DNA of 57,689 bases from an uncultured Candidatus Saccharibacteria bacterium (GTDB taxonomy: Bacteria; Patescibacteriota; Saccharimonadia; Saccharimonadales; Saccharimonadaceae), in NCBI GenBank assembly GCA_946537195.1, contig CAMNFE010000002.1, positions 1 to 57,689 of the forward strand, in the 5' to 3' direction. Made by a program: the position numbers and the translations under genes. The notes beneath the pieces are model-generated. The model did no database searches. It had not been told where the DNA came from and worked only from the letters and a program-made list of their open reading frames with translations. Positions 1 to 57,689 of this stretch are shown here, piece by piece (positions within the stretch are counted from its first letter, which is position 1; each line of letters opens with the position of its first letter).

Positions 1-55
1 GAGCGACTGGTTCGCAATCAGTAGGTCAGGAGTTCGAATCTCCTACACTCCACCA
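1..55 (+). tRNA. tRNA-Ala(CGC), 5' end outside window
   Basis: The 3' three quarters of a tRNA. The D-stem 3' strand (GAGC) is followed by an anticodon stem ACTGG/TCAGT around the loop TTCGCAA, giving anticodon CGC. A five-base variable loop, T arm AGGAG-TTCGAAT-CTCCT, acceptor strand ACACTCC, discriminator A and an encoded CCA follow. U70 in the acceptor would allow the G3-U70 alanine identity pair, but position 3 lies outside the window. The amino acid call rests on the anticodon. Confidence 0.85.
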
Positions 56-61
56 TTTATA

Positions 62-83
62 AAGGCCATCTGGCCTTATTTTT
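62..83 (+). terminator. Rho-independent terminator of the tRNA
   Basis: AAGGCC and GGCCTT form a perfect 6-bp stem around a 4-nt loop, followed by ATTTTT. It lies 6 nt after the encoded CCA. Confidence 0.8.
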
Positions 84-147
84 ATATCCATAAAGCTTCT
101 GCGAATACTTCTTTTGCTATAATAGTAATAGATAATAGGAGCATCTC

Positions 148-705
148 ATGTCGATAGAATTCAAAAGAAGAAAAACTGACACTGACGAGCATACCCACAT
201 TTCAGATGATTACGAAAAAAATACTTTTATCCCTCCATTCAACGCCGATCAAGCCAGAAGATTATCTGACGAAAAACGGGCTCTGATGGAAGCTCAAAGC
301 AGAGACGTAATTGAAGAAAGCAAACGCCGAACTATGGCAGATCTAGAGGCTATTACAGCCGCCTCCGAAGACGAAATGCGAGAACGGCAATTAAAAGCTG
401 AAAAAGACCAAATCGCTACCCAACAATCTCTCGGTAATAGAGGATTAGAAACACTCATAAAGCAAAGTCAAGCACCTTCATTCGTGGAGTTGATGACGCA
501 ACGCGGCATTCAAAGAGACAAAGAGCGCGAACAAGAACAGCAGCATAGAAACGAAGAAGAGAGTCACCGACAAGCAGAAGAAGCACACATGCGCCAAGAG
601 CGCGCCTCCGCACAACATCGCAATATGTACGACGATTTGACGCCATTCGAAAAATTGATGATGCAGCGCGCAAAAGAATCCGATAAATCCGAATTTGACT
701 CTTAA
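148..705 (+). CDS. Hydrophilic coiled-coil protein, unknown
   Basis: I do not recognise a family. The 185-residue product is soluble, with no signal peptide or membrane segment, and is very rich in Glu, Gln, Arg and Lys. Residues about 45-165 read as nearly continuous charged helix, probably coiled coil. The start is supported by AGGAG at 137-141 and an extended -10 box (TGCTATAAT, 115-123). The gene is alone on this strand and its stop lies 4 bp from the stop of the converging sortase gene, so there is no room for a separate terminator. Confidence 0.75.
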   Translation: MSIEFKRRKTDTDEHTHISDDYEKNTFIPPFNADQARRLSDEKRALMEAQSRDVIEESKRRTMADLEAITAASEDEMRERQLKAEKDQIATQQSLGNRGLETLIKQSQAPSFVELMTQRGIQRDKEREQEQQHRNEEESHRQAEEAHMRQERASAQHRNMYDDLTPFEKLMMQRAKESDKSEFDS

Positions 706-709
706 ATCG

Positions 710-1411
710 CTATACTCCGTCAGCCTTCAAAAGCAACACATCTCTCCTATTTTTTATAGCCCCATCGCAAGTAGACAACATCACATATTTTTCTGCACCA
801 GTATTTTCTCTTTTTATTAGGGCATTATCAATTATCTTTTTAATAACGCTCATGCGATTGTGGCTATATTCTAGGTTATAAATTTCCCAATCATTCGCCT
901 TAACCTCGGCGTAAGCTATTATCGAATAATGTATCGTTTCTTGTGTTCTTTTTATTATTGCCTTCCTATGCTCATCGAAAAACTGACGATTAGCAAATTT
1001 TTGTATGTTCGAAAACATTTCGCCATTCCCCATCCTGTGCCCATAAATTACCGAGAAAGTGTCACTAAAATCATTATTGTTCCGATAATCCAAGAATAAG
1101 CTGCCTGCTGTAGCAAAATCTCCTTTATAATTCCGATTTAAAAACCAGCTATTGTCATTACTTTGTACCACAGGATAATTTATATTCGTATCCATAACTT
1201 CTAGTCATGCAATCGTATATTCACTATCTTCACTAATTTCCTCAAACAGCGCCTCGTTGTTATCATCGCCTACTAGCTCAATCAAACCTCTATCTATTAC
1301 TGAGCTATTTGATACTAATAGTAGATCCACAATCGCATACATACCAATAAATAAGATCGGAAATAATATCGAAAATAATAAAAGGTCTAAAAACCTATCA
1401 ATCCAGCGCAT
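710..1411 (-). pseudogene. Class B sortase interrupted by in-frame TGA
   Basis: A 233-codon reading frame with one TGA at 1205-1207 (codon 69). An N-terminal membrane segment (about residues 8-33) leads into the sortase fold. Catalytic His125 (in YGHRMG), Cys215 (in LSTCDG) and Arg222/223 are all present. Alignment with the intact sortase at 18813-19535 places the TGA exactly at a conserved Trp (VAW-I there, IA-stop-L here), so a single TGG to TGA change is the simplest cause. The frame after the stop is otherwise clean. The start ATG overlaps the stop of the upstream signal-peptidase-like gene (TAATG), indicating translational coupling. Expected role: transpeptidase joining pilin subunits or anchoring them. 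Alternatives are rare read-through or a sequencing error. Confidence 0.8.
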
Positions 1412-1695
1412 TAAAAACCTCGTACGCTTAGTTCGGCTATTACTTTTCCTCGAATCTCACCGCTATAGCCATCACCATATATAAACGTCTCTCCATCCAT
1501 CTTCAAGAGCACATCACCCGCTCCGTAATCTTTACAAACCCTACAAAACAAGAGTAAATCGCCGTCAACATTGCCGTAACCACGCATAACGCCAAACAAT
1601 ATTCCGAATAATACATATCCAGCTAAAGTGATGAAAATACCTTTCAAAAGAAGGCGCACCCACCCGCGCCATTTTTGTTCTTTTATTTTGAGCAT
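1411..1695 (-). CDS. Minimal signal-peptidase-I-like (SipA-like) protein
   Basis: A 94-residue protein with one membrane segment (about 16-36). It aligns with both ends of the 177-residue protein at 19525-20058: the GDL and YG-GDV stretches of the S26 signal peptidase core, then a C-terminal part with GD-YSG-IRGKVI matching GDSRSYGG-IKGKVI. The middle domain is missing. The position of the catalytic Ser (GxSM in the family) is Val in GVM, and no general-base Lys is evident, so it should not be a protease. It sits between a pilin gene (13-nt overlap) and a sortase gene (1-nt overlap), the same order as in the larger locus. Likely an assembly factor like streptococcal SipA; this is inference from context and weak similarity. 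Confidence 0.6.
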   Translation of the reverse strand: MLKIKEQKWRGWVRLLLKGIFITLAGYVLFGILFGVMRGYGNVDGDLLLFCRVCKDYGAGDVLLKMDGETFIYGDGYSGEIRGKVIAELSVRGF

Positions 1696-2765
1696 TTTGT
1701 TTTTCGTTGTTTTTTCTTATTTACATGAACTATTGCCAAAATCATTCCCGCTACACCTAAAGCCAATACGTACGGCATCACATTCGTTACTATACCAGTT
1801 AATACGTTTCCTTCCTTATGATTCAAGAAATCGACCTTATTGCTCGATGCGCCTACTTCGGCCGAAATAGTTTTAGTCTCCGAAGTATTACCCGCAGTTC
1901 CGTCAACATATTGCGTATAACCGTTCGCGTCTACTTCTTCGATACTGTACTTAACCCCAATTGGCATCTGGTTATTATTACCGTCATACCCAATATAAAC
2001 CGTCTGGCCGTGTTTTAGATAAATATAGTCGTCTTTACCTCCTACCGTGATTGTATTGTCTGTTGTAATAGAAGCGCCATTATAGTCGACTACACTATCC
2101 TGACCAAATACCGTAAAGCTATCGCCTTCTTTCGCCCCATTAATGACGACTTTATATTTAAAATAATCGTTTACGTTTGCTAAATTACCACTAACCGTAT
2201 TAGTTACTTCTATTCGATTCCTCTGCGCAGCCGATTCAAACACAGCATTAGTTTTATCTCCAGTATCGTGATTTCTAACTTGCTCTGCCATCGTTGCAAT
2301 ATATTCATTAGTTGGCCTTCCGTCGCTATCGAGTTTATTTCTCACGCTTACATAAAAGTAATACTCTTTTTCACCGTCTATTGGATAATTAATCGGATCT
2401 TCGGAATCAATTTCGCGTACAATGAACTTATAGTCACCCAATGCCGAAAACACTGCGTCCGTCAAATGCACTCCTCCGGTAGATGATACGTCGCCATTAG
2501 TGTCAGGAGCCCCAGAAACGGCTATCCAAAAATTGTTCGATAATCCATTAATAACCGCCGGATTACTACTATCTTGGGTTAAAGAATATTGGAACATATT
2601 ATCGACTTCATTTGCGGCACCATGCACAATACGCTCCACCTTCATTCAGCTAGTCGTATCTGGATTGCTTCCCAATGTTGTTTCGATTGCATTAGCCCGA
2701 AAAGGCGCCATTAATGCGGCCATCATAAAGCTACACAATGCACCATACTTAATAATCTTTTTCAT
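1683..2765 (-). pseudogene. Sortase-dependent pilin with in-frame TGA
   Basis: Read from ATG at 2763-2765, preceded by a perfect GGAGG, the gene encodes a signal peptide (basic MKK, hydrophobic core, cleavage near RANA-IE), then about 12 residues, then TGA at 2646-2648 (codon 40). The same frame continues for 320 codons with pilin-type beta domains: an N-terminal FctA-like domain and a C-terminal Cna-like domain with YSIEE and a final VDFLNHK. It ends in a sorting signal: VLTG, hydrophobic segment, then a KKK-rich tail. The Lys expected at the start of the C-terminal domain (LTKTVAG in the paralogue) is Asn here (VTNTVSG), so that isopeptide bond is probably absent. Restart at the ATG after TGA would give a protein without signal peptide. 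Confidence 0.8.
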
Positions 2766-2856
2766 TTTACCTCCGTTATTTTTGTATTTTTTCATCAAAA
2801 AATCATGGTCCAGATTTCATATTTACCTCCAGTTAATTAATACCTTAAATTTAGAA

Positions 2857-2886
2857 CAAAAAAGCACCCTGCTAAAGCATGAGTGC
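2857..2886 (-). terminator. Terminator of the GT2 gene
   Basis: On the minus strand GCAC...GTGC arms with inner complementarity (ATGCT/AGCA) precede TTTTTT, just after the glycosyltransferase stop. Confidence 0.7.
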
Positions 2887-2888
2887 GT

Positions 2889-4511
2889 TTATTTCTTGAC
2901 TGCTTTTTCTGTCACGTCAAACTTTTCCATATATAATGCCAGCAACAATCTCGTCTGCGAATAAAATGCACAAGCTGACGAATAGATAATTGCTATCAAC
3001 GGCGCAATTATCCACTGCACTGCCATCCATATCTTTTTACTCTTCCGATAGCGCTTCGGCCTTGGCGGCAACATTTTCAACGAAAGAATTAACGAAATAA
3101 ATAAGCCAATCGCAGCAATTGTCTGAATAATACTTACCACTTGCGGCAAACTATGCGACAGTAAATCTCTTGAATAATAATGGAAGATCAGCGGTATCCA
3201 ACCACCGAATGCAATGATCGGCGCCATCGCGGCCAAGGTTACGTGGCCATCAAGCAAGCGAATAAACTTCGGAATAATCACGCTCCATTTTACCGTCCTC
3301 TTCTTCGAGAACATATAGCTACCGACATACGCAACATCACTCGCGCCGTAATCCCATCGTCTCAACTGTACCCACTGCGCCTTCAGTGTTCTCCATAAAG
3401 TACTCGACAGTACCGCATCCTGGTAGATTGGTGCTCGAATCGGTAATACTTCATAGTCTCCATCAAAATAGAACAGACTGCGCCAATATTGATGGCCATC
3501 CTCTACAATCGTGCGTACACTCCAGAAATCCATTTCCACTAATGCATCAAGCGACTGAGAGTGAGAAGCAAAATTACGCAACATATGCGGACGCATCGTA
3601 CAAATTAAATTCCAAAACGAGTTCGTTGATGCTACCACGCGCGTTACTGCCGGAGCATCCCAAATATTATTCGTAAACAAAGAAATTGGCTGGTAGCTTA
3701 GACGCTTTCTGTCTTCATGCACAATATATTCATAAGCCACAACATCGAAATAGCACTTATCTGGCTTATTATCGCAGTCCAGCGTCGTTACAATTACATC
3801 GCTAAATTTAATACCCTTTTCTTTTACGTAATCTTTCAAAATACGTCCAGCATTCGTAATATTACCGCCCTTACCGATAACTTCATTTTTTATTCCATCT
3901 GGATGTTTTGCTAAAATAAAGTGCCCAAACTTGTTTTTGTAGTTTTTCTCTAGGGTTTTCGCGACATTTTCCGCTTCCGGACCACCTCTCTCTTCGTAGG
4001 CAATCATCACTATCATTTGATCCTTTGGGTAAGTCGTCTTGAGCAAACATTCCATTGTTGGCACCAAAACATCCAAAGTTTCATTGTACATTGTGACTAT
4101 TACGGCATGATAGATATCTTTAGGCTTAGGAAAATAACCGTCCTCCGCTGCTGCCACCATGCATAAATTGCGCAGATGCTGGTCATATTCATAGGCATCG
4201 CTTTTTGTGCCCGCTAATCTATCGTAACTATCCTGCGCATTGCCAAGCTCCTCTACGCGTTTTCGCCAATTCACGCGTTGGCATCTTTTCGTCATATTGA
4301 AACCCTGAACCGTTCTAAAAGCAATTCCAACGGCCTTTACGAGATTAATAATAACAATCAATAAAATATAGCACGCTCCTAACGCCGAATTAATGGCCGA
4401 AAGGACAAACATCAAAATCAACATGCTATAGCTTAGCAGCGCAGGCAAAACTTCGAAGAAACGATACAGTGGCTTACGTTTGCCCACCGGTATCTCAACA
4501 ACTTTCGACAT
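2889..4511 (-). CDS. Membrane glycosyltransferase family 2
   Basis: A 540-residue processive-type GT2. Two membrane segments at about 18-66 precede the cytoplasmic GT-A domain. The UDP/metal motif is in TTLDCDNKPD, the catalytic acid region is VEDGHQYW, and QLRRW matches the QxxRW signature of cellulose/hyaluronan-synthase-like enzymes. Three to four membrane helices follow (about 410-525). Such enzymes polymerise or transfer sugars at the membrane, often extruding the product; the substrate cannot be read from sequence. The ATG directly abuts the stop of the upstream small membrane protein, so the two are probably co-translated. A terminator follows, separating it from the pilin locus. Confidence 0.88.
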   Translation of the reverse strand: MSKVVEIPVGKRKPLYRFFEVLPALLSYSMLILMFVLSAINSALGACYILLIVIINLVKAVGIAFRTVQGFNMTKRCQRVNWRKRVEELGNAQDSYDRLAGTKSDAYEYDQHLRNLCMVAAAEDGYFPKPKDIYHAVIVTMYNETLDVLVPTMECLLKTTYPKDQMIVMIAYEERGGPEAENVAKTLEKNYKNKFGHFILAKHPDGIKNEVIGKGGNITNAGRILKDYVKEKGIKFSDVIVTTLDCDNKPDKCYFDVVAYEYIVHEDRKRLSYQPISLFTNNIWDAPAVTRVVASTNSFWNLICTMRPHMLRNFASHSQSLDALVEMDFWSVRTIVEDGHQYWRSLFYFDGDYEVLPIRAPIYQDAVLSSTLWRTLKAQWVQLRRWDYGASDVAYVGSYMFSKKRTVKWSVIIPKFIRLLDGHVTLAAMAPIIAFGGWIPLIFHYYSRDLLSHSLPQVVSIIQTIAAIGLFISLILSLKMLPPRPKRYRKSKKIWMAVQWIIAPLIAIIYSSACAFYSQTRLLLALYMEKFDVTEKAVKK

Positions 4512-4877
4512 CTATCCTTCTCCGAGAATGCTCATCAAGAAGCGCAATGCGATAATTGTAATCACCATGCTTACCCCCAAAAACAATCTAGCAATGTCTT
4601 TTCCACGTTTAGTAAATAATCTTGCACATAGTAGCGTGTGGCCCACACCTAACGCTACCGCGATAATCGAAAAAGAAATCAAATACCACCAATCGCTCTG
4701 TTCGTAACCGTTACTAATATCCGAGTAGCGAGCCCAAATTTTTGGACGTGAAGAATTCAAATTTACAATCGGCGTCAAAAACAACCACAAATTAAGCAGA
4801 AAATTAACTGCCATCCACCATAACAAGCCGCGGTCTTTTTTCCAGATCGCCTTATAATCTTCGGCTAACTCTTTCAT
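4512..4877 (-). CDS. Small membrane protein linked to GT2
   Basis: A 121-residue protein with three predicted membrane helices (about 18-40, 66-85, 93-115) and a charged, Trp-rich N-terminus. No family recognised. A TAGAAT box lies 11 nt upstream of the ATG, so the transcript would be almost leaderless. It is immediately followed by the GT2 gene without a gap, suggesting it is a partner subunit or helps export the glycan. Confidence 0.7.
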   Translation of the reverse strand: MKELAEDYKAIWKKDRGLLWWMAVNFLLNLWLFLTPIVNLNSSRPKIWARYSDISNGYEQSDWWYLISFSIIAVALGVGHTLLCARLFTKRGKDIARLFLGVSMVITIIALRFLMSILGEG

Positions 4878-4927
4878 AGCTTTGTTCTATTCTACCATAA
4901 ACGGCAAAAACTCGCACGATTCAAGCG

Positions 4928-6148
4928 TTAATATCTTTTGATAACACTGAAAGCAACTAATCCACCAATTGCAGCAATAACGCCGCCAGAAATACATCCC
5001 CACATTACAGCGTCTTTATCGATTTCGTCGGCTTCTTGTTCTGGATTATCTGCAAGTTTAGTGTCAGAAAGAATGTTTTCCCCTTTTGCCTCATCTTCAT
5101 CGACGTCACCATTTTCAAGAATACGTACAGCTTTGCTCACAGTGACAACATTGTCGGATGTATTATTAGCGCCATTGCCAATATTTGTTGCGCCCCAACC
5201 AGCAGTCGCATTCTTAATCTTTCCGTCTGAAATCTTAATATTAAGTTTTGCAGCGGAACTGTAACCGCTCTTATCCGATCCAGTGCCAATTGCTGCACCG
5301 CCCAGCTTTTCTTCCTCACTACTTTCGTAGCCGTGAATATTTTCAAAGCTGCCGCCAGTTATAGTAATGTCAACACTTGCGCTACCTCTACCGCCGCCGA
5401 TACCAGCTGCGAAAGCACCGCCCTGCACTTCATTAAGTTTTCCGCCAGAAACCTCAATATTTGCACTAATATTATTACCACCACCAATACCGGCGCTGCC
5501 ATTACCGCCTGTTGCCGATATGTCACCACCTTTAATCACGATTTTTCCTGGCTGCTGTTTGAAAATATCAAGGTTCTCTTCGCCCATACCGCCGCCAATA
5601 CCAGCACCACCATTTTGCGCCTTTGCAATAATTGTGCCACCTTCAATCATAATTTCGCCATTCATTGCGTTAGCATTTTTCGTGCCATTACCGCCAATAC
5701 CGGCACCACCCTCAGCGCCACCCGTAACATTAAGAGTGCCATCACCAGAAAGCTTTAAGATGGCCATATTAGAATCACTCTTATAGCCAACGCTAATTCC
5801 AGCTCCCGTACCGTATCCAGCAACTGTATTATCGCCCTCTAATACAATCTCCGCTTTTACGCCGCTATCAATAATAATAGCCGAACCAGTCTTCGACTTT
5901 ATACTTACGTCCTTTAATACAATTTTAGAATCACCGTTAATAATGATTGGCGCAGACGATTCTCCTGAAAAGATTACTTCACCACCACTTACAACTATCG
6001 TATCGTCTACCGAAAGAAAGCTTCCACCACTTTCGCCACTTGTAATCTCATATCCTTTAACCGAATCAGCATTTACATTAGTAGCAAATGCAGTCGCAGC
6101 AAAAACGGTAAATAGTACACCGTAAAAAGCCCTAGAACTTCTTAACAT
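4928..6148 (-). CDS. Glycine-rich beta-helix-like surface protein
   Basis: A secreted protein of about 406 residues starting at ATG 6146-6148; an upstream GTG overlaps the AGGAG site and is unlikely. A signal peptide ends near NVNA-DS. The body repeats short strands ending in GGAGIGGG-type turns (at least five copies between about 130 and 300), typical of a right-handed beta-helix and similar to the Cthe_2159-like polysaccharide-binding proteins. An acidic stretch precedes a C-terminal membrane helix and a short KRY tail. No sortase motif is seen, so it is probably held by the C-terminal helix. Likely a carbohydrate-binding or adhesion protein; family assignment is tentative. Confidence 0.7.
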   Translation of the reverse strand: MLRSSRAFYGVLFTVFAATAFATNVNADSVKGYEITSGESGGSFLSVDDTIVVSGGEVIFSGESSAPIIINGDSKIVLKDVSIKSKTGSAIIIDSGVKAEIVLEGDNTVAGYGTGAGISVGYKSDSNMAILKLSGDGTLNVTGGAEGGAGIGGNGTKNANAMNGEIMIEGGTIIAKAQNGGAGIGGGMGEENLDIFKQQPGKIVIKGGDISATGGNGSAGIGGGNNISANIEVSGGKLNEVQGGAFAAGIGGGRGSASVDITITGGSFENIHGYESSEEEKLGGAAIGTGSDKSGYSSAAKLNIKISDGKIKNATAGWGATNIGNGANNTSDNVVTVSKAVRILENGDVDEDEAKGENILSDTKLADNPEQEADEIDKDAVMWGCISGGVIAAIGGLVAFSVIKRY

Positions 6149-6242
6149 ATACTCACACACTCCTTTTCCTAATAGCTATTTAAGCACAAGCCAATATAAA
6201 AAACAAGCAAACATTCCTATTTACATTTAAGTCCAAAAGCTA

Positions 6243-6274
6243 TAAAATAAATTGAAAATCATTCCCAAATTCAA
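6243..6274 (+). promoter_or_regulatory. Zur promoter with possible operator dyad
   Basis: TAAAAT (6243-6248) is a plausible -10 box. Between it and the start codon is TTGAA-(13 nt)-TTCAA (6252-6274), a dyad where a Fur-family protein could bind and autoregulate. Only the symmetry and position support this. Confidence 0.35.
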
Positions 6275-6279
6275 GAGAT

Positions 6280-6684
6280 ATGACAAAGCAAAATAAGTAT
6301 CATACAATTAATCGAGACTACTTTCTCCAAACAGCTCAATCTTTTCGCAAGCCTTTTACCGCTAAAGATATAGCCGCAAAACTAGAAGACAACGAAAACC
6401 CAATGGGAACAAGCACTATTTATCGCTTTCTCGAAGAATTCTGTGCCGACGGTACGCTTCGAAAGACCATCGGTAGCGATAATACGGCTGAATATTTCTA
6501 CCTTAAACCGTGCGAAAACGATAATCACTGTTATTTAGAATGCGAAAAGTGTCATCATATTTACCACGTCGACTGCAAGCATCTACGTGGTTTCTCTAAA
6601 CATATCGCCAAAAAACACTTTTTTGAGCTATCCAGCAATAACCTTACTCTAACCGGTATCTGTGAGCATTGTCGGGAATCTTAA
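6280..6684 (+). CDS. zur: Fur-family regulator, probably Zur
   Basis: A 134-residue Fur-family repressor. The N-terminal winged helix (about 1-80, TIYRFLEEF in the recognition region) is followed by the dimerisation domain with two CxxC pairs: CEKCHHIYHVDC and the C-terminal GICEHC, which form the structural zinc site. The gene is followed after 2 nt by znuA, then znuC and znuB, so zinc sensing (Zur) is much more likely than iron sensing. In the family, zinc-loaded Zur represses the importer. A dyad in its own promoter region suggests autoregulation of the whole operon. Confidence 0.85.
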   Translation: MTKQNKYHTINRDYFLQTAQSFRKPFTAKDIAAKLEDNENPMGTSTIYRFLEEFCADGTLRKTIGSDNTAEYFYLKPCENDNHCYLECEKCHHIYHVDCKHLRGFSKHIAKKHFFELSSNNLTLTGICEHCRES

Positions 6685-6686
6685 TC

Positions 6687-7664
6687 ATGAAAACCATTCT
6701 TAGAATAATCTTTATTTTAGCGCTTCTCGGAATCTTCTCGACCATCTTTTTCTTCCCTATCAGCGAACAGCAACCCGAGCAAAAGGAAATCAAAATTGTA
6801 ACTACCATTTTTCCTGCGTATGATTTCACTAGAACTCTCAGCCAAGACACCAATGTAAACGTCTCCATGCTTTTGAAACCCGGGTCTGATCTACATAGCT
6901 ATGAGCCTAGCCCTCAAGATATTATTAAAATCAAAGAGGCTGATATCTTCATTTATAACGGTGGCGAATCCGAATCGTGGATCGACGACATTCTAAAAGA
7001 AATTGATCAAGACAATGTTGTAACTTTGCGCATGATGGACGCCGTAGAGCTAAGGCCCGAATCTTCAAATAATATCATTGACGCCGAAAAAGAAGAGAAA
7101 GAATCGGAATCCATCGAGTATGACGAGCATATTTGGACGAGCCCCAAAAATACCATTAAAATCTCCGAAAAAATAGCTCAGGCTCTTATTAATCGTAGCC
7201 CTGACGATACTTCCGTCATCCAGCGTAATCTCGATAAGTTCAAAGAAGAACTCAATGCTCTTCATAAAGATTTTAAAAAATTAGCAAAAGAAAAAACTGG
7301 CACTCTGATTGTAGCAGATCGTTTTCCTTTCTCTTACTTCGTAGCTGATTACGACCTCGACTATCTAGCCGCCTTCCCTGGCTGCGCCGAACAAGCGGAA
7401 GCGTCCGCAAAAACAATCGCAGAGCTTGATAAGGCAATCAAGCAAAACCCCGAAAAAGTCATATTCACCCTTGAGTTGTCTAATGCGAAAATAGCTCAAA
7501 CTCTCGCTAAGAATAATAAAGCTAAAATTCTAACCTGGCATTCCGCGCACAACATATCACAAAAAGATTTTGACGATAACATTACTTATCTCGAAATAAT
7601 GAAAAACAATCTAAATAACCTAAGTGAGGCGCTACATGACCGTCCTGAAAGTAACGAATCTTAG
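6687..7664 (+). CDS. znuA: Zinc ABC transporter substrate-binding protein
   Basis: A ZnuA/AdcA-type (cluster A-I) metal-binding protein of about 325 residues, starting at ATG 6687. A non-cleaved or signal-anchor helix (about 3-23) has no lipobox Cys, so it is probably membrane-tethered. Metal ligands are visible as His in GSDLHSYEP and His in DEHIW. The usual third His (HxAFxY) is replaced by Arg in ADRFPFSYF; a late conserved Glu-containing stretch (FTLELSNAKI) is kept. It overlaps the znuC start by 29 nt. It captures extracellular zinc and hands it to ZnuB. Confidence 0.88.
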   Translation: MKTILRIIFILALLGIFSTIFFFPISEQQPEQKEIKIVTTIFPAYDFTRTLSQDTNVNVSMLLKPGSDLHSYEPSPQDIIKIKEADIFIYNGGESESWIDDILKEIDQDNVVTLRMMDAVELRPESSNNIIDAEKEEKESESIEYDEHIWTSPKNTIKISEKIAQALINRSPDDTSVIQRNLDKFKEELNALHKDFKKLAKEKTGTLIVADRFPFSYFVADYDLDYLAAFPGCAEQAEASAKTIAELDKAIKQNPEKVIFTLELSNAKIAQTLAKNNKAKILTWHSAHNISQKDFDDNITYLEIMKNNLNNLSEALHDRPESNES

Positions 7665-8301
7665 CCTCAAACATGGCCAGCACTATGTCTTCCAAAATAT
7701 CAATTTCGAGCTCAACCAAAACGATTTCCTATGTATTGTAGGCCCAAACGGATCAGGCAAAACTACTCTCTTGAAGTGCCTTCTTGGAGAAATTAAGCCC
7801 AACACCGGAAAGGTCATCTTCGACAATCATCAAAGCCAGCATATTGGCTATTTACCTCAAAGTCAGGTCAACAATCCGATTTTCCCTGCCTCAGTTTATG
7901 AAATTGTTGCTTCCGGCACCCTAAATCAAATTGGACTCTTTGCGCCATACCCAAAACAAAAAATCGCTAGTATCCTAAAGACCTTGCATATTGATGACTT
8001 TGCAAAAAGACAATACAATACCCTCTCCGGTGGTCAACGCCAACGCGTACTATTAGCTAGAGCTTTAGCGGCGAGCGAAGGCCTACTTATTCTCGATGAG
8101 CCATCAAATAATCTCGATTATTCTTCACGCCAAGACTTCTATGCCACTCTTAAAAAACTCAACAAGACCACTACTATCATCATGGTTACACACGACCTCG
8201 ACCACAAGAATCTCCTCGGAAACAAAATTCTTTCCCTAGATCCAAAGCACGCCTTCTTTGGCGACACTAATGAATATGTCAGGAGAATCCATGCTCACTA
8301 G
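7636..8301 (+). CDS. znuC: Zinc ABC transporter ATPase
   Basis: An ABC ATPase of about 221 residues. Walker A GPNGSGKTT, Q-loop in YLPQ, signature LSGGQRQR, Walker B LLILDEPSNNLD and the H-loop in VTHD are all present. I place the start at ATG 7636 (MTVLKV), not the GTG 12 nt upstream, because it matches the family N-terminus. Gene order znuA-znuC-znuB and overlaps at both ends indicate one operon. It powers zinc import with ZnuB. Confidence 0.92.
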   Translation: MTVLKVTNLSLKHGQHYVFQNINFELNQNDFLCIVGPNGSGKTTLLKCLLGEIKPNTGKVIFDNHQSQHIGYLPQSQVNNPIFPASVYEIVASGTLNQIGLFAPYPKQKIASILKTLHIDDFAKRQYNTLSGGQRQRVLLARALAASEGLLILDEPSNNLDYSSRQDFYATLKKLNKTTTIIMVTHDLDHKNLLGNKILSLDPKHAFFGDTNEYVRRIHAH

Positions 8302-9103
8302 TCTTTTCGAAATGCTCAGCTATACATTCCTACTTCGCGCATTTATAGCAGGCATAGTCATTGCTCTCTGCGCCGCCTTAATTGGATCAAGCATAGTCTT
8401 ACGCAGACAATCTATGATTGGCGACGGCTTGTCCCATGTTGCCTTTGGATCCGCCGCCATCGCAGTCGTACTTGGTTTTTCTCCTTTAGAATTTTCTATT
8501 CCAATCGTAGTATTGGCATCGATATTTATTCTTCGACTCAATCAAAATGTCAAAATCAATGGCGATGCCGCCATAGCTGTTCTATCCGCTTCTGCTCTCG
8601 CTCTCGGAACATTTTTAATATCCATCAATCAAGGTACTAATATTGATCTGAACGCATATCTCTTCGGCAGTATTTTAGCCATTGATTCTCATGACCTCAT
8701 TCTTTGTCTTATTCTCGGAACGGCTATCCTCTTCACTTTCCTTCTTTTCCGTCGTCAAATTTTTGCTATTACTTTTGACGAAAATTTTGCCAAAGCCATT
8801 GGCATTAAAACCAATCTCTATAACACCATTCTTGCCATTTTATGTTCATTGGTAGTTGTTATTGGCATGCGCATGCTGGGTGCTCTTTTAATCTCAAGCC
8901 TTATTATCTTTCCATGCTTATCAGCGCTATATCTTAGCAAAAGTTTTCGAGCTAATTTAATTATTTCATCATTAATATCAATCATTGCATTTATTATTGG
9001 TTTCACCTTATCTTATGCGTTTAGTACTCCAACTGGCGCCACAATTGTACTCGTCAATCTTTTAATCCTAATACTCTGTTGGATATATAATAAAATAAGA
9101 TGA
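8291..9103 (+). CDS. znuB: Zinc ABC transporter permease
   Basis: An ABC-3 family permease of about 270 residues with eight or nine predicted membrane helices. The motif GDGLSHVAFGSAA near residue 45 is the typical conserved loop of this family. The start at ATG 8291 lies inside the end of znuC and is preceded by AGGAG; an earlier ATG in frame would lie deep within znuC. Forms the membrane channel of the zinc importer. Its stop overlaps the next gene's ATG (ATGA). Confidence 0.92.
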   Translation: MLTSLFEMLSYTFLLRAFIAGIVIALCAALIGSSIVLRRQSMIGDGLSHVAFGSAAIAVVLGFSPLEFSIPIVVLASIFILRLNQNVKINGDAAIAVLSASALALGTFLISINQGTNIDLNAYLFGSILAIDSHDLILCLILGTAILFTFLLFRRQIFAITFDENFAKAIGIKTNLYNTILAILCSLVVVIGMRMLGALLISSLIIFPCLSALYLSKSFRANLIISSLISIIAFIIGFTLSYAFSTPTGATIVLVNLLILILCWIYNKIR

Positions 9104-9864
9104 CTAGCATTAAATATTACAGTTCATTCGATCAGGATTTCTCGGAAAGCAAACAGCAAGATTACAAACTCCCGAATGATTACGAATGGATAAATCGAAA
9201 AATATCGCATCGCATTGCGTCTGCTATTCTTTATCTGTTTATCATTATATTTGTTTTTTGTTACCAAAAAATCTACGCTCGCGTCAAGATCATAAACAAA
9301 AAAGCGCTCAAAAAAGCCAAAAAAAGCGGCTATTTCATTTATTCTAGCCACACTCAAGTATTTGGCGACGTCGTTAACCACTTTATAACAACCTTTCCGA
9401 AACGACCATACTTAATATGTAGTCCTGCCAATCTCGGCATCGTAGCAGTAGGAAAATATCTTCCACTTGCCGGCGCTCTTCCTATTCCAGACAATCTCCA
9501 TCAGCTACAATCCTTTAACGCCGCAGTTAAAACCAGAATTGAGCAAGGTAGCCCCGTCATTACTTACCCCGAAGCCCACGTTTGGCCATGGTATACCGGA
9601 ATTCGCCCAATGAGTCTTGCTGCTTTTCATTTTCCCGCAACAATCGATGCACCAGTTTTTGTTGCAACCACGACATACCAAAAATCAACCTTCCGCAAAA
9701 AGCCAAAAATAACTATATATATTGACGGCCCAATTCAATATGACCATTCCCTGTCACGCAAAGAAAAAATGCAAACCATCAAACAAAAAGTCGAAAAAAC
9801 AATGAAAAATTGTGCCACTAAATACAATACCTATACTTATATAGAATATAAACCTAAAGATTAG
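9100..9864 (+). CDS. PlsC-like acyltransferase, divergent
   Basis: A 254-residue membrane-associated protein with one helix (about 38-58) followed by an LPLAT/PlsC-like domain. The catalytic motif reads SSHTQVFGD, with five rather than four residues between His and Asp, and the acceptor-binding block reads YPEAHVWPW where the family has FPEGTR-like sequence. It starts in an ATGA overlap with znuB, so it may be co-transcribed with the zinc importer although the function seems unrelated. It is tail-to-tail with another PlsC-like gene (9861-10724) whose stop overlaps. Likely transfers an acyl group to a lipid or glycolipid; activity is uncertain because of the altered motif. Confidence 0.7.
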   Translation: MTSIKYYSSFDQDFSESKQQDYKLPNDYEWINRKISHRIASAILYLFIIIFVFCYQKIYARVKIINKKALKKAKKSGYFIYSSHTQVFGDVVNHFITTFPKRPYLICSPANLGIVAVGKYLPLAGALPIPDNLHQLQSFNAAVKTRIEQGSPVITYPEAHVWPWYTGIRPMSLAAFHFPATIDAPVFVATTTYQKSTFRKKPKITIYIDGPIQYDHSLSRKEKMQTIKQKVEKTMKNCATKYNTYTYIEYKPKD

Positions 9865-10724
9865 CTTTCTCTGAGCCCTGCAATATCATCTTTCGAAAAA
9901 CTATAATCCAATTTTTTGCCATAGGCTTTCTCATAGGCCTCAACTCTCTGAGCATAATCCTTCGCTGCCATTTCTTTACTATTCTCTTTCACGCTTTTAT
10001 GCTCATCCGGATAAATCGGATCCAACACGTGTGCTACGAATTTTAACAAGTTAAATTGATCGTTGTCTTTCTTGCCAGTATCAATTATCTCTACGAAAAT
10101 CGGCACAACCGGCGCTTTCGCCATTGCTGCAAACATATATGAACCCCTCTTGCATGGACGAGGCTTGCGATAGTTGTACCACATTTCTTCTTCCGGATAT
10201 ATCAAAACAAACTCACCATTATCAGTTAATTCTTTCAATTCTGGCACAAATTCCTTCGTAATATAATTTGGCCCTTTGCGCAGCGGCAAAGTATTAACAT
10301 TGTTCATAAAGTAGCCAATCAGACCTGGCATAGCAACGTTAGTTTCTTGAATTACAATATATGGAGTTTTATGGAATTTCTTTTTAATCACTTTTCGCGG
10401 AATCATACTGTCGCAGTGATTAAAATGATTACACGTTACAATTGCACCTTTTTTAATTTTATTGAGTTTCTCTAATCCCTCAATTTTAATTGAAGAACTC
10501 ATTATAGCGCCCATCATTGATTGCATTGCTACGGCGCCTCGACTTCTCAAAAAAAACTTAACTTTATGATTCTTACGAAAATCTTTAAAGTTATTGATCG
10601 CCTGCTCTGCTTCTTCGTCCGACATTGTCGGATCGTCAACTTCAACTTTCTTGTTGTATTCTTCGTTTTTTAAATTTTTCTGAATATTTTTAATTACAGG
10701 AGTCTTATCGCCGCCAATTACCAT
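9861..10724 (-). CDS. 1-acyl-glycerol-3-phosphate acyltransferase-like
   Basis: A 287-residue PlsC-family protein. The canonical HX4D motif is in CNHFNHCDS (about residue 100) and the second block is YPEEEMW, followed by a conserved KRGSYMFA. No membrane helix is obvious apart from an amphipathic N-terminal part. It is the last gene of a tight row with two GT8 glycosyltransferases (1 and 4 nt gaps), suggesting that acylation and glycosylation act on the same envelope lipid. The 3' ends of this gene and the opposite acyltransferase overlap. Confidence 0.82.
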   Translation of the reverse strand: MVIGGDKTPVIKNIQKNLKNEEYNKKVEVDDPTMSDEEAEQAINNFKDFRKNHKVKFFLRSRGAVAMQSMMGAIMSSSIKIEGLEKLNKIKKGAIVTCNHFNHCDSMIPRKVIKKKFHKTPYIVIQETNVAMPGLIGYFMNNVNTLPLRKGPNYITKEFVPELKELTDNGEFVLIYPEEEMWYNYRKPRPCKRGSYMFAAMAKAPVVPIFVEIIDTGKKDNDQFNLLKFVAHVLDPIYPDEHKSVKENSKEMAAKDYAQRVEAYEKAYGKKLDYSFSKDDIAGLRES

Positions 10725-10725
10725 A

Positions 10726-11673
10726 TTAATTTTCCTTCATTACGGTCTTAAAAGTAACTTCATTTCCTAATATCTCCGTCACGCGGTCTGCCATTTGTTG
10801 CAATCTTTTTTCGTCACCTTTTTTATCCCAGCGCGAAAAAGCTTTCTTCTCGCGTTGAATGTCTCTCAAAAATGCCGATTCGTTCGCATACTTCCAGAAA
10901 TGCTCTTCATACATCGTTCCATCATAATGCCATGGCTTAAAGAATAAGTTAAAGTGAACTATCATTGGATTGCGAATCCTCTCCTGAGTTGGCGTTGGCA
11001 TAGCATTCCAAATTGCATCAAGAAAAACAATCCTTCCACGGCACATCGCATTTAAATAATCCTGATCTGGCGCAACGGTATCAAAATCAAAAGTGTTCAA
11101 AAGATACAAGAAATGCTCAACAAACTCTTCTTCGCGCATCTTTTCAAAGTTCATCAACAGCACGCCTGAATTAATATATTTGAAACGATTTATGCCCACA
11201 ACTTGTTCAAAATAATCGCCAAACAATCTATTATCGTAAGTCGACATGTCTGGACAAGCCGCTATGAGATTGTTGTCTAGATTTATTTTAAATAACTCTG
11301 CTACATCTCCTAGCACAACGATATCACTATCTAAATAAATGCCCTTATCATAGTCTTTAAACATTTCTGGCAAGAATATACGATAATAGATAGTCGGAGT
11401 AAAATAGTCTCCCTTCAAACGCGTTTCTTTACGGTCTGAAATGCCGCTCAATTTGTCCTTCATTTCCGTCATGAATATCTTTACATTCTCATGACCTTCT
11501 CCTAAAGCTTTCAGGCGATTAATCGTCTTTTTACGCATGTCATGGTACACAACATGAATATGGTAGTCATATTCTTTATTAGTATGATCTATCAAGGATG
11601 TTATAGCGATTGCGAGATAAGGCGCATATTTTTCATCGGCCGAAAAGAACACCGGAACAGTCAGTTTACTCAT
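10726..11673 (-). CDS. Glycosyltransferase family 8
   Basis: A 315-residue GT8. N-terminal VPVFFSADEKYAPYLAIAI resembles the nucleotide-sugar binding start of the family; the metal-binding DxD is in YLDSDIVV; PDQDYLN and the late VHFN-KPW (His for metal/donor) are also typical. Retaining enzymes of this type add glucose or galactose to lipids or lipopolysaccharide-like acceptors. Cytosolic, without membrane helices. It lies between a second GT8 and a PlsC-like gene with 4-nt and 1-nt gaps, so one operon is likely. Confidence 0.88.
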   Translation of the reverse strand: MSKLTVPVFFSADEKYAPYLAIAITSLIDHTNKEYDYHIHVVYHDMRKKTINRLKALGEGHENVKIFMTEMKDKLSGISDRKETRLKGDYFTPTIYYRIFLPEMFKDYDKGIYLDSDIVVLGDVAELFKINLDNNLIAACPDMSTYDNRLFGDYFEQVVGINRFKYINSGVLLMNFEKMREEEFVEHFLYLLNTFDFDTVAPDQDYLNAMCRGRIVFLDAIWNAMPTPTQERIRNPMIVHFNLFFKPWHYDGTMYEEHFWKYANESAFLRDIQREKKAFSRWDKKGDEKRLQQMADRVTEILGNEVTFKTVMKEN

Positions 11674-11677
11674 TTTT

Positions 11678-12490
11678 TTATTTAACCCTACCCTTAACTT
11701 TCAAATATTCATCTAACACATCATCAAATGCGTGGCACTTAAGTACGCTATGCAGTTTGTCGATATTCCAAGGTTTAATTTTCTGCGTATGAAAAATCGG
11801 CCAAAATCTGAACGTGGTTGAAAAATGCCTGAATACCGTTTCGTCAGTTTCGCGTTTTTGTTCGTTAAACTTTCGATCAACAATTTTCTTCTTGCGCGAA
11901 TAGATATTTAAAGAAGTTTGATCTGGAAGTAGCATTTTAGTACGTGCAATGCGTCGACGAGTACGCCAAAACAGTCCCGTTTTTCGAATTAAATCTAGGT
12001 TCAACAAAAGTACGCCTGAATTCATATATGTTTTTTGGAAAATACTCGTACGAATCCAATGCTGCCCATAATAGTCGACTGCCCCAACCAGTTCGTAATC
12101 ATCATTATTGATTTTATAAAGCTCATATGGATCTTTTAGCGCTACCACATCAGAATCAAGATATAATATCTTTTTTGGCAATTCTTTTACCTTGTCGGCA
12201 TATAGTCGCAATAAACAATACGGCGTAAAAAATGTTTTTATATTTGCCTTTGGTACATCTGCATTAAACGCTTCCGTCGCATCAATAAGTTTTACTGAAT
12301 GGCGTTCATCTTTAGTCTTTAAAATCTTTTCCAAGTTCTTTATTGCACTTTCCGGAATATCTTTATATCCTCTCAAGCGCATCGTCATAACATAAATATT
12401 TAGCGGCCTAGATGTATGTTTCGCTAAAGATAAGGTCGAAATAATCAACCCATCAATGATATTTTTGTCACCACAATACAAAATATTCAT
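11678..12490 (-). CDS. Glycosyltransferase family 8
   Basis: A 270-residue GT8 paralogue. The DxD motif is in LYLDSDVVAL, the second conserved block is LLPDQTSLN, and KPWN near the C-terminus matches the family's HxxxKPW region. TAGAAT lies 7 nt upstream of the ATG, so this gene appears to start its own leaderless transcript that continues into the next GT8 and PlsC genes. Likely adds a sugar to the same acceptor as its neighbour. Confidence 0.86.
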   Translation of the reverse strand: MNILYCGDKNIIDGLIISTLSLAKHTSRPLNIYVMTMRLRGYKDIPESAIKNLEKILKTKDERHSVKLIDATEAFNADVPKANIKTFFTPYCLLRLYADKVKELPKKILYLDSDVVALKDPYELYKINNDDYELVGAVDYYGQHWIRTSIFQKTYMNSGVLLLNLDLIRKTGLFWRTRRRIARTKMLLPDQTSLNIYSRKKKIVDRKFNEQKRETDETVFRHFSTTFRFWPIFHTQKIKPWNIDKLHSVLKCHAFDDVLDEYLKVKGRVK

Positions 12491-12529
12491 AATAGCTATT
12501 CTAATTATATCAAAAAGCCAGTTAGCTCG

Positions 12530-12754
12530 CTATTGGTGGCTCTCGATATATTCAACAATATCGCCTACTGTATGCAAATCTTTAACATCTTTATCGGCGA
12601 TTTCGACTTTATACTCATCTTCAAAAGCCGTCACTAAATCAACTAGATCTAGCGATTCGATGTCTAAATCATTTAATAGATTCGTTTCTTTATTAATTTT
12701 GCTCGCATCTATTTCTAGAGTATTAGCAATTATTTCAATAACCTTCTTTTCCAT
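12530..12754 (-). CDS. acpP: Acyl carrier protein
   Basis: A 74-residue acidic four-helix acyl carrier protein. Ser34 in DIESLDLVDL is the expected 4'-phosphopantetheine attachment site. It overlaps the 3' end of the acyl ligase gene by 20 nt. No fatty acid synthase genes are near, so this carrier probably receives scavenged fatty acids from the ligase and delivers them to the acyltransferases downstream. Confidence 0.93.
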   Translation of the reverse strand: MEKKVIEIIANTLEIDASKINKETNLLNDLDIESLDLVDLVTAFEDEYKVEIADKDVKDLHTVGDIVEYIESHQ

Positions 12755-14327
12755 CTTTTTCTTCCCTTATTGTTTTGTCTCTTAAAATCTTTCCGTTATT
12801 ATTCCTCGGAAACTCACTTGTTCGAAGTCTCACAAAAGCTATTTGGCGATTCTTTGGTTTTCCTTTATTATACTCTCCTATCAATTCATCGAAATATTCT
12901 TGATCACCCATGTATTTTCTATTTGGATATACCGAAACAATTATCCTATTGTCGTCCTGATAGGCAATCACTTCTACCACACCTATGTCGCGCGCTAGTT
13001 CTGTCTCAATTTCCTCTGGGCTGACGTTTTCGCCATTGCTCAAAATGATAAGGTTCTTTTTCCTACCAGTAATATACAAAAATCCATCTTCATCTAATCT
13101 TCCTAAATCACCAGTAAAGAAATGTCCATTTCGCAATACTTGTTCCGTAGCCTTGCGATCTTTATAATACTCATTCATCACAACATCGCCCGATACAACA
13201 ATCTCGCCATCGATTATCGAAACATTTACATCGCGACATATCTGCCCCACACTGCCATCACGTTTATAATGATTTCGATTCACGGCAACCACAGGGGAAC
13301 ATTCCGTAATTCCATATCCAACCAATACTTCAATCCCGATACTGCGGAACCACTCAACATACTTAACATCTAGCGCAGCTCCGCCACAGATAATATAGTT
13401 TACGTTTCCGCCAAATTCTTCCAGAATTGACTTGAAAAACTTTTTTCTCCAATCGATACCAATTTTTTGCAATGCATTACTGATTTTAATACCGCGCTCA
13501 AGTCTTTTGTCTCTCTTCTCTCTGCGCGCCGTACGCCATATTTGGCGGTACATCGTCTCGACTACCATTGGCACCGCAAAAATCGTATCTGGTCTTCCGT
13601 CCTTAAAATCATCCATCAAATGTTTTAAACTGCCAGAAATAAAAGTATCGCAACCGTAATAGAAAGGCATTAATAGTGAAGTGACAAAACCGAAAGCATG
13701 GTGATAAGGCAAGAAACTAGCCGCCCTACCCGCCGGACTATACAACGAAGCTGCACCGTACAAATCCGCCATAATACTTTTTTGCGATAGCATTACAGCT
13801 TTTCCGTAACCCGTAGTACCAGAAGTAAAGAAAATCATCGCACACTTTTCTACGTCTTGAACATTTTTATTATGTACTTTTTTGCCAATCTTCAAATAAT
13901 CATCCATCTCCTCAAGAGGATAGCTTTCACGAAATATCTCGCCCATTTTTTCGCAATAGTTCAAAGAATAATAGACGGCTGAAACGTGGGTCTGTTTTAA
14001 TTCTTTACTTATCAACTCTAGATCGGAATCTTTATCTAGGGCCACACAGATATTACCGCTCACTATAATAGCAAGAGCCGTAATAAACCATTCGTAAGAG
14101 TTCTCGCCAATTACCGCAATATTTTTATTCTGGTAATTAGCATAAAAATATCCGCTTAATAGTTTTATATCTTTATAAACATCTGCAAAGCTTTTATGGA
14201 AAATCTTGCCGTCTTCCCTCCAAGATATAGCAGTTTTCTTCGTTTCCTTTCTCAGCTCAATCAATTCCGCCAAACTTGTTAATTTTGGCACATCATAATA
14301 ATCGTAATTAGTTTCTAGTTGTTTCAC
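12735..14327 (-). CDS. Acyl-ACP/acyl-CoA ligase (AMP-binding)
   Basis: An ANL-superfamily enzyme of about 530 residues. P-loop FFTSGTTGYGKAV, the GYGITECSPV block, the hinge region TGDLGRLDEDGFLYITGRKK and the C-terminal NGKILRDK lysine are present. I place the start at GTG 14325-14327: TATAAT (14337-14342) ends 9 nt upstream, so codons before it would not be transcribed. It activates a fatty acid as acyl-adenylate and loads it on a thiol; the overlapping ACP gene makes ACP the likely acceptor. Upstream residues of a longer open frame are low complexity and not protein-like. Confidence 0.85.
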   Translation of the reverse strand: MKQLETNYDYYDVPKLTSLAELIELRKETKKTAISWREDGKIFHKSFADVYKDIKLLSGYFYANYQNKNIAVIGENSYEWFITALAIIVSGNICVALDKDSDLELISKELKQTHVSAVYYSLNYCEKMGEIFRESYPLEEMDDYLKIGKKVHNKNVQDVEKCAMIFFTSGTTGYGKAVMLSQKSIMADLYGAASLYSPAGRAASFLPYHHAFGFVTSLLMPFYYGCDTFISGSLKHLMDDFKDGRPDTIFAVPMVVETMYRQIWRTARREKRDKRLERGIKISNALQKIGIDWRKKFFKSILEEFGGNVNYIICGGAALDVKYVEWFRSIGIEVLVGYGITECSPVVAVNRNHYKRDGSVGQICRDVNVSIIDGEIVVSGDVVMNEYYKDRKATEQVLRNGHFFTGDLGRLDEDGFLYITGRKKNLIILSNGENVSPEEIETELARDIGVVEVIAYQDDNRIIVSVYPNRKYMGDQEYFDELIGEYNKGKPKNRQIAFVRLRTSEFPRNNNGKILRDKTIREEKDGKEGY

Positions 14328-14439
14328 AGTACTTATATTATATAATAAACACCTGTTATAGGGGGTAATTTTCGATATGCTTATGCTAAAATATAAACAT
14401 ATGAACAATAAAAAACAGCGTCTTAGGAGAAGTTAAGCA

Positions 14440-16338
14440 ATGTTTCTTCCCGATAAAAGACAGGTGATTGTTTTTATTGTTCCGATGCTTTCCCTTGTAG
14501 GTATTCTTCTCGCCGTAGCTATAGTCATCAATACGACCGACCAAACAGTCCCGACCGTCCCGCAGCCTAATCAGACTGCCCATCTTGAGTGCACCAAAGA
14601 AGAAGATTATTGCACCTACACACACGAAAACAAAGAGTATCTCGTATATAATGGCCCATACAAAAAAGAATACGACCTTCAGTTTTTTAATCTCAACATC
14701 CCTTATCAACGCGGTGACTTTGGAAGCGCTTACGATATCATACAAAAATCAATTACAGATAAATTCATTATCGCTAACTATGCCGAATATCAAGATTTTT
14801 GCAAAAATAATAATCTCAAACAAAAATATACCGACAACAACAAAAAATATCTCATTTACTACTACAATACTAAGATTACCGACGACTTAAGCACCAAAGA
14901 AGACGACTATCCCTATAACATAAACGCCGACTTAGGTGCACTTACAATCAAAGACCAAAAAGCTACTCTATTCATTTGGGATATTGCCGAAACGTATACT
15001 GGAGCCAACAGGCAAATCTATGCAGATGAGTCTGTAGCTAAAACCGTTGCATACTCCATCATAGTGCCAACCGATGAAGAAGTAGATAGCCACGAAATAA
15101 AACCATTAATGTATCGCACCGACTACAACGAAATGCTCAATCGAAATCCAATGAGTGGATATAGCTTTACATACGACGACAATAAACAGTTAGCCTCCAA
15201 ACTCTACATTAATAGCAAAAACAAAGAGTTGAATACTATCATCAATAACTCGATCGACGCGCTTTCGTCCCAACATACAGTAGAAATCGCCAACCCATAT
15301 TACTTAGAAGACGAAAAGCAAGAAATTACCGAAACAAGAACCTTCGATTTTATTAGCTCTATCCAAAAGGAACAATCCCATCATCAAAAGATACATTATG
15401 TAGCATATACCCCTAAATTAACTGTCCATTATGATCGACAAAAATACGGCAAAAAAGATATAACAACAATAACCCATTCCAAGGCAAATGACAGATCAGA
15501 AATATTTAAGGACTTTTTAGACAGTGCAGGTATCAGTTACGTAACCTCACTCAATGACCACCGTATTTCTATAGACAAAACATCAGAAAGCTTCATTATT
15601 AAAGCGAACCCTACTAAGAAAGATGAAGAGTCAGACCTAAAGCACATTAGTCTTTATATTGATAACCGAAATTTTCTTATCCAAAAGGCCGTTTATAGCT
15701 ATAGCGACGAAGAAGTCATATACTCCTTTAACTATTCCCAAGAAGTCATTACTATGCCCGACGGAATCTACGAGGAAACGATGCAACCAGCTTTTGCAAA
15801 ACCGATTATTTACCTCTACCCTACCAAAACGACAAATGTGACAGTTAAACTTGGCCATCCGGAGCTCCTTTCAACTAGTTATCCAAAGTACAATAACGGT
15901 TGGACCGTTCGCGCAGAACCATCCGGAAAACTTATCGACAAGAAGACTGGACGCGAGCTATATTCGCTATATTGGGAAGGAAACAATAGCAATGCTAAAG
16001 TCGAAAAAGACGGTTTTATTATAAAAGGCAAAGATACTGCCAAATTTCTCGAAGAAAAACTAGCTAAACTCGGTTTAACTGCTCGTGAGGCCGAAGAATT
16101 TATCATCTACTGGCTTCCAAAAATGGAAAAGAATAAATATAACTACATTCGTTTCCAAACTAGCGAACAAATCAACAGCTACATGCCATTAAACGTATCG
16201 CCAAAACCAGACACCGTCATCCGCGTTTTTATGGCTTTTAAGCCTCTTCAATATAAAATTAATGTTACTGAACAAAAGTTACCTACTGCAGAACGTAAGG
16301 GTTTCACCGTTGTGGAGTGGGGAGGTACGGAGTTATAA
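14440..16338 (+). CDS. Large surface protein with IYLYP-WGG domain
   Basis: A 632-residue membrane-anchored protein. One N-terminal helix (about 9-30) is followed by a long extracellular region without recognisable family. The last 190 residues are a domain that starts near KPIIYLYPTKT, contains YPKYNNGW and YWLPKM, and ends in FTVVEWGGTEL. The same domain forms most of the protein at 34142-35014. AGGAG lies 12 nt upstream of the ATG and a TGCTAAAAT box lies further upstream. A second membrane protein follows after 3 nt. Function unknown; the domain looks like a conserved extracellular module. Confidence 0.8.
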   Translation: MFLPDKRQVIVFIVPMLSLVGILLAVAIVINTTDQTVPTVPQPNQTAHLECTKEEDYCTYTHENKEYLVYNGPYKKEYDLQFFNLNIPYQRGDFGSAYDIIQKSITDKFIIANYAEYQDFCKNNNLKQKYTDNNKKYLIYYYNTKITDDLSTKEDDYPYNINADLGALTIKDQKATLFIWDIAETYTGANRQIYADESVAKTVAYSIIVPTDEEVDSHEIKPLMYRTDYNEMLNRNPMSGYSFTYDDNKQLASKLYINSKNKELNTIINNSIDALSSQHTVEIANPYYLEDEKQEITETRTFDFISSIQKEQSHHQKIHYVAYTPKLTVHYDRQKYGKKDITTITHSKANDRSEIFKDFLDSAGISYVTSLNDHRISIDKTSESFIIKANPTKKDEESDLKHISLYIDNRNFLIQKAVYSYSDEEVIYSFNYSQEVITMPDGIYEETMQPAFAKPIIYLYPTKTTNVTVKLGHPELLSTSYPKYNNGWTVRAEPSGKLIDKKTGRELYSLYWEGNNSNAKVEKDGFIIKGKDTAKFLEEKLAKLGLTAREAEEFIIYWLPKMEKNKYNYIRFQTSEQINSYMPLNVSPKPDTVIRVFMAFKPLQYKINVTEQKLPTAERKGFTVVEWGGTEL

Positions 16339-16341
16339 ATT

Positions 16342-16869
16342 ATGCGCCCTACTTTTTCAGCTAAACTTTCAATCATAGCTGCCATCTTATTGCTACTCGT
16401 CATTGGCGGAGGAGCATATTGGCTTTATTCCAACGGCAATTTTTCGCACGAGCAAAATACTGAATCAAGCGAAATTGCCATCAAATACGAGCTGCAAACA
16501 CATGAATATTACCCCCTCGACAAACTTAACCATCGGCAATTCCATATTGAATCCGAAAGTGATTTAGAAGCATTTTATTCCCTTTTTTCTGATAAGTTAG
16601 AAGTCAATCCTGAATATCTAAAAGGTAATGATATTTTTATTAAAGTAGCCCCCGCAAGCTCAGGAAGTATTAAGCATACTCTTAAAGACGTTAATTTCGA
16701 TAACAATACCGTAAACTTCATAATTAGCACTGAGTCTCCAGAAGTCGGAACGGACGATATGGCTTTTTGGTATTTTGTTGCAGTTATTCCAAGAGATAAA
16801 CTCAAAAATATTGACACATCCGATTGGATAAAACCATCTACAATAGACAACAAAAAATGGAGCCGTTGA
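16342..16869 (+). CDS. Membrane-anchored protein, unknown
   Basis: A 175-residue protein with an N-terminal helix (about 9-29) and an extracellular part of mixed alpha/beta character. No family recognised. It starts 3 nt after the large surface protein, so the two form an operon. Its last codons and TGA stop (AGC CGT TGA) lie inside the 3' end of a tRNA-Thr gene on the opposite strand. Confidence 0.7.
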   Translation: MRPTFSAKLSIIAAILLLLVIGGGAYWLYSNGNFSHEQNTESSEIAIKYELQTHEYYPLDKLNHRQFHIESESDLEAFYSLFSDKLEVNPEYLKGNDIFIKVAPASSGSIKHTLKDVNFDNNTVNFIISTESPEVGTDDMAFWYFVAVIPRDKLKNIDTSDWIKPSTIDNKKWSR

Positions 16870-16933
16870 CTGGGATCGAACCAGCGACCTGCTCGTTACG
16901 AATGAGCTGCTCTGCCAGCTGAGCTACAACGGC
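16858..16933 (-). tRNA. tRNA-Thr(CGT)
   Basis: Cloverleaf on the minus strand: acceptor GCCGTTG/CAACGGC, D arm GCTC...GAGC, anticodon loop TTCGTAA (anticodon CGT), T arm CTGG-TTCGATC-CCAG, U73 and an encoded CCA. The 31:39 position is a mismatch (A-C). U73 is usual in Gram-positive threonine tRNAs. The CCA end overlaps 12 nt of the converging protein gene. Confidence 0.92.
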
Positions 16934-16957
16934 GTCCGTAAGCAGTATTATACCACA

Positions 16958-16993
16958 ATAAAACAAAAGAGCCCAGCGATACGCTGAGCTCTT
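16958..16993 (-). terminator. Terminator after 17000-17899 gene
   Basis: AGAGCTCAGCG/CGCTGGGCTCT stem on the minus strand, followed by TTTTGTTTT. It sits directly after the stop of the minus-strand gene and before tRNA-Thr. Confidence 0.8.
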
Positions 16994-16999
16994 TACCGA

Positions 17000-17899
17000 T
17001 CACTCCAAATCTCGCTCATTAAATAGAATCTTATAAATATAGTAGTAACCATATTTCATTCCACCACCATTGAACAGGACGTAAGCTTCACCATTAATGA
17101 AATAGATGCCTTCCATCTCCATCTTAGGCCGACCAACGATAAATGCGCGCATCGTTTTTGTCTCTAAATCAAATTGATAAATCACGTTCTGATTTTTTCG
17201 TATCCCAACCGCACGCGCTTCGTTTCGACGATATGCCCAATTAACTAAGTATAATTTACCGTTATAATAGGCTATATCTTGATTAGTCAAATCAGTTGCC
17301 ATTTCGCAAGAATCAATAACGTATTCTAAATTACCGTCTATCATAACCAGCACATCATTGTTCCTTATTGCAAAACAGCCAGCATCGTCAATATATGCTA
17401 TACCATTACCAACGCATGGCAATTTTTCCAGACTAATCTGACGAAAATTAGTGGCATCAATTCGCGCAAGACTATCGCATTCGCCATATTCATTACGAAT
17501 TCCCACCACTACAAATTCATTATTTATATCGTCATAGGTCATTCCGTTCGCATGCCCAAGTTCGAAAGTTGTGCTATTGCTAATGAAATGATTGGTTACA
17601 TCTTCCAAACTTTGCCTATCTATAATGATGAGCTTATTGTTAGTTTCTCCTCCCTGCTCTAAAGTGCCAAAAGGTCGCCCAGCAATCACAAAATAGTCAT
17701 CCGTAACCACTAAACTTTGTACCGAACTAACACCTACAGGTTTCGTGCCTTCGAAAACTAATTCTAAGGACAATGATGTCATCTCGTCGACCGTAATCGA
17801 CGCCACTGGTATTGCTTTTTTAATTGCGTTATATCTTCCAGCTACGCAAACAGCAATCAGCAGCAAAATAAACAAAATAGATAATCTTTTTTCCTTCAA
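17000..17899 (-). CDS. Secreted or anchored propeller-like protein
   Basis: About 300 residues, starting most likely at TTG 17897-17899, which has a strong purine SD (AAGGGGGG) and directly precedes a KEKR-hydrophobic signal anchor (about 6-24). An upstream ATG in frame would include residues that do not look like protein. The rest has repeated strand-turn segments with isolated Trp/Tyr-rich motifs (LVVTDDYFVIAG, GMTYDDINNEFVVVG) that suggest a beta-propeller of the quinoprotein or sugar-binding type. Function not identified. The gene ends in TGA and is framed by 12-bp inverted repeats, one in its leader and one at its stop codon. Confidence 0.65.
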   Translation of the reverse strand: MKEKRLSILFILLLIAVCVAGRYNAIKKAIPVASITVDEMTSLSLELVFEGTKPVGVSSVQSLVVTDDYFVIAGRPFGTLEQGGETNNKLIIIDRQSLEDVTNHFISNSTTFELGHANGMTYDDINNEFVVVGIRNEYGECDSLARIDATNFRQISLEKLPCVGNGIAYIDDAGCFAIRNNDVLVMIDGNLEYVIDSCEMATDLTNQDIAYYNGKLYLVNWAYRRNEARAVGIRKNQNVIYQFDLETKTMRAFIVGRPKMEMEGIYFINGEAYVLFNGGGMKYGYYYIYKILFNERDLE

Positions 17900-18030
17900 A
17901 TGGCATCCCCCCTTACGGAGTGATCGGTTTTTAAGGTGCTCCTTTATTGTCGCATCTTTAACGACAGAGGTCAAATTAGAGTAAAAGAGCTTGCATTAAT
18001 TGTCATTTTCGTATATACTAATGCTCACAA

Positions 18031-18107
18031 GGGCTCGTAGCTCAGCTGGTTAGAGCGCCTCCCTGTCACGGAGGAGGTCGCGCGTTCGAGTCGCGTCGGG
18101 CCCGCCA
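18031..18107 (+). tRNA. tRNA-Asp(GTC)
   Basis: Complete cloverleaf: acceptor GGGCTCG/CGGGCCC, anticodon loop CTGTCAC (GTC), T arm GCGCG-TTCGAGT-CGCGT, G73 and encoded CCA. A promoter-like TTGCAT - 17 nt - TATACT lies just upstream. Confidence 0.96.
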
Positions 18108-18108
18108 C

Positions 18109-18138
18109 AAAAAATCTCCATTTGGAGATCTTTTTTTT
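18109..18138 (+). terminator. Terminator of tRNA-Asp
   Basis: ATCTCC and GGAGAT form a 6-bp stem around ATTT, followed by a run of eight T. Confidence 0.85.
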
Positions 18139-18145
18139 GTGGTTT

Positions 18146-18649
18146 TTAAGAGTTACGCATTTCTTTTAATTTATCTAGGATTACGTCTCTCACTTCTTTA
18201 TAGTTGCTTGGATATTTCATATATCCGTGCGCTTCTATACTCTTTTCGTCATCATATTTCACCCTCAAAGTGAACCCATCGCCATCTAACACACCATCAT
18301 CACTTTGATCAAAACCGTCCCATTTTGCAATTTTATAATCATTAATAATGTTCGCTAGGTCATCAAGATATTTTGCATCTATCTTTTTCTCGACATTCTC
18401 TTCTTCAAAGCAACCCATACATTGGTACTTTAAAATAACGTTATTGTCTTTTTCAAAAACCATATACTCTTCAAATCCGCCCTCCCCACTTCCATGACTA
18501 TATGAAAAACTAATGATTTTCCCGTCACGCGTATTTACTTCATTGCCAATTAACAATATCGCAGCCGCAATTCCGGCCAACAAAACAGCTACTGCCCCAA
18601 TAATTACAACAATTTTATTAAACGACTTTTTAGATTGATTATTAACCAT
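18146..18649 (-). CDS. Membrane-anchored protein, unknown
   Basis: A 167-residue protein with an N-terminal helix (about 13-34) and an extracellular domain containing two adjacent cysteines in a CxxC (QCMGC). The C-terminal KEVRDVILDKLKEM helix ends the protein. A TATTAT box lies 6 nt upstream of the ATG, so the mRNA would be leaderless. No function recognised. Confidence 0.65.
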   Translation of the reverse strand: MVNNQSKKSFNKIVVIIGAVAVLLAGIAAAILLIGNEVNTRDGKIISFSYSHGSGEGGFEEYMVFEKDNNVILKYQCMGCFEEENVEKKIDAKYLDDLANIINDYKIAKWDGFDQSDDGVLDGDGFTLRVKYDDEKSIEAHGYMKYPSNYKEVRDVILDKLKEMRNS

Positions 18650-18700
18650 ATTTTTATAATATCAAAATAGATTGCACATATATGATAAAATAGTTCCAGC

Positions 18701-18775
18701 GCGGGTGTCGTATAACGGCTATTATGTATCCTTCCCAAGGATAAGACGAGAGTTCGACTCTCTCCACCCGCACCA
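18701..18775 (+). tRNA. tRNA-Gly(CCC)
   Basis: Cloverleaf with acceptor GCGGGTG/CACCCGC, anticodon loop TTCCCAA (CCC), T arm GAGAG-TTCGACT-CTCTC, A73 and encoded CCA. A TGATAAAAT -10 box lies upstream. Confidence 0.95.
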
Positions 18776-18780
18776 ACAAA

Positions 18781-18808
18781 AAACAACCCCTTTTGGAGTT
18801 GTTTTTTG
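18781..18808 (+). terminator. Terminator of tRNA-Gly
   Basis: AACAACCCC and GGAGTTGTT pair around TTTT, followed by T-rich sequence. It also abuts the stop of the converging sortase gene and could act in both directions. Confidence 0.75.
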
Positions 18809-18812
18809 TTGT

Positions 18813-19535
18813 CTATTCGTTATAACCCGTCAAGAGCACGACCCTCTTCGAGGTGTCCGAATAACAGGTCGAAAGGAGTAAGAGCCTGTCAGTCTTAACA
18901 TCTCTCGTATACCTGCCGCGCTCTTTGAAAAATTTCAAGACCGCTTCTGGCTTATTCGCATAAGTATCTACGTCATATATCTCTTGCGTATTATTATCAA
19001 TAATAGCGTAAGATAATACTTCTAAGTCATAGACATCATTTTCAAGATAATATTTGCCCTTCGTATGACTATCGAAAAATGTCTTATTGTTAAACATATT
19101 CAAATAGCCAAACATCGAATGACCACTCATGTTGTGACCATAAGCAACGACATATTTATCTTTAGCTAGCTTATTGCGATAATCTGCAAAAATGCTGCCA
19201 GCCAACGATGATTCTTTTTTAAAGTTATGATTCAAATAGAAGGTATTGTTACTAGTCTGTGTTACAGGGTAATCAATATCTGTATTGTCGATTTTAATCC
19301 ATGCTACAACATCCGGATTTGTTTCCTTCAATTTTTTCACACGGTCAAAATCGTCCGCGTCGGCAATTATTTTAGCCGCTTCCTCAATCTCTTTTCCGCT
19401 TTCAATTACGGAAAATGAGTCAAATATGGCATATATTCCAATGATCGCTATTACGGCAAATAGAAGTATAAACAAAACACTCAAACAACTATTGAAGACG
19501 TTTAAAACATCAACAACTTTTATCTTAGATCGCAT
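18813..19535 (-). CDS. Class B sortase (pilus assembly)
   Basis: A 240-residue class B sortase starting at ATG 19533-19535, which overlaps the end of the upstream signal-peptidase-like gene by 11 nt. N-terminal membrane helix (about 14-37), then the sortase beta-barrel with catalytic His134 (AYGHNMSGH), Cys224 (LSTCYS) and Arg231 (SKRVV). VAWIKIDN-DIDYPV is the typical class B start. In streptococcal FCT-3/T3 islands a class B enzyme (SrtC2) polymerises the pilus backbone, and this gene has the same neighbours: a pilin, an adhesin-like pilin and a SipA-like gene. It probably links pilin subunits by transpeptidation at the outer face of the membrane. Confidence 0.9.
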   Translation of the reverse strand: MRSKIKVVDVLNVFNSCLSVLFILLFAVIAIIGIYAIFDSFSVIESGKEIEEAAKIIADADDFDRVKKLKETNPDVVAWIKIDNTDIDYPVTQTSNNTFYLNHNFKKESSLAGSIFADYRNKLAKDKYVVAYGHNMSGHSMFGYLNMFNNKTFFDSHTKGKYYLENDVYDLEVLSYAIIDNNTQEIYDVDTYANKPEAVLKFFKERGRYTRDVKTDRLLLLSTCYSDTSKRVVLLTGYNE

Positions 19536-20058
19536 GAGTACGAAATACCCCAATCACTTTGCCTTTTATATTATCTTTGAAAATACCGCCATACGAACGC
19601 GAATCTCCAAATTCTTCACGATTGTCTCCCAGTATAAAGAATTGATCTTTGCTGAGTTTATAAGGGTACGAAAAATCAATCTTTTCCGGGAAAGCATTCG
19701 TTCCATATGAAGTTACATCCTCTACACCGCCGTTAACCGCGATGTTCTTTTTTTCGTCAACATCTACGACATCGTTATTTTGAGCGACTATACGCCCAAC
19801 ATGATCTACGCCATTTACGGAGTAAATTACTACGTCGCCAATGCCATAGTTGTCATCCAGTCTATAAATTAACGATAAATCACCATCCGATATTCTCGGG
19901 TGCATGATGTTACCATCTACGCGCTCAAAACCAAATAATCTAAAGAGCAATATATACATTACTAGCGTGAATAGAGCAATTTTTATCAAAATTGATATGA
20001 TTACTCTACCCACCCCAGCTTCAATCTTTAAAGATTTTTTGTTTTTAAGGTCATCCAT
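19525..20058 (-). CDS. Catalytically dead signal peptidase I homologue (SipA-like)
   Basis: A 177-residue S26-family protein with one N-terminal membrane helix (about 18-40). The family boxes are recognisable: VDGNIMHP-DGDL (box B), GDVVIY-HVGRIVA (box D) and GDNREEFGDSRSYGG (box E). The catalytic Ser of GxSM is Ile51 and the general-base Lys of KR is Gly88, so protease activity should be absent. This parallels streptococcal SipA, a signal-peptidase-like protein that lacks the Ser/Lys dyad and is required for pilus polymerisation. It lies 3 nt after the backbone pilin gene and overlaps the sortase gene. Probable role: chaperone for pilin delivery to sortase. Confidence 0.85.
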   Translation of the reverse strand: MDDLKNKKSLKIEAGVGRVIISILIKIALFTLVMYILLFRLFGFERVDGNIMHPRISDGDLSLIYRLDDNYGIGDVVIYSVNGVDHVGRIVAQNNDVVDVDEKKNIAVNGGVEDVTSYGTNAFPEKIDFSYPYKLSKDQFFILGDNREEFGDSRSYGGIFKDNIKGKVIGVFRTHAI

Positions 20059-20061
20059 GAA

Positions 20062-21036
20062 TTATTTTCTTGCAGACTTAGCATAGAATACTACAGCACC
20101 AGTAGCTACGAATGCTAACAAGATGTATGGCAATACGTTGAGAACTACACCAGTACCAACTGGGCTAGATTTCTTGTTTACATATGCAAACGTATTGTTT
20201 GCTACATCGGACGAAATAGTACGCTGGCCAGTAGATTTAGTGCTGCTCAAGCTGCCATTAATATAGGTCTGATAATCGTTATCTTCCTCAGTAATCGTGA
20301 AAGTAGTACCAGCATCTATCTGTTCAGTACCATTAGTTGCCTGACCAATTGTAACGGTTTCTCCGTGCTTTAAGGACACAGAACAGTCGGTTTGTGCAGC
20401 ACAAGTGCTACCACGACCAGTCGTAACATTTGTTATACGATAGTTAGTTCCACTAGTACCATTAACATTCACCGTAAAGTTGAAAGAAGCGTTCGTATCG
20501 CCACCTTTACCAGCAACGGTCTTCGTAAGCACAATATGGCTTGGAGATGCGCCCTGGTCATAAGCAAACAATAAATCAGAAACCTTATTACCGCCGCTGT
20601 CTTTAATGTATGTCAAATGAGCAATATCGCCAGTAATATTATCATTTCCATCAACCGTATGTTCTACCGCAAAATAAAGATCAAAATATTCAGATCCTAG
20701 CGTACTATAGTTATTGATACCAGAAGTAGTAACTCTTACGACGGATTCTTTTGGCGTAGAGTCGTTAAAGTATAAATTACTAAGGTTTATAGTCTGACAA
20801 GCCCCGTCACCAGTTAACGAGAAACTGGTAATATTTCCGTTCATATTCGAATCTTGTCTTGTAAATGTATACTGCGCTGAATCCGTGCTGGTAGCTGGCG
20901 TGATATCCTGGCAAAGCTGAATCGATTCCGGATCGGTTACATAGACAGTATCAGCATAAGCTGCACCTTGTAGACCGACGACGCCTGCAATTGACGCTAC
21001 AAAGGTCAACCCCGTTAATATTATTCCTTTTTTCAT
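20062..21036 (-). CDS. Backbone pilin, sortase substrate
   Basis: A 324-residue secreted pilin. Signal peptide ends near AYA-DT. Two beta domains follow. The C-terminal one (about 165-285) begins LTKTVAGKGGD, contains TFTITEED and ends FAYVNKK, which supplies the Lys, Glu and Asn expected for an intramolecular isopeptide bond. The sorting signal is SPVGTG followed by a hydrophobic segment and KSARK. A good SD (AAAGGAAA) precedes the ATG. It is the second gene of the locus after the large adhesin. Likely the repeating shaft subunit because it is the smaller pilin and adjoins the assembly genes. Confidence 0.82.
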   Translation of the reverse strand: MKKGIILTGLTFVASIAGVVGLQGAAYADTVYVTDPESIQLCQDITPATSTDSAQYTFTRQDSNMNGNITSFSLTGDGACQTINLSNLYFNDSTPKESVVRVTTSGINNYSTLGSEYFDLYFAVEHTVDGNDNITGDIAHLTYIKDSGGNKVSDLLFAYDQGASPSHIVLTKTVAGKGGDTNASFNFTVNVNGTSGTNYRITNVTTGRGSTCAAQTDCSVSLKHGETVTIGQATNGTEQIDAGTTFTITEEDNDYQTYINGSLSSTKSTGQRTISSDVANNTFAYVNKKSSPVGTGVVLNVLPYILLAFVATGAVVFYAKSARK

Positions 21037-21091
21037 TTTATATTTTCCTTTCGTTTATTATTTTTTAACTAAATTAAATATTGTTATTTTT

Positions 21092-23905
21092 TCAACGTCT
21101 ATCTCTATATCGCCTCCTCCTTCGGATATAAATTACGAACGCTGAAAAAATCATAGTAATTATTGCGAACGGCACAGGAGAAAGATTGACTTTAACGCCG
21201 GTACTAATCTGTCCGCTCCTCTTATTTTTAATGTTGACGTACTGCGCAGTATTAGGCGCGATATATCCAACATGATTAACCGTATCGTATCCTGTCGTAG
21301 AACTATACGAAACCTCATAGTCGCCAGATGTGGAAGGATCTTCTATAACCGAATACTGACAATTCGAATCAATATTATTAAACGTATAGCTTTGCCCCGA
21401 CATGAGCGAAACGGTCTGAGTCTCATTCCAACAATAGAATGTTACATTTATATCGAAATATTTATTTGTGTCACCAAGGTTTCCAGCAACAGAGTTTGTC
21501 ACTGTTAATGTGCCTAACTCTTCACTTTGAGCAATTACTTTGTTTGTAATAGTAGTAAACGTCGGATCAGTAGAACTAGTTTCATAATTCGTCTGCTCAT
21601 AATTTTGAATACTTTCCTCGGTCCATGTATAGTTTATTTCTTCGCCGCTGTTATATATCGGCAAATCTGTAACATAGTTATACCAATCGTTCTCCTCGTT
21701 CAATACTACTGGGTTATCATAATTACAGACACCATCCGCACACAAATAAACAAGAATGCTAGTAGGCCTCAATCTTAAAGCATCACTGTCGTCATCCCAA
21801 ACTTTACGTACAGATCGCCAGGTTGTATCCGTTGCATGCGAGTTTGTTACAGTAATGTGCCCATAGCCATCATCACTATATGACACCGTATAGCCATCTG
21901 GCACTACATCCTCCTCGACGGAATACGTATAAGCTGCTCCCTCGCTATCAGTAGAAGGTAAACCATAGAATGTATAGCACCAGTTATCACTCTCAAAAAG
22001 ATCAGCAGATAATAACTCACCCAAGTCATCGTAAACAGTTTGTCCATCTCTCAATAAATTAACCGTCACATAATCAGGCCTTAAGTAATCTTGATTAGAA
22101 TTATCGTCCCATTCTTTACATACTTCGATGTTTATTTCTTCGCTCGTATATGTATTATTAATGATTACCGAATCGCCATCGTTATATATTACTTCCACTA
22201 ACACACCACCATCATCTTCGAGCGAGACATTGACGTAAACATAGTGTGATAAATCATCATAAGTGACGCCAAATAAATAAGTATCATTCTCTACTATGTT
22301 ATAGGTATAACTTCCTACCATATCATCCGTAAATGTTATGCCCTCAAAGAAGAAATTATATGAATTACCGTTCGTCGGTTCAATTTCTACCGTATTTGAC
22401 TCTGGCATCGGAGCTCCTTCCGTTTCAGCTTCAAGTGTAAATCTAAATAGATCACCCGGCATAAACTCGCGTCCTGTAAGATTTTTAACACCACTTATTA
22501 TTGCTACCGCAGAACTGCCTCCGTCGCTATGATCATTCCAGAAAAAGTCAGAACCCGGCATCTCCGATATACGCCCATGAATCACGTAATCATCATCAAC
22601 AGTTTTCGGAAATGCACTTTCGCCTTCGTCTTCAGCCGCTTCAACGCGCGACAAATACCACCCATTTGGAATATTAATTTCCTGAGCCGTATACTGTACA
22701 CCAACTTCCAAACCTTCAATTTCTACACAGCTATCTCCAAGCAATTGAAAATTAGCTACTCCATTTTCAAAAACTATCTCCTCTTCTCTTTCATCTTCCC
22801 ACCAAGCTTGGAATCTTCCCGATGCACCAGCTACGGTAACTTTAAAATCAAACATTTGATCGCCCGAACCTTCACCGTCACCTCCGCCGATGGCACCGCC
22901 CCCTACAATATATTTACAAATAAAAAGCGTGCCAGCATGTGAAACATCGTAAATATTATCAAGCGTCATAGACAGCTCGGCTTCATCCTCACCATCTCCT
23001 TCGTCTTCAACAGTCGTCGAAAAACAATAGTTAATAGTTTCATTTTCAGTATCATTAAAATGGAATTTTGCCTTATGCCCGTAGCCAGATACGCCAGCAT
23101 ACCGTTCGGTAACACAATATTGAACATCCTTTTCGAGCACAATCGAATAATTACTAGTATATGTCCCCGCCTGCGACCCAACATTTGCCGTTGAGATTGG
23201 TATAACTAACCTTGGAAATTCTTCACCGTTTTCATCCGAAAACGTTAATTGCATATCGGGGTTAAATGTTCCATTAAAATTTTCTGGAATTATAAAATTC
23301 TTTTGAATATTTAGAGTAACCGTTTCTTTTCGTTCACAGTTATTTCTCACTTCTACATTGATGTCATCGTCTGTCTTATATTGATATGAAAATTGACTTA
23401 ATCTCGTTTCATAGTGTGGCGGCAGCTCATCATTCTCTCCAATAATGCCTTCGCCAACCTCATCGCCATTCACGGTTGCATAAAAATCAGCCGTACAAAA
23501 CACATCTTCATCCAATTGAGCTTCAGCGATATTTTCTGTAACAGTAGCTAATATATTCGTAGGTATATTTTTAAATGTATATCCTTCGTCGCCCTTTAGA
23601 GAAATATTTAATTTACCATTTTCATCGGTAGTTACGGTAGTATTGCTCCCATTCGGCCTCGTAGCACTAATGGTCTGGTTTGAATATGGCATATACTCAT
23701 CACCATCCATAAATTCAATCGTAAAATTAAAATCTACCCCCTCCCCCTCATTACCAGTCAACTTCTTCGTCACAGTAATATCATAAACACCGTTATCCGC
23801 AAAAGATCCGCGAACAACGGCCGAAGCACCAAAAATAATCAACGCCACAGCCAAGAACAAAACTGCGCGTAGAGACTTATTCGCTCTAGTAAGCCTACGC
23901 CTCAT
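21092..23905 (-). CDS. Large multidomain Cna/FctA-type adhesin pilin
   Basis: A 937-residue surface protein. Signal peptide (to about residue 36) is followed by several pilin-type domains. Recognisable are an FctA-like domain (about 470-585, ending IINNTYT), two Cna-B domains (about 590-690 with VCKEWDDN, YSVEED and VTNSH; about 692-785 with VRKVWDDD, YTWTEE and ITNKV) and a last domain (about 790-895) similar to the backbone pilin's. The N-terminal region may be the tip adhesin domain. The sorting signal is QISTG, hydrophobic segment, then a very basic RRRRRYRDRR tail. It is first in the pilus operon, as ancillary pilins often are. Confidence 0.85.
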   Translation of the reverse strand: MRRRLTRANKSLRAVLFLAVALIIFGASAVVRGSFADNGVYDITVTKKLTGNEGEGVDFNFTIEFMDGDEYMPYSNQTISATRPNGSNTTVTTDENGKLNISLKGDEGYTFKNIPTNILATVTENIAEAQLDEDVFCTADFYATVNGDEVGEGIIGENDELPPHYETRLSQFSYQYKTDDDINVEVRNNCERKETVTLNIQKNFIIPENFNGTFNPDMQLTFSDENGEEFPRLVIPISTANVGSQAGTYTSNYSIVLEKDVQYCVTERYAGVSGYGHKAKFHFNDTENETINYCFSTTVEDEGDGEDEAELSMTLDNIYDVSHAGTLFICKYIVGGGAIGGGDGEGSGDQMFDFKVTVAGASGRFQAWWEDEREEEIVFENGVANFQLLGDSCVEIEGLEVGVQYTAQEINIPNGWYLSRVEAAEDEGESAFPKTVDDDYVIHGRISEMPGSDFFWNDHSDGGSSAVAIISGVKNLTGREFMPGDLFRFTLEAETEGAPMPESNTVEIEPTNGNSYNFFFEGITFTDDMVGSYTYNIVENDTYLFGVTYDDLSHYVYVNVSLEDDGGVLVEVIYNDGDSVIINNTYTSEEINIEVCKEWDDNSNQDYLRPDYVTVNLLRDGQTVYDDLGELLSADLFESDNWCYTFYGLPSTDSEGAAYTYSVEEDVVPDGYTVSYSDDGYGHITVTNSHATDTTWRSVRKVWDDDSDALRLRPTSILVYLCADGVCNYDNPVVLNEENDWYNYVTDLPIYNSGEEINYTWTEESIQNYEQTNYETSSTDPTFTTITNKVIAQSEELGTLTVTNSVAGNLGDTNKYFDINVTFYCWNETQTVSLMSGQSYTFNNIDSNCQYSVIEDPSTSGDYEVSYSSTTGYDTVNHVGYIAPNTAQYVNIKNKRSGQISTGVKVNLSPVPFAIITMIFSAFVIYIRRRRRYRDRR

Positions 23906-23973
23906 CCCACCCCTTAAGCGTTTGCTTTAGCGTATTTGTTTTTGTTTCGAAGAAAACACCTTGTCTTCCCCGA

Positions 23974-24028
23974 GTGAGTTGATTCACCTGATACCTCCAT
24001 CAGAATATGAAAATTTATATCAACTCAC
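23974..24028. other. Inverted repeat in adhesin leader region
   Basis: GTGAGTTGAT (23974-23983) and ATCAACTCAC (24019-24028) are perfect inverted repeats 35 nt apart, in the 209-nt gap between the divergent adhesin and 24115 genes. On the minus strand the loop contains GGAGGT followed by a 30-codon open frame that overlaps the adhesin start. The rest of the gap holds the TGCTAAAAT promoter of the plus-strand gene. Confidence 0.5.
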
Positions 24029-24114
24029 ACATTCCACTTACGTCTATAATATACATATTTTCGAAATAAATCAATATTATTTACATCCCGTTTATGCTAA
24101 AATAATAAGTAATT

Positions 24115-25131
24115 ATGCAACCAAATAACATGCAAGCTCAACCTGCCATAGGCCCAATGCAGGCAAATATGGCAACGCCTCAACCGGCGCCAATGAATTA
24201 TCAAACAACACCCATTCCTCCTGCCCCTAAGAAACAATCTAATCTCGGTATAGTCTTGGCAATCATTTTTGGAGTTCTAGCTCTCGGCCTTATTATTTTC
24301 ATTATTGTCGACAAGCTAGTCTTAAGTAAAACCGACAAACCAGTCGAGAAAGAAGCTACTTCTGCTCCGCTATCAGTTCGATTATCTGAAATTGAAATAC
24401 CAGACGGATCTGCGGCAGACGTACTAAAAAACACACTGGCTGGCCGCACCTTTACCGTAAACTCAGAGTTTGAAGAATACATCACTTTTACAAGCGATAG
24501 TAAATATACCTACTCCTACTTCCGTGAACCGTCTGCCGATAGAGAAAAACTTCAAGCCAGCACACAGTCTGGCACTTATACCGTCAACGACAAGGCTATT
24601 ACTTTAGATAATGAAGAAACCTTTCAAATTACAGGCGATTATCTAGTCAAAACAAGTGAAAAAATAAGCAAAAATAACACCGCAGTTTATTTTGACGCAC
24701 TACAACTAGACACGGTTTTACCTAATATCTCCACTGCTTTCAGTACTTACCTAAATACCAGCAAAGACACAAGTGCGCCAAATTTCGAAAAAGTACGCAT
24801 TGATCGCTATTATTGCCGCGCCGACTACAGCAATAAAAAAATGACCAATGCCGATAGCTATCTCTGCGATACGACCTATAGCTACCTCTTTGATAAAACA
24901 AAAATCGAAACTAAATTTAATGCCGCAAAGGTCAAAAGTTTCCCTGCATATTGCGCTATTAAAAACAGCCCTTACCTAAGCTATACCAAAGACGGCGGTT
25001 CTTGCCAAAACGACTTCACAATCTCAACCTGGAATTTCGTTATCGTGCGTGTCACAGATAATATTAGCTATCGCGTCATGGGCGCTTTCCGTACGCTCGA
25101 CGGTTCCACTGAAATACTCCCTCGTTTCTAA
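24115..25131 (+). CDS. Pro/Gln-rich membrane-anchored protein, unknown
   Basis: A 338-residue protein. The first 42 residues are rich in Pro, Gln, Met and Ala and probably disordered in the cytoplasm; a membrane helix spans about 43-67; the rest is extracellular with six cysteines (some in YYCRADY, YLCDTT, SYCAI-like contexts) that could form disulfides. A TAAAAT box ends 11 nt before the ATG, so the leader would be about 4 nt. The N-terminal layout (low-complexity tail, then helix) resembles the pilin-headed protein at 28404. No function recognised. Confidence 0.7.
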   Translation: MQPNNMQAQPAIGPMQANMATPQPAPMNYQTTPIPPAPKKQSNLGIVLAIIFGVLALGLIIFIIVDKLVLSKTDKPVEKEATSAPLSVRLSEIEIPDGSAADVLKNTLAGRTFTVNSEFEEYITFTSDSKYTYSYFREPSADREKLQASTQSGTYTVNDKAITLDNEETFQITGDYLVKTSEKISKNNTAVYFDALQLDTVLPNISTAFSTYLNTSKDTSAPNFEKVRIDRYYCRADYSNKKMTNADSYLCDTTYSYLFDKTKIETKFNAAKVKSFPAYCAIKNSPYLSYTKDGGSCQNDFTISTWNFVIVRVTDNISYRVMGAFRTLDGSTEILPRF

Positions 25132-25169
25132 CTATTGCAAAATCCACAATTTGTGGCATAATAATATAT

Positions 25170-25937
25170 ATGAAACTGTCACGTTATAAACATGATTCAC
25201 CATTTTCATACGCATTCGGTGCCACTTTAACTTATGAACTGACTCAAACTCACCCACAGTTAATTCAGCGTGTATTTTTACGCCCAAACATCAAGCATGG
25301 CGCTGATCTTGAACAAATACTCACATTATTAAATCGTCTATCAATACAAATAATAGAATCCACAAAAGCCTTTAATATTCTTGGCGCTAAAGACAATTGT
25401 CTTCTAATAACCGAATTCAAAAAAGCTCAAACCGAGCTAAGTTGGACCCCGGAAGCACCACATATCGTACTCGTAAATCCGTCCGATGCTGGAAATCTCG
25501 GCACGATTATACGCACGGCGGCCGCTTTCGGTTATCAAGACCTAGCCATCATTACACCCGCCGTTGATGCTTTCGATCCTAAAACCGTTCGCGCCTCTAT
25601 GGGTTCTATCTTTCATATTAATATCGAAACCTTTGATAGTTTCGAGAAATATTTAACAAAATATGGTCACCTCAAAGAAGAGCCAAACATTATGCGCGCT
25701 TTGTATTCTTTTATGCTTAATCCTAACGCACAAACACTTACCGAAGTTTGCCCCCAAAATACCTACTATGCCCTTATTTTTGGCAACGAAGCGTCCGGTC
25801 TACCAAAAGATTTTGCCACCAAAACGCAACCAATCTACATCCAACAATCTTCAGCGGTTGATAGTCTTAACCTATCAGTTGCCGCCAGTATCGCAATGTT
25901 TGATTTTCGCGAAAAACTACAAAAAATCTCCCCTTAG
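25170..25937 (+). CDS. SpoU/TrmH-family RNA methyltransferase
   Basis: A 255-residue SPOUT enzyme that 2'-O-methylates tRNA or rRNA using S-adenosylmethionine. All three motifs are clear: NPSDAGNLGTIIRTAAAFG (about 108-126, with the catalytic Arg), IFGNEASGLP (about 204-213) and DSLNLSVAASIA (about 231-242). An N-terminal substrate-binding part precedes them. A CATAAT box lies 7 nt upstream of the ATG, so the transcript is probably leaderless. The exact target nucleotide cannot be read. Confidence 0.92.
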   Translation: MKLSRYKHDSPFSYAFGATLTYELTQTHPQLIQRVFLRPNIKHGADLEQILTLLNRLSIQIIESTKAFNILGAKDNCLLITEFKKAQTELSWTPEAPHIVLVNPSDAGNLGTIIRTAAAFGYQDLAIITPAVDAFDPKTVRASMGSIFHINIETFDSFEKYLTKYGHLKEEPNIMRALYSFMLNPNAQTLTEVCPQNTYYALIFGNEASGLPKDFATKTQPIYIQQSSAVDSLNLSVAASIAMFDFREKLQKISP

Positions 25938-25948
25938 GGAGATTTTAT
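25923..25948 (+). terminator. Bidirectional terminator
   Basis: AATCTCCC and GGGAGATT pair around a 4-nt loop with A and T runs on both sides. The hairpin includes the stop codon of the methyltransferase and precedes the end of the converging gene. Confidence 0.8.
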
Positions 25949-25950
25949 AA

Positions 25951-27042
25951 TTACTCTTCTTCTTTTGCCTCTGGGCTCTCAGAAGCTGACTCTTCGTTAC
26001 TCTTCTCGGTCTCTAATTCTATCTTTTCAATTATTTTTCCTTCGTCACGTAATTTTTGAATATCGTTATCTACTTTAGAAAAACGAATCGAAATTGTTTC
26101 ATAGCTAACTTTATTTTTATCTTTAGCAACCAAACGCACGTAGTAATAGCCATCTCCATTCTTCGAAACAAAACGCTCTGACACGTCACCTTTGTTCTTT
26201 AGTTTCATTGCGACTTCTGCTCGACCATTATCAAGGTTAGATACTTCTACGGCATTACCTACAGGCTCATAACTTACTAAATCGTTATTCTTTAAAGCAT
26301 TTGCTGCTTTCGCGAAATCATTTTTATTTGCCGCCAAAGCTTCTTCAACCTCATTTACTGCTTTTTTAGCCGCTTCATCGGTTTCAATAGATAGTTTTCG
26401 CTTCGCTAAAGACATCATAATCATGCGACGATATTCCGACATGCTTAAACCAAGATTATCTCGTACAATACCTTCGAACGCCTCATCGCTACGTTTTTCA
26501 CCATCAATACTTTTATGACTATCAATTACCTCGTCTATTTCGCTAGCCGAAACCGTCAATTTAAGCTTGTCTAATTCATCCAAGACATAGCTATATGTTT
26601 CAGCATTATTAAGAGCTTGACGCTTATAGAACGCTTTCATATTTGCTGTCGTTTCATCATTCTCGTCTAATTTACCCTGTTGACGCTCGATAGATGTAAT
26701 ACTGCTACGATATAGCATCAAGTAATCGCTATATAATACTTTGCGACCATCTACCTCAGCTACCGGCAATCCTAACACCTTCGTAAAACGATACATTACT
26801 TCACCGGTATTTTGAGCTTTATAAAGCTGATACCAACCTATGCCAATAAAAGTTGCTAAAGCGACGATGATAATAGCAATCGTAGAAATTACAATACGGT
26901 GTTTTGCATGCTGAAAAGGATATTTAAACTTCTTCCCTTTCGTCAAAATCTCGTCACGACTTTCCTCAAGGTTTTGTTGCGTGATATTTATATTCTTTTT
27001 CTTCGCGCGACGCGCTTTAATATTTTCTACAATCTTTTTCAT
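25951..27042 (-). CDS. SurA-N-like membrane-anchored foldase
   Basis: A 363-residue protein with a basic cytoplasmic N-terminus (about 1-47), a membrane helix (about 49-71) and an extracellular helical region. VAEVDGRKVLYSDYLMLYR is the typical start of SurA/PrsA-type N-terminal domains. A lysine-rich region follows and a short beta part near the C-terminus may be a reduced parvulin domain (GDGYYYVRLVAK). The end is acidic and low complexity. Likely helps fold exported proteins, which would fit the many surface proteins here. It starts 2 nt after the PH-domain gene, so they are co-transcribed. Confidence 0.72.
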   Translation of the reverse strand: MKKIVENIKARRAKKKNINITQQNLEESRDEILTKGKKFKYPFQHAKHRIVISTIAIIIVALATFIGIGWYQLYKAQNTGEVMYRFTKVLGLPVAEVDGRKVLYSDYLMLYRSSITSIERQQGKLDENDETTANMKAFYKRQALNNAETYSYVLDELDKLKLTVSASEIDEVIDSHKSIDGEKRSDEAFEGIVRDNLGLSMSEYRRMIMMSLAKRKLSIETDEAAKKAVNEVEEALAANKNDFAKAANALKNNDLVSYEPVGNAVEVSNLDNGRAEVAMKLKNKGDVSERFVSKNGDGYYYVRLVAKDKNKVSYETISIRFSKVDNDIQKLRDEGKIIEKIELETEKSNEESASESPEAKEEE

Positions 27043-27044
27043 AA

Positions 27045-27533
27045 CTATTCTTGTGGTTGCGCATCGTGACGCGCATTCTCTATTTCATTATACACTGTTT
27101 CAGGATGACTCACCATGCTAAGCACCAGATCACCTGCACTTGTTTGGATTAAAATTGTTCCATAATCAAACATCGATCCAAACATACCTGGAACTCCAAA
27201 CGAGGCGCTTTGCACATTCTCTAAACTCAAATCAACTACCGTTTTCTTAAAAAGACCTTTCTGTCTCGTTTGACGTAAGCGTTGATTAGTCACAATATAA
27301 AAGCTAAAATACCACAACAAATAACTATACCCTACCCCAAGTAGACCCACTATCACAAAACCCATCCAAACAAAAATCATACTTTGATTATCTGGCCATA
27401 TTAGCATTGGCACAAAACCAATAAGCGTCATGAATATAAGAAAAAAGAAGCCCTTTATGGAAGTTAGGATATGACGCCTGAAAACGAAGATTACCTCTTC
27501 ATTCGCACGTTGGCCTTCAAACGTATTTGCCAT
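27045..27533 (-). CDS. PH-domain (bPH2/DUF304) membrane protein
   Basis: A 162-residue protein with two membrane helices (about 27-46 and 51-75) followed by a bacterial PH-like domain: YIVTNQRLRQTRQKGLFKK, SLENVQSAS, GTILIQTSAG. Proteins of this type sit in the membrane with the PH domain in the cytoplasm; their role is not established. A TAGAAT box lies 6 nt before the ATG (leaderless start). Confidence 0.85.
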   Translation of the reverse strand: MANTFEGQRANEEVIFVFRRHILTSIKGFFFLIFMTLIGFVPMLIWPDNQSMIFVWMGFVIVGLLGVGYSYLLWYFSFYIVTNQRLRQTRQKGLFKKTVVDLSLENVQSASFGVPGMFGSMFDYGTILIQTSAGDLVLSMVSHPETVYNEIENARHDAQPQE

Positions 27534-27580
27534 ACCTCTATTCTACCATAAGCGGCTTCCGCCGTCTCTGTTTCTTCTCT

Positions 27581-27656
27581 TGGTAGCCCAGGAGCGAGTC
27601 GAACGCACAACCTTCTCCTTAGGACGGAGCTGCTCTATCCATTGAGCTACTGGGCC
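27581..27656 (-). tRNA. tRNA-Arg(CCT)
   Basis: Cloverleaf on the minus strand with acceptor GGCCCAG/CTGGGCT, anticodon stem GCTCC/GGAGA around GTCCTAA (CCT), T arm TGCG-TTCGACT-CGCT and an encoded CCA. Confidence 0.92.
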
Positions 27657-27675
27657 ACGTATGCTTATTTTACCA

Positions 27676-27704
27676 CAAAAAAGCGCACCCCTAAAGTAGT
27701 GCGC
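27676..27704 (-). terminator. Terminator of ndk
   Basis: GCGCAC and GTGCGC form a 6-bp stem on the minus strand, followed by TTTTTTG, 14 nt after the ndk stop. Confidence 0.8.
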
Positions 27705-27717
27705 CTCTGTTGTTATC

Positions 27718-28332
27718 TTAGCGGGTAAATTTCTCACTAAGAGTATGATACATTTGAATTTCTTCTGGCTTAAACCAATACGAAACTTCAGCTTCAGCTT
27801 CTTCTGGATTTCCGGAAGCGTGAATCAAGTTTGGCACAGCCTCGTCGTGCGCATCAGCATAGCCGAAGGAAATATGCGCGTAATCACCACGAATCGTACC
27901 CATGTCGGCTGCCATCGGTTCAGTTGAACCAACCATCTTGCGTACAAGCGGTACAGCCTCTACGCCTTCAAGCACCATCGCAATCACTGGACCGGAAGTC
28001 ATAAACTTCAAAGTAATATCAAAGGTCTTTTGGCCACGACGGGAAATCATCTTTGAGATCCCTTCATAGTGCTGGTAATAATGATCTTTATCAGGATTTA
28101 CCATCTTTGCGCCAACAATTTTCAAGCCAACGCGCTCAAAGCGGCTCAAAATTTCGCCAACTATACCACGTTGTACTGCGTCTGGCTTAAATACTATCAA
28201 AGTCCTCTGTACTAAACCGTTCGGGTTATTTTCTTTCGAAAATCCTACATTAGCTGCAGTTACTTTTGATTCTGATGCTACCTTTGCGGTCGCTTTGCCA
28301 ATTTTCTTTTTGGCATCTTTCTTTTCTGCCAT
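27718..28332 (-). CDS. ndk: Nucleoside diphosphate kinase with N-terminal extension
   Basis: A 204-residue protein in which the NDK fold starts near residue 43 (RTLIVFKPDAVQRG). The phospho-accepting His is His171 in NLIHASGNPEEA. Nucleotide-binding blocks MVGSTEP and GTIRGDYAH are intact. The first 40 residues are a Lys/Ala-rich extension not found in typical NDKs of about 140-150 residues; it might bind nucleic acid or membrane. An SD (GGGAGAAA) and a TATAAT box precede the ATG. Balances NTP pools, important in a cell with few nucleotide synthesis genes. Confidence 0.95.
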   Translation of the reverse strand: MAEKKDAKKKIGKATAKVASESKVTAANVGFSKENNPNGLVQRTLIVFKPDAVQRGIVGEILSRFERVGLKIVGAKMVNPDKDHYYQHYEGISKMISRRGQKTFDITLKFMTSGPVIAMVLEGVEAVPLVRKMVGSTEPMAADMGTIRGDYAHISFGYADAHDEAVPNLIHASGNPEEAEAEVSYWFKPEEIQMYHTLSEKFTR

Positions 28333-28360
28333 GTTTTTCTCCCTTTTCGCTATTATACAA

Positions 28361-28386
28361 CAAAAGAAGCTCCAGGGGGAGCTTCT
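28361..28386 (-). terminator. Terminator of the pilin-headed protein gene
   Basis: GAAGCTC and GAGCTTC form a 7-bp stem, followed by TTTTGTTG on the minus strand. Confidence 0.75.
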
Positions 28387-28403
28387 CTGTTAAAATCCTA
28401 CTT

Positions 28404-29183
28404 TCAATGATTATCGTTGCATACTATGTCGCCGCCCTCTAGGCGCATAAACACAGCAACATCGCGTACGCCAGCACCTTTCACTATTTTAGCCCCATCA
28501 CCACAAGAAGCATAGCTATAACCAGTAAAACCATAAAGGCCATCGTCCGTTTTTGGGATAGTTTCGCTGACATCTAGGCCGCCCTCAGCTATCGACTCCG
28601 CATCGCCACCGTAGCTCACATAATACGAGCCACCAAGCGGATCACTAAACTCGGCACCACAAGAAGAGAAAGTCACATTAGGGGATTTAACGGTCGTCGG
28701 AGCAGCCGTAGCACCGCTACAAGTCCTATCGATATAACGCGTAACAAAGCCTGAAAGGGTATCTGCAGTAGTCGGGTTAGTACCACTACGAAATGGTGTT
28801 TTACCGTTATTGTTTGCTTGATAGTTATTAATCGCGGTAATAACACGAGCCAAATCGTCTTCGCGCTGAGTATTACGCTCGCTGACCTTGTTCTTCTCCG
28901 AAGGATTAATAACCTTATCCGATTCCTCCTTTACCGATTCCGTTTCCTTTTCGCATTCACATTTAGCCGTTTCGCACTTATTATTCATCGACATCACTAG
29001 CGCAATTGTTAATCCAATAATCGCAATTGTTTCTATCACGATAATTACAATTAATAGTTTATTGGTCGTCTTTTTCTCCGGCGGTGTTGCTGCCATATTT
29101 TGCGACGCTTCTGGCGTGGATTGAGCCATTTGTGCTTGACTACTTTGCTGAGTAAATGATGCGCCTATTGTTTCATTTTGCAT
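28404..29183 (-). CDS. Pilin-like head on a different membrane anchor
   Basis: A 259-residue protein. The N-terminal 40 residues are Gln/Ser/Ala rich, a membrane helix spans about 43-66, and a short Cys-containing Glu/Lys-rich segment (CETAKCECEKE) follows. From about residue 104 on (ERNTQREDDLARV) the protein is closely similar to the head of the type IV pilin at 31002-31583, including YIDRTC, CGAEFSDP, YGFTGYSYASCGD and the identical CNDNH end. The class III prepilin signal (KGFTIIE) is absent, so it cannot be processed by the prepilin peptidase in the usual way. It lies next to the recombinase and pilus genes. Possibly a fixed pilin-head decoy or base component. Confidence 0.75.
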   Translation of the reverse strand: MQNETIGASFTQQSSQAQMAQSTPEASQNMAATPPEKKTTNKLLIVIIVIETIAIIGLTIALVMSMNNKCETAKCECEKETESVKEESDKVINPSEKNKVSERNTQREDDLARVITAINNYQANNNGKTPFRSGTNPTTADTLSGFVTRYIDRTCSGATAAPTTVKSPNVTFSSCGAEFSDPLGGSYYVSYGGDAESIAEGGLDVSETIPKTDDGLYGFTGYSYASCGDGAKIVKGAGVRDVAVFMRLEGGDIVCNDNH

Positions 29184-29195
29184 TTTGCCCTCCTT

Positions 29196-30137
29196 TTACT
29201 TACTTTCTACATCACTATGAAACTTTTCGTGAATATCTTTTAAATGCGGGTCCGTCACGTGTGTATAAATTTGCGTTGTCGAAATATTGGAATGACCCAG
29301 TAATGATTGCACCGAACGCAAATCTGCACCATTCATTAATAAATCCGTCGCAAACGAGTGCCTTAGTGTGTGAGGTGTTACGTGCTTCGTTATCCCGGCC
29401 GCCCGCACGTATTTATTAATTATTCGCTCAATACTACGTGGAGATAGACGCCTATAATCACCAGAAGTTCCAGCTGACGGCTGATTTCGAGAATTATTCA
29501 AGAACAAAGCCGGCAAAGAGTCCTTCCGCTCATCTAAATAATCGCGCACCGCATCGGCTGCCGACTGAGACACGAAAACCGGACGATCTTTCTGCCCTTT
29601 TCCGCGCACCATAAACTCTCGTCTCTGTAAATTTACATGGTCACGATTTAAGTTCGTCAATTCCGATACGCGTAAACCAGTAGAAAACAGTAGCTCAAAA
29701 ATCGCCCTGTCCCGCAAACCATCTTCCGTATCGAGTGGAATTTCTGCTAAAATTCGATCGATTTCATCAACATGCAAAAATGTAACTTGAGCCCTATGGG
29801 TCCGTGGCAATTCAACCAACACAGGATCTAAAGACTTAATATTTCTTTTCGCTAAATATTTCAGAAAACCACGCAAGGCAATTAAATGATAGTTCTGCGT
29901 CATTACCGACAAGCCCTTCCCTCTCTCAGTCTGGTAACGATTAAGCCAAAGGCGATACTTTCGCAGCCATTCTGGAGTTAAATCAGCGGGCTTCAAATCT
30001 TCCTCCGGATTCGACTCTTGACTAAATTCAACCACGCGCGCCAAATATAGCTCATAATTTCGCGTCGTATAACGACTACGTCCGCTTTCGACTTCTAATG
30101 ATTCCAAAAACTCATTAATTAAATCAGCGACATACAT
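29196..30137 (-). CDS. Tyrosine recombinase XerC/XerD-like
   Basis: A 314-residue recombinase with the SAM-like N-terminal domain (about 1-95) and catalytic domain. Active-site residues are Arg156 (TGLRVSEL), Lys180 (RGKGQ), His256 and Arg259 (HTLRHSF), His282 (LGHS) and nucleophile Tyr291 (IYTHV). Size and motifs fit the chromosomal dimer resolution type. The ATG (30135-30137) overlaps the TGA of the prepilin peptidase gene (TGATG), so they are translationally coupled. No integrated element or dif-like site was recognised nearby, so housekeeping use is more likely than mobility. Confidence 0.92.
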   Translation of the reverse strand: MYVADLINEFLESLEVESGRSRYTTRNYELYLARVVEFSQESNPEEDLKPADLTPEWLRKYRLWLNRYQTERGKGLSVMTQNYHLIALRGFLKYLAKRNIKSLDPVLVELPRTHRAQVTFLHVDEIDRILAEIPLDTEDGLRDRAIFELLFSTGLRVSELTNLNRDHVNLQRREFMVRGKGQKDRPVFVSQSAADAVRDYLDERKDSLPALFLNNSRNQPSAGTSGDYRRLSPRSIERIINKYVRAAGITKHVTPHTLRHSFATDLLMNGADLRSVQSLLGHSNISTTQIYTHVTDPHLKDIHEKFHSDVESK

Positions 30138-30940
30138 CAAATTGTTACCAAGCTAAGAATTTGCGTTTGCAGGAAAAAGATAACTAAAAATCCAAGTATT
30201 AAGAATGGTCCAAACGGTATTGCTGTCTTTGTACTTTTCTTTTTTAAAAGTAGCGGGAACGAGACGATACTACCAATAATGTTTGCCATAAACAGCGCAA
30301 ACATTGCTAGCCAAAAATCGCCCAGCATTAACGCTAATGGAACACATAATATCCAATCTCCACCCCCGACCCAACTCTCTTTGCTAACTTTGTACATTAA
30401 ATAGTAGAAGCCGGGCAAAATTACAAGCGCACCAGCTATATTTAGCCAATCAACGTTTTGCCCCATCCCATAAGCCATTACTACATTGACTGAAAGGAAA
30501 AACCCGGCCACTATTCCAGCCGCTATCATTAATCCTACCGGCAACTCTTTCCATTTCATATCATATATAAACAAAATCAAAAAGATTGTCGCATTAATCA
30601 AAAACAACACGAATTTCAAGACTTCGGCAAATTCCATTCCTAAAAGCGCTTTTTGATTTGGCCAGCATAAATAACTAATGACAAATAAAGCTCCAAGCCC
30701 AACTTCAGCTAAAAATTCAGACCAGCCAATCGGTTTACGACATTTTCTGCATTTACCGCCTAGCATCAACCAGCTAACTATTGGTATATTATCGTACCAC
30801 TTTAAGCGGTACTTGCAGTTCATACAGTGAGACCATTTAGTTTTATCTTTTTTATGAATGCGCCAAGCCTGACAGCACGCAAATGATCCTAGCGCGGCCC
30901 CAATAATAAATAATGCTATAATTATGCCTACGCTTTCCAT
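30137..30940 (-). CDS. pilD: Prepilin peptidase
   Basis: A 267-residue aspartic membrane protease (PilD/ComC). The N-terminal domain has two CxxC zinc pairs (CMNC, CRKC). The catalytic Asp residues are in IYDMKWKELP and in the GxGD-like GGGDWIL. Seven or eight membrane helices. It cleaves the leader before the Phe of the pilin encoded upstream and may methylate it. -10 box TATAAT or TAATAT lies 4-7 nt before the ATG. The TGA stop overlaps the recombinase start. Confidence 0.93.
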   Translation of the reverse strand: MESVGIIIALFIIGAALGSFACCQAWRIHKKDKTKWSHCMNCKYRLKWYDNIPIVSWLMLGGKCRKCRKPIGWSEFLAEVGLGALFVISYLCWPNQKALLGMEFAEVLKFVLFLINATIFLILFIYDMKWKELPVGLMIAAGIVAGFFLSVNVVMAYGMGQNVDWLNIAGALVILPGFYYLMYKVSKESWVGGGDWILCVPLALMLGDFWLAMFALFMANIIGSIVSFPLLLKKKSTKTAIPFGPFLILGFLVIFFLQTQILSLVTI

Positions 30941-30956
30941 ATCTATTATATTATCA

Positions 30957-30983
30957 CAAAAAAGGAGCCCTTTCGGGCTCCTC
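30957..30983 (-). terminator. Terminator of the pilin gene
   Basis: GGAGCCC and GGGCTCC pair around GAAA on the minus strand, followed by TTTTTTG, shortly after the pilin stop. Confidence 0.85.
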
Positions 30984-31001
30984 TTGAATATCTATTAGAT
31001 A

Positions 31002-31583
31002 TTAGTGGTTATCGTTACAAGCAACGGCACCACCTTCTAGGCGCATGAAGACAGCTACGTCGCGATCACCAGTACCTCTGACAACCCTAGCCTCTTCGCC
31101 ACAGGAAGCGTAGCTATAGCCAGTGAAGCCATAAACACCAGTACTAGTATCTGGAATATCGCTATCAATATCCATACCATCGGCAGGCGCAGTCTCACCG
31201 TCGCCACCATAACCGATATAGTATGGGTTACCTTGTGGATCGCTGAATTCAGCGCCACACGAATCAAACGTAATACCACTTTGTACACCTTGTGGTGCAT
31301 TTGCGCGGTTTTGACAAGTTCTATCAATATAACGTGTTACGAAACTCTCTAACCTATCCGCGTTTCCAGTTCCGCCTTGGAATGGTGTTTTACCACTGTT
31401 ATTTGCTTGGAAGTTATTGACGCCTGTCAAAATACGGGCCAAGTCATCCTCGCGTTGTGTATTGCGCTGAGAACGCTGCAAAGCAGGAAGCGCAATGAAG
31501 ACCATCAAGAAGATAAGACCTGCAATTGCAAGCACCAAGACTACCTCGATGATCGTAAAGCCTTTTTTATTATTTTTTGTCAT
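31002..31583 (-). CDS. Type IV pilin (major pilin candidate)
   Basis: A 193-residue prepilin starting at ATG 31581-31583 after AAAGGAG. The leader KNNKKG is followed by the class III motif FTIIEVVLVL, with Glu at position +5 of the mature protein, and a hydrophobic helix. The head domain has four cysteines (RTC, DSC, ASC, AC) and ends in CNDNH. Processed by PilD, assembled with PilC and retracted by PilT, all encoded here. The 5' leader of about 88 nt carries a strong RNA structure. Transcription is monocistronic, with its own promoter and terminator, which suits an abundant subunit. Confidence 0.9.
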   Translation of the reverse strand: MTKNNKKGFTIIEVVLVLAIAGLIFLMVFIALPALQRSQRNTQREDDLARILTGVNNFQANNSGKTPFQGGTGNADRLESFVTRYIDRTCQNRANAPQGVQSGITFDSCGAEFSDPQGNPYYIGYGGDGETAPADGMDIDSDIPDTSTGVYGFTGYSYASCGEEARVVRGTGDRDVAVFMRLEGGAVACNDNH

Positions 31584-31601
31584 TTTATGCTCCTTTTTTA
31601 T

Positions 31602-31663
31602 TTTTGCACCAGCAATCGCCCTTTGGCCACCGGGATACCCACCCAGTATTGCCGAGTGCAAAA
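31602..31663 (-). promoter_or_regulatory. Structured 5' leader RNA of the pilin mRNA
   Basis: On the minus strand, TTTTGCAC (31656-31663 as complement) pairs with GTGCAAAA (31602-31609), extended after one unpaired base by CGGCAAT/ATTGCTG (7 pairs). This 15-bp stem encloses a hairpin ACTGGG-7 nt-CCCGGT and a small GCC/GGC hairpin, giving a three-way junction. A TGTATAGT promoter box (31678-31685) puts the mRNA start about 7 nt before the structure. The SD lies 10-15 nt after it. I cannot match it to a known riboswitch class. Confidence 0.65.
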
Positions 31664-31740
31664 TTGCATCTAACCTCACTATACATAATTCTTATGCTAA
31701 AATCAAGATTTTTTTACGATAACATATTTTTTATGTTTCT

Positions 31741-32940
31741 CTACCCAATGGAGTTCACCAAAGAGTAAATCGGGAACAAAACACCACCTACCAAGAGACC
31801 AGCCACAATCGCCAACATAATCATCATTAACGGCTCAATCATTGCCGAAATTGTTGCAATTTTTTCATCAAGTTCATCTTCGAAAACCTGAGCTGCCTTA
31901 CCGAGCATTTCGTCCATCTTACCAGATTGCTCACCAATTGCTGCCATCTGGTAGACTAATGGCTCAATATAATCTTGACCTTTCAATGCTTCCGACAGTG
32001 GACGACCAGATTGCACTTTTACCGCAGCGGCTTCAATTTTATCCTGAACTACCACATTAGCTGTTGCTTCACCAGCAATATGCATCGTATCTAGCACCGA
32101 CACACCAGTCGACAATAGAATTTGCGAAATACGCGCAAAACGTGACATGTACAAAGTTCTAAGTAAGCCGTTAAACAATGGCACGTTCAGTTTAAATGTC
32201 GCCAAAGCCCTATCACCCTGCTCTGTTTTGAAATACTGGAAGAAGAACCCGACAATAACCACAATAACGATAATACATACCCACCAGAAATTGATTAAGA
32301 AATCTTTAATCCCCACCATGATAACGGTCAAGATCGGCAACTTCTCGCCAAGGTCGTTATAAAGCGATTCCACATGCGGGACGACCTCGAGCATCATATA
32401 GATAAAGACTACTATAATAACGAATAAAGTAATCAAAGGCATCGTCATCGCGCTTTTGATCTTGCTCATCATCTTCTGGTCTTTTTCCTCTTGCTCCGCA
32501 ATACGTCGTAAACTCTTATCGAGCGTACCCGAAGTTTCACCGGCTTTAATCAAGGATAGATAGACTCTGCTAAACACATCTGGATGTTTCGAAAAACCCG
32601 AACTCAAAGCATGACCTGCCTCAACGTCGGAAAGAATCTCTTCAATGATTGCCTTCATTGACTTATTACTTGTCTGGTCTATCACAGTACGAAGCGCCTG
32701 TGCGATTGGCAAACCTGCACCTACAAGCGTAGCAAACTGACGAGTAAAGTTAATGCGATCTTTCGCCGTAACTTTATTCATTTTATCGGCAAGACCGCCA
32801 CCTTCTTCTTTTAGTACCTCTGGGACATAGCCACGGTCCACCAAAAGTTTACCGGCGACACGTTCAGTCTCGGCCTGAATTGTACCTTTAATAATCTTAC
32901 CAGTACTCTGCTCTTTCGCTTTGTAGGTAAAACGTTTCAT
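31741..32940 (-). CDS. pilC: Type IV pilus inner membrane platform protein
   Basis: A 399-residue PilC/GspF protein with two repeated GspF domains (about 70-190 and 270-395) and membrane helices near 170, 222 and 370. Motifs such as FTRQFATLVGAGLPIAQAL and the second copy VSVLDTMHIAGEA are typical. It links the assembly and retraction ATPases to the pilin. Start overlaps the pilT stop (ATGA). Confidence 0.95.
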   Translation of the reverse strand: MKRFTYKAKEQSTGKIIKGTIQAETERVAGKLLVDRGYVPEVLKEEGGGLADKMNKVTAKDRINFTRQFATLVGAGLPIAQALRTVIDQTSNKSMKAIIEEILSDVEAGHALSSGFSKHPDVFSRVYLSLIKAGETSGTLDKSLRRIAEQEEKDQKMMSKIKSAMTMPLITLFVIIVVFIYMMLEVVPHVESLYNDLGEKLPILTVIMVGIKDFLINFWWVCIIVIVVIVGFFFQYFKTEQGDRALATFKLNVPLFNGLLRTLYMSRFARISQILLSTGVSVLDTMHIAGEATANVVVQDKIEAAAVKVQSGRPLSEALKGQDYIEPLVYQMAAIGEQSGKMDEMLGKAAQVFEDELDEKIATISAMIEPLMMIMLAIVAGLLVGGVLFPIYSLVNSIG

Positions 32941-34091
32941 CCTCTAGCTAACCTTTCAAATTCTTGCAAATCTACTGCGAACTCACGCGCATTGTCGTAA
33001 GTTACTACACCAGTTTGGATCAATTTAACCAAAGTGCGGTCCATTGTCTGCATGCCTTGATCAGCACCAGTCTGAATAATCGTATCAAGCTGATGCGTCT
33101 TACCTTCACGAATCACCGAACGCACAGCTGGGTTTGCAATCATAATTTCTGCTGCTACTACACGGCCGCCACCGATTGCTGGAACAAGACGTTGTGCACA
33201 AATTGCTTGAAGAATATTAGATAGCTGCGAACGCACCTGTGGCTGCTGATGTGGTGGAAAGACGTCAATCATACGGTCAATACTCTGAGAAGCGGAGTTC
33301 GTGTGAAGTGTCGCAAACACTAAGTGACCAGTTTCCGCAATCGTAATAGCAGCCGAAATTGTCTCAAGGTCGCGCATCTCACCAATAAGCACCACATCCG
33401 GGTCTTCACGGAGTGCCGAACGAAGTGCCGCCGAGAAGGAGTAAGTATCATAGTGAACTTCACGCTGTACTACTACGGAACGTAAAGATTTGTGCGTAAA
33501 CTCAATTGGATCCTCAATTGTAATAATATGGACAGATTTTTCACGGTTAATCTTATCTACTAAAGCGGCAAGTGTCGTAGATTTACCAGAACCGGTTGGG
33601 CCAGTAACTAGCACCAAACCACGTGGAAAATCGGCAAAACTTGATACCACCGACGGCATACCAAGTTCATTGATTGATTGGATCTCATTAGGAATTAAAC
33701 GGAAAGCACCCGCAAGATTACCTTTCTCATGAAAAGCGTTCACGCGGAAGCGTCCTAAATCGCCAAAGGAGAACGAATAGTCGAACTCTTTATCTTTAAT
33801 CAAAATCTGTTTCTGATCTTCCTCTAGCGTCGAGAAGACCAAGCGCTCGACGGTCGGCTCATCTAAGTTTCCGTAACCAGAAACTGGTTGTAAAGCACCA
33901 TCAATACGCAGAATTGGCGGTAAACCTACCTGTAAATGCAAGTCGCTCGCCTTTGTCCTCACGCACTCTTCCAATAAACTCTCAATACGAACCTCTGCAT
34001 TCGTAATAGTCTGTACAGACATCGAAGCAGTATTCGCGGCAGCTGGAGGAGTTGCCGGGACGGAATTATTCACCTGCCCACTTTGTTCCAT
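32937..34091 (-). CDS. pilT: Type IV pilus retraction ATPase
   Basis: A 384-residue PilT. Walker A GPTGSGKSTT, Asp box IEDPIEF, Walker B DPDVVLIGEMRD and His box TGHLVFATLHTNSA are present. About 25 Pro/Ala-rich residues precede the conserved N-terminal domain (ASDLHLQVG). It depolymerises pili during twitching or host attachment. No PilB extension ATPase is in this window. TACAAT ends 6 nt before the ATG, so pilT seems leaderless, and pilC follows in an ATGA overlap. Confidence 0.94.
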   Translation of the reverse strand: MEQSGQVNNSVPATPPAAANTASMSVQTITNAEVRIESLLEECVRTKASDLHLQVGLPPILRIDGALQPVSGYGNLDEPTVERLVFSTLEEDQKQILIKDKEFDYSFSFGDLGRFRVNAFHEKGNLAGAFRLIPNEIQSINELGMPSVVSSFADFPRGLVLVTGPTGSGKSTTLAALVDKINREKSVHIITIEDPIEFTHKSLRSVVVQREVHYDTYSFSAALRSALREDPDVVLIGEMRDLETISAAITIAETGHLVFATLHTNSASQSIDRMIDVFPPHQQPQVRSQLSNILQAICAQRLVPAIGGGRVVAAEIMIANPAVRSVIREGKTHQLDTIIQTGADQGMQTMDRTLVKLIQTGVVTYDNAREFAVDLQEFERLARG

Positions 34092-34141
34092 AACACTATT
34101 GTACTTATGTTTATTGCAAAAATCAAACTTATTTTAGATTT

Positions 34142-35014
34142 TTATAACCCTAAATCAGTACCGCCCCACTCAATTACCGTAAAGCCTTTCCTTTCAACCG
34201 GAGAAAGTTTTTGTTCTTTTAAGGTCTTTGGTGCCTCTAGTTTTTTCGCCACCATCATAATACGAATCGTCGTATCCGGCTTCGGCGTCACTTCAAGAGG
34301 CATATCTTTTTCAATCTCCGCCGTAGTCGCAAAGCGTACATAGTTATATTCGTTCTTATTCATCTTTGGCAACCAATAAACAATAAACTCTTCCGCCTCC
34401 CGCTCGTTTAATCCTAAAATTGCCAATTTTTCTTCCAAGAACTCCGCAACCTCATCGCCTTTAACGACAAATCCCTCATCCGTCTCTTTGTAGGACCCTT
34501 TTCCTTCCCAATAGAGACCATAATACTCGCGCCCATCCATACCGACCAAAGTACCGCCCGGTTTTGCTGTTACTTTCCAGCCGTCGTTATATTTCGGGTA
34601 GACAGACGTTAACTTCTCTGGATCACCTAATCTGACCGACACTTCAGTTGTTTTCTCTGGGTACAGATAAATCATCGGCTTATACGCGGGCATAGAAAAG
34701 AATACCTTATATTTCACACCATCTTTTTCACAATACATTTCATTAATTTTAAGCGTATCACTTGGCCAGCCACTAAAAGAATCGTATCCTTGCGTTCGGC
34801 ATTGAAGATCTGCCATCTCTTCTAAGTCTTGCTGTGGTTGTTCACCCATCTCAATCTCATTAATAAGTTGGGGAATACCACCAGGATATTTAACAAAAAA
34901 GACTACTACAGCCGCAATTAGTGCTACTAGCAGAACTGCGCCACCACCAATAATCCACATCTTAGTCTTTTTACTTAGTTTTTTCTTATTCTTCGCATCT
35001 TTATTCTCGCTCAT
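34142..35014 (-). CDS. Membrane protein with IYLYP-WGG domain
   Basis: A 290-residue protein with an N-terminal helix (about 20-42). From about residue 110 to the end it is one copy of the domain also found at the C-terminus of the 632-residue protein at 14440: it starts KPMIYLYPEKT, includes YPKYNDGW, YWEGKGS, YWLPKMNKNEYNY and ends FTVIEWGGTDL. The domain is extracellular in both. TAGAAT lies 6 nt upstream of the ATG (leaderless). Its function is unknown; it lies next to, but is transcribed separately from, the pilus genes. Confidence 0.75.
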   Translation of the reverse strand: MSENKDAKNKKKLSKKTKMWIIGGGAVLLVALIAAVVVFFVKYPGGIPQLINEIEMGEQPQQDLEEMADLQCRTQGYDSFSGWPSDTLKINEMYCEKDGVKYKVFFSMPAYKPMIYLYPEKTTEVSVRLGDPEKLTSVYPKYNDGWKVTAKPGGTLVGMDGREYYGLYWEGKGSYKETDEGFVVKGDEVAEFLEEKLAILGLNEREAEEFIVYWLPKMNKNEYNYVRFATTAEIEKDMPLEVTPKPDTTIRIMMVAKKLEAPKTLKEQKLSPVERKGFTVIEWGGTDLGL

Positions 35015-35035
35015 GCTTTCATTCTACCAAACCAT

Positions 35036-35063
35036 CAAAAAACCCGCATCGCTACGGGCTTTT
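35036..35063 (-). terminator. Terminator of rpoD
   Basis: GCCCG and CGGG arms on the minus strand followed by TTTTTTG, within a few bases of the rpoD stop. Confidence 0.75.
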
Positions 35064-35065
35064 CT

Positions 35066-36034
35066 CTATTTCAAATATTCATGCAACTTCTTTGTTTCTT
35101 TATTCTTGCGAAGTTTTGTTAGGGCTTTCGCCTCAATTTGGCGAATGCGCTCGCGCGTTACTGAAAATTCTGCACCTACCTCCTCAAGTGTATGGCTCTT
35201 GCCGCCACCAATACCAAAACGCATCTTAATAATTTTTTGTTCACGATCAGTTAAGGTCTGCAAAATTGAAGCAATTTGCTCTTTCAACAACTGAGTTGCT
35301 GCTGAATCCTCTGGCGAAATACGCTCTTCGTCTTCGATAAAATCACCAAGCGAAGAATCGTCATCCTCGCCATCGCGTCCAACCGAAGCGTCCAGAGAGG
35401 CAATATCCTGTTTGATCTTCATCACGTATTCAATTTTCTCTGGTTCCATGCCCATCGCTTTAGCAATTTCTTCAGTCGACGGCTCACGATTAAGCTCTTG
35501 CGTTAAACGACGTTGCGTACGCAAAACCTTATTAATCGTCTCAACCATATGGACCGGAATACGAATCGTACGTGCCTGATCGGCAATCGCACGCGTAATA
35601 GCCTGGCGAATCCACCAGGTTGCATAGGTAGAAAATTTAAAACCTTTATCCGGATCAAATTTCTCTACCGCACGCAAAAGGCCGGTATTACCTTCCTGAA
35701 TCAAATCTAGAAAATCCAAGCCACGACCAGAGTAGCGTTTTGCAATTGATACCACGAGACGCATATTTGACTCCGCCATTTTATCTTTGGCTTTTTTCTT
35801 CTCTTTTTCAGTGCCATTTACAATCTTTTGCGCCAGTTCAAACTCTTCTTCGGCCGTCAAAAGCGGAATCTTACCAATTTCACGTAAGTACAACTTAACC
35901 GAATCATCTGCTACTTCATCATAGGTCGTCGACTCGAGGTCGATATTGAGATCTTCCTCGTTCTCTTCGTCCATATCATCAAGCGTTGGCTCTTCATCTT
36001 CATTCAAGCGCAAATCTTTTTCGTCTTCGTCCAT
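35066..36034 (-). CDS. rpoD: Primary sigma factor RpoD/SigA
   Basis: A 322-residue group 1 sigma-70 factor, starting at ATG 36032-36034 after GAGGAAGG. The N-terminal 45 residues are acidic and replace region 1.1. Region 1.2 ([11 protein letters not shown]), 2 ([40 protein letters not shown]), 3 and 4.2 ([23 protein letters not shown]) are complete, so it should recognise both -10 and -35 boxes. It follows dnaG, an arrangement found in many bacteria. Confidence 0.97.
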
Positions 36035-36132
36035 GTCCTTCCTCTTTTTATTAGCACACAAAAGCCCCGTGCTTTTGCAACTTTTTTGTGTTTAGAAGTT
36101 TTTGTATATCTTTGATCAATCTTATACTTCTC

Positions 36133-36170
36133 CTGGATGGACTACTAACAAAATTAGTCCGCTTGTCCAG
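36133..36170 (-). other. Hairpin between dnaG and rpoD
   Basis: CTGGA/TCCAG arms enclose GGACTA/TAGT-GTCC with a short loop. No T run follows on the minus strand, so it is more likely a processing or mRNA stability element than a terminator. Confidence 0.45.
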
Positions 36171-36198
36171 CTGATTTGTATATTTTTATAGCACAGTT

Positions 36199-37821
36199 CT
36201 ATTTCTGACGCAACTTTTTACTCAAATCCCGCATCAATTTCTCTACTAATTCATCATCCCCCGCCGCTTCCGCTTGCCGAATCTGCTCTTCCAGGCTTTT
36301 CCTTTCTGCATCCAGACGCTCAACTTCAGCCTTTTTCATTAAATCATCTGCTTCACGCTGCAAATCCGCTTTTTCCCATTTGCCATATCGCTCATCAAAG
36401 ATAAAACTCAGCTCGTCTTCGTCGTACTTCCGAATTTCAAAATCACCCAAATCCACCTTTCCGGATTGCGCCAAAGCCGCCAAATTCTTCTCAACTCGGC
36501 TTTCAACTGTTGTATTTTTAACAACATTATTCTTTTTTAGTCGTTTCTTCTCTGTTTTAGCGACCTTTTTAGCCCTAAACGCCTCCAGCGAAATGCCCAA
36601 TCGCTCTGCTACGATTCGCTCATATTTCTCACGCAAAACCGTATCCGCTGGATCAATTTGTTCTATCAAACGCTTCGCCTCGGTAGCATATTCTTGAAAG
36701 CCTTTTTCGGTTTTCAGGTTATACTTTGCTACGTATTTTTCGAGTAGCCATTCTAATGCTGGTCGATAGTTCTGCACCGCATCTTCCCACAACTTTGCAT
36801 CTTTCTGGATCAATTCGTCCGCATCTTTACAGCCATGATAGTCATCAATCACCGATAAATAAATTCCAAATTTTGAAGCCATCGAAATTGCACGTTCCGC
36901 CGCTCTTACGCCCGCCTCATCGCCGTCGTAGGCTAAACGTATGTCTTTCGTTAATCTGGCAAAACTCTTTAGGTGCATCTCCGTCATTGCCGTACCCGCC
37001 GTCGCAACAGCCTGGCAAACTCCCGCTTGATGCGAAGAAATCACATCCATATTCCCCTCAACTACCACTACGTAATCCGTTCGACGAATCGCATCTTTTG
37101 CCTGTGAAAGACCAAAAATATGGCGTCCTTTATTGTATAGAATCGTCTCTGGCGTATTCAGATATTTCGGCGAATTATCGTCTTGTTCAATTATCCTACC
37201 CGTAAAACCAATTACCGTACCTGAAACATCCATTAGCGGCACCGTCATGCGCCCCTTAAACAAATCACCGCCAAAACGATTCAAAAGACCAGCATCCTCC
37301 ATCTCTTTATCGGTAAAGCCTCTTTTCTTCAAAAAGTCCACTAAAGCGTGCCCAGACTTTGGCGCATAACCAATTCGAAAATTCTCTACCGTCTTTTTAT
37401 TCAGATTTCGCTTATAGAACACATATTGCATCACACTTTTATTCTTTGTTAAGCAAAACTGAAAATATTTTGTCGCTAGTTCCAAACATTCGCGCAATCT
37501 CTGCTTATGCGCTGCTTGTTTTCGATCATCCGCAGAATATCTTTTTAGCTCTACTCCTGCTTGTCGCGCCAACTTTTCAAGCGCTTCACGGAAGGTGCAG
37601 CCCTCCATTTCCATTACAAAAGTAAAGATATCGCCACCTTTATTACTTGAAAAATCATGCCAAATTCCTTTATCTGGCGAAACCATAAAACTCGGTGTTC
37701 GATCTGTTCCCCAAGGTGAATGCCCCTTAAAATTCCGGCCAGCACGTTTCAGCTCAATATATTGCCCAACAACATCTTCTACTGCCAACCTCGCCCGAAT
37801 TTCCTCTTTCGCATCCTCCAT
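36199..37821 (-). CDS. dnaG: DNA primase without zinc ligands
   Basis: A 540-residue DnaG. The N-terminal zinc-ribbon fold is recognisable (LKRAGRN, RTPSFMVSPDKGIWHDF, KGGDIF), but all four ligands are replaced: Ser35, Gly38, Asp56 and Ser59 stand where the family has Cys, His, Cys, Cys, with identical spacing (3, 18, 3). The RNA polymerase and TOPRIM parts are normal: VVVVEGNMDV and LAYDGDEAG supply the catalytic acidic residues. The C-terminus is helical and charged, ending the protein earlier than in E. coli. TATAAT lies 8 nt before the ATG, so the transcript seems leaderless. Makes replication primers. Confidence 0.95.
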   Translation of the reverse strand: MEDAKEEIRARLAVEDVVGQYIELKRAGRNFKGHSPWGTDRTPSFMVSPDKGIWHDFSSNKGGDIFTFVMEMEGCTFREALEKLARQAGVELKRYSADDRKQAAHKQRLRECLELATKYFQFCLTKNKSVMQYVFYKRNLNKKTVENFRIGYAPKSGHALVDFLKKRGFTDKEMEDAGLLNRFGGDLFKGRMTVPLMDVSGTVIGFTGRIIEQDDNSPKYLNTPETILYNKGRHIFGLSQAKDAIRRTDYVVVVEGNMDVISSHQAGVCQAVATAGTAMTEMHLKSFARLTKDIRLAYDGDEAGVRAAERAISMASKFGIYLSVIDDYHGCKDADELIQKDAKLWEDAVQNYRPALEWLLEKYVAKYNLKTEKGFQEYATEAKRLIEQIDPADTVLREKYERIVAERLGISLEAFRAKKVAKTEKKRLKKNNVVKNTTVESRVEKNLAALAQSGKVDLGDFEIRKYDEDELSFIFDERYGKWEKADLQREADDLMKKAEVERLDAERKSLEEQIRQAEAAGDDELVEKLMRDLSKKLRQK

Positions 37822-37932
37822 ACAATAAAATTATACCATTCATCTAACAGATATACGACCCCGTTACGACAGATGTCTCCGAACGGTCCAAAAGAATATT
37901 TTCGCTAATTCCGTTTATGTTATAATAACCTC

Positions 37933-38553
37933 ATGGACAACAAATCTTATCTTGACCAAATCGCCGTGAAAGGCAAAAACGCTACTAATAATGAGCCGCT
38001 CCTTAGCCCATTGATGATTAAGCTCTTAATTGCTGGCGTAATTGCTTTAATCACTATCATTGTTGTCGGCGTTATGATTAGCAACACCAATGCTAAACTA
38101 ACCCAATCTTACGAACGTCTCTATCTCCGTATTTCTCAGATGTGCGGCAACAAGGGTCCATACAAAAAATACGGTCGTTTCATTAGCTCTTCTACCCTCG
38201 CCAGCCACGCTCTCAGTCTCGAAACTACCCTCACTACCACCAATAAAACCCTCGAGGGCATGCTCAGTAAGCTCGATGTCGACAAAACCGATATTACCAA
38301 GGAGGTTAAAAGCGAAGAAACTAAAACCTTCAACAATTATATGACTCAGCTCGACAATGCTTCTATTAGTGGTCAAATGGACGCTTATTACTCTAGCCAA
38401 ACCGCTAATCGTATTATGCAAATTGTTACCCTTGAAAAACAAATTCTCAAAAAGACCAAGAGCGAATCTCTGCCAGGCCTCTTAACTACTTCTATTAGCG
38501 ATCTTGAGAGCCTCTATGAGGACTTCAAGAACTTCAACGATTCACTTGAATAG
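37933..38553 (+). CDS. Membrane-anchored helical protein, unknown
   Basis: A 206-residue protein with one membrane helix (about 29-50) and an extracellular helical domain with many Thr/Ser-rich helices. No family recognised. TATAAT (37921-37926) ends 6 nt before the ATG, the clearest leaderless start in the window. Strong terminator after the stop; a single-gene unit. Confidence 0.75.
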   Translation: MDNKSYLDQIAVKGKNATNNEPLLSPLMIKLLIAGVIALITIIVVGVMISNTNAKLTQSYERLYLRISQMCGNKGPYKKYGRFISSSTLASHALSLETTLTTTNKTLEGMLSKLDVDKTDITKEVKSEETKTFNNYMTQLDNASISGQMDAYYSSQTANRIMQIVTLEKQILKKTKSESLPGLLTTSISDLESLYEDFKNFNDSLE

Positions 38554-38559
38554 ATCAAC

Positions 38560-38590
38560 AAAAATATCTCCCTTCGGGGAGATATTTTTT
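38560..38590 (+). terminator. Bidirectional terminator
   Basis: ATATCTCCC and GGGAGATAT pair around TTCG, followed by TTTTTT; the complement has an A/T run as well. It also covers the stop region of the converging gene. Confidence 0.88.
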
Positions 38591-38909
38591 ATTCTGCATC
38601 AGGTGTAGATATTTCAAAACTATGTCTAATTAAATCTATCACTTCATCATCTGTTAGTTGACCGCTACAGATGATTTCAATGCCATTTCTGCCCAAAGCA
38701 CGACTTTCCATTACGCTTTCATACTGTTCTTGCAAAGTCTTACTAAGCTTTCGGTCACAACGCGTCTCGATTCTTAGTGGACTAGTTCCAGTTTCTATCA
38801 CGAGAAAAATCTTCTCGCCGCGCAAAAACAGACGCATTTCTCCATTTTTTTGCTCAGAAACACCATCTAATCCAGTTGCGTACTTTACGATATCATCTTC
38901 CGATACCAT
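38589..38909 (-). CDS. MmcQ/YjbR-like protein
   Basis: A 106-residue protein resembling the MmcQ/YjbR family (a fold related to DNA-binding proteins): MRLFLRGEKIFLVIE, PLRIETRCD, LQEQYESVM and the C-terminal DDEVIDLIRHSFE match the family order. Its 5' end overlaps the orn gene by 25 nt. The biochemical role of the family is not known. Confidence 0.72.
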   Translation of the reverse strand: MVSEDDIVKYATGLDGVSEQKNGEMRLFLRGEKIFLVIETGTSPLRIETRCDRKLSKTLQEQYESVMESRALGRNGIEIICSGQLTDDEVIDLIRHSFEISTPDAE

Positions 38910-39421
38910 TTCAGCTCCTCAATACTTCCCCGAATATCATCTAATGCACGATGATTTTCTGGTTTTGCGAAACTACGATGCAAAGCATTTTCGAAGAAAA
39001 TCTTCCACGCGCTTACATCTAGCATACGATAATGTAATTTTGCGTTCAGTTTTGGCCATTCTCTCTCTATAAATTTGCGATCCTGGTGAATCGAATTTCC
39101 AGCTAAATACACCGTATCGCCAAAGTTTTTCTTTATAAACTTTAGCAACTCTTTTTCAACCTTCTCTGGCGCCATACCATCAGCATTTTGCGCCATCAAA
39201 GCTTCGTAAGATTCACGGTTCTTTTCCCAGAACTCTCCCACCATGCGCTCGCGCATGAGCTTCTCGTCGCATTTTACGACCGCCGTATAGGTATCAAACT
39301 CCTTAAAATCCCAATCTGTCGCGATTGCCGCCACCTCGAGAATTCTGTCCTCTTCCGGCGACAATCCCGTCATTTCAAGATCGACCCACAACAGCGTTGC
39401 TTTTTCTGCAGATTTCGTCAT
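38885..39421 (-). CDS. orn: Oligoribonuclease
   Basis: A 178-residue DEDDh exonuclease. ExoI has WVDLEMTGL (Asp, Glu), ExoII has GNSIHQDRKF and ExoIII has HRALDDI with the catalytic His and Asp. Degrades 2-5-nt RNAs at the end of mRNA turnover. It starts 3 nt after the mscL stop. Confidence 0.94.
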   Translation of the reverse strand: MTKSAEKATLLWVDLEMTGLSPEEDRILEVAAIATDWDFKEFDTYTAVVKCDEKLMRERMVGEFWEKNRESYEALMAQNADGMAPEKVEKELLKFIKKNFGDTVYLAGNSIHQDRKFIEREWPKLNAKLHYRMLDVSAWKIFFENALHRSFAKPENHRALDDIRGSIEELKWYRKMIS

Positions 39422-39424
39422 CGA

Positions 39425-39799
39425 TTATTTCTTAATATCGAGCTTCAAAGCCTTTACGACAAAGTAGATTACTAAGGCCAAGACCAAGAAGTTAATTAAA
39501 TCATTGATAAATTCACCGTAGTGTAAAACTGCAACTTCGCCAGATGGAGTCGTACCCATCGTTACTGCAAGACCACGAACACCTTCCGCACTACCAAGTA
39601 AGAAGCCAAGTGGTGGCATGATAATGTTATTAATCAAAGAGTTAACCAGTGCGCTAGCGGCAGTACCAAGTACCAAACCTACAGCTAGACCGACTACGTT
39701 TTGCTCTTTAATGAAATCCATAAAGCCGCTACCGGCACCTTTTACCTTGCTTAGGCCAGCCTTTGCGACTTCTTTATGTTTTGCTTTAATATTAGCCAT
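39425..39799 (-). CDS. mscL: Large-conductance mechanosensitive channel
   Basis: A 124-residue MscL. N-terminal FMDFIKEQNVVGLAVGLVLGTAASALV is the pore-lining helix TM1; TM2 is VLALVIYFVVKAL near the C-terminus. The cytoplasmic C-terminal helix is reduced. A pentameric safety valve for osmotic downshock. SD GAGGAAT precedes the ATG. Confidence 0.95.
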   Translation of the reverse strand: MANIKAKHKEVAKAGLSKVKGAGSGFMDFIKEQNVVGLAVGLVLGTAASALVNSLINNIIMPPLGFLLGSAEGVRGLAVTMGTTPSGEVAVLHYGEFINDLINFLVLALVIYFVVKALKLDIKK

Positions 39800-39846
39800 A
39801 CTATTCCTCTGTTATTTTAATGTTACTATATCACACCTGTAAGATA

Positions 39847-39875
39847 TTGACAAATTTGCAAAAGTATGCTAAAAT
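39847..39875 (+). promoter_or_regulatory. Strong sigma-70 promoter of gene 39982
   Basis: TTGACA, exactly 17 nt, then TAAAAT with an extended TGC. The spacer ends AAAAGTATGC, like the other members of the promoter set. The predicted start (about 39882) is followed by a CGCAA/TTGCG hairpin (39883-39896). The leader is about 100 nt. Confidence 0.8.
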
Positions 39876-39981
39876 TTAAATACGCAAAATATTGCGCTCA
39901 TATTTTTTGCGTGCATTGAAGCATAAATAAAGTACATTAATAACTCAAGTCTTTTCTCGATCCAAGAAAGGGGGAATCGAA

Positions 39982-40626
39982 GTGGTTAAGAAAGCGCAGA
40001 TTATTCGTCTGCCCGACATACAGAAAATTGGCAAAATGCCAACCGTGCTCAGCTATCTAATAGTCGAGCATTTCATTATCAATAGATACTTCGAGAAATT
40101 GCTGTCGCACTCGACGGACTTCTGCGATTTTCGTCTGCTGAAGGACGGAAAGATCGCCGTGCTCTTCTACGGTTCTTTCGAGAACGAAAACAGTAACATC
40201 TCAGCGTCGGAAGCCGATAAAATCGCCGGACCAGAGCTTAAAAAAGCTCTTCGCAAGTTTGCAACCACCGCCGCCGAAGAGGCGGCAAAGACGAACAAGT
40301 GTGTGGTGAAAAAGGATGGCAACATCTATTTAATCGCCTGCTCTTGCGCTGACGGCGGCACCGTTATCGGTGGCTGGTACAACAGTCGTAACGACGACGA
40401 CATCGCTTTGCAGATGCTCGCCTATTGCATGTATGCTTTTGCGATCTTGAACACTGTTTTCGGCCCCAAAGACATGGTCTTGAAAGAAAAAGCCGTTGAC
40501 AGTATACCGAACGATAGCCGTTTTGCTAAATTCTCTAGCAAAGATGGCGAAGCGGCATTAATCGCCGCACTTTATTCTCGCCGCGAGCGCATGCTCAAAA
40601 GAGCAAAGCGAGAGTCCTATAATTGA
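39982..40626 (+). CDS. Soluble protein of high-expression design, unknown
   Basis: A 214-residue cytoplasmic protein starting at GTG after AAAGGGGG. No signal peptide or membrane helix. Mixed alpha/beta with four cysteines (FCDF, KCVV, ACSC), a tail rich in Arg/Lys (SRRERMLKRAKRES). Codons are richer in G and C than in the flanking orn and argS genes. It is a single-gene unit with canonical promoter, 5'-terminal hairpin, long leader and terminator, like the genes at 41168, 43314, 56370 and 57163. No family recognised. Confidence 0.75.
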   Translation: MVKKAQIIRLPDIQKIGKMPTVLSYLIVEHFIINRYFEKLLSHSTDFCDFRLLKDGKIAVLFYGSFENENSNISASEADKIAGPELKKALRKFATTAAEEAAKTNKCVVKKDGNIYLIACSCADGGTVIGGWYNSRNDDDIALQMLAYCMYAFAILNTVFGPKDMVLKEKAVDSIPNDSRFAKFSSKDGEAALIAALYSRRERMLKRAKRESYN

Positions 40627-40641
40627 TTGGCTTGAGTCGAA

Positions 40642-40674
40642 ATACCCCCCTCTCTAAGAGAGGGGGGATTTTTC
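40642..40674 (+). terminator. Terminator of gene 39982
   Basis: Eleven-base arms CCCCCCTCTCT / AGAGAGGGGGG followed by ATTTTT. Confidence 0.9.
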
Positions 40675-40706
40675 ATGCTCAAAAAACGCCTCTCGGCGCA
40701 GCGTTC

Positions 40707-40749
40707 CTAAAAAGAAACGAGCCCTCCCCCATAGAATGGGTTCGGGCTC
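40707..40749 (-). terminator. Terminator of gene 40770-41168
   Basis: AGAGCCC/GGGCTC outer arms with inner CCCAT/ATGGG on the minus strand, then TTTCTTTTT. Confidence 0.8.
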
Positions 40750-40769
40750 TGCGGGTGATGCAAATGATG

Positions 40770-41168
40770 TTACGCGCAGAACGCTTCACGCAGCGCTTCA
40801 AAGTGCTGCGGATAATTCTGCTTGAGGCTGGCGCCGAAGCTTATCGCCTCTGCGAGGTCGCCGTTCTCTACGATCGCCTTGCAGGCAATCTTCAGCATTT
40901 CAAACAGCTGAGGATACGACGTTTCGGCGCAATAAGCGACGATCTCGTCGCGTTTCTCCTTGCTGTCTGCCGACAGGATATCCTGGACAATCCCCAGGAT
41001 TTCGCGGCGTTCTGCCACCGAGTAGTCGAAGTGGTCCAGGTAGGAAACAGGTTCCTCCTCAACCGGCTCGGCGTAAAGCTCTACGCCGAACTCTGCTCTA
41101 AATTGTTCGTTCTGCTGCACGACCCAGTCGTGCTCTTCCTGTAATGTTACTACTGAAAAACCTCTCAT
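40770..41168 (-). CDS. Acidic helical protein of high-expression design, unknown
   Basis: A 132-residue protein from ATG 41166-41168, placed by a perfect GGAGGG 5-6 nt upstream. Acidic and largely helical (SVAERREILGIVQDILSAD, LFEMLKIACKAIVE). No family recognised. The sequence is G+C-rich compared with argS next to it. Long structured leader (about 205 nt), canonical promoter and own terminator. A plus-strand open frame over the same region is its shadow. Confidence 0.75.
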   Translation of the reverse strand: MRGFSVVTLQEEHDWVVQQNEQFRAEFGVELYAEPVEEEPVSYLDHFDYSVAERREILGIVQDILSADSKEKRDEIVAYCAETSYPQLFEMLKIACKAIVENGDLAEAISFGASLKQNYPQHFEALREAFCA

Positions 41169-41250
41169 ATTGCCCTCCAATCTGCCGAACTCCCCGAGGT
41201 AGGGAGCGACTACGGTTATTCGCTATCCCTCAAAGAAATCCCGCATTCCT

Positions 41251-41299
41251 TCGAGTTAGCTTCCCAAGCTTTACCCTAAAGCCCAGAAAGCTAACCCGA
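41251..41299 (-). promoter_or_regulatory. Nested leader hairpin
   Basis: GTTAGCTT (41255-41262) pairs with AAGCTAAC (41288-41295), enclosing GCTTTA/TAAAGC (41268-41273, 41277-41282); TCG/CGA extends the base. A second perfect 8-bp hairpin TCTGTTAG/CTAACAGA (41351-41373) sits at the predicted 5' end of the same transcript. Confidence 0.7.
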
Positions 41300-41380
41300 A
41301 GTTAGGAGGTGAGATGGATTCTCATCTATTTTTGCATCACTTAACATACCTCTGTTAGGTTTTTTCTAACAGACGCTTAT

Positions 41381-41409
41381 ATTCTAGCACACTTTCATCA
41401 AAAAGTCAA
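41381..41409 (-). promoter_or_regulatory. Strong sigma-70 promoter of gene 41168
   Basis: On the minus strand TTGACT (41404-41409), 17 nt, TAGAAT (41381-41386) with extended TGC. The spacer contains GAAAGTGTGC. Confidence 0.82.
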
Positions 41410-41454
41410 TAGCATGCTTATGCTTTCCTAGATTGTCAAGCCCAAGAAAGACAA

Positions 41455-43137
41455 TTACATCTTAGAAGGAATTTCAATTCCTAACAAATCAAGCGCTCGC
41501 GCTAAAACAAAGTCCGCGCAGCCAATCATCCATAAGCGCGCCGAGCGCTCAGCGTCGGAAGCCGACGTAATTGGCGTTTTTTCGTAATATCTATTCAATT
41601 CTTGCGCCAATTCGAATGCAAAACCTGCAATCTTATGCATACGAAAATCTTCTACCGACTCAGCTACCACCTTTGGAAACTCTAGTAATAACTGCAAAAC
41701 ATCCTTCTCTGCCTCAAAGTCATAATCTGCAAAATCTACCGCTTTAAAATCAGCATTTTTCTCGAGGATTCTGCGCATTCTTACGCAAGCATACTGGCAG
41801 AATGGCCCAGATTGACCAGTTAGAGCAAAAATCTTATCTGGATCATACAAAATTCCCGTTGTACGGTCAGCCACGAAATCTGAAAACTTAATCGCACCCA
41901 CAGCAATTTTTTTAATATCTTCGTCTGAAACGTCTTTACCAAAATTCTCACGCACACGTTTTTCCGCATCGTCAAGCAAAGACTCCATTAAAACCACACC
42001 CTTACGTGAAGACATCTTTTCACGCTTCCCCTCCGGCGAAATCTGATCAATTGTGCCAAATACTAGGTGATAATTCTCAAATTTAATTCCGATTTTCTTC
42101 GCCATCGCGAAGAGCTGTTCAAAGTAAAACTTCTGCTCGGCACCTACCGCATAAACAATTTTTTCTGGATGGATATTTTCATTACGATAAGTTAAGCAGC
42201 CAAGATCAGTCGTCGCATACAAAGCCGTACCGTTGCTCTTTAACATCAACATCGGTACGTCAATTCCGTATTCATCCAAACGACAAACTACTGAGCCATC
42301 TTCATTTCGCTCAAAAATACCTTCGTCGACATACTTTTCAACCATTTTCTTACCTAGTTCAACGAAGTTACTTTCGCCCATTTCTAGATCGGTAGAAATC
42401 CCCAAACGCCTCATCACTTCATGAGTGTGTTTCATCGAAATTTCACCGAAATGCTTTGACAATTTTACCGCTTCTTCATCCTTAGCTTCCAACTTCTTTA
42501 ACCATTCCTGAACTTCATCCGCTAATTCGTGTTTTCCGGCCTTCTCTTCGGCTTTCAAATCGGCCTTCATCTTAATATAGATGTCGCCAAGATCGTAAAT
42601 CGTCACTTTCTCTTCTGGAATACCTGAGCGCTTATAACCTACCGCCCAAATTCCAAATGGCGTCCCCACATCACCAAGATGGTTATCGGTCAAAACTTTC
42701 CAGCCGTTAGCTTCTAGTACCTTTTTTGCAGCCCACCCCTGTGTCCCAGGGCGTAAATGTCCTACTGAATACGGTTTTGCAATATTTGTACTTGGAAATT
42801 CCGACATCGCAAGACGCCCTTTTCCAGAGTCATTATCACCATAATGATCCGACCATGCTTCTAACAACTGTTCTCGTAACGCCTTCCCTGATACGGTTAC
42901 ATTAATAAAACCAGGACCGGCTACGGATAGACCAAATCCACAGTCACCTAATTTCTCAATAATTTCTTCGGCAATCTGACGGGGAGCTTTACCAGCCTGA
43001 CGCGCAAGACGCATCGCCACATTGGTTGAATAGTCACCTTCAATTTCGCTCGGTACGCTCGCAAAATCAACGACAACGTCATCAACACCATATAAATCGT
43101 TGATAACTCCTTTGATTTGTTCCTTTAGATTGTCCAT
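41455..43137 (-). CDS. argS: Arginyl-tRNA synthetase
   Basis: A class I synthetase of about 560 residues. The HIGH-like motif is SVGHLRPG in the ArgRS context (SNTIAKPYSVGHL-type), and the KMSKS position is EKMSSRKG. N-terminal Add-1 domain and C-terminal anticodon-binding (DALR) domain are present. I take ATG 43135-43137 as the start because TAGAAT (43147-43152) ends 9 nt before it; the earlier in-frame ATG would lie at or before the transcription start. Charges tRNA-Arg, two of which are encoded in this window. Confidence 0.96.
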   Translation of the reverse strand: MDNLKEQIKGVINDLYGVDDVVVDFASVPSEIEGDYSTNVAMRLARQAGKAPRQIAEEIIEKLGDCGFGLSVAGPGFINVTVSGKALREQLLEAWSDHYGDNDSGKGRLAMSEFPSTNIAKPYSVGHLRPGTQGWAAKKVLEANGWKVLTDNHLGDVGTPFGIWAVGYKRSGIPEEKVTIYDLGDIYIKMKADLKAEEKAGKHELADEVQEWLKKLEAKDEEAVKLSKHFGEISMKHTHEVMRRLGISTDLEMGESNFVELGKKMVEKYVDEGIFERNEDGSVVCRLDEYGIDVPMLMLKSNGTALYATTDLGCLTYRNENIHPEKIVYAVGAEQKFYFEQLFAMAKKIGIKFENYHLVFGTIDQISPEGKREKMSSRKGVVLMESLLDDAEKRVRENFGKDVSDEDIKKIAVGAIKFSDFVADRTTGILYDPDKIFALTGQSGPFCQYACVRMRRILEKNADFKAVDFADYDFEAEKDVLQLLLEFPKVVAESVEDFRMHKIAGFAFELAQELNRYYEKTPITSASDAERSARLWMIGCADFVLARALDLLGIEIPSKM

Positions 43138-43183
43138 AATATTCATATTCTACCATCATTTGACCCCTGTTTCAAATATTTAC

Positions 43184-43212
43184 TTGACAAAACAGCAATT
43201 ATTTGATATAGT
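43184..43212 (+). promoter_or_regulatory. Strong sigma-70 promoter of gene 43314
   Basis: TTGACA, 17 nt, TATAGT. Predicted start near 43219. It is divergent from argS, whose -10 box is about 32 nt away. Confidence 0.8.
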
Positions 43213-43246
43213 ATTAACAGTTGAGGCAACAATCTATTTTTGTGTC

Positions 43247-43295
43247 TCAATGATTCTGTCGATAACAAGGTGGGACTCCACCTTGCGTACATTGA
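43247..43295 (+). promoter_or_regulatory. Leader hairpin before gene 43314
   Basis: CAAGGTGG-GACT-CCACCTTG (43266-43285) is a perfect 8-bp hairpin. It is enclosed by TCAATG/CATTGA (43247-43252, 43290-43295). The SD GGAGG follows 3 nt after the structure. Confidence 0.75.
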
Positions 43296-43313
43296 AATGG
43301 AGGAAGTACACAA

Positions 43314-43799
43314 ATGAAGGTTACGAAGAAGGCTATCAGATTCGACGAACTGTCCAAGAAGTCCGAGCTCAACGCCAAGGAGCAGAAGGAAATCGCCTCT
43401 CTCCGCCGTTTTCTCACAGCTAAGGGACTCGACCCTCGCCACAACGGACTCATGGATCGAGCCATCGTTCTCGAGAACATGAGCGTGGTTGAACAGTTCA
43501 TCGAGGCAGCCAAGCGAGCAGAACACACCGACAAGGTGTCCGAGAGCGCTCAGTACACCCTCGACGCTCTGAAGGCACGGCTTAAGAATCTCGGCCTCGA
43601 GAATCTGAACCGCCGTTATCTCCAGAGCCTGATCAAAAACATCAAGCAGAACGCCAGAGAGGCAGATCGCCTCAAGCGTTCCTGCAAGACGCGTGCTCCG
43701 CACAAGGTGTCTTCAACCGACGACGAACTTTTCGTCGACGATGATGAGATCGACGAGGAGGATAGCGCGTTCATGGTGGCTGAAGCCGCCACGATCTAA
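43314..43799 (+). CDS. Helical protein with acidic tail, high-expression design
   Basis: A 161-residue soluble protein. Residues 1-125 are basic and helical (RFDELSKKSELNAKEQKEIA, ALKARLKNLGLENLNRR), residues 130-153 are very acidic (DDELFVDDDEIDEED). No family recognised; the charge split resembles small nucleic-acid-binding or chaperone-type proteins but this is only a resemblance. G+C-rich codons, canonical promoter, hairpin leader and a highly structured 3' untranslated region with terminator. Confidence 0.75.
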   Translation: MKVTKKAIRFDELSKKSELNAKEQKEIASLRRFLTAKGLDPRHNGLMDRAIVLENMSVVEQFIEAAKRAEHTDKVSESAQYTLDALKARLKNLGLENLNRRYLQSLIKNIKQNAREADRLKRSCKTRAPHKVSSTDDELFVDDDEIDEEDSAFMVAEAATI

Positions 43800-43803
43800 G
43801 CTT

Positions 43804-43911
43804 ACATCGGGCTTAAAAACCCGTTGTAATCCTCCTAACTCGGTCTCTCTTAAGGGACCAAGCCCCTAATGCCACGAGGGGCACGCCGCTTCCACCCGAG
43901 GAGGAGGAAGC
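43804..43911 (+). other. Series of four hairpins in 3' UTR
   Basis: ACA-CGGG/CCCG-TGT (43804-43827), GGTC/GACC (43842-43859), GCCCC/GGGGC (43862-43882) and GCTTCC/GGAAGC (43888-43911) occur in a row between the stop codon and the terminator. No open frame. May be a 3' UTR-derived small RNA or a mRNA protective element. Confidence 0.55.
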
Positions 43912-43915
43912 ACTA

Positions 43916-43948
43916 GGGCGGCCAGTATTACTGACCGCCCCTTTTTTA
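43916..43948 (+). terminator. Terminator, usable in both directions
   Basis: GGGCGGCCAGT and ACTGACCGCCC pair around ATT, followed by CTTTTTT. It separates gene 43314 from the end of pyrG. Confidence 0.92.
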
Positions 43949-43956
43949 TGTCCGAA

Positions 43957-45549
43957 TTATTTACTTGCTGCTTTTAGCAAACCTTCAAACAGTGGATGCG
44001 CCCGATACGGACGACTCTTAAATTCTGGATGCGCTTGCGTAGCTACGAAATAATCACAATCTGGCGCCTCTACAAACTCTACCAGTTTTCCGTCCGGAGA
44101 AGTCCCAGCTACCACTAAGCCACCCTTTTCAATCTCTTTCAAGAATTTCTGATTAACTTCATAACGATGGCGATGGCGTTCCACTACATGATCTGTTCCA
44201 TATAAACCGGCAATCTTACTGCCTTTCACTAACTTGGCAGGATAATCGCCTAAACGCATCGTGCCTCCAGTGCTTTCTTTCCCCTTCTGGCCTTCCATAA
44301 TGTAAACTACATTCGCGTTTGCTGGCGCATCAAACTCTTCGGAATTTGCATTCTTTACGCCACCACGCCGCGCTGCAGCGATTACCGCTGTCTGCAAGCC
44401 TAAACAGAGGCCAAGATATGGCTTATTGTGCTCTAGACAGTATTTTCCAGCCGCAATTTTTCCTTCAATACCTCGAATTCCAAATCCACCAGGGACTACA
44501 ATCCCGTCTACTCCAGCAAAATCCTCGTCTGTGGCCTTTTCCGCATCGATCCAAACCGTATTTAACTTCACTCCCACTTTCCAAGCTGCCGCTTTTAGCG
44601 CTTCCGTTACCGATAAGTATGTATCAGTATTATCGATATACTTCGCTACCAGGCCTATCTTCGTTTCTTTTTTTGGATTAGATTCAATCTTCTTAACCAA
44701 ATCTTCCCACTGGCTCATATCTGGATCACCGTGATCAATAAAGCGTTCAAGCGGCGCTAATACGCCACCCTTAACGGCGTTCAGTGGTACTTCATAGACC
44801 GATTTCGCATCTGGCATCAAAACCACTGCATCTTCACGTACTGCACAAAAAGTCGCCAATTTAGCCGCTACATGCGGAGCTTTAATTACTTTATCGACAT
44901 CCATACGCGCTACTACCATATCTGGAATAATGCCAAATTCACGCAGATCGCGCAGTGAATTTTGTGCTGGTTTCGTCTTGAACTCCTGCGAAGTCGATAG
45001 CCACGGCACGTAGCAAACATGTACATACAGACAATTTTCGCGTCCAACTCGCGTGCCAAATTCACGAATCGCTTCTACAAAATGTGAGCCTTCAAGGTCC
45101 CCAATCGTGCCGCCAATTTCTACAATATGCACATCCGATTTAAAGTGTTTAGCATTATCAAGGAAAGTTTGTTGCACCAAGCCAGTTACATGAGGTACCA
45201 ATTGCACTGTCTTACCGCCAAATTCTCCTGATCGTTCTGCGTCAATCAACTTTTTGTATAGTTTTCCAGAAGTCCAAATCGAGTCGCCCGTCATCTCTTC
45301 ATCGAGGAACCTCTCATAATGCCCCAAATCGAGATCAGTTTCAGCACCATCGTGCGTCACGAAACATTCGCCGTGCTCACGCGGATTTAAAAGACCCGCA
45401 TCGACATTAAAATAAGGGTCACATTTCTGCATCGAAACTTTGAGACCCTTTGCTTTAAGAATTGCGCCGATACTTGCTGCCATGATTCCCTTCCCGACAC
45501 CAGAAATCACGCCCCCTGTTACAAAAATGTATTTCGTGTTTGTTTTCAT
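43957..45549 (-). CDS. pyrG: CTP synthase
   Basis: A 530-residue CTP synthase. The N-terminal synthetase domain has FVTGGVISGVGKG (P-loop) and KCDPYFNVDAG; the C-terminal glutaminase has LGLCLGLQ with the nucleophile Cys and the His/Glu of QAHPEF. Converts UTP to CTP with glutamine. The SD GGAGG lies in the loop of a hairpin directly before the ATG. A TGCTAAAAG box is further upstream. Confidence 0.97.
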   Translation of the reverse strand: MKTNTKYIFVTGGVISGVGKGIMAASIGAILKAKGLKVSMQKCDPYFNVDAGLLNPREHGECFVTHDGAETDLDLGHYERFLDEEMTGDSIWTSGKLYKKLIDAERSGEFGGKTVQLVPHVTGLVQQTFLDNAKHFKSDVHIVEIGGTIGDLEGSHFVEAIREFGTRVGRENCLYVHVCYVPWLSTSQEFKTKPAQNSLRDLREFGIIPDMVVARMDVDKVIKAPHVAAKLATFCAVREDAVVLMPDAKSVYEVPLNAVKGGVLAPLERFIDHGDPDMSQWEDLVKKIESNPKKETKIGLVAKYIDNTDTYLSVTEALKAAAWKVGVKLNTVWIDAEKATDEDFAGVDGIVVPGGFGIRGIEGKIAAGKYCLEHNKPYLGLCLGLQTAVIAAARRGGVKNANSEEFDAPANANVVYIMEGQKGKESTGGTMRLGDYPAKLVKGSKIAGLYGTDHVVERHRHRYEVNQKFLKEIEKGGLVVAGTSPDGKLVEFVEAPDCDYFVATQAHPEFKSRPYRAHPLFEGLLKAASK

Positions 45550-45572
45550 TGGGCACCTCCTTAACTAGCCCA
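45550..45572 (-). promoter_or_regulatory. Hairpin holding the pyrG SD in its loop
   Basis: TGGGC (45568-45572 complement) and GCCCA (45550-45554 complement) form a 5-bp stem whose 13-nt loop contains GGAGG; the stem ends right before the ATG. Could modulate translation start. Confidence 0.45.
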
Positions 45573-45745
45573 CCTTAACTTATACTTTTAGCATAAGCTA
45601 ATTTTTTACTCCCTTCAAGTCCTGACTTTTGCTCGTTTTGTGCCTTAATACTTGCACTTGTACGCTATATCTAGCGTAGTATAGGTCGCCTAAGACGCTA
45701 CACTCCTTCATGCTATAATTAAAACAAAATAAAAGGTGACAAAAA

Positions 45746-46633
45746 ATGGGTTTTCTAAAACGTATCGGCGAACGACGCAACAATAAACAAGAACAAACCG
45801 AAAGCGAACCATCCGGCTGGGACAAACTAACCGAAGAAGCTCGTCCTACAGTCGCCGAAGAAGAAATCGTCAGTAACTTAGAAGAGCTCGAAGACGATAT
45901 CGTTTCTGAAGCTGAAGAAACTCAGTTAGACGAAGAACCCCAATCAGTCGAAGAAGCATCCGCTGAAACCGACCCTACAGAAGAAAACGTCGACAAACTC
46001 ATAGGAAACATCTGGATGGGTGGCGAGTATAAAGACCTTAGTCCTCTTGATTCTCCCGAAATGGCCGATCTCCTTCAAGCTGGCATCGCCAAATTAGAAA
46101 AACAAATCGCCGAATATGAAGATAACGGAAAAGGTCCTAATCTCAAATTTCTCGAATACAAAAAGCAAAAACTCCGCGAACGCCTCTTCCGTGTTGCTTT
46201 AAATGAAGAACTTCAAAATGGCGCCAACCCAGACGAAGTGCTTTCTGGCCTCAACCACCGCGAACTTGAACTTGGCGCTGGCCAACTTCTCGAAAGTGGA
46301 GCCAACGTAGACAATGTCCTTGACGCAATTGGCGATGACGTTGAAGCTATAATTGCCCACTTTCCTTCTATTAATAGAGCCGGCATCAGTACAACGAAAG
46401 CTTTATCTAGAATTAAAAAAGGCTGGGAAAGCAGCCCGCAGAATCCCACTGCTCCTATGTCGGATAAAGCCGACACATATACAATGGACCTAATTTCAGC
46501 GGGAGCAAATAGAAAGGAAGTCTTGGCTACACGCTTCGCCAATAATAAATATTTTAGAGATATGCATTTGTATAACGAAGCTAGCAAGGCCTATGATGAA
46601 ATTCAGAATCTACAGAACGGAGAGCAAGAATAG
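45746..46633 (+). CDS. Acidic protein with GAN-VL helical repeats, unknown
   Basis: A 295-residue soluble protein. The first 90 residues are highly acidic and probably disordered. A helical region follows with at least three copies of a short motif: NGANPDEVLSGL, SGANVDNVLDAI and AGANRKEVLATR. This spacing recalls ankyrin- or alpha-solenoid-like repeats. TGCTATAAT (45713-45721) and AAGGTGA precede the ATG. It runs directly into the phosphoesterase gene (no gap), so they share an operon. Function unknown. Confidence 0.7.
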   Translation: MGFLKRIGERRNNKQEQTESEPSGWDKLTEEARPTVAEEEIVSNLEELEDDIVSEAEETQLDEEPQSVEEASAETDPTEENVDKLIGNIWMGGEYKDLSPLDSPEMADLLQAGIAKLEKQIAEYEDNGKGPNLKFLEYKKQKLRERLFRVALNEELQNGANPDEVLSGLNHRELELGAGQLLESGANVDNVLDAIGDDVEAIIAHFPSINRAGISTTKALSRIKKGWESSPQNPTAPMSDKADTYTMDLISAGANRKEVLATRFANNKYFRDMHLYNEASKAYDEIQNLQNGEQE

Positions 46634-47611
46634 GTGAAGTGTTTTTATTATTCCCGTTACAGCTTCTATCACGAAAAAGCTAAACATCCGCTCAGCTTCT
46701 TTCTAATTAGCGACATCCATTTTAGCAATAAAGTCAGTGCCGCCAAGTTGCAGGCTATTACTAAACAAGCCAAGCAAAAAACACCAAATTATATTTTAGT
46801 CGCCGGCGACTTAATTGATTCTCTCGGTACAATTAGCAATGCATCCGATTTCCGCCGTCTCACAAGCTGGCTCGAACAACTCGGCAAAATCGCCCCCGTT
46901 CTCATTGAACTTGGCAACCACGATTTCTATCAGAAAAACCCTAATCACAAAAACATTTTCTCTAAAAAACGCCACTGGTATTCTGAAAGAAGCGAACGCT
47001 ATATCGATACTATTAATAATATCGATAATGTCCAAATCCTCGACGACCAAGTTTACGAAGATAGCAATGTCTATATTTTCGGATTCACCATGTCGCCAGA
47101 ATATTATCAATTCGACCGCGACGAAGCGCACAGCACTTCTCTACTCCATCCTGGTACTGAAGATTTAGATATTCTCCTCTCCGACCTCAACGCACTTGAC
47201 CAAAGCTTAATCTCCAATCTTCCTAAAAACAAAGTCAAGATCGCTTTGATTCATTCGCCAATTTATCTCAGAGATTCTCAAGTTGCCGCCAAATTATACG
47301 AATTCGATTTTATTATTTCAGGACACATGCATAACGGCGTCGTTCCGCCAATTATCCATGATTTCTGGCGCACCGATCGCGGCATCGTTGCCCCGGGCAA
47401 AAAGCTATTTCCTCATGATGCCCGCGCCAAAATCCGCACGCCAGACGATCGAATCATTACACTCGGCCCAGTCTCAACTATCCAGGCCAGCTCTAAACCC
47501 CTCACTTTTCTTGACGCTTTCTACCCTACCCACATTGCCACTCTAGAGCTATCAAAAAACGAACTACTAATTCGTAAACCCGACGTTAAACATCAATACT
47601 TTGGCTATTAA
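46634..47611 (+). CDS. Calcineurin-like metallophosphoesterase
   Basis: A 325-residue metallophosphoesterase starting at GTG immediately after the upstream TAG. The five family blocks are present: ISDIHF, VAGDLID, LGNHD, ALIHSP and SGHMHNG, supplying the two-metal site. Enzymes of the group hydrolyse phosphodiesters or lipid headgroup bonds. No signal peptide, although the HPLSFFLISDIHF start follows a short basic N-terminus. The last ten codons (RKPDVKHQY) are repeated as a fragment at 50049-50091. It converges with and overlaps the next gene by 4 nt. Confidence 0.9.
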   Translation: MKCFYYSRYSFYHEKAKHPLSFFLISDIHFSNKVSAAKLQAITKQAKQKTPNYILVAGDLIDSLGTISNASDFRRLTSWLEQLGKIAPVLIELGNHDFYQKNPNHKNIFSKKRHWYSERSERYIDTINNIDNVQILDDQVYEDSNVYIFGFTMSPEYYQFDRDEAHSTSLLHPGTEDLDILLSDLNALDQSLISNLPKNKVKIALIHSPIYLRDSQVAAKLYEFDFIISGHMHNGVVPPIIHDFWRTDRGIVAPGKKLFPHDARAKIRTPDDRIITLGPVSTIQASSKPLTFLDAFYPTHIATLELSKNELLIRKPDVKHQYFGY

Positions 47612-48489
47612 AAGATTTTCATACCGCGCACGGATAGCGTTTTGATCTTCCAATTTCTCCAATCAATTTCGCATTTCACGCTGCCAGCATCACGTCGCGT
47701 TTTTTCGTCCAAATACGTCATTTTCCCATACAGCGCGTAAGTTTTATCATTAGTCTCTTTCTTTATGACCGTAATTTTCGCTTCTTTATAGCCAGAATTA
47801 CTATAGCCATATTCGCAAAGCCCTCTTACTTCGCCTTCGCTTATGTCCGTTACTTTTTTGTTCTTTCTTTCCTGAATCTTTTTCTTTGCTTCTTCTGATT
47901 TTTTCTTGCTTTCCGCAAGCTCTTTCGCTTTTTTCTCAGCTTCTTCTTTCGCCTTTTCGTCCGCTATTCTTTTTTGCTCTTTTTGCCACGCCGCATGTAC
48001 GCCATCAAGCATTGCTATATCGTTTTTGTTGAACTTATATTTGACTTTTACCTCTTTTGATACCACGTCCCTATTCAAGTATTCATTTCTAAGGTTAATC
48101 TGCAGCGTTTTTTCAATCCCAGCACTGTATTTTTTAGCATCATACCCTTCGCCTAATTCTTGCTCCGAAATATTCATTTCAGGCGCCGATATCGAAAAAC
48201 CTTGTCCATCTACAATCGCATCACGCACTGTCGTTAATGGATACTCTGAAAACTTTCCTTTTATTTTCTGCTCCCTACATGCAAAATTATTGTTTTCTTT
48301 TTTCTCCAATTTGCAGTCAAAATCAACCGACTCCACAACATCTATCCAATAATCTCTTTTTTCTTCTTCCCCACGCTTTATTAGATCCATCGCAATCGGC
48401 ACCGCAAGCAACACTACAACTAAAAGACTAATCGCAATCAAAAACTTAGGGCTTATTTTTCGCGATCCTCGTCTTTTTCTCGCCATCAT
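47608..48489 (-). CDS. Membrane-anchored coiled-coil protein, unknown
   Basis: A 293-residue protein with a basic N-terminus (RKRRGSRK), a membrane helix (about 15-34), an extracellular domain with cysteines and a Lys/Glu/Ala-rich coiled coil (about 170-215). The C-terminal part (VRGLCEYGYSNSGY, KCEIDWRNWKI) is compact and has two cysteines. No family recognised. TATAAT ends 7 nt before the ATG (leaderless). Confidence 0.7.
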   Translation of the reverse strand: MMARKRRGSRKISPKFLIAISLLVVVLLAVPIAMDLIKRGEEEKRDYWIDVVESVDFDCKLEKKENNNFACREQKIKGKFSEYPLTTVRDAIVDGQGFSISAPEMNISEQELGEGYDAKKYSAGIEKTLQINLRNEYLNRDVVSKEVKVKYKFNKNDIAMLDGVHAAWQKEQKRIADEKAKEEAEKKAKELAESKKKSEEAKKKIQERKNKKVTDISEGEVRGLCEYGYSNSGYKEAKITVIKKETNDKTYALYGKMTYLDEKTRRDAGSVKCEIDWRNWKIKTLSVRGMKIF

Positions 48490-48507
48490 TACTTATATTA
48501 TACAAAA

Positions 48508-49566
48508 TCAATCTGGAAGGGTTGCTTTTAGCAATGGAATCTTCCTAAATATCATCGCCACTATACACGGCAAAATAATTACTACCGGACTCATTACTAA
48601 GAAATAAATTGGTGATGTGTGATTTAACGCGAAGCATTTTTCGAACATGGCCAAAAAGAACCAGTGCAACAAATAGACTGCAAAAGTGTATCTTGCAAAA
48701 CGCGCAAAGAAACGCGCTACCTTCTTATGTTTTTCTAGCTGCAAACGCTCCGTAATATTTTTAATCGCCAAGAACACCGCTGGCGCATACACCATATATG
48801 TAATCATATCGAGACCACGCCAAAAGCCCGTCACATGGCCAACCGCATGCGATCCTACACTTGTTCCTATGATCATCGCAAGTAATGACACCAAGCCTGC
48901 CAAGTAAATAATCATGCGCATTCGCTTTGTTATTTCATAACTTCTAATATAGTAACCAACCACTAAATAATATAAAGCTCCCGAAATAATCGAAATTGTA
49001 TATGGGAACTTCCAATTTATTCCTGCCAATTTCAAAATAAATGGAATCGCAGCATTAACAATCAACCCTAAAAATATCAAATATTTAAAAGTGCTCTTCC
49101 GGTCTTTTTTACGCGTGATCGTAAATAGCGGCATGCTTAAATAGTTCACAAAAAGTGGAATAAAAAACCAGTAAATCGGCACAAATGAGGCACTTAAAAC
49201 TCCCATCATGATATTTAAGAAGCTATACGAACTCTTCGGTAAATCCTTCAGCAATAACGCATGCAACAATACGGCAATCAAACTCCAGAACACAAACGGA
49301 ATTAGCGTCTTCTTAAAACGCTTTTTTAGAAAGGTCTTTGTGTCATAGCGATCAGAATAATCAATTAATGTCGCACCGGAAATCATAAAGAAAACCGGCA
49401 CCGCAAAAATCAACGAACAGTTTATAATATTCGCTATTTCCCAACGTAAACTATCACCGTATTGCCAAAAAGAATTCGTATGCAACAAAACGACAGCCAC
49501 CGCAGAAAGTACACTCGCAACAGTTATAAAATTAAAACGAAGTTCTTTCTTCACACTACCACTCAT
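48508..49566 (-). CDS. Acyltransferase 3 family membrane protein
   Basis: About 352 residues with ten predicted membrane helices, of the acyltransferase-3 (OafA/WecH-like) family. The conserved His is in VVLLHTNSFW and the FFMISGATL block is typical. Such enzymes O-acetylate cell-surface glycans. I take ATG 49564-49566 because TACAAT (49574-49579) ends 7 nt before it, with AGAGGAA between. It could modify the glycan made by the GT2 or GT8 enzymes of this window; this is inference. Confidence 0.85.
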   Translation of the reverse strand: MSGSVKKELRFNFITVASVLSAVAVVLLHTNSFWQYGDSLRWEIANIINCSLIFAVPVFFMISGATLIDYSDRYDTKTFLKKRFKKTLIPFVFWSLIAVLLHALLLKDLPKSSYSFLNIMMGVLSASFVPIYWFFIPLFVNYLSMPLFTITRKKDRKSTFKYLIFLGLIVNAAIPFILKLAGINWKFPYTISIISGALYYLVVGYYIRSYEITKRMRMIIYLAGLVSLLAMIIGTSVGSHAVGHVTGFWRGLDMITYMVYAPAVFLAIKNITERLQLEKHKKVARFFARFARYTFAVYLLHWFFLAMFEKCFALNHTSPIYFLVMSPVVIILPCIVAMIFRKIPLLKATLPD

Positions 49567-49786
49567 TTCCTCTATTGTAACACTATTAGCCACAAAAATA
49601 TTTCAGGCATAAACCTGAAATATAAAAGTAATCGCATGATAGTTAATTTAGCGGTCGATAATCCCTTATGGTTACTGGACCGTTTTTGCGTAATCACGAA
49701 AATTCGATATCCCATACATGCCAGCCAGTTGCGGAAAAACCACAATTAAAGAAATCATTTCTTTCTAGCCAACTATTTAAATAGTC

Positions 49787-50065
49787 TCAAATTTGTTTCA
49801 GAATTTCTGGATCAATATCTCTCACCGCACTCTCTTCGACCGGAATCACTCCGCTATTGTCAGCTGGCGTCAGTGCGCCTGTCAAATGTCGACCATTCAC
49901 ATTCATCTGCGCAGTATATGTAAAATCTGGCGCTAAATACCTCTCGGCAAATCTCCTATAATCTGGCGCATACAAACGAAAATCTTTAATGCCATTTATC
50001 TGACACGCAAAAATCACATCGTTTACTAAGCAATATTCTGATGCTTTCGCCCGTAAGCCCGACAT
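49787..50065 (-). pseudogene. Orphan 92-codon frame, probably gene fragment
   Basis: The 492-nt stretch 49594-50085 has no convincing complete gene. This frame has protein-like composition (VNDVIFACQINGIKDFRLYA, YRRFAERYLAPDFTY) but no SD. Its start overlaps, on the other strand, a copy of the end of the metallophosphoesterase gene (50049-50091, encoding ARKPDIKHQY). It probably is the remains of a gene cut by a rearrangement. 49594-49786 contains nothing recognisable. Confidence 0.4.
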
Positions 50066-50085
50066 TAAACATCAATATCTAAGCT

Positions 50086-52542
50086 TTAATTAGTTCGTCT
50101 TCTTGTATTTTTTATCAAGCCAGCTAAGAAGGATAACACGCTCAATCCAAAGAGTACCAAAATTGTCGGCACAGAATCTCCGGTGTTCGGATTAACTGCT
50201 CCAGTAGTATTGCTAGACGGGGATACCAGTGTCGGGTTATCGTCTTTTTCCCAAGTAGCCTCAATCAAAACATTATCAAATGGCATCATAAATTTACCCG
50301 AACGAATCGAAAATGTTCCATCGCCAGTCTCAATCAAATCATTTTCATTAATTTCTATAGAATTCTCATCGTCTGTAATTAACGATATTTTCTTTAAGCG
50401 AAAACCATCCCGCGCTATCAATCTAAAAGATATTTGCTCACCACCAATAGCACCATCTACAACTTCTATGCTCCCATTATCGTCAGTTTTAGTTTTAATA
50501 TTGTATTTAATTTTAATATCGGATCTCGCAATTGTTATCACTGGGCGAATTCCGCAACCTAAAGTTGTTTCTGGAGCGCACGCCTGAAAACCAGCACCGC
50601 AAAGCTTCCCTTGCTGGGCAACAAACATATAATAGTTGTCCCACATTGTCTTATTCCAGTACGTCGTGCTATATAGCCAATCATATTCTTTCGGAATATA
50701 AGGCTTAATATCGCCAAATATCTTCGTATCCGTTATTGTTGTACCATTATCGCCCGGAAGTCCACCATGATCGCCCGTCCCGGTTCGTAATTCATTCGAC
50801 CACTGCGCCAAAGGCAACCTGTTTCCCGATTTTTCTTCGGCGATTTTATCAATTTCGGAGACCGATAGTAAGTCTATCTTTCTAATTTCATAGCCCATAT
50901 CCATCAAATTTCCACGATATTCGTATATCTTTTCCGCTATACCATTAGTCGCTATCTGTCCAGGATACGTTTTTACGACATAATCCATATATGAATCATC
51001 TTCGTATGTAACAGTTTCATCTTTCTCTCCGTACCATGGAATACCTAAACCGCCCCTAATATAGAAATCTCCAACTTGAGGGTATAAATAATTCAAATCT
51101 TCATCCCAATGTGCGCTTTTTGCTTTCTCATTTTGCAACAACTTTTCGGCTTTTATCTGTACCGCATAGAAGCAATAGCCAGGCGCCCTATAGAAACCAT
51201 CGCTTTTTACATAACCACCCTTAGATGTAGCTAAAGCGCTACAGTATTGTTCATCTGTTCTGTTATCGTCTTCCGCTTTCTCTATTTTTTCTTTATGAAT
51301 CTCGACACCAGTATATAGATTATATTTCGCCAACATCCTTACTTCATTATCATCGCCTTCGAGAACATAAAAGTGCTCGCCATTACACTCTACTTCGCTG
51401 CCGAACTCTAATCCGCCATCAGCTATACAATAATTAAAGTCATCATCTTCTCCATCCGCGACTTCTTCCGTTTCTCCAATCTCATTTTCACCAATTGTTA
51501 TAAGCGGACGTAGCCCATAGTGAGAGAACAAATGCGTATAAGATGCCCCGTACTGGAACCCAATTAAATTCATCGTATTATCATTTTTTACGCCAAAGAA
51601 CATGTCTCCTTCGTATGATTGATATTCGCGCGCAGTTGTACCTAACCAATACGAGACGTCATGCAGCCAGGCATAATCATTCGGAATATACTCATCGAGA
51701 CTGTCTAAGTTCAGGTTGTAAATACATAGCGCATTAGACTGACAACTTCTGCTACCTCCCGTATAACTACTCTGAACGTCTTGTGCAGCTTGGTTCTCTT
51801 TGTCCCTCCATTCGCTATATGGGAATGTTTTATTCGATATCTTATTGACTAAAGCACCCATCTCGGCCAAAGTCATTAATTTAACATCTTGAATCTTAAA
51901 ACCAGATTCTTTCAACTGCGACTCATAATTCGCAAAAATATTAGCCATTTCCTCTTGGGCACTCATATCGTAATCCAAAAAAGTGTTTTCAGGATAGTCC
52001 GGATTTGTTTTTGTACCACTCATGCCACCATAAGTACCATAAATATAAAATATCGGCTGTCTCGTCCTATTCGCCTGGCTATCCGTCCCCATGCCCATAG
52101 AATTAGAAGTCGCTTGTAACACCTTATCGCGCTTCAATCTTGCCGCATATATACATACGTTCGAATTAGTCGTATAGCTGCCCCAAGAATAGCCCTCTTC
52201 ACTAGCCCTCACTTGCCTACATGTAGGCCCCGTTCCTACTGCGCCCGAACTTGTTGAGTTATTTAATAGCATGCTTTTGAACACCCAACCCGCATCCAAG
52301 TTATACTTTGCTAGCATCTTTAGGGTGCCATCAGTATTATCTACTATATAAAAATGCTCACTACCGCAAGCCACTTCGTCACCTATATTCTTTCCCGTGC
52401 CACTTATAGCCACGCAATGTTTGTGTTCAATTTTTGCTTCAGTTTGTGGCGCCGCAATTATTGTCGCTGCCAACCCCAAAACAGCCAACAAAATGCCCAA
52501 AAACATAAAGCTCTTATTTATCCTCATTTTTTCAATTCTCAT
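50086..52542 (-). CDS. Large repeat-containing surface protein with NPNTG signal
   Basis: An 818-residue exported protein. Signal peptide to about residue 33. Two copies of a domain of about 310 residues follow, each starting with IGDEVACGSEHFYIV or FGSEVECNGEHFYVL, then MLAKYNL and ending in a GLRPLITI / GIRPVITI strand. A beta domain of the InlB-B/bacterial-repeat type (about 680-765, GSIEV, MPFDNVLIEATW) comes next. The C-terminus is VNPNTGDS, hydrophobic helix and KNTRRRTN, a sortase-type sorting signal different from those of the pilins. A TGTATAAT box lies upstream. Confidence 0.8.
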   Translation of the reverse strand: MRIEKMRINKSFMFLGILLAVLGLAATIIAAPQTEAKIEHKHCVAISGTGKNIGDEVACGSEHFYIVDNTDGTLKMLAKYNLDAGWVFKSMLLNNSTSSGAVGTGPTCRQVRASEEGYSWGSYTTNSNVCIYAARLKRDKVLQATSNSMGMGTDSQANRTRQPIFYIYGTYGGMSGTKTNPDYPENTFLDYDMSAQEEMANIFANYESQLKESGFKIQDVKLMTLAEMGALVNKISNKTFPYSEWRDKENQAAQDVQSSYTGGSRSCQSNALCIYNLNLDSLDEYIPNDYAWLHDVSYWLGTTAREYQSYEGDMFFGVKNDNTMNLIGFQYGASYTHLFSHYGLRPLITIGENEIGETEEVADGEDDDFNYCIADGGLEFGSEVECNGEHFYVLEGDDNEVRMLAKYNLYTGVEIHKEKIEKAEDDNRTDEQYCSALATSKGGYVKSDGFYRAPGYCFYAVQIKAEKLLQNEKAKSAHWDEDLNYLYPQVGDFYIRGGLGIPWYGEKDETVTYEDDSYMDYVVKTYPGQIATNGIAEKIYEYRGNLMDMGYEIRKIDLLSVSEIDKIAEEKSGNRLPLAQWSNELRTGTGDHGGLPGDNGTTITDTKIFGDIKPYIPKEYDWLYSTTYWNKTMWDNYYMFVAQQGKLCGAGFQACAPETTLGCGIRPVITIARSDIKIKYNIKTKTDDNGSIEVVDGAIGGEQISFRLIARDGFRLKKISLITDDENSIEINENDLIETGDGTFSIRSGKFMMPFDNVLIEATWEKDDNPTLVSPSSNTTGAVNPNTGDSVPTILVLFGLSVLSFLAGLIKNTRRRTN

Positions 52543-52632
52543 ACACCTAAATAATTATGCTTATTTTTATTATACATTATTCGCAAATAAGACCTCAACA
52601 AAAAAGAGTCAATTGCTGACTCTAATTTCAGA

Positions 52633-52707
52633 TGGTAGGCCCAGCTGGAATCGAACCAGCATTGTACCCTTAGAGGGGGTATGTCCTATCCGTTGAACGA
52701 TGGGCCC
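52633..52707 (-). tRNA. tRNA-Arg(TCT)
   Basis: Minus-strand cloverleaf with anticodon stem TACCC/GGGTA around CCTCTAA (TCT), T arm GCTGG-TTCGATT-CCAGC, A73 and encoded CCA. The first acceptor pair is G1-U72, an uncommon wobble. Confidence 0.9.
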
Positions 52708-52721
52708 GCCCTTTTTATACT

Positions 52722-53987
52722 CTACATTTTATCATAGAAATCCGACTCTATCCGCGAAGAGGTCAATGCTTCATCTATCGTCGATTCGTCAGTCGGCAAT
52801 AATAACGACAAAAGAGCTCCGGCCAGCACCCAAACCAAAATACCAATCACAATTTCAATCATTCTTTTCTTTGCCTTTGACACTTGCGCCTCATTGTCTC
52901 GTGCCGTCATAATCAAATAACCACAAAAGATAATACCAATCGTTCCTAATACACTAATACCGATAGTCATCATACTAATAACAAAACGAATAATATCATT
53001 CACTGCTTTTTCGCCATCCGTTTTCGCATCATCACAAAAGACTTTCAGAATCGAAGCGCACTCCGCTTCTTTATCCGGCTCAACTTTTATTGGCGACGAC
53101 CCTTCGCTGCCTGATTGTCCAGGCTTACCTGTGCTACTGCCGCCACCACTATGGCCACCACCAGACGAAGACGAGCCGGAGACCAAGTCAATTCCTACAT
53201 CTTTCTTATTGATCTTGTAGAAAGATGCGCCTCCCGCCGCCACGTGACAAAAATTATAAAAGAGATATACATTCCCCTCATTATCTACTGAAACATCTTC
53301 AATTTCCCCATATATCACACCGCGCGGAATATAAAGAGTTCTTTGGATTTTTCCTTTTTTGTTATAAATAAAAACAGCGTTCTCATGCTTATGGAAAGTA
53401 TATCTTTGTCCCCAATCGGACCTTGCTGCGTCCCAGCCTGTCGCCAATACATATTTACTCGTCGCAGCATCGCCTTGATGCGTTAGCTTCATTGCGCCAT
53501 AATTTGACGCTCTCTTGGTTTTACACTTGCTGACGCCAATCATTTTCATCTTACCAAGATCAAGACAGCCATCCTTCGACTTCGATCCGGCTTTAATGCG
53601 TACATGATTACTCCCCCATTTATAATAAGCCGCCCCCATATGCCACCAGTTGCCACGAATTTTTTTCACAATCTTGCCATTGCTACGATTGGCTACATAA
53701 ATGTAATTATTTGGAGAATAGTCGCTTAAATATACCGTAAAGACATAATATTTTTCCGTTACCGTTCCGCCCTGAACGTAGTATCCTCCTGGAATATTCT
53801 TAAAGCGTACCACCTTTTTTACCTGACCACTATTTATTTTCTTGATCTTCCATGCGACCTTCTCTTTTTTTGGCCAGTTATATTTTGTCATTGCGCTTAC
53901 ATCAGTTTTTAAAACAAAGCCATTCAAAAACCATGCACAACCCAGTGCAAAAAATATAAAGATTAAAAAGCGCTTTTTAGGCGTCAT
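52722..53987 (-). CDS. Secreted domain fused to VirB2-like two-helix domain
   Basis: About 421 residues, starting at ATG 53985-53987 after CGGAG. A signal peptide or anchor (about 6-25) is followed by an extracellular beta-rich domain with three cysteines (about 35-280), a Gly/Ser-rich linker (about 283-315), a short cysteine-containing part and a C-terminal pair of long membrane helices with a charged loop (ARDNEAQVSKAKKRM). The last part resembles TrbC/VirB2 or other small pilin-like membrane subunits. The fusion of a surface domain to such a pair is unusual. The start overlaps the upstream gene by 11 nt. Confidence 0.7.
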   Translation of the reverse strand: MTPKKRFLIFIFFALGCAWFLNGFVLKTDVSAMTKYNWPKKEKVAWKIKKINSGQVKKVVRFKNIPGGYYVQGGTVTEKYYVFTVYLSDYSPNNYIYVANRSNGKIVKKIRGNWWHMGAAYYKWGSNHVRIKAGSKSKDGCLDLGKMKMIGVSKCKTKRASNYGAMKLTHQGDAATSKYVLATGWDAARSDWGQRYTFHKHENAVFIYNKKGKIQRTLYIPRGVIYGEIEDVSVDNEGNVYLFYNFCHVAAGGASFYKINKKDVGIDLVSGSSSSGGGHSGGGSSTGKPGQSGSEGSSPIKVEPDKEAECASILKVFCDDAKTDGEKAVNDIIRFVISMMTIGISVLGTIGIIFCGYLIMTARDNEAQVSKAKKRMIEIVIGILVWVLAGALLSLLLPTDESTIDEALTSSRIESDFYDKM

Positions 53988-54420
53988 TGTACTCCGTACA
54001 TTTAATCTTTTCTTCGCCAACAGTCAAATAACTGGCTCGATATTCCAATTCATGCGTCTTCCCGCTATTCGACATCAACTTCAACGAAGTACCAGCAATC
54101 GTATAATCTCCATCCTCTATCAATTGATCGGTTGCCGCATCTGTAATCTCGTAAGTATTATTTTTGAAAAAATCATAAAGATACTTATCCGTATCACAAC
54201 CAACTCGCATCGATAGCGCATTGCCGTCATCGTCATATTCGATAGCTGAACTCTGATCCGAATCCGAATCTTCTTCGACAATTCCATCTTCACTCGGAGC
54301 CTGCAGCTTTGTTGCCACTATTACGGCCAAAACCACAATAACAATAAACTCAACTATCGCAACTGCAAGCATAATCACGAATTTTTTATCATTCGCGTTC
54401 GCGCTTAGCCCACTTTCCAT
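53977..54420 (-). CDS. Membrane-anchored protein, unknown
   Basis: A 147-residue protein with an N-terminal helix (about 14-40), an acidic linker and a small extracellular domain with two cysteines. No family recognised. It lies 5 nt after the 54426 gene and overlaps the VirB2-like fusion gene, so all three form an operon. Confidence 0.65.
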   Translation of the reverse strand: MESGLSANANDKKFVIMLAVAIVEFIVIVVLAVIVATKLQAPSEDGIVEEDSDSDQSSAIEYDDDGNALSMRVGCDTDKYLYDFFKNNTYEITDAATDQLIEDGDYTIAGTSLKLMSNSGKTHELEYRASYLTVGEEKIKCTEYNDA

Positions 54421-54425
54421 TTTGG

Positions 54426-54938
54426 TTATTCCCCTTTCGGCGAAAACTTTTCACTTCTCTCGGCTGCTTGTGCTAGTTTCTTTTTTCTTTTTGCCTCTTT
54501 TGCCTCTTCGGCTAAAGCATCCATTTTCTCTTGCCAACTACCTGGATGAAACTCTTTCACTGTTCTACGAATACTATTCGAACCCGCCGAGCTATATTCC
54601 AAAACTTTGACTCTCTCACCCTCTTTTTTGCCATCAATATAAACAGTTACTGTCGAAGGGTCGTCTCCGTCATAGTGCCATTCACCTGGCTCTTCTTCTA
54701 TATAAACACCGTCACCCTCATATTTAGACTTGCCATGTGCATTATGCTTGCCTAAATATTCACTGACTTCTAAAGCTTCTTTTCCGTATTTTCGCCCCTT
54801 TATTCTGGCGCGCATAATTTCAAAAGCCGATAGCGTTTTTTCGACTCCAGCTTCATCTTCATGGCTTGATTCGCTTGTCTTTTCAAGATCATGCCATTTA
54901 TCTTCCACTGGCGCGTCTTCCTTAAGCGTTTCGCTCAT
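54426..54938 (-). CDS. Charged cytoplasmic protein, unknown
   Basis: A 170-residue hydrophilic protein with acidic N-terminus, a beta-rich middle (GVYIEEEPGEWHYDGDD, TVTVYIDGKKEG) and a basic coiled-coil end. SD AGGAG is present upstream. First gene of the operon with the membrane protein and the VirB2-like fusion. No family recognised. Confidence 0.65.
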   Translation of the reverse strand: MSETLKEDAPVEDKWHDLEKTSESSHEDEAGVEKTLSAFEIMRARIKGRKYGKEALEVSEYLGKHNAHGKSKYEGDGVYIEEEPGEWHYDGDDPSTVTVYIDGKKEGERVKVLEYSSAGSNSIRRTVKEFHPGSWQEKMDALAEEAKEAKRKKKLAQAAERSEKFSPKGE

Positions 54939-55045
54939 TTATCCTCCTTTTGAACCTAGTATAACATAAGAGGAGCTTAAAGCCCATTTGCCCACCCCTA
55001 AAACTGATGCTATAATAACAGAGATAACAAACAAAAGGAGTATTC

Positions 55046-56260
55046 ATGAAATTATCCGAAGAACTCCAGTGGCGCGGATTCGTATCCGAGCATACACTGG
55101 CCCAGATATCAGATTTAGACAAAGCTCCGCGTAATTTCTATTGGGGCACCGACCCAAGTGCCGATTCTCTTCATATCGGCCATCTCGCTGCTCTTATGAT
55201 GTGCGCATGCTTCGTTCGTCACGGCTATACTCCTTACTATCTTGTCGGTGGTGCTACTGGCCAAATCGGCGACCCAAAAGACACCGTCGAGCGCGATCTT
55301 AAAGGTCTCGACGAAATCGAGAAAAATAAAGCTGCCCTTGCTAAGCAAATCATTAAGGTTACCCATTCTCCAGAGGGCACACAACTTGTCGATAACAATG
55401 ATTGGTTTAAAGACATCAAGTTCCTTCCTTTTCTGCGCGAAATCGGCAAAGCATTTAGTATGACTCAGCTACTTGATCGCCAATTCGTCCAAAAACGTAT
55501 CGGCGAAGGCGGCTCCGGTATTAGTTATGCCGAATTTAGCTATACCCTCATTCAGGGCTATGATTTCTTGCACTTATTCCGCACTTACAATGTCGACCTA
55601 CAGCTCTGTGGCGCTGACCAGTTTGGCAACTGCACTAGCGGCATTCATCTCATTAAACGCCTTGAAGGGGCTGAAGCTGATTGTTATTCCTGCCCTCTTA
55701 TTATCGACAAGGTAACTGGCCGCAAATTCGGCAAGTCAGAAGGCAACGCTGTCTGGCTCGATGCCGAAAAGACCTCCATTTTCGACTTTTATCAATTCTG
55801 GCTTAATCAGGCCGACGCCGCTCTTGAAGATTACTTTAAATACTTCACTCTTGTCATGCCAGAAGAGCTCGAAAAAATCCTGGCCGAGCATGCTAAAGAT
55901 CCATCCGCTCGTTTTGGTCAAAAACGCCTGGCTCAAGAAGTTACTAAGATTGTTCACGGCGAAGAAGCCGCAAAACAGGCCGAAAAAATCACGACCTTCC
56001 TCTTTGGCGATGGCAAATTCGCCGATTTAGACGACTCTGATCTCGACCTGCTCGCCAAGAGCTTCCCTACCGCAAAAACCGGCAAGAAACTCGTCGATAT
56101 TCTCGCCGAAACCGGACTTGCCTCCAGTAAGGGCGAAGCACGCAAACTTATTACCGCAGGCGCTATCACCATTAATGACACTAAGGCTACAGAAGACCAA
56201 ATTCTTGAAGAAATGACTCTTATCAAGAAGGGTAAAAATAAGTTCGCATTCGTTCGTTAG
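55046..56260 (+). CDS. tyrS: Tyrosyl-tRNA synthetase
   Basis: A 404-residue TyrRS. HIGH motif in DSLHIGHLAAL, KMSKS position KFGKSEG, tyrosine-binding and TyrRS-specific blocks (QGYDFLHLF, QLCGADQFGN), and an S4 RNA-binding domain at the C-terminus (about 340-400). SD AAAGGAG and a GCTATAAT box precede the ATG. Divergent from the small operon at 54938. Confidence 0.97.
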   Translation: MKLSEELQWRGFVSEHTLAQISDLDKAPRNFYWGTDPSADSLHIGHLAALMMCACFVRHGYTPYYLVGGATGQIGDPKDTVERDLKGLDEIEKNKAALAKQIIKVTHSPEGTQLVDNNDWFKDIKFLPFLREIGKAFSMTQLLDRQFVQKRIGEGGSGISYAEFSYTLIQGYDFLHLFRTYNVDLQLCGADQFGNCTSGIHLIKRLEGAEADCYSCPLIIDKVTGRKFGKSEGNAVWLDAEKTSIFDFYQFWLNQADAALEDYFKYFTLVMPEELEKILAEHAKDPSARFGQKRLAQEVTKIVHGEEAAKQAEKITTFLFGDGKFADLDDSDLDLLAKSFPTAKTGKKLVDILAETGLASSKGEARKLITAGAITINDTKATEDQILEEMTLIKKGKNKFAFVR

Positions 56261-56272
56261 GTAATTAGCCTA

Positions 56273-56301
56273 TTGACTTTTTCAGCAAAGTGTGCCATAA
56301 T
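56273..56301 (+). promoter_or_regulatory. Strong sigma-70 promoter of gene 56370
   Basis: TTGACT, 17 nt, CATAAT; the spacer ends CAAAGTGTGC, almost the same as in the other four promoters of this set. It starts 13 nt after the tyrS stop. Confidence 0.82.
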
Positions 56302-56369
56302 AAAAACACCAATCGTTTTAGGCACACTTTTTGCGCCCCAAAAACATCGCACCTTAAGGAGGGTTATAT

Positions 56370-56822
56370 ATGAGTAGTTATTACCAAGAACTTGTCGAAA
56401 ATGAATGCAGACGTATCCGCGAGACCGTTAAGATCAAGGTCCTGATCGGCGCCGAGGCAGTTGCAGATTCAGAACGCGAAAACCGCGAACGCTACGAACG
56501 CTGTTCGATGTTCAAAAAGGCTGTAATCGTCAATCCGGAAACCGGTCGCGCAACCGATATGCCTGCTTTTATTAAGGCGGCAAACGATATTGTCGACATC
56601 CCCTGCAGCGCGCGCCCACTCGACGATGCGCTCTATGAGATAGTTGAAACCGCAAAAGTCAAAGACTATCCCGAGGAAGATCGTCAGGCTCTCATTGCCG
56701 TCTTCGAGCGTCTACGCCTCAAGGGGCATCTCGACAGATGTTTAGAGAATCAGTTTTACAAAGCTGCGTACTCCCTGCAGCGCGCATCGGATTATGCGCG
56801 TAATGGCAGGTACACCATCTAG
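56370..56822 (+). CDS. Soluble helical protein of high-expression design, unknown
   Basis: A 150-residue soluble protein, rich in Arg and Glu and mostly helical (ELVENECRRIRETVK, ERENRERYERC, AAYSLQRASDYARNG). AAGGAGGG lies 8 nt before the ATG. Codons are clearly richer in G and C than in tyrS next to it in intent if not in every base. Single-gene unit with canonical promoter and strong terminator. No family recognised. Confidence 0.72.
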   Translation: MSSYYQELVENECRRIRETVKIKVLIGAEAVADSERENRERYERCSMFKKAVIVNPETGRATDMPAFIKAANDIVDIPCSARPLDDALYEIVETAKVKDYPEEDRQALIAVFERLRLKGHLDRCLENQFYKAAYSLQRASDYARNGRYTI

Positions 56823-56858
56823 TACGCAAGCTTAGGTATATCTTCCCCACCCCGCTTA

Positions 56859-56892
56859 CCCCGTATGGCCACTGGCCCTACGGGGTCTTTTA
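56859..56892 (+). terminator. Terminator of gene 56370
   Basis: CCCCGTA and TACGGGG enclose GGCC/GGCC and are followed by TCTTTT. Confidence 0.85.
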
Positions 56893-56927
56893 ATATTTGA
56901 AAAATAAGCATAATTATATAATTACTA

Positions 56928-56956
56928 TTGACTTTTTTAGTAAAGTATGATAGAAT
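56928..56956 (+). promoter_or_regulatory. Strong sigma-70 promoter of gene 57163
   Basis: TTGACT, 17 nt, TAGAAT; spacer ends TAAAGTATGA. Predicted start near 56963. Confidence 0.85.
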
Positions 56957-56963
56957 TACACCA

Positions 56964-57099
56964 TACGCTGCATCGGTAGCGTAAGTATGTTAATAGACGC
57001 TATAAATTGATATTTAGTCTATTTTCCTCTGCTTACACTTTTAGTCAGGCATCAAGCACACCACCTTTTTGGGGCGTGTTTAATGCTTGGCTGAAAGTG
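56964..57099 (+). promoter_or_regulatory. Structured leader of gene 57163
   Basis: The predicted mRNA begins with the hairpin TACGCT-8 nt-AGCGTA (56964-56983). A long imperfect hairpin follows (57036-57099), with CACTTT/AAAGTG at its base and AAGCA/TGCTT inside. A third, CTTGT/ACAAG, lies closer to the SD. The leader is about 200 nt and has no open frame of note. Confidence 0.65.
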
Positions 57100-57162
57100 G
57101 CACAGCCAGCTCTTGTTATCCAAAAGGAGACAAGACAGTCTTGAGTTAGGAGGAAAATAAAT

Positions 57163-57689
57163 ATGAACGAGACAATTATCTACGTGAACAAGAATGGTAA
57201 GAAAATCGAGGAAGAGCTCAACGGTCGCTCCATCGACCAGGCCGTCTTTGACGTCCATAGCATCGACCCCGATGCTTTCATCTGGATGCTCGACAACAAG
57301 GCTCAGGCCTACGTCGTGCCGCCTGTTGGCCGCATCATGACGAAGCGCCAGAAGGATAAGCTGGCCTGCCTGCTGGACGACTATCTCGACAAGCTGAACA
57401 GCCTCAAGTACCGTTCCACCTATGAGAACCCCCAGTTTACCAGGAATCTCGGCGATGGCGGCTGCCTGCTCAGCCCGTGCAAGAAGTCTTTCTTGACCGA
57501 GGGTCTGAAGGCGAAGATGAAGGAGGTGGTCCTTAATTGGGCCGAGCTCGCTGTTGCGCCTGCACCTGCCGTTCCCGATCCTGATCCTGCCGACACTGGC
57601 AAGAAGGATCCCGACCCCGACCCTGCCGACACTGGCAAGAAGGATCCCGACCCCGATCCTGCCGACACTGGCAAGAAGGATCCCGATCC
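57163..57689 (+). CDS. Protein with C-terminal DPDPDPADTGKK repeats, 3' end outside window
   Basis: The first 176 codons of a gene starting at ATG 57163 after AGGAGG. Residues 1-125 form a soluble globular part (IEEELNGRSIDQAVFDVHS, FIWMLDNKAQAYVVPP, a pair of Cys in CLLSPC). After an Ala/Pro-rich hinge (AVAPAPAVPDP) a 12-residue repeat DPDPDPADTGKK begins and continues to the window end. No signal peptide. Strong promoter, long structured leader and very G+C-rich codons. No family recognised. Confidence 0.75.
   Translation, partial: MNETIIYVNKNGKKIEEELNGRSIDQAVFDVHSIDPDAFIWMLDNKAQAYVVPPVGRIMTKRQKDKLACLLDDYLDKLNSLKYRSTYENPQFTRNLGDGGCLLSPCKKSFLTEGLKAKMKEVVLNWAELAVAPAPAVPDPDPADTGKKDPDPDPADTGKKDPDPDPADTGKKDPD
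57574..57689 (+). repeat. 36-bp coding tandem repeat
   Basis: Units of 36 bp start at 57607 and 57643, with a shorter first copy from 57574 and a fourth cut by the window end at 57679. Copies differ only at third codon positions (GAC/GAT). Each codes for 12 residues, so copy number changes keep the frame. Confidence 0.95.

Follow-up and report, generated by a model that had tools for sequence, protein, structure and literature searches.

In-frame UGA codons conserved in competence and surface genes of a Saccharibacteria genus and their probable reading as tryptophan

The pilin-sortase operon and its in-frame TGA codons

The window described here is a stretch of 57,689 nucleotides from the genome of an uncultured Candidatus Saccharibacteria bacterium (G000; G017 and the other G-numbers designate relatives of the same genus). 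On the minus strand, from 2765 to 710, it encodes an operon of three genes, in the order pilin-like surface protein, 94-aa membrane protein, class B sortase (Table 1). The pilin-like protein has a signal-peptide-like start, a DUF7601 domain and a C-terminal membrane anchor. The 94-aa protein gave no match in the Pfam search and, judged from its position alone, would occupy the slot held by a signal-peptidase-like gene in a paralogous operon of the same window, none of whose genes contains an in-frame stop. The contig starts within the 3' part of a tRNA gene (positions 1-55; anticodon CGC, Ala, read by eye). A tRNA-Ala(CGC) was found near the operon in 10 of the 14 loci scanned, thus the surroundings of the operon are conserved.

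Table 1. Coordinates of the features discussed in the text. Positions refer to the window, except where genome and contig are given.
Feature	Position	Strand	Remarks
Class B sortase gene	710..1411	minus	233 aa through one TGA; assigned by Pfam, NCBIfam and orthologues
In-frame TGA of the sortase	1205..1207	minus	VAW Trp position; next codon CTA
94-aa membrane protein gene	1411..1695	minus	Between pilin and sortase; no TGA
Pilin-like surface protein gene	1683..2765	minus	360 aa through one TGA
In-frame TGA of the pilin	2646..2648	minus	Overlooked in the original prediction
Promoter-like motif ACTCATGCTTT	2874..2884	minus	Upstream of the pilin-sortase operon; common to other TGA-bearing units
Paralogous operon	18813-21036		Sortase, signal-peptidase-like protein (matches Pfam Peptidase_S26), pilin
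Lamin-tail-like exported protein gene, G000	C29:6165-7670	minus	TGA in signal-peptide-like start
Lamin-tail-like exported protein gene, G017	C1:249312-250895	plus	TGA in signal-peptide-like start
Extra motif site, G000	C12, 7472	minus	
Extra motif site, G000	C4, 7126	plus	
Extra motif site, G000	C10, 14721	minus	
Extra motif site, G000	C1, 62738	minus	
Extra motif site, G017	C2, 113212	plus	

The sortase gene had been predicted from the sequence of the window as a class B sortase interrupted by one TGA at a conserved Trp, with the catalytic residues kept, and this description was borne out. A single frame runs from 1411 to 710 and is interrupted once, at 1207-1205, and at the aligned position the intact sortase (18813-19553) has the Trp of its VAWIKIDN stretch. 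The read-through protein matches the Pfam Sortase model above its cut-off and scores 144.6 bits with the NCBIfam srtB model TIGR03064, slightly below the curated cut-off of 153.75. Residues His125, Cys215 and Arg223, which we take to be catalytic, are invariant across eight orthologues. The other sortase domains detected by Pfam in G000 contain no in-frame stop inside the domain.

Close orthologues of the sortase (51-54% identity) occur in seven other genomes and all seven carry an in-frame TGA. In each of the eight species TGA stands at one of two Trp positions and TGG at the other: the VAW position is TGA in G000 and G017, and the remaining six have TGA at the second position (about codon 174), where G000 has TGG. 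An additional TGA is present at codon 21 in G030. When 45 genomes were searched with the read-through sortase, at least one TGA was found in 14 of the 43 that matched, including six more distant sortases (G004, G011, G013, G027, G028 and G035). The original prediction had left open a recent loss of the gene. In the relatives the half downstream of the TGA was found to be under purifying selection, and recent loss is refuted because the TGA recurs in other species' orthologues at about 50% identity, TGA is the only stop involved and selection persists downstream of it.

The pilin gene carries its own TGA, 14 codons past the point (ANA, read by eye) at which the signal peptide is probably cleaved. 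It stands at the same codon in the orthologues of the same eight genomes and is followed by AT in all of them (TGA-AT, 8/8). Distant homologues lack a Trp at this position and have Q, L, S, T or N instead. A conserved RNA structure was looked for at the pilin site and none was found. Reinitiation after the pilin TGA was discarded, the next codon being ATG in just two of the eight orthologues and ATA or ATT elsewhere. In the pilins of G024 and G004 the TGA is situated downstream of a terminating TAA.

Genus-wide occurrence of in-frame TGA codons

The TGA of the sortase had been presented as a feature of one gene, a view that does not hold, as the second operon gene and several unlinked genes carry TGA too. 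These were detected by a survey of the genes common to G000 (781 kb) and G017 (740 kb), in which the frame that won the cross-genome comparison was kept at each place (576 conserved segments in G000 and 554 in G017, plus a run with shorter segments); TGAs in the first codons can escape this procedure. Tandem genes aside, the units in which an in-frame TGA joined conserved segments in both genomes were, among the matches listed, pilin, sortase, comM/yifB, comF (two sites), comEC (two sites) and a cutinase-like exported protein. They are dispersed over the chromosome. When 45 genomes were searched, at least one TGA was present in comF in 36 of 39 matched genomes, in comEC in 26 of 45, in comM in 16 of 37 and in the cutinase-like gene in 17 of 39. 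The control, a Trp-rich glycosyltransferase gene adjoining the operon, contained no stop in 39 of 39. At the level of the class (392 genomes, 321 of them matched), the comF TGA was confined to this genus among the matches listed. All genomes are draft assemblies. The relatives that bear TGAs are separately named assemblies (sheep rumen, yak rumen, UBA3225, RUI495 and others), and since these Candidatus Saccharibacteria assemblies come from separate projects the TGAs are not the error of one of them.

The column counts and those that follow refer to the best 30 of the 39 (comF), 45 (comEC) and 37 (comM) matched genomes, to 21 of 39 for the cutinase-like gene (30 loci, partial ones excluded) and to the eight-genome clade for pilin and sortase; the comEC TAG of G016/G036 and the pilin TGA of G008 have no located position in these counts. 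Altogether, 127 sequences of the six genes contain 144 in-frame TGA, 378 TGG and 5 TAA/TAG codons, and the share of TGA expected among one-step nonsense opportunities is only 0.227. Of the five TAA/TAG, three fall in the last ten or so codons of comEC, one terminates a pilin, and the remaining one, a TAG, is internal to the cutinase-like gene of G021. In comEC of G024, G031 and G015, the final codons (KYGKIYxC) are conserved despite a preceding TAA. Downstream of the first TGA, dN/dS was 0.04-0.31 in 17 of 18 close-pair comparisons (G003, G023, G039), the exception being the sortase pair G003-G023 (1.37; 56 codons, six changes). Judging by this selection, the downstream parts are probably translated.

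Several alignment columns indicate which residue the codon stands for. At comF column 199 there are 24 TGG and 6 TGA, at comM column 169 there are 14 TGA, 11 TGG, 3 Val and 2 Phe, and at comEC column 337 there are 24 TGG, 4 TGA and 2 Phe (best 30 genomes in each case). Most TGAs of comF occupy variable linker positions (columns 44-60) that are not Trp and hold many residues in other species. Trp is therefore directly seen at some sites only, given that the pilin homologues and most comF sites are non-Trp. Since 29 of the 30 aligned comF genes (best 30 of 39 genomes) carry at least one TGA, in this gene the presence of a UGA seems to be kept and its place to drift. Relative to a shuffle of Trp codons, sequences with one or more TGAs are significantly overrepresented for comF (P 0.003), pilin (0.022) and sortase (0.027), which supports such retention in these three, and not for comEC (0.89), comM (1.0) and the cutinase-like gene (0.57); these P values are optimistic, and guides rather than tests, because the sequences are related and not independent. 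Taken together, the alignments argue that the inserted residue is very probably tryptophan.

The nucleotides that follow the codon are also biased. Termination in E. coli is best with U at position +4 and worst with C or A. After the in-frame TGAs the +4 base is A in 64, C in 38, G in 12 and T in 11 of 125 unique contexts, a distribution that differs from that at TGG sites (p 2.8e-8) and at genuine TGA stops (p 1.4e-5), the latter having U in 41 of 125 versus 11 of 125 at the in-frame codons. The suspicion raised by the CTA that follows the sortase TGA, a context known as leaky in other systems, proved well placed: CTA/CTG is the commonest next codon (26 of 125 contexts versus 18 of 347 after the TGG codons of these genes). 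In-frame UGAs thus favour weak-termination contexts, with A or C at +4 and often UGA-CUR. With respect to location, in comF, comEC, pilin and the cutinase-like gene the TGAs are early (median relative position 0.09-0.24) and the TGGs late (0.62-0.94); the TGAs of the sortase are not early (median 0.75). A stop conserved between species, coding selection downstream and a stimulatory context, three marks of programmed readthrough, were found in these genes.

The upstream regions of the TGA-bearing units have in common the motif ACTYAYGCTTT, or the looser form RCTYRYGCTTT, a putative promoter element. All 11 positions were matched in 20 of 30 upstream windows for comM, 18 of 21 for the cutinase-like gene, 15 of 20 for pilin and 6 of 20 for comEC (20 of 30 regions, partial matches excluded), the comEC matches being weaker than those of the other units. 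As background, 884 windows upstream of conserved genes in G000 and G017 gave 9 full matches, and three of the nine were comM/comEC themselves. The exact motif is absent from comF (full match in 0 of 30, 10 of 11 positions in 4 of 30), where a conserved variant, ACACTCTTAAGCTTT or a form close to it, takes its place. The 69 sites of the other genes served for a weight matrix, which was scanned on G000 and G017 and predicted, in one scan, another TGA-bearing gene that proved true in both genomes. It encodes an exported lamin-tail-like protein; G000 has two TGAs among its first nine codons, G017 has one, and the codons concerned differ between the species. Through the extra motif sites of Table 1 the matrix also hits dprA, topA, the rpsF operon, dnaX and rubrerythrin, which show no TGA in the parts read (apart from comM and comEC, the names of motif-hit genes were assigned by eye from the sequence); by these hits the motif set may represent a wider DNA-processing regulon. 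Two copies of the motif lie 23 bp apart in G000 (C14, 9471 and 9448, minus strand), close to where an ileS-like gene ends; a trans-acting factor was sought at this pair and none was found, nor was a counterpart of the pair found in G017.

Decoding of UGA and alternative explanations

UGA remains a stop codon in these organisms. As had been stated for the window, TGA is a genuine terminator elsewhere, ending 62 of 405 counted conserved frames in G000 and 63 of 410 in G017. G000 has an intact RF2 that contains no frameshift; in the 740 kb of G017 searched RF2 was not found and RF1 alone was seen. The only Trp tRNA found is a tRNA-Trp(CCA), identical in both genomes, which has a 5-bp anticodon stem, A9 and G24 (stem read by eye), and on these grounds a Hirsh-type or 4-bp-stem tRNA-Trp was discarded. 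A tRNA with UCA anticodon, suggested originally as a possible decoder, was not detected by ARAGORN in the incomplete assemblies of G000 (~781 kb) and G017 (740 kb), where relaxed ARAGORN settings yielded merely scattered low-grade matches. A UCA anticodon-loop/T-loop pattern occurred in 2 of 45 genomes versus 3 for the reversed control; the matching CCA pattern found tRNA-Trp once in each genome. No tRNA-Sec was detected by ARAGORN in the sequence searched of G000 and G017. A-to-I editing by TadA was considered and dropped, as its known context is missing.

The earlier suggestion that the TGA is sometimes read is supported, with Trp as the amino acid, and the in-frame UGAs almost certainly undergo readthrough. 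The mechanism proposed here has several steps. The ribosome would read UGA as tryptophan in comEC, comF, comM/yifB, the pilin-sortase operon and two exported proteins, most of these genes being presumably transcribed behind the shared RCTYRYGCTTT motif. The ordinary tRNA-Trp(CCA) would be the near-cognate decoder, competing with RF2 for UGA. The UGAs would add a second lock at the level of translation, and full-length proteins would be made only at high levels of readthrough, such as under limiting RF2 or in the state that transcribes the regulon. The steps supported by the sequences are the conservation of UGA and of the downstream parts, the exchange with UGG at Trp, the restriction to few units and the weak-termination contexts. 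As a whole, we advance with good confidence that conserved UGAs of a competence and surface regulon are read through as Trp by near-cognate tRNA-Trp, probably as a translational lock.

The least credible alternative is that the genes are pseudogenes, that the stops are sequencing errors or that UGA has been reassigned genome-wide. In-frame stops are usually a sign of decay and the assemblies are all drafts; however, mixed stops or frameshifts and relaxed selection, as expected of pseudogenes, contrast with 144 TGA against 5 TAA/TAG and low dN/dS, and identical TGAs recur in separately named assemblies. Reassignment is at odds with the UGA terminators kept in both genomes, with RF2 in G000, with the lack of a UCA tRNA in the searches described above and with the 1619 TGG present in the conserved segments of G000. 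Insertion of selenocysteine or another special amino acid is highly improbable: UGA is indeed the Sec codon and several sites are non-Trp in homologues, but the conserved columns exchange with Trp, the ARAGORN searches of G000 and G017 gave no tRNA-Sec and the pilin site revealed no conserved structure.

Two further explanations accept readthrough and concern its agent and its purpose. A dedicated decoder, such as an unusual suppressor tRNA, a tRNA-modifying enzyme or an RF2 antagonist active when the regulon is on, is distinctly unlikely; the restriction to one genus and to few units among the matches listed would fit a state-specific factor, but neither ARAGORN (G000, G017) nor the anticodon-loop pattern (2 of 45 genomes, 3 in the reversed control) pointed to a UCA tRNA. 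Near-cognate tRNA-Trp is the most economical decoder because a CCA-only Trp tRNA, the lack of a UCA tRNA, an intact RF2 and continued termination at UGA coexist, and we consider it likely that this tRNA, rather than an unseen suppressor, reads the codon. It is also conceivable, although unlikely, that the codons are a tolerated leak in genes that are rarely needed, so that basal readthrough suffices and the two codons UGA and UGG, nearly synonymous there, drift with no regulation. The swap between TGA and TGG at Trp columns agrees with such drift, as does the lack of an excess of TGA-bearing genes for comEC, comM and the cutinase-like gene. Against it, the TGAs are confined to few units (among the matches listed for G000 and G017), mostly with one motif, and are not spread across low-expression genes; comF acquires TGA at non-Trp linker positions, and 36 of 39 genomes have one; the pilin TGA is found in 8/8; and in four of the genes TGAs come early and TGGs late. 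On this evidence the UGAs are regulatory, rather than merely tolerated, with reasonable probability. In a broader form of the regulatory reading, for which the chances appear about even, the lock would be regulon-wide, that is, the late competence genes (comEC, comF, comM) and the exported and pilus genes, most of them behind one promoter-like motif, would each hold their own UGA and the set would be made only when UGA is read as Trp. DNA uptake and contact with surfaces would thereby pass through a second checkpoint, in which the presence of the UGA is selected and its position drifts.

Comparison with known recoding systems

The CS3 pili of enterotoxigenic E. coli are reportedly made by bypass of an amber codon, as Jalajakumari et al. 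are said to have described in 1989. Both there and here a pilus gene contains an in-frame stop that needs to be bypassed; CS3 involves UAG, one gene and one strain, whereas here UGA is found in several unlinked genes across a whole genus. Among the CPR bacteria, Gracilibacteria/Absconditabacteria (JAEDAM01) have a genome-wide UGA-to-Gly code; in the Saccharibacteria examined here the reading would instead be gene-restricted and insert Trp.

Reports of conserved stop readthrough that inserts an ordinary amino acid are rare for bacterial chromosomes: PMC1914089 names pathogenic E. coli as the sole experimentally confirmed case with a canonical amino acid known to it, and proposes that such an in-frame stop could serve as a switch. 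An unlinked gene set conserved across a genus would allow control of a regulon by readthrough to be tested, as well as how an intermediate state of UGA between stop and sense is maintained. In the open literature no paper was found that ties Saccharibacteria or competence to UGA readthrough, subscription journals lying largely outside this scope. According to PMC10633639, Saccharibacteria are naturally competent and comEC is required. Genes that carry UGA would be annotated as broken or split, and competence would therefore be wrongly scored as lost.

The closest cases concern UGA read as Trp. PMC13092985 describes family JAKLIH01 (Patescibacteriota, class Minisyncoccia) as having UGA reassigned to Trp; the family lacks both RF2 and UGA terminators, and two of four genomes contain a UCA tRNA. 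The phylum and the reading of UGA as Trp are shared with the present case; unlike JAKLIH01, the Saccharibacteria studied here keep RF2 and UGA terminators, and no UCA tRNA was found in them. The same source reports that a tRNA-Trp(CCA) with a 4-bp anticodon stem reads UGA by superwobble, a type from which the tRNA-Trp seen here differs by its normal 5-bp stem, A9 and G24, judged by eye (PMC13092985). Leaky UGA read as Trp is documented for E. coli, Salmonella and Bacillus subtilis in PMC7918605, and the decoding suggested here by the sequences would be of that kind, near-cognate Trp insertion in competition with RF2. In those bacteria leaky UGA is a matter of background or of laboratory mutations, whereas here it involves conserved coding positions under selection (PMC7918605).
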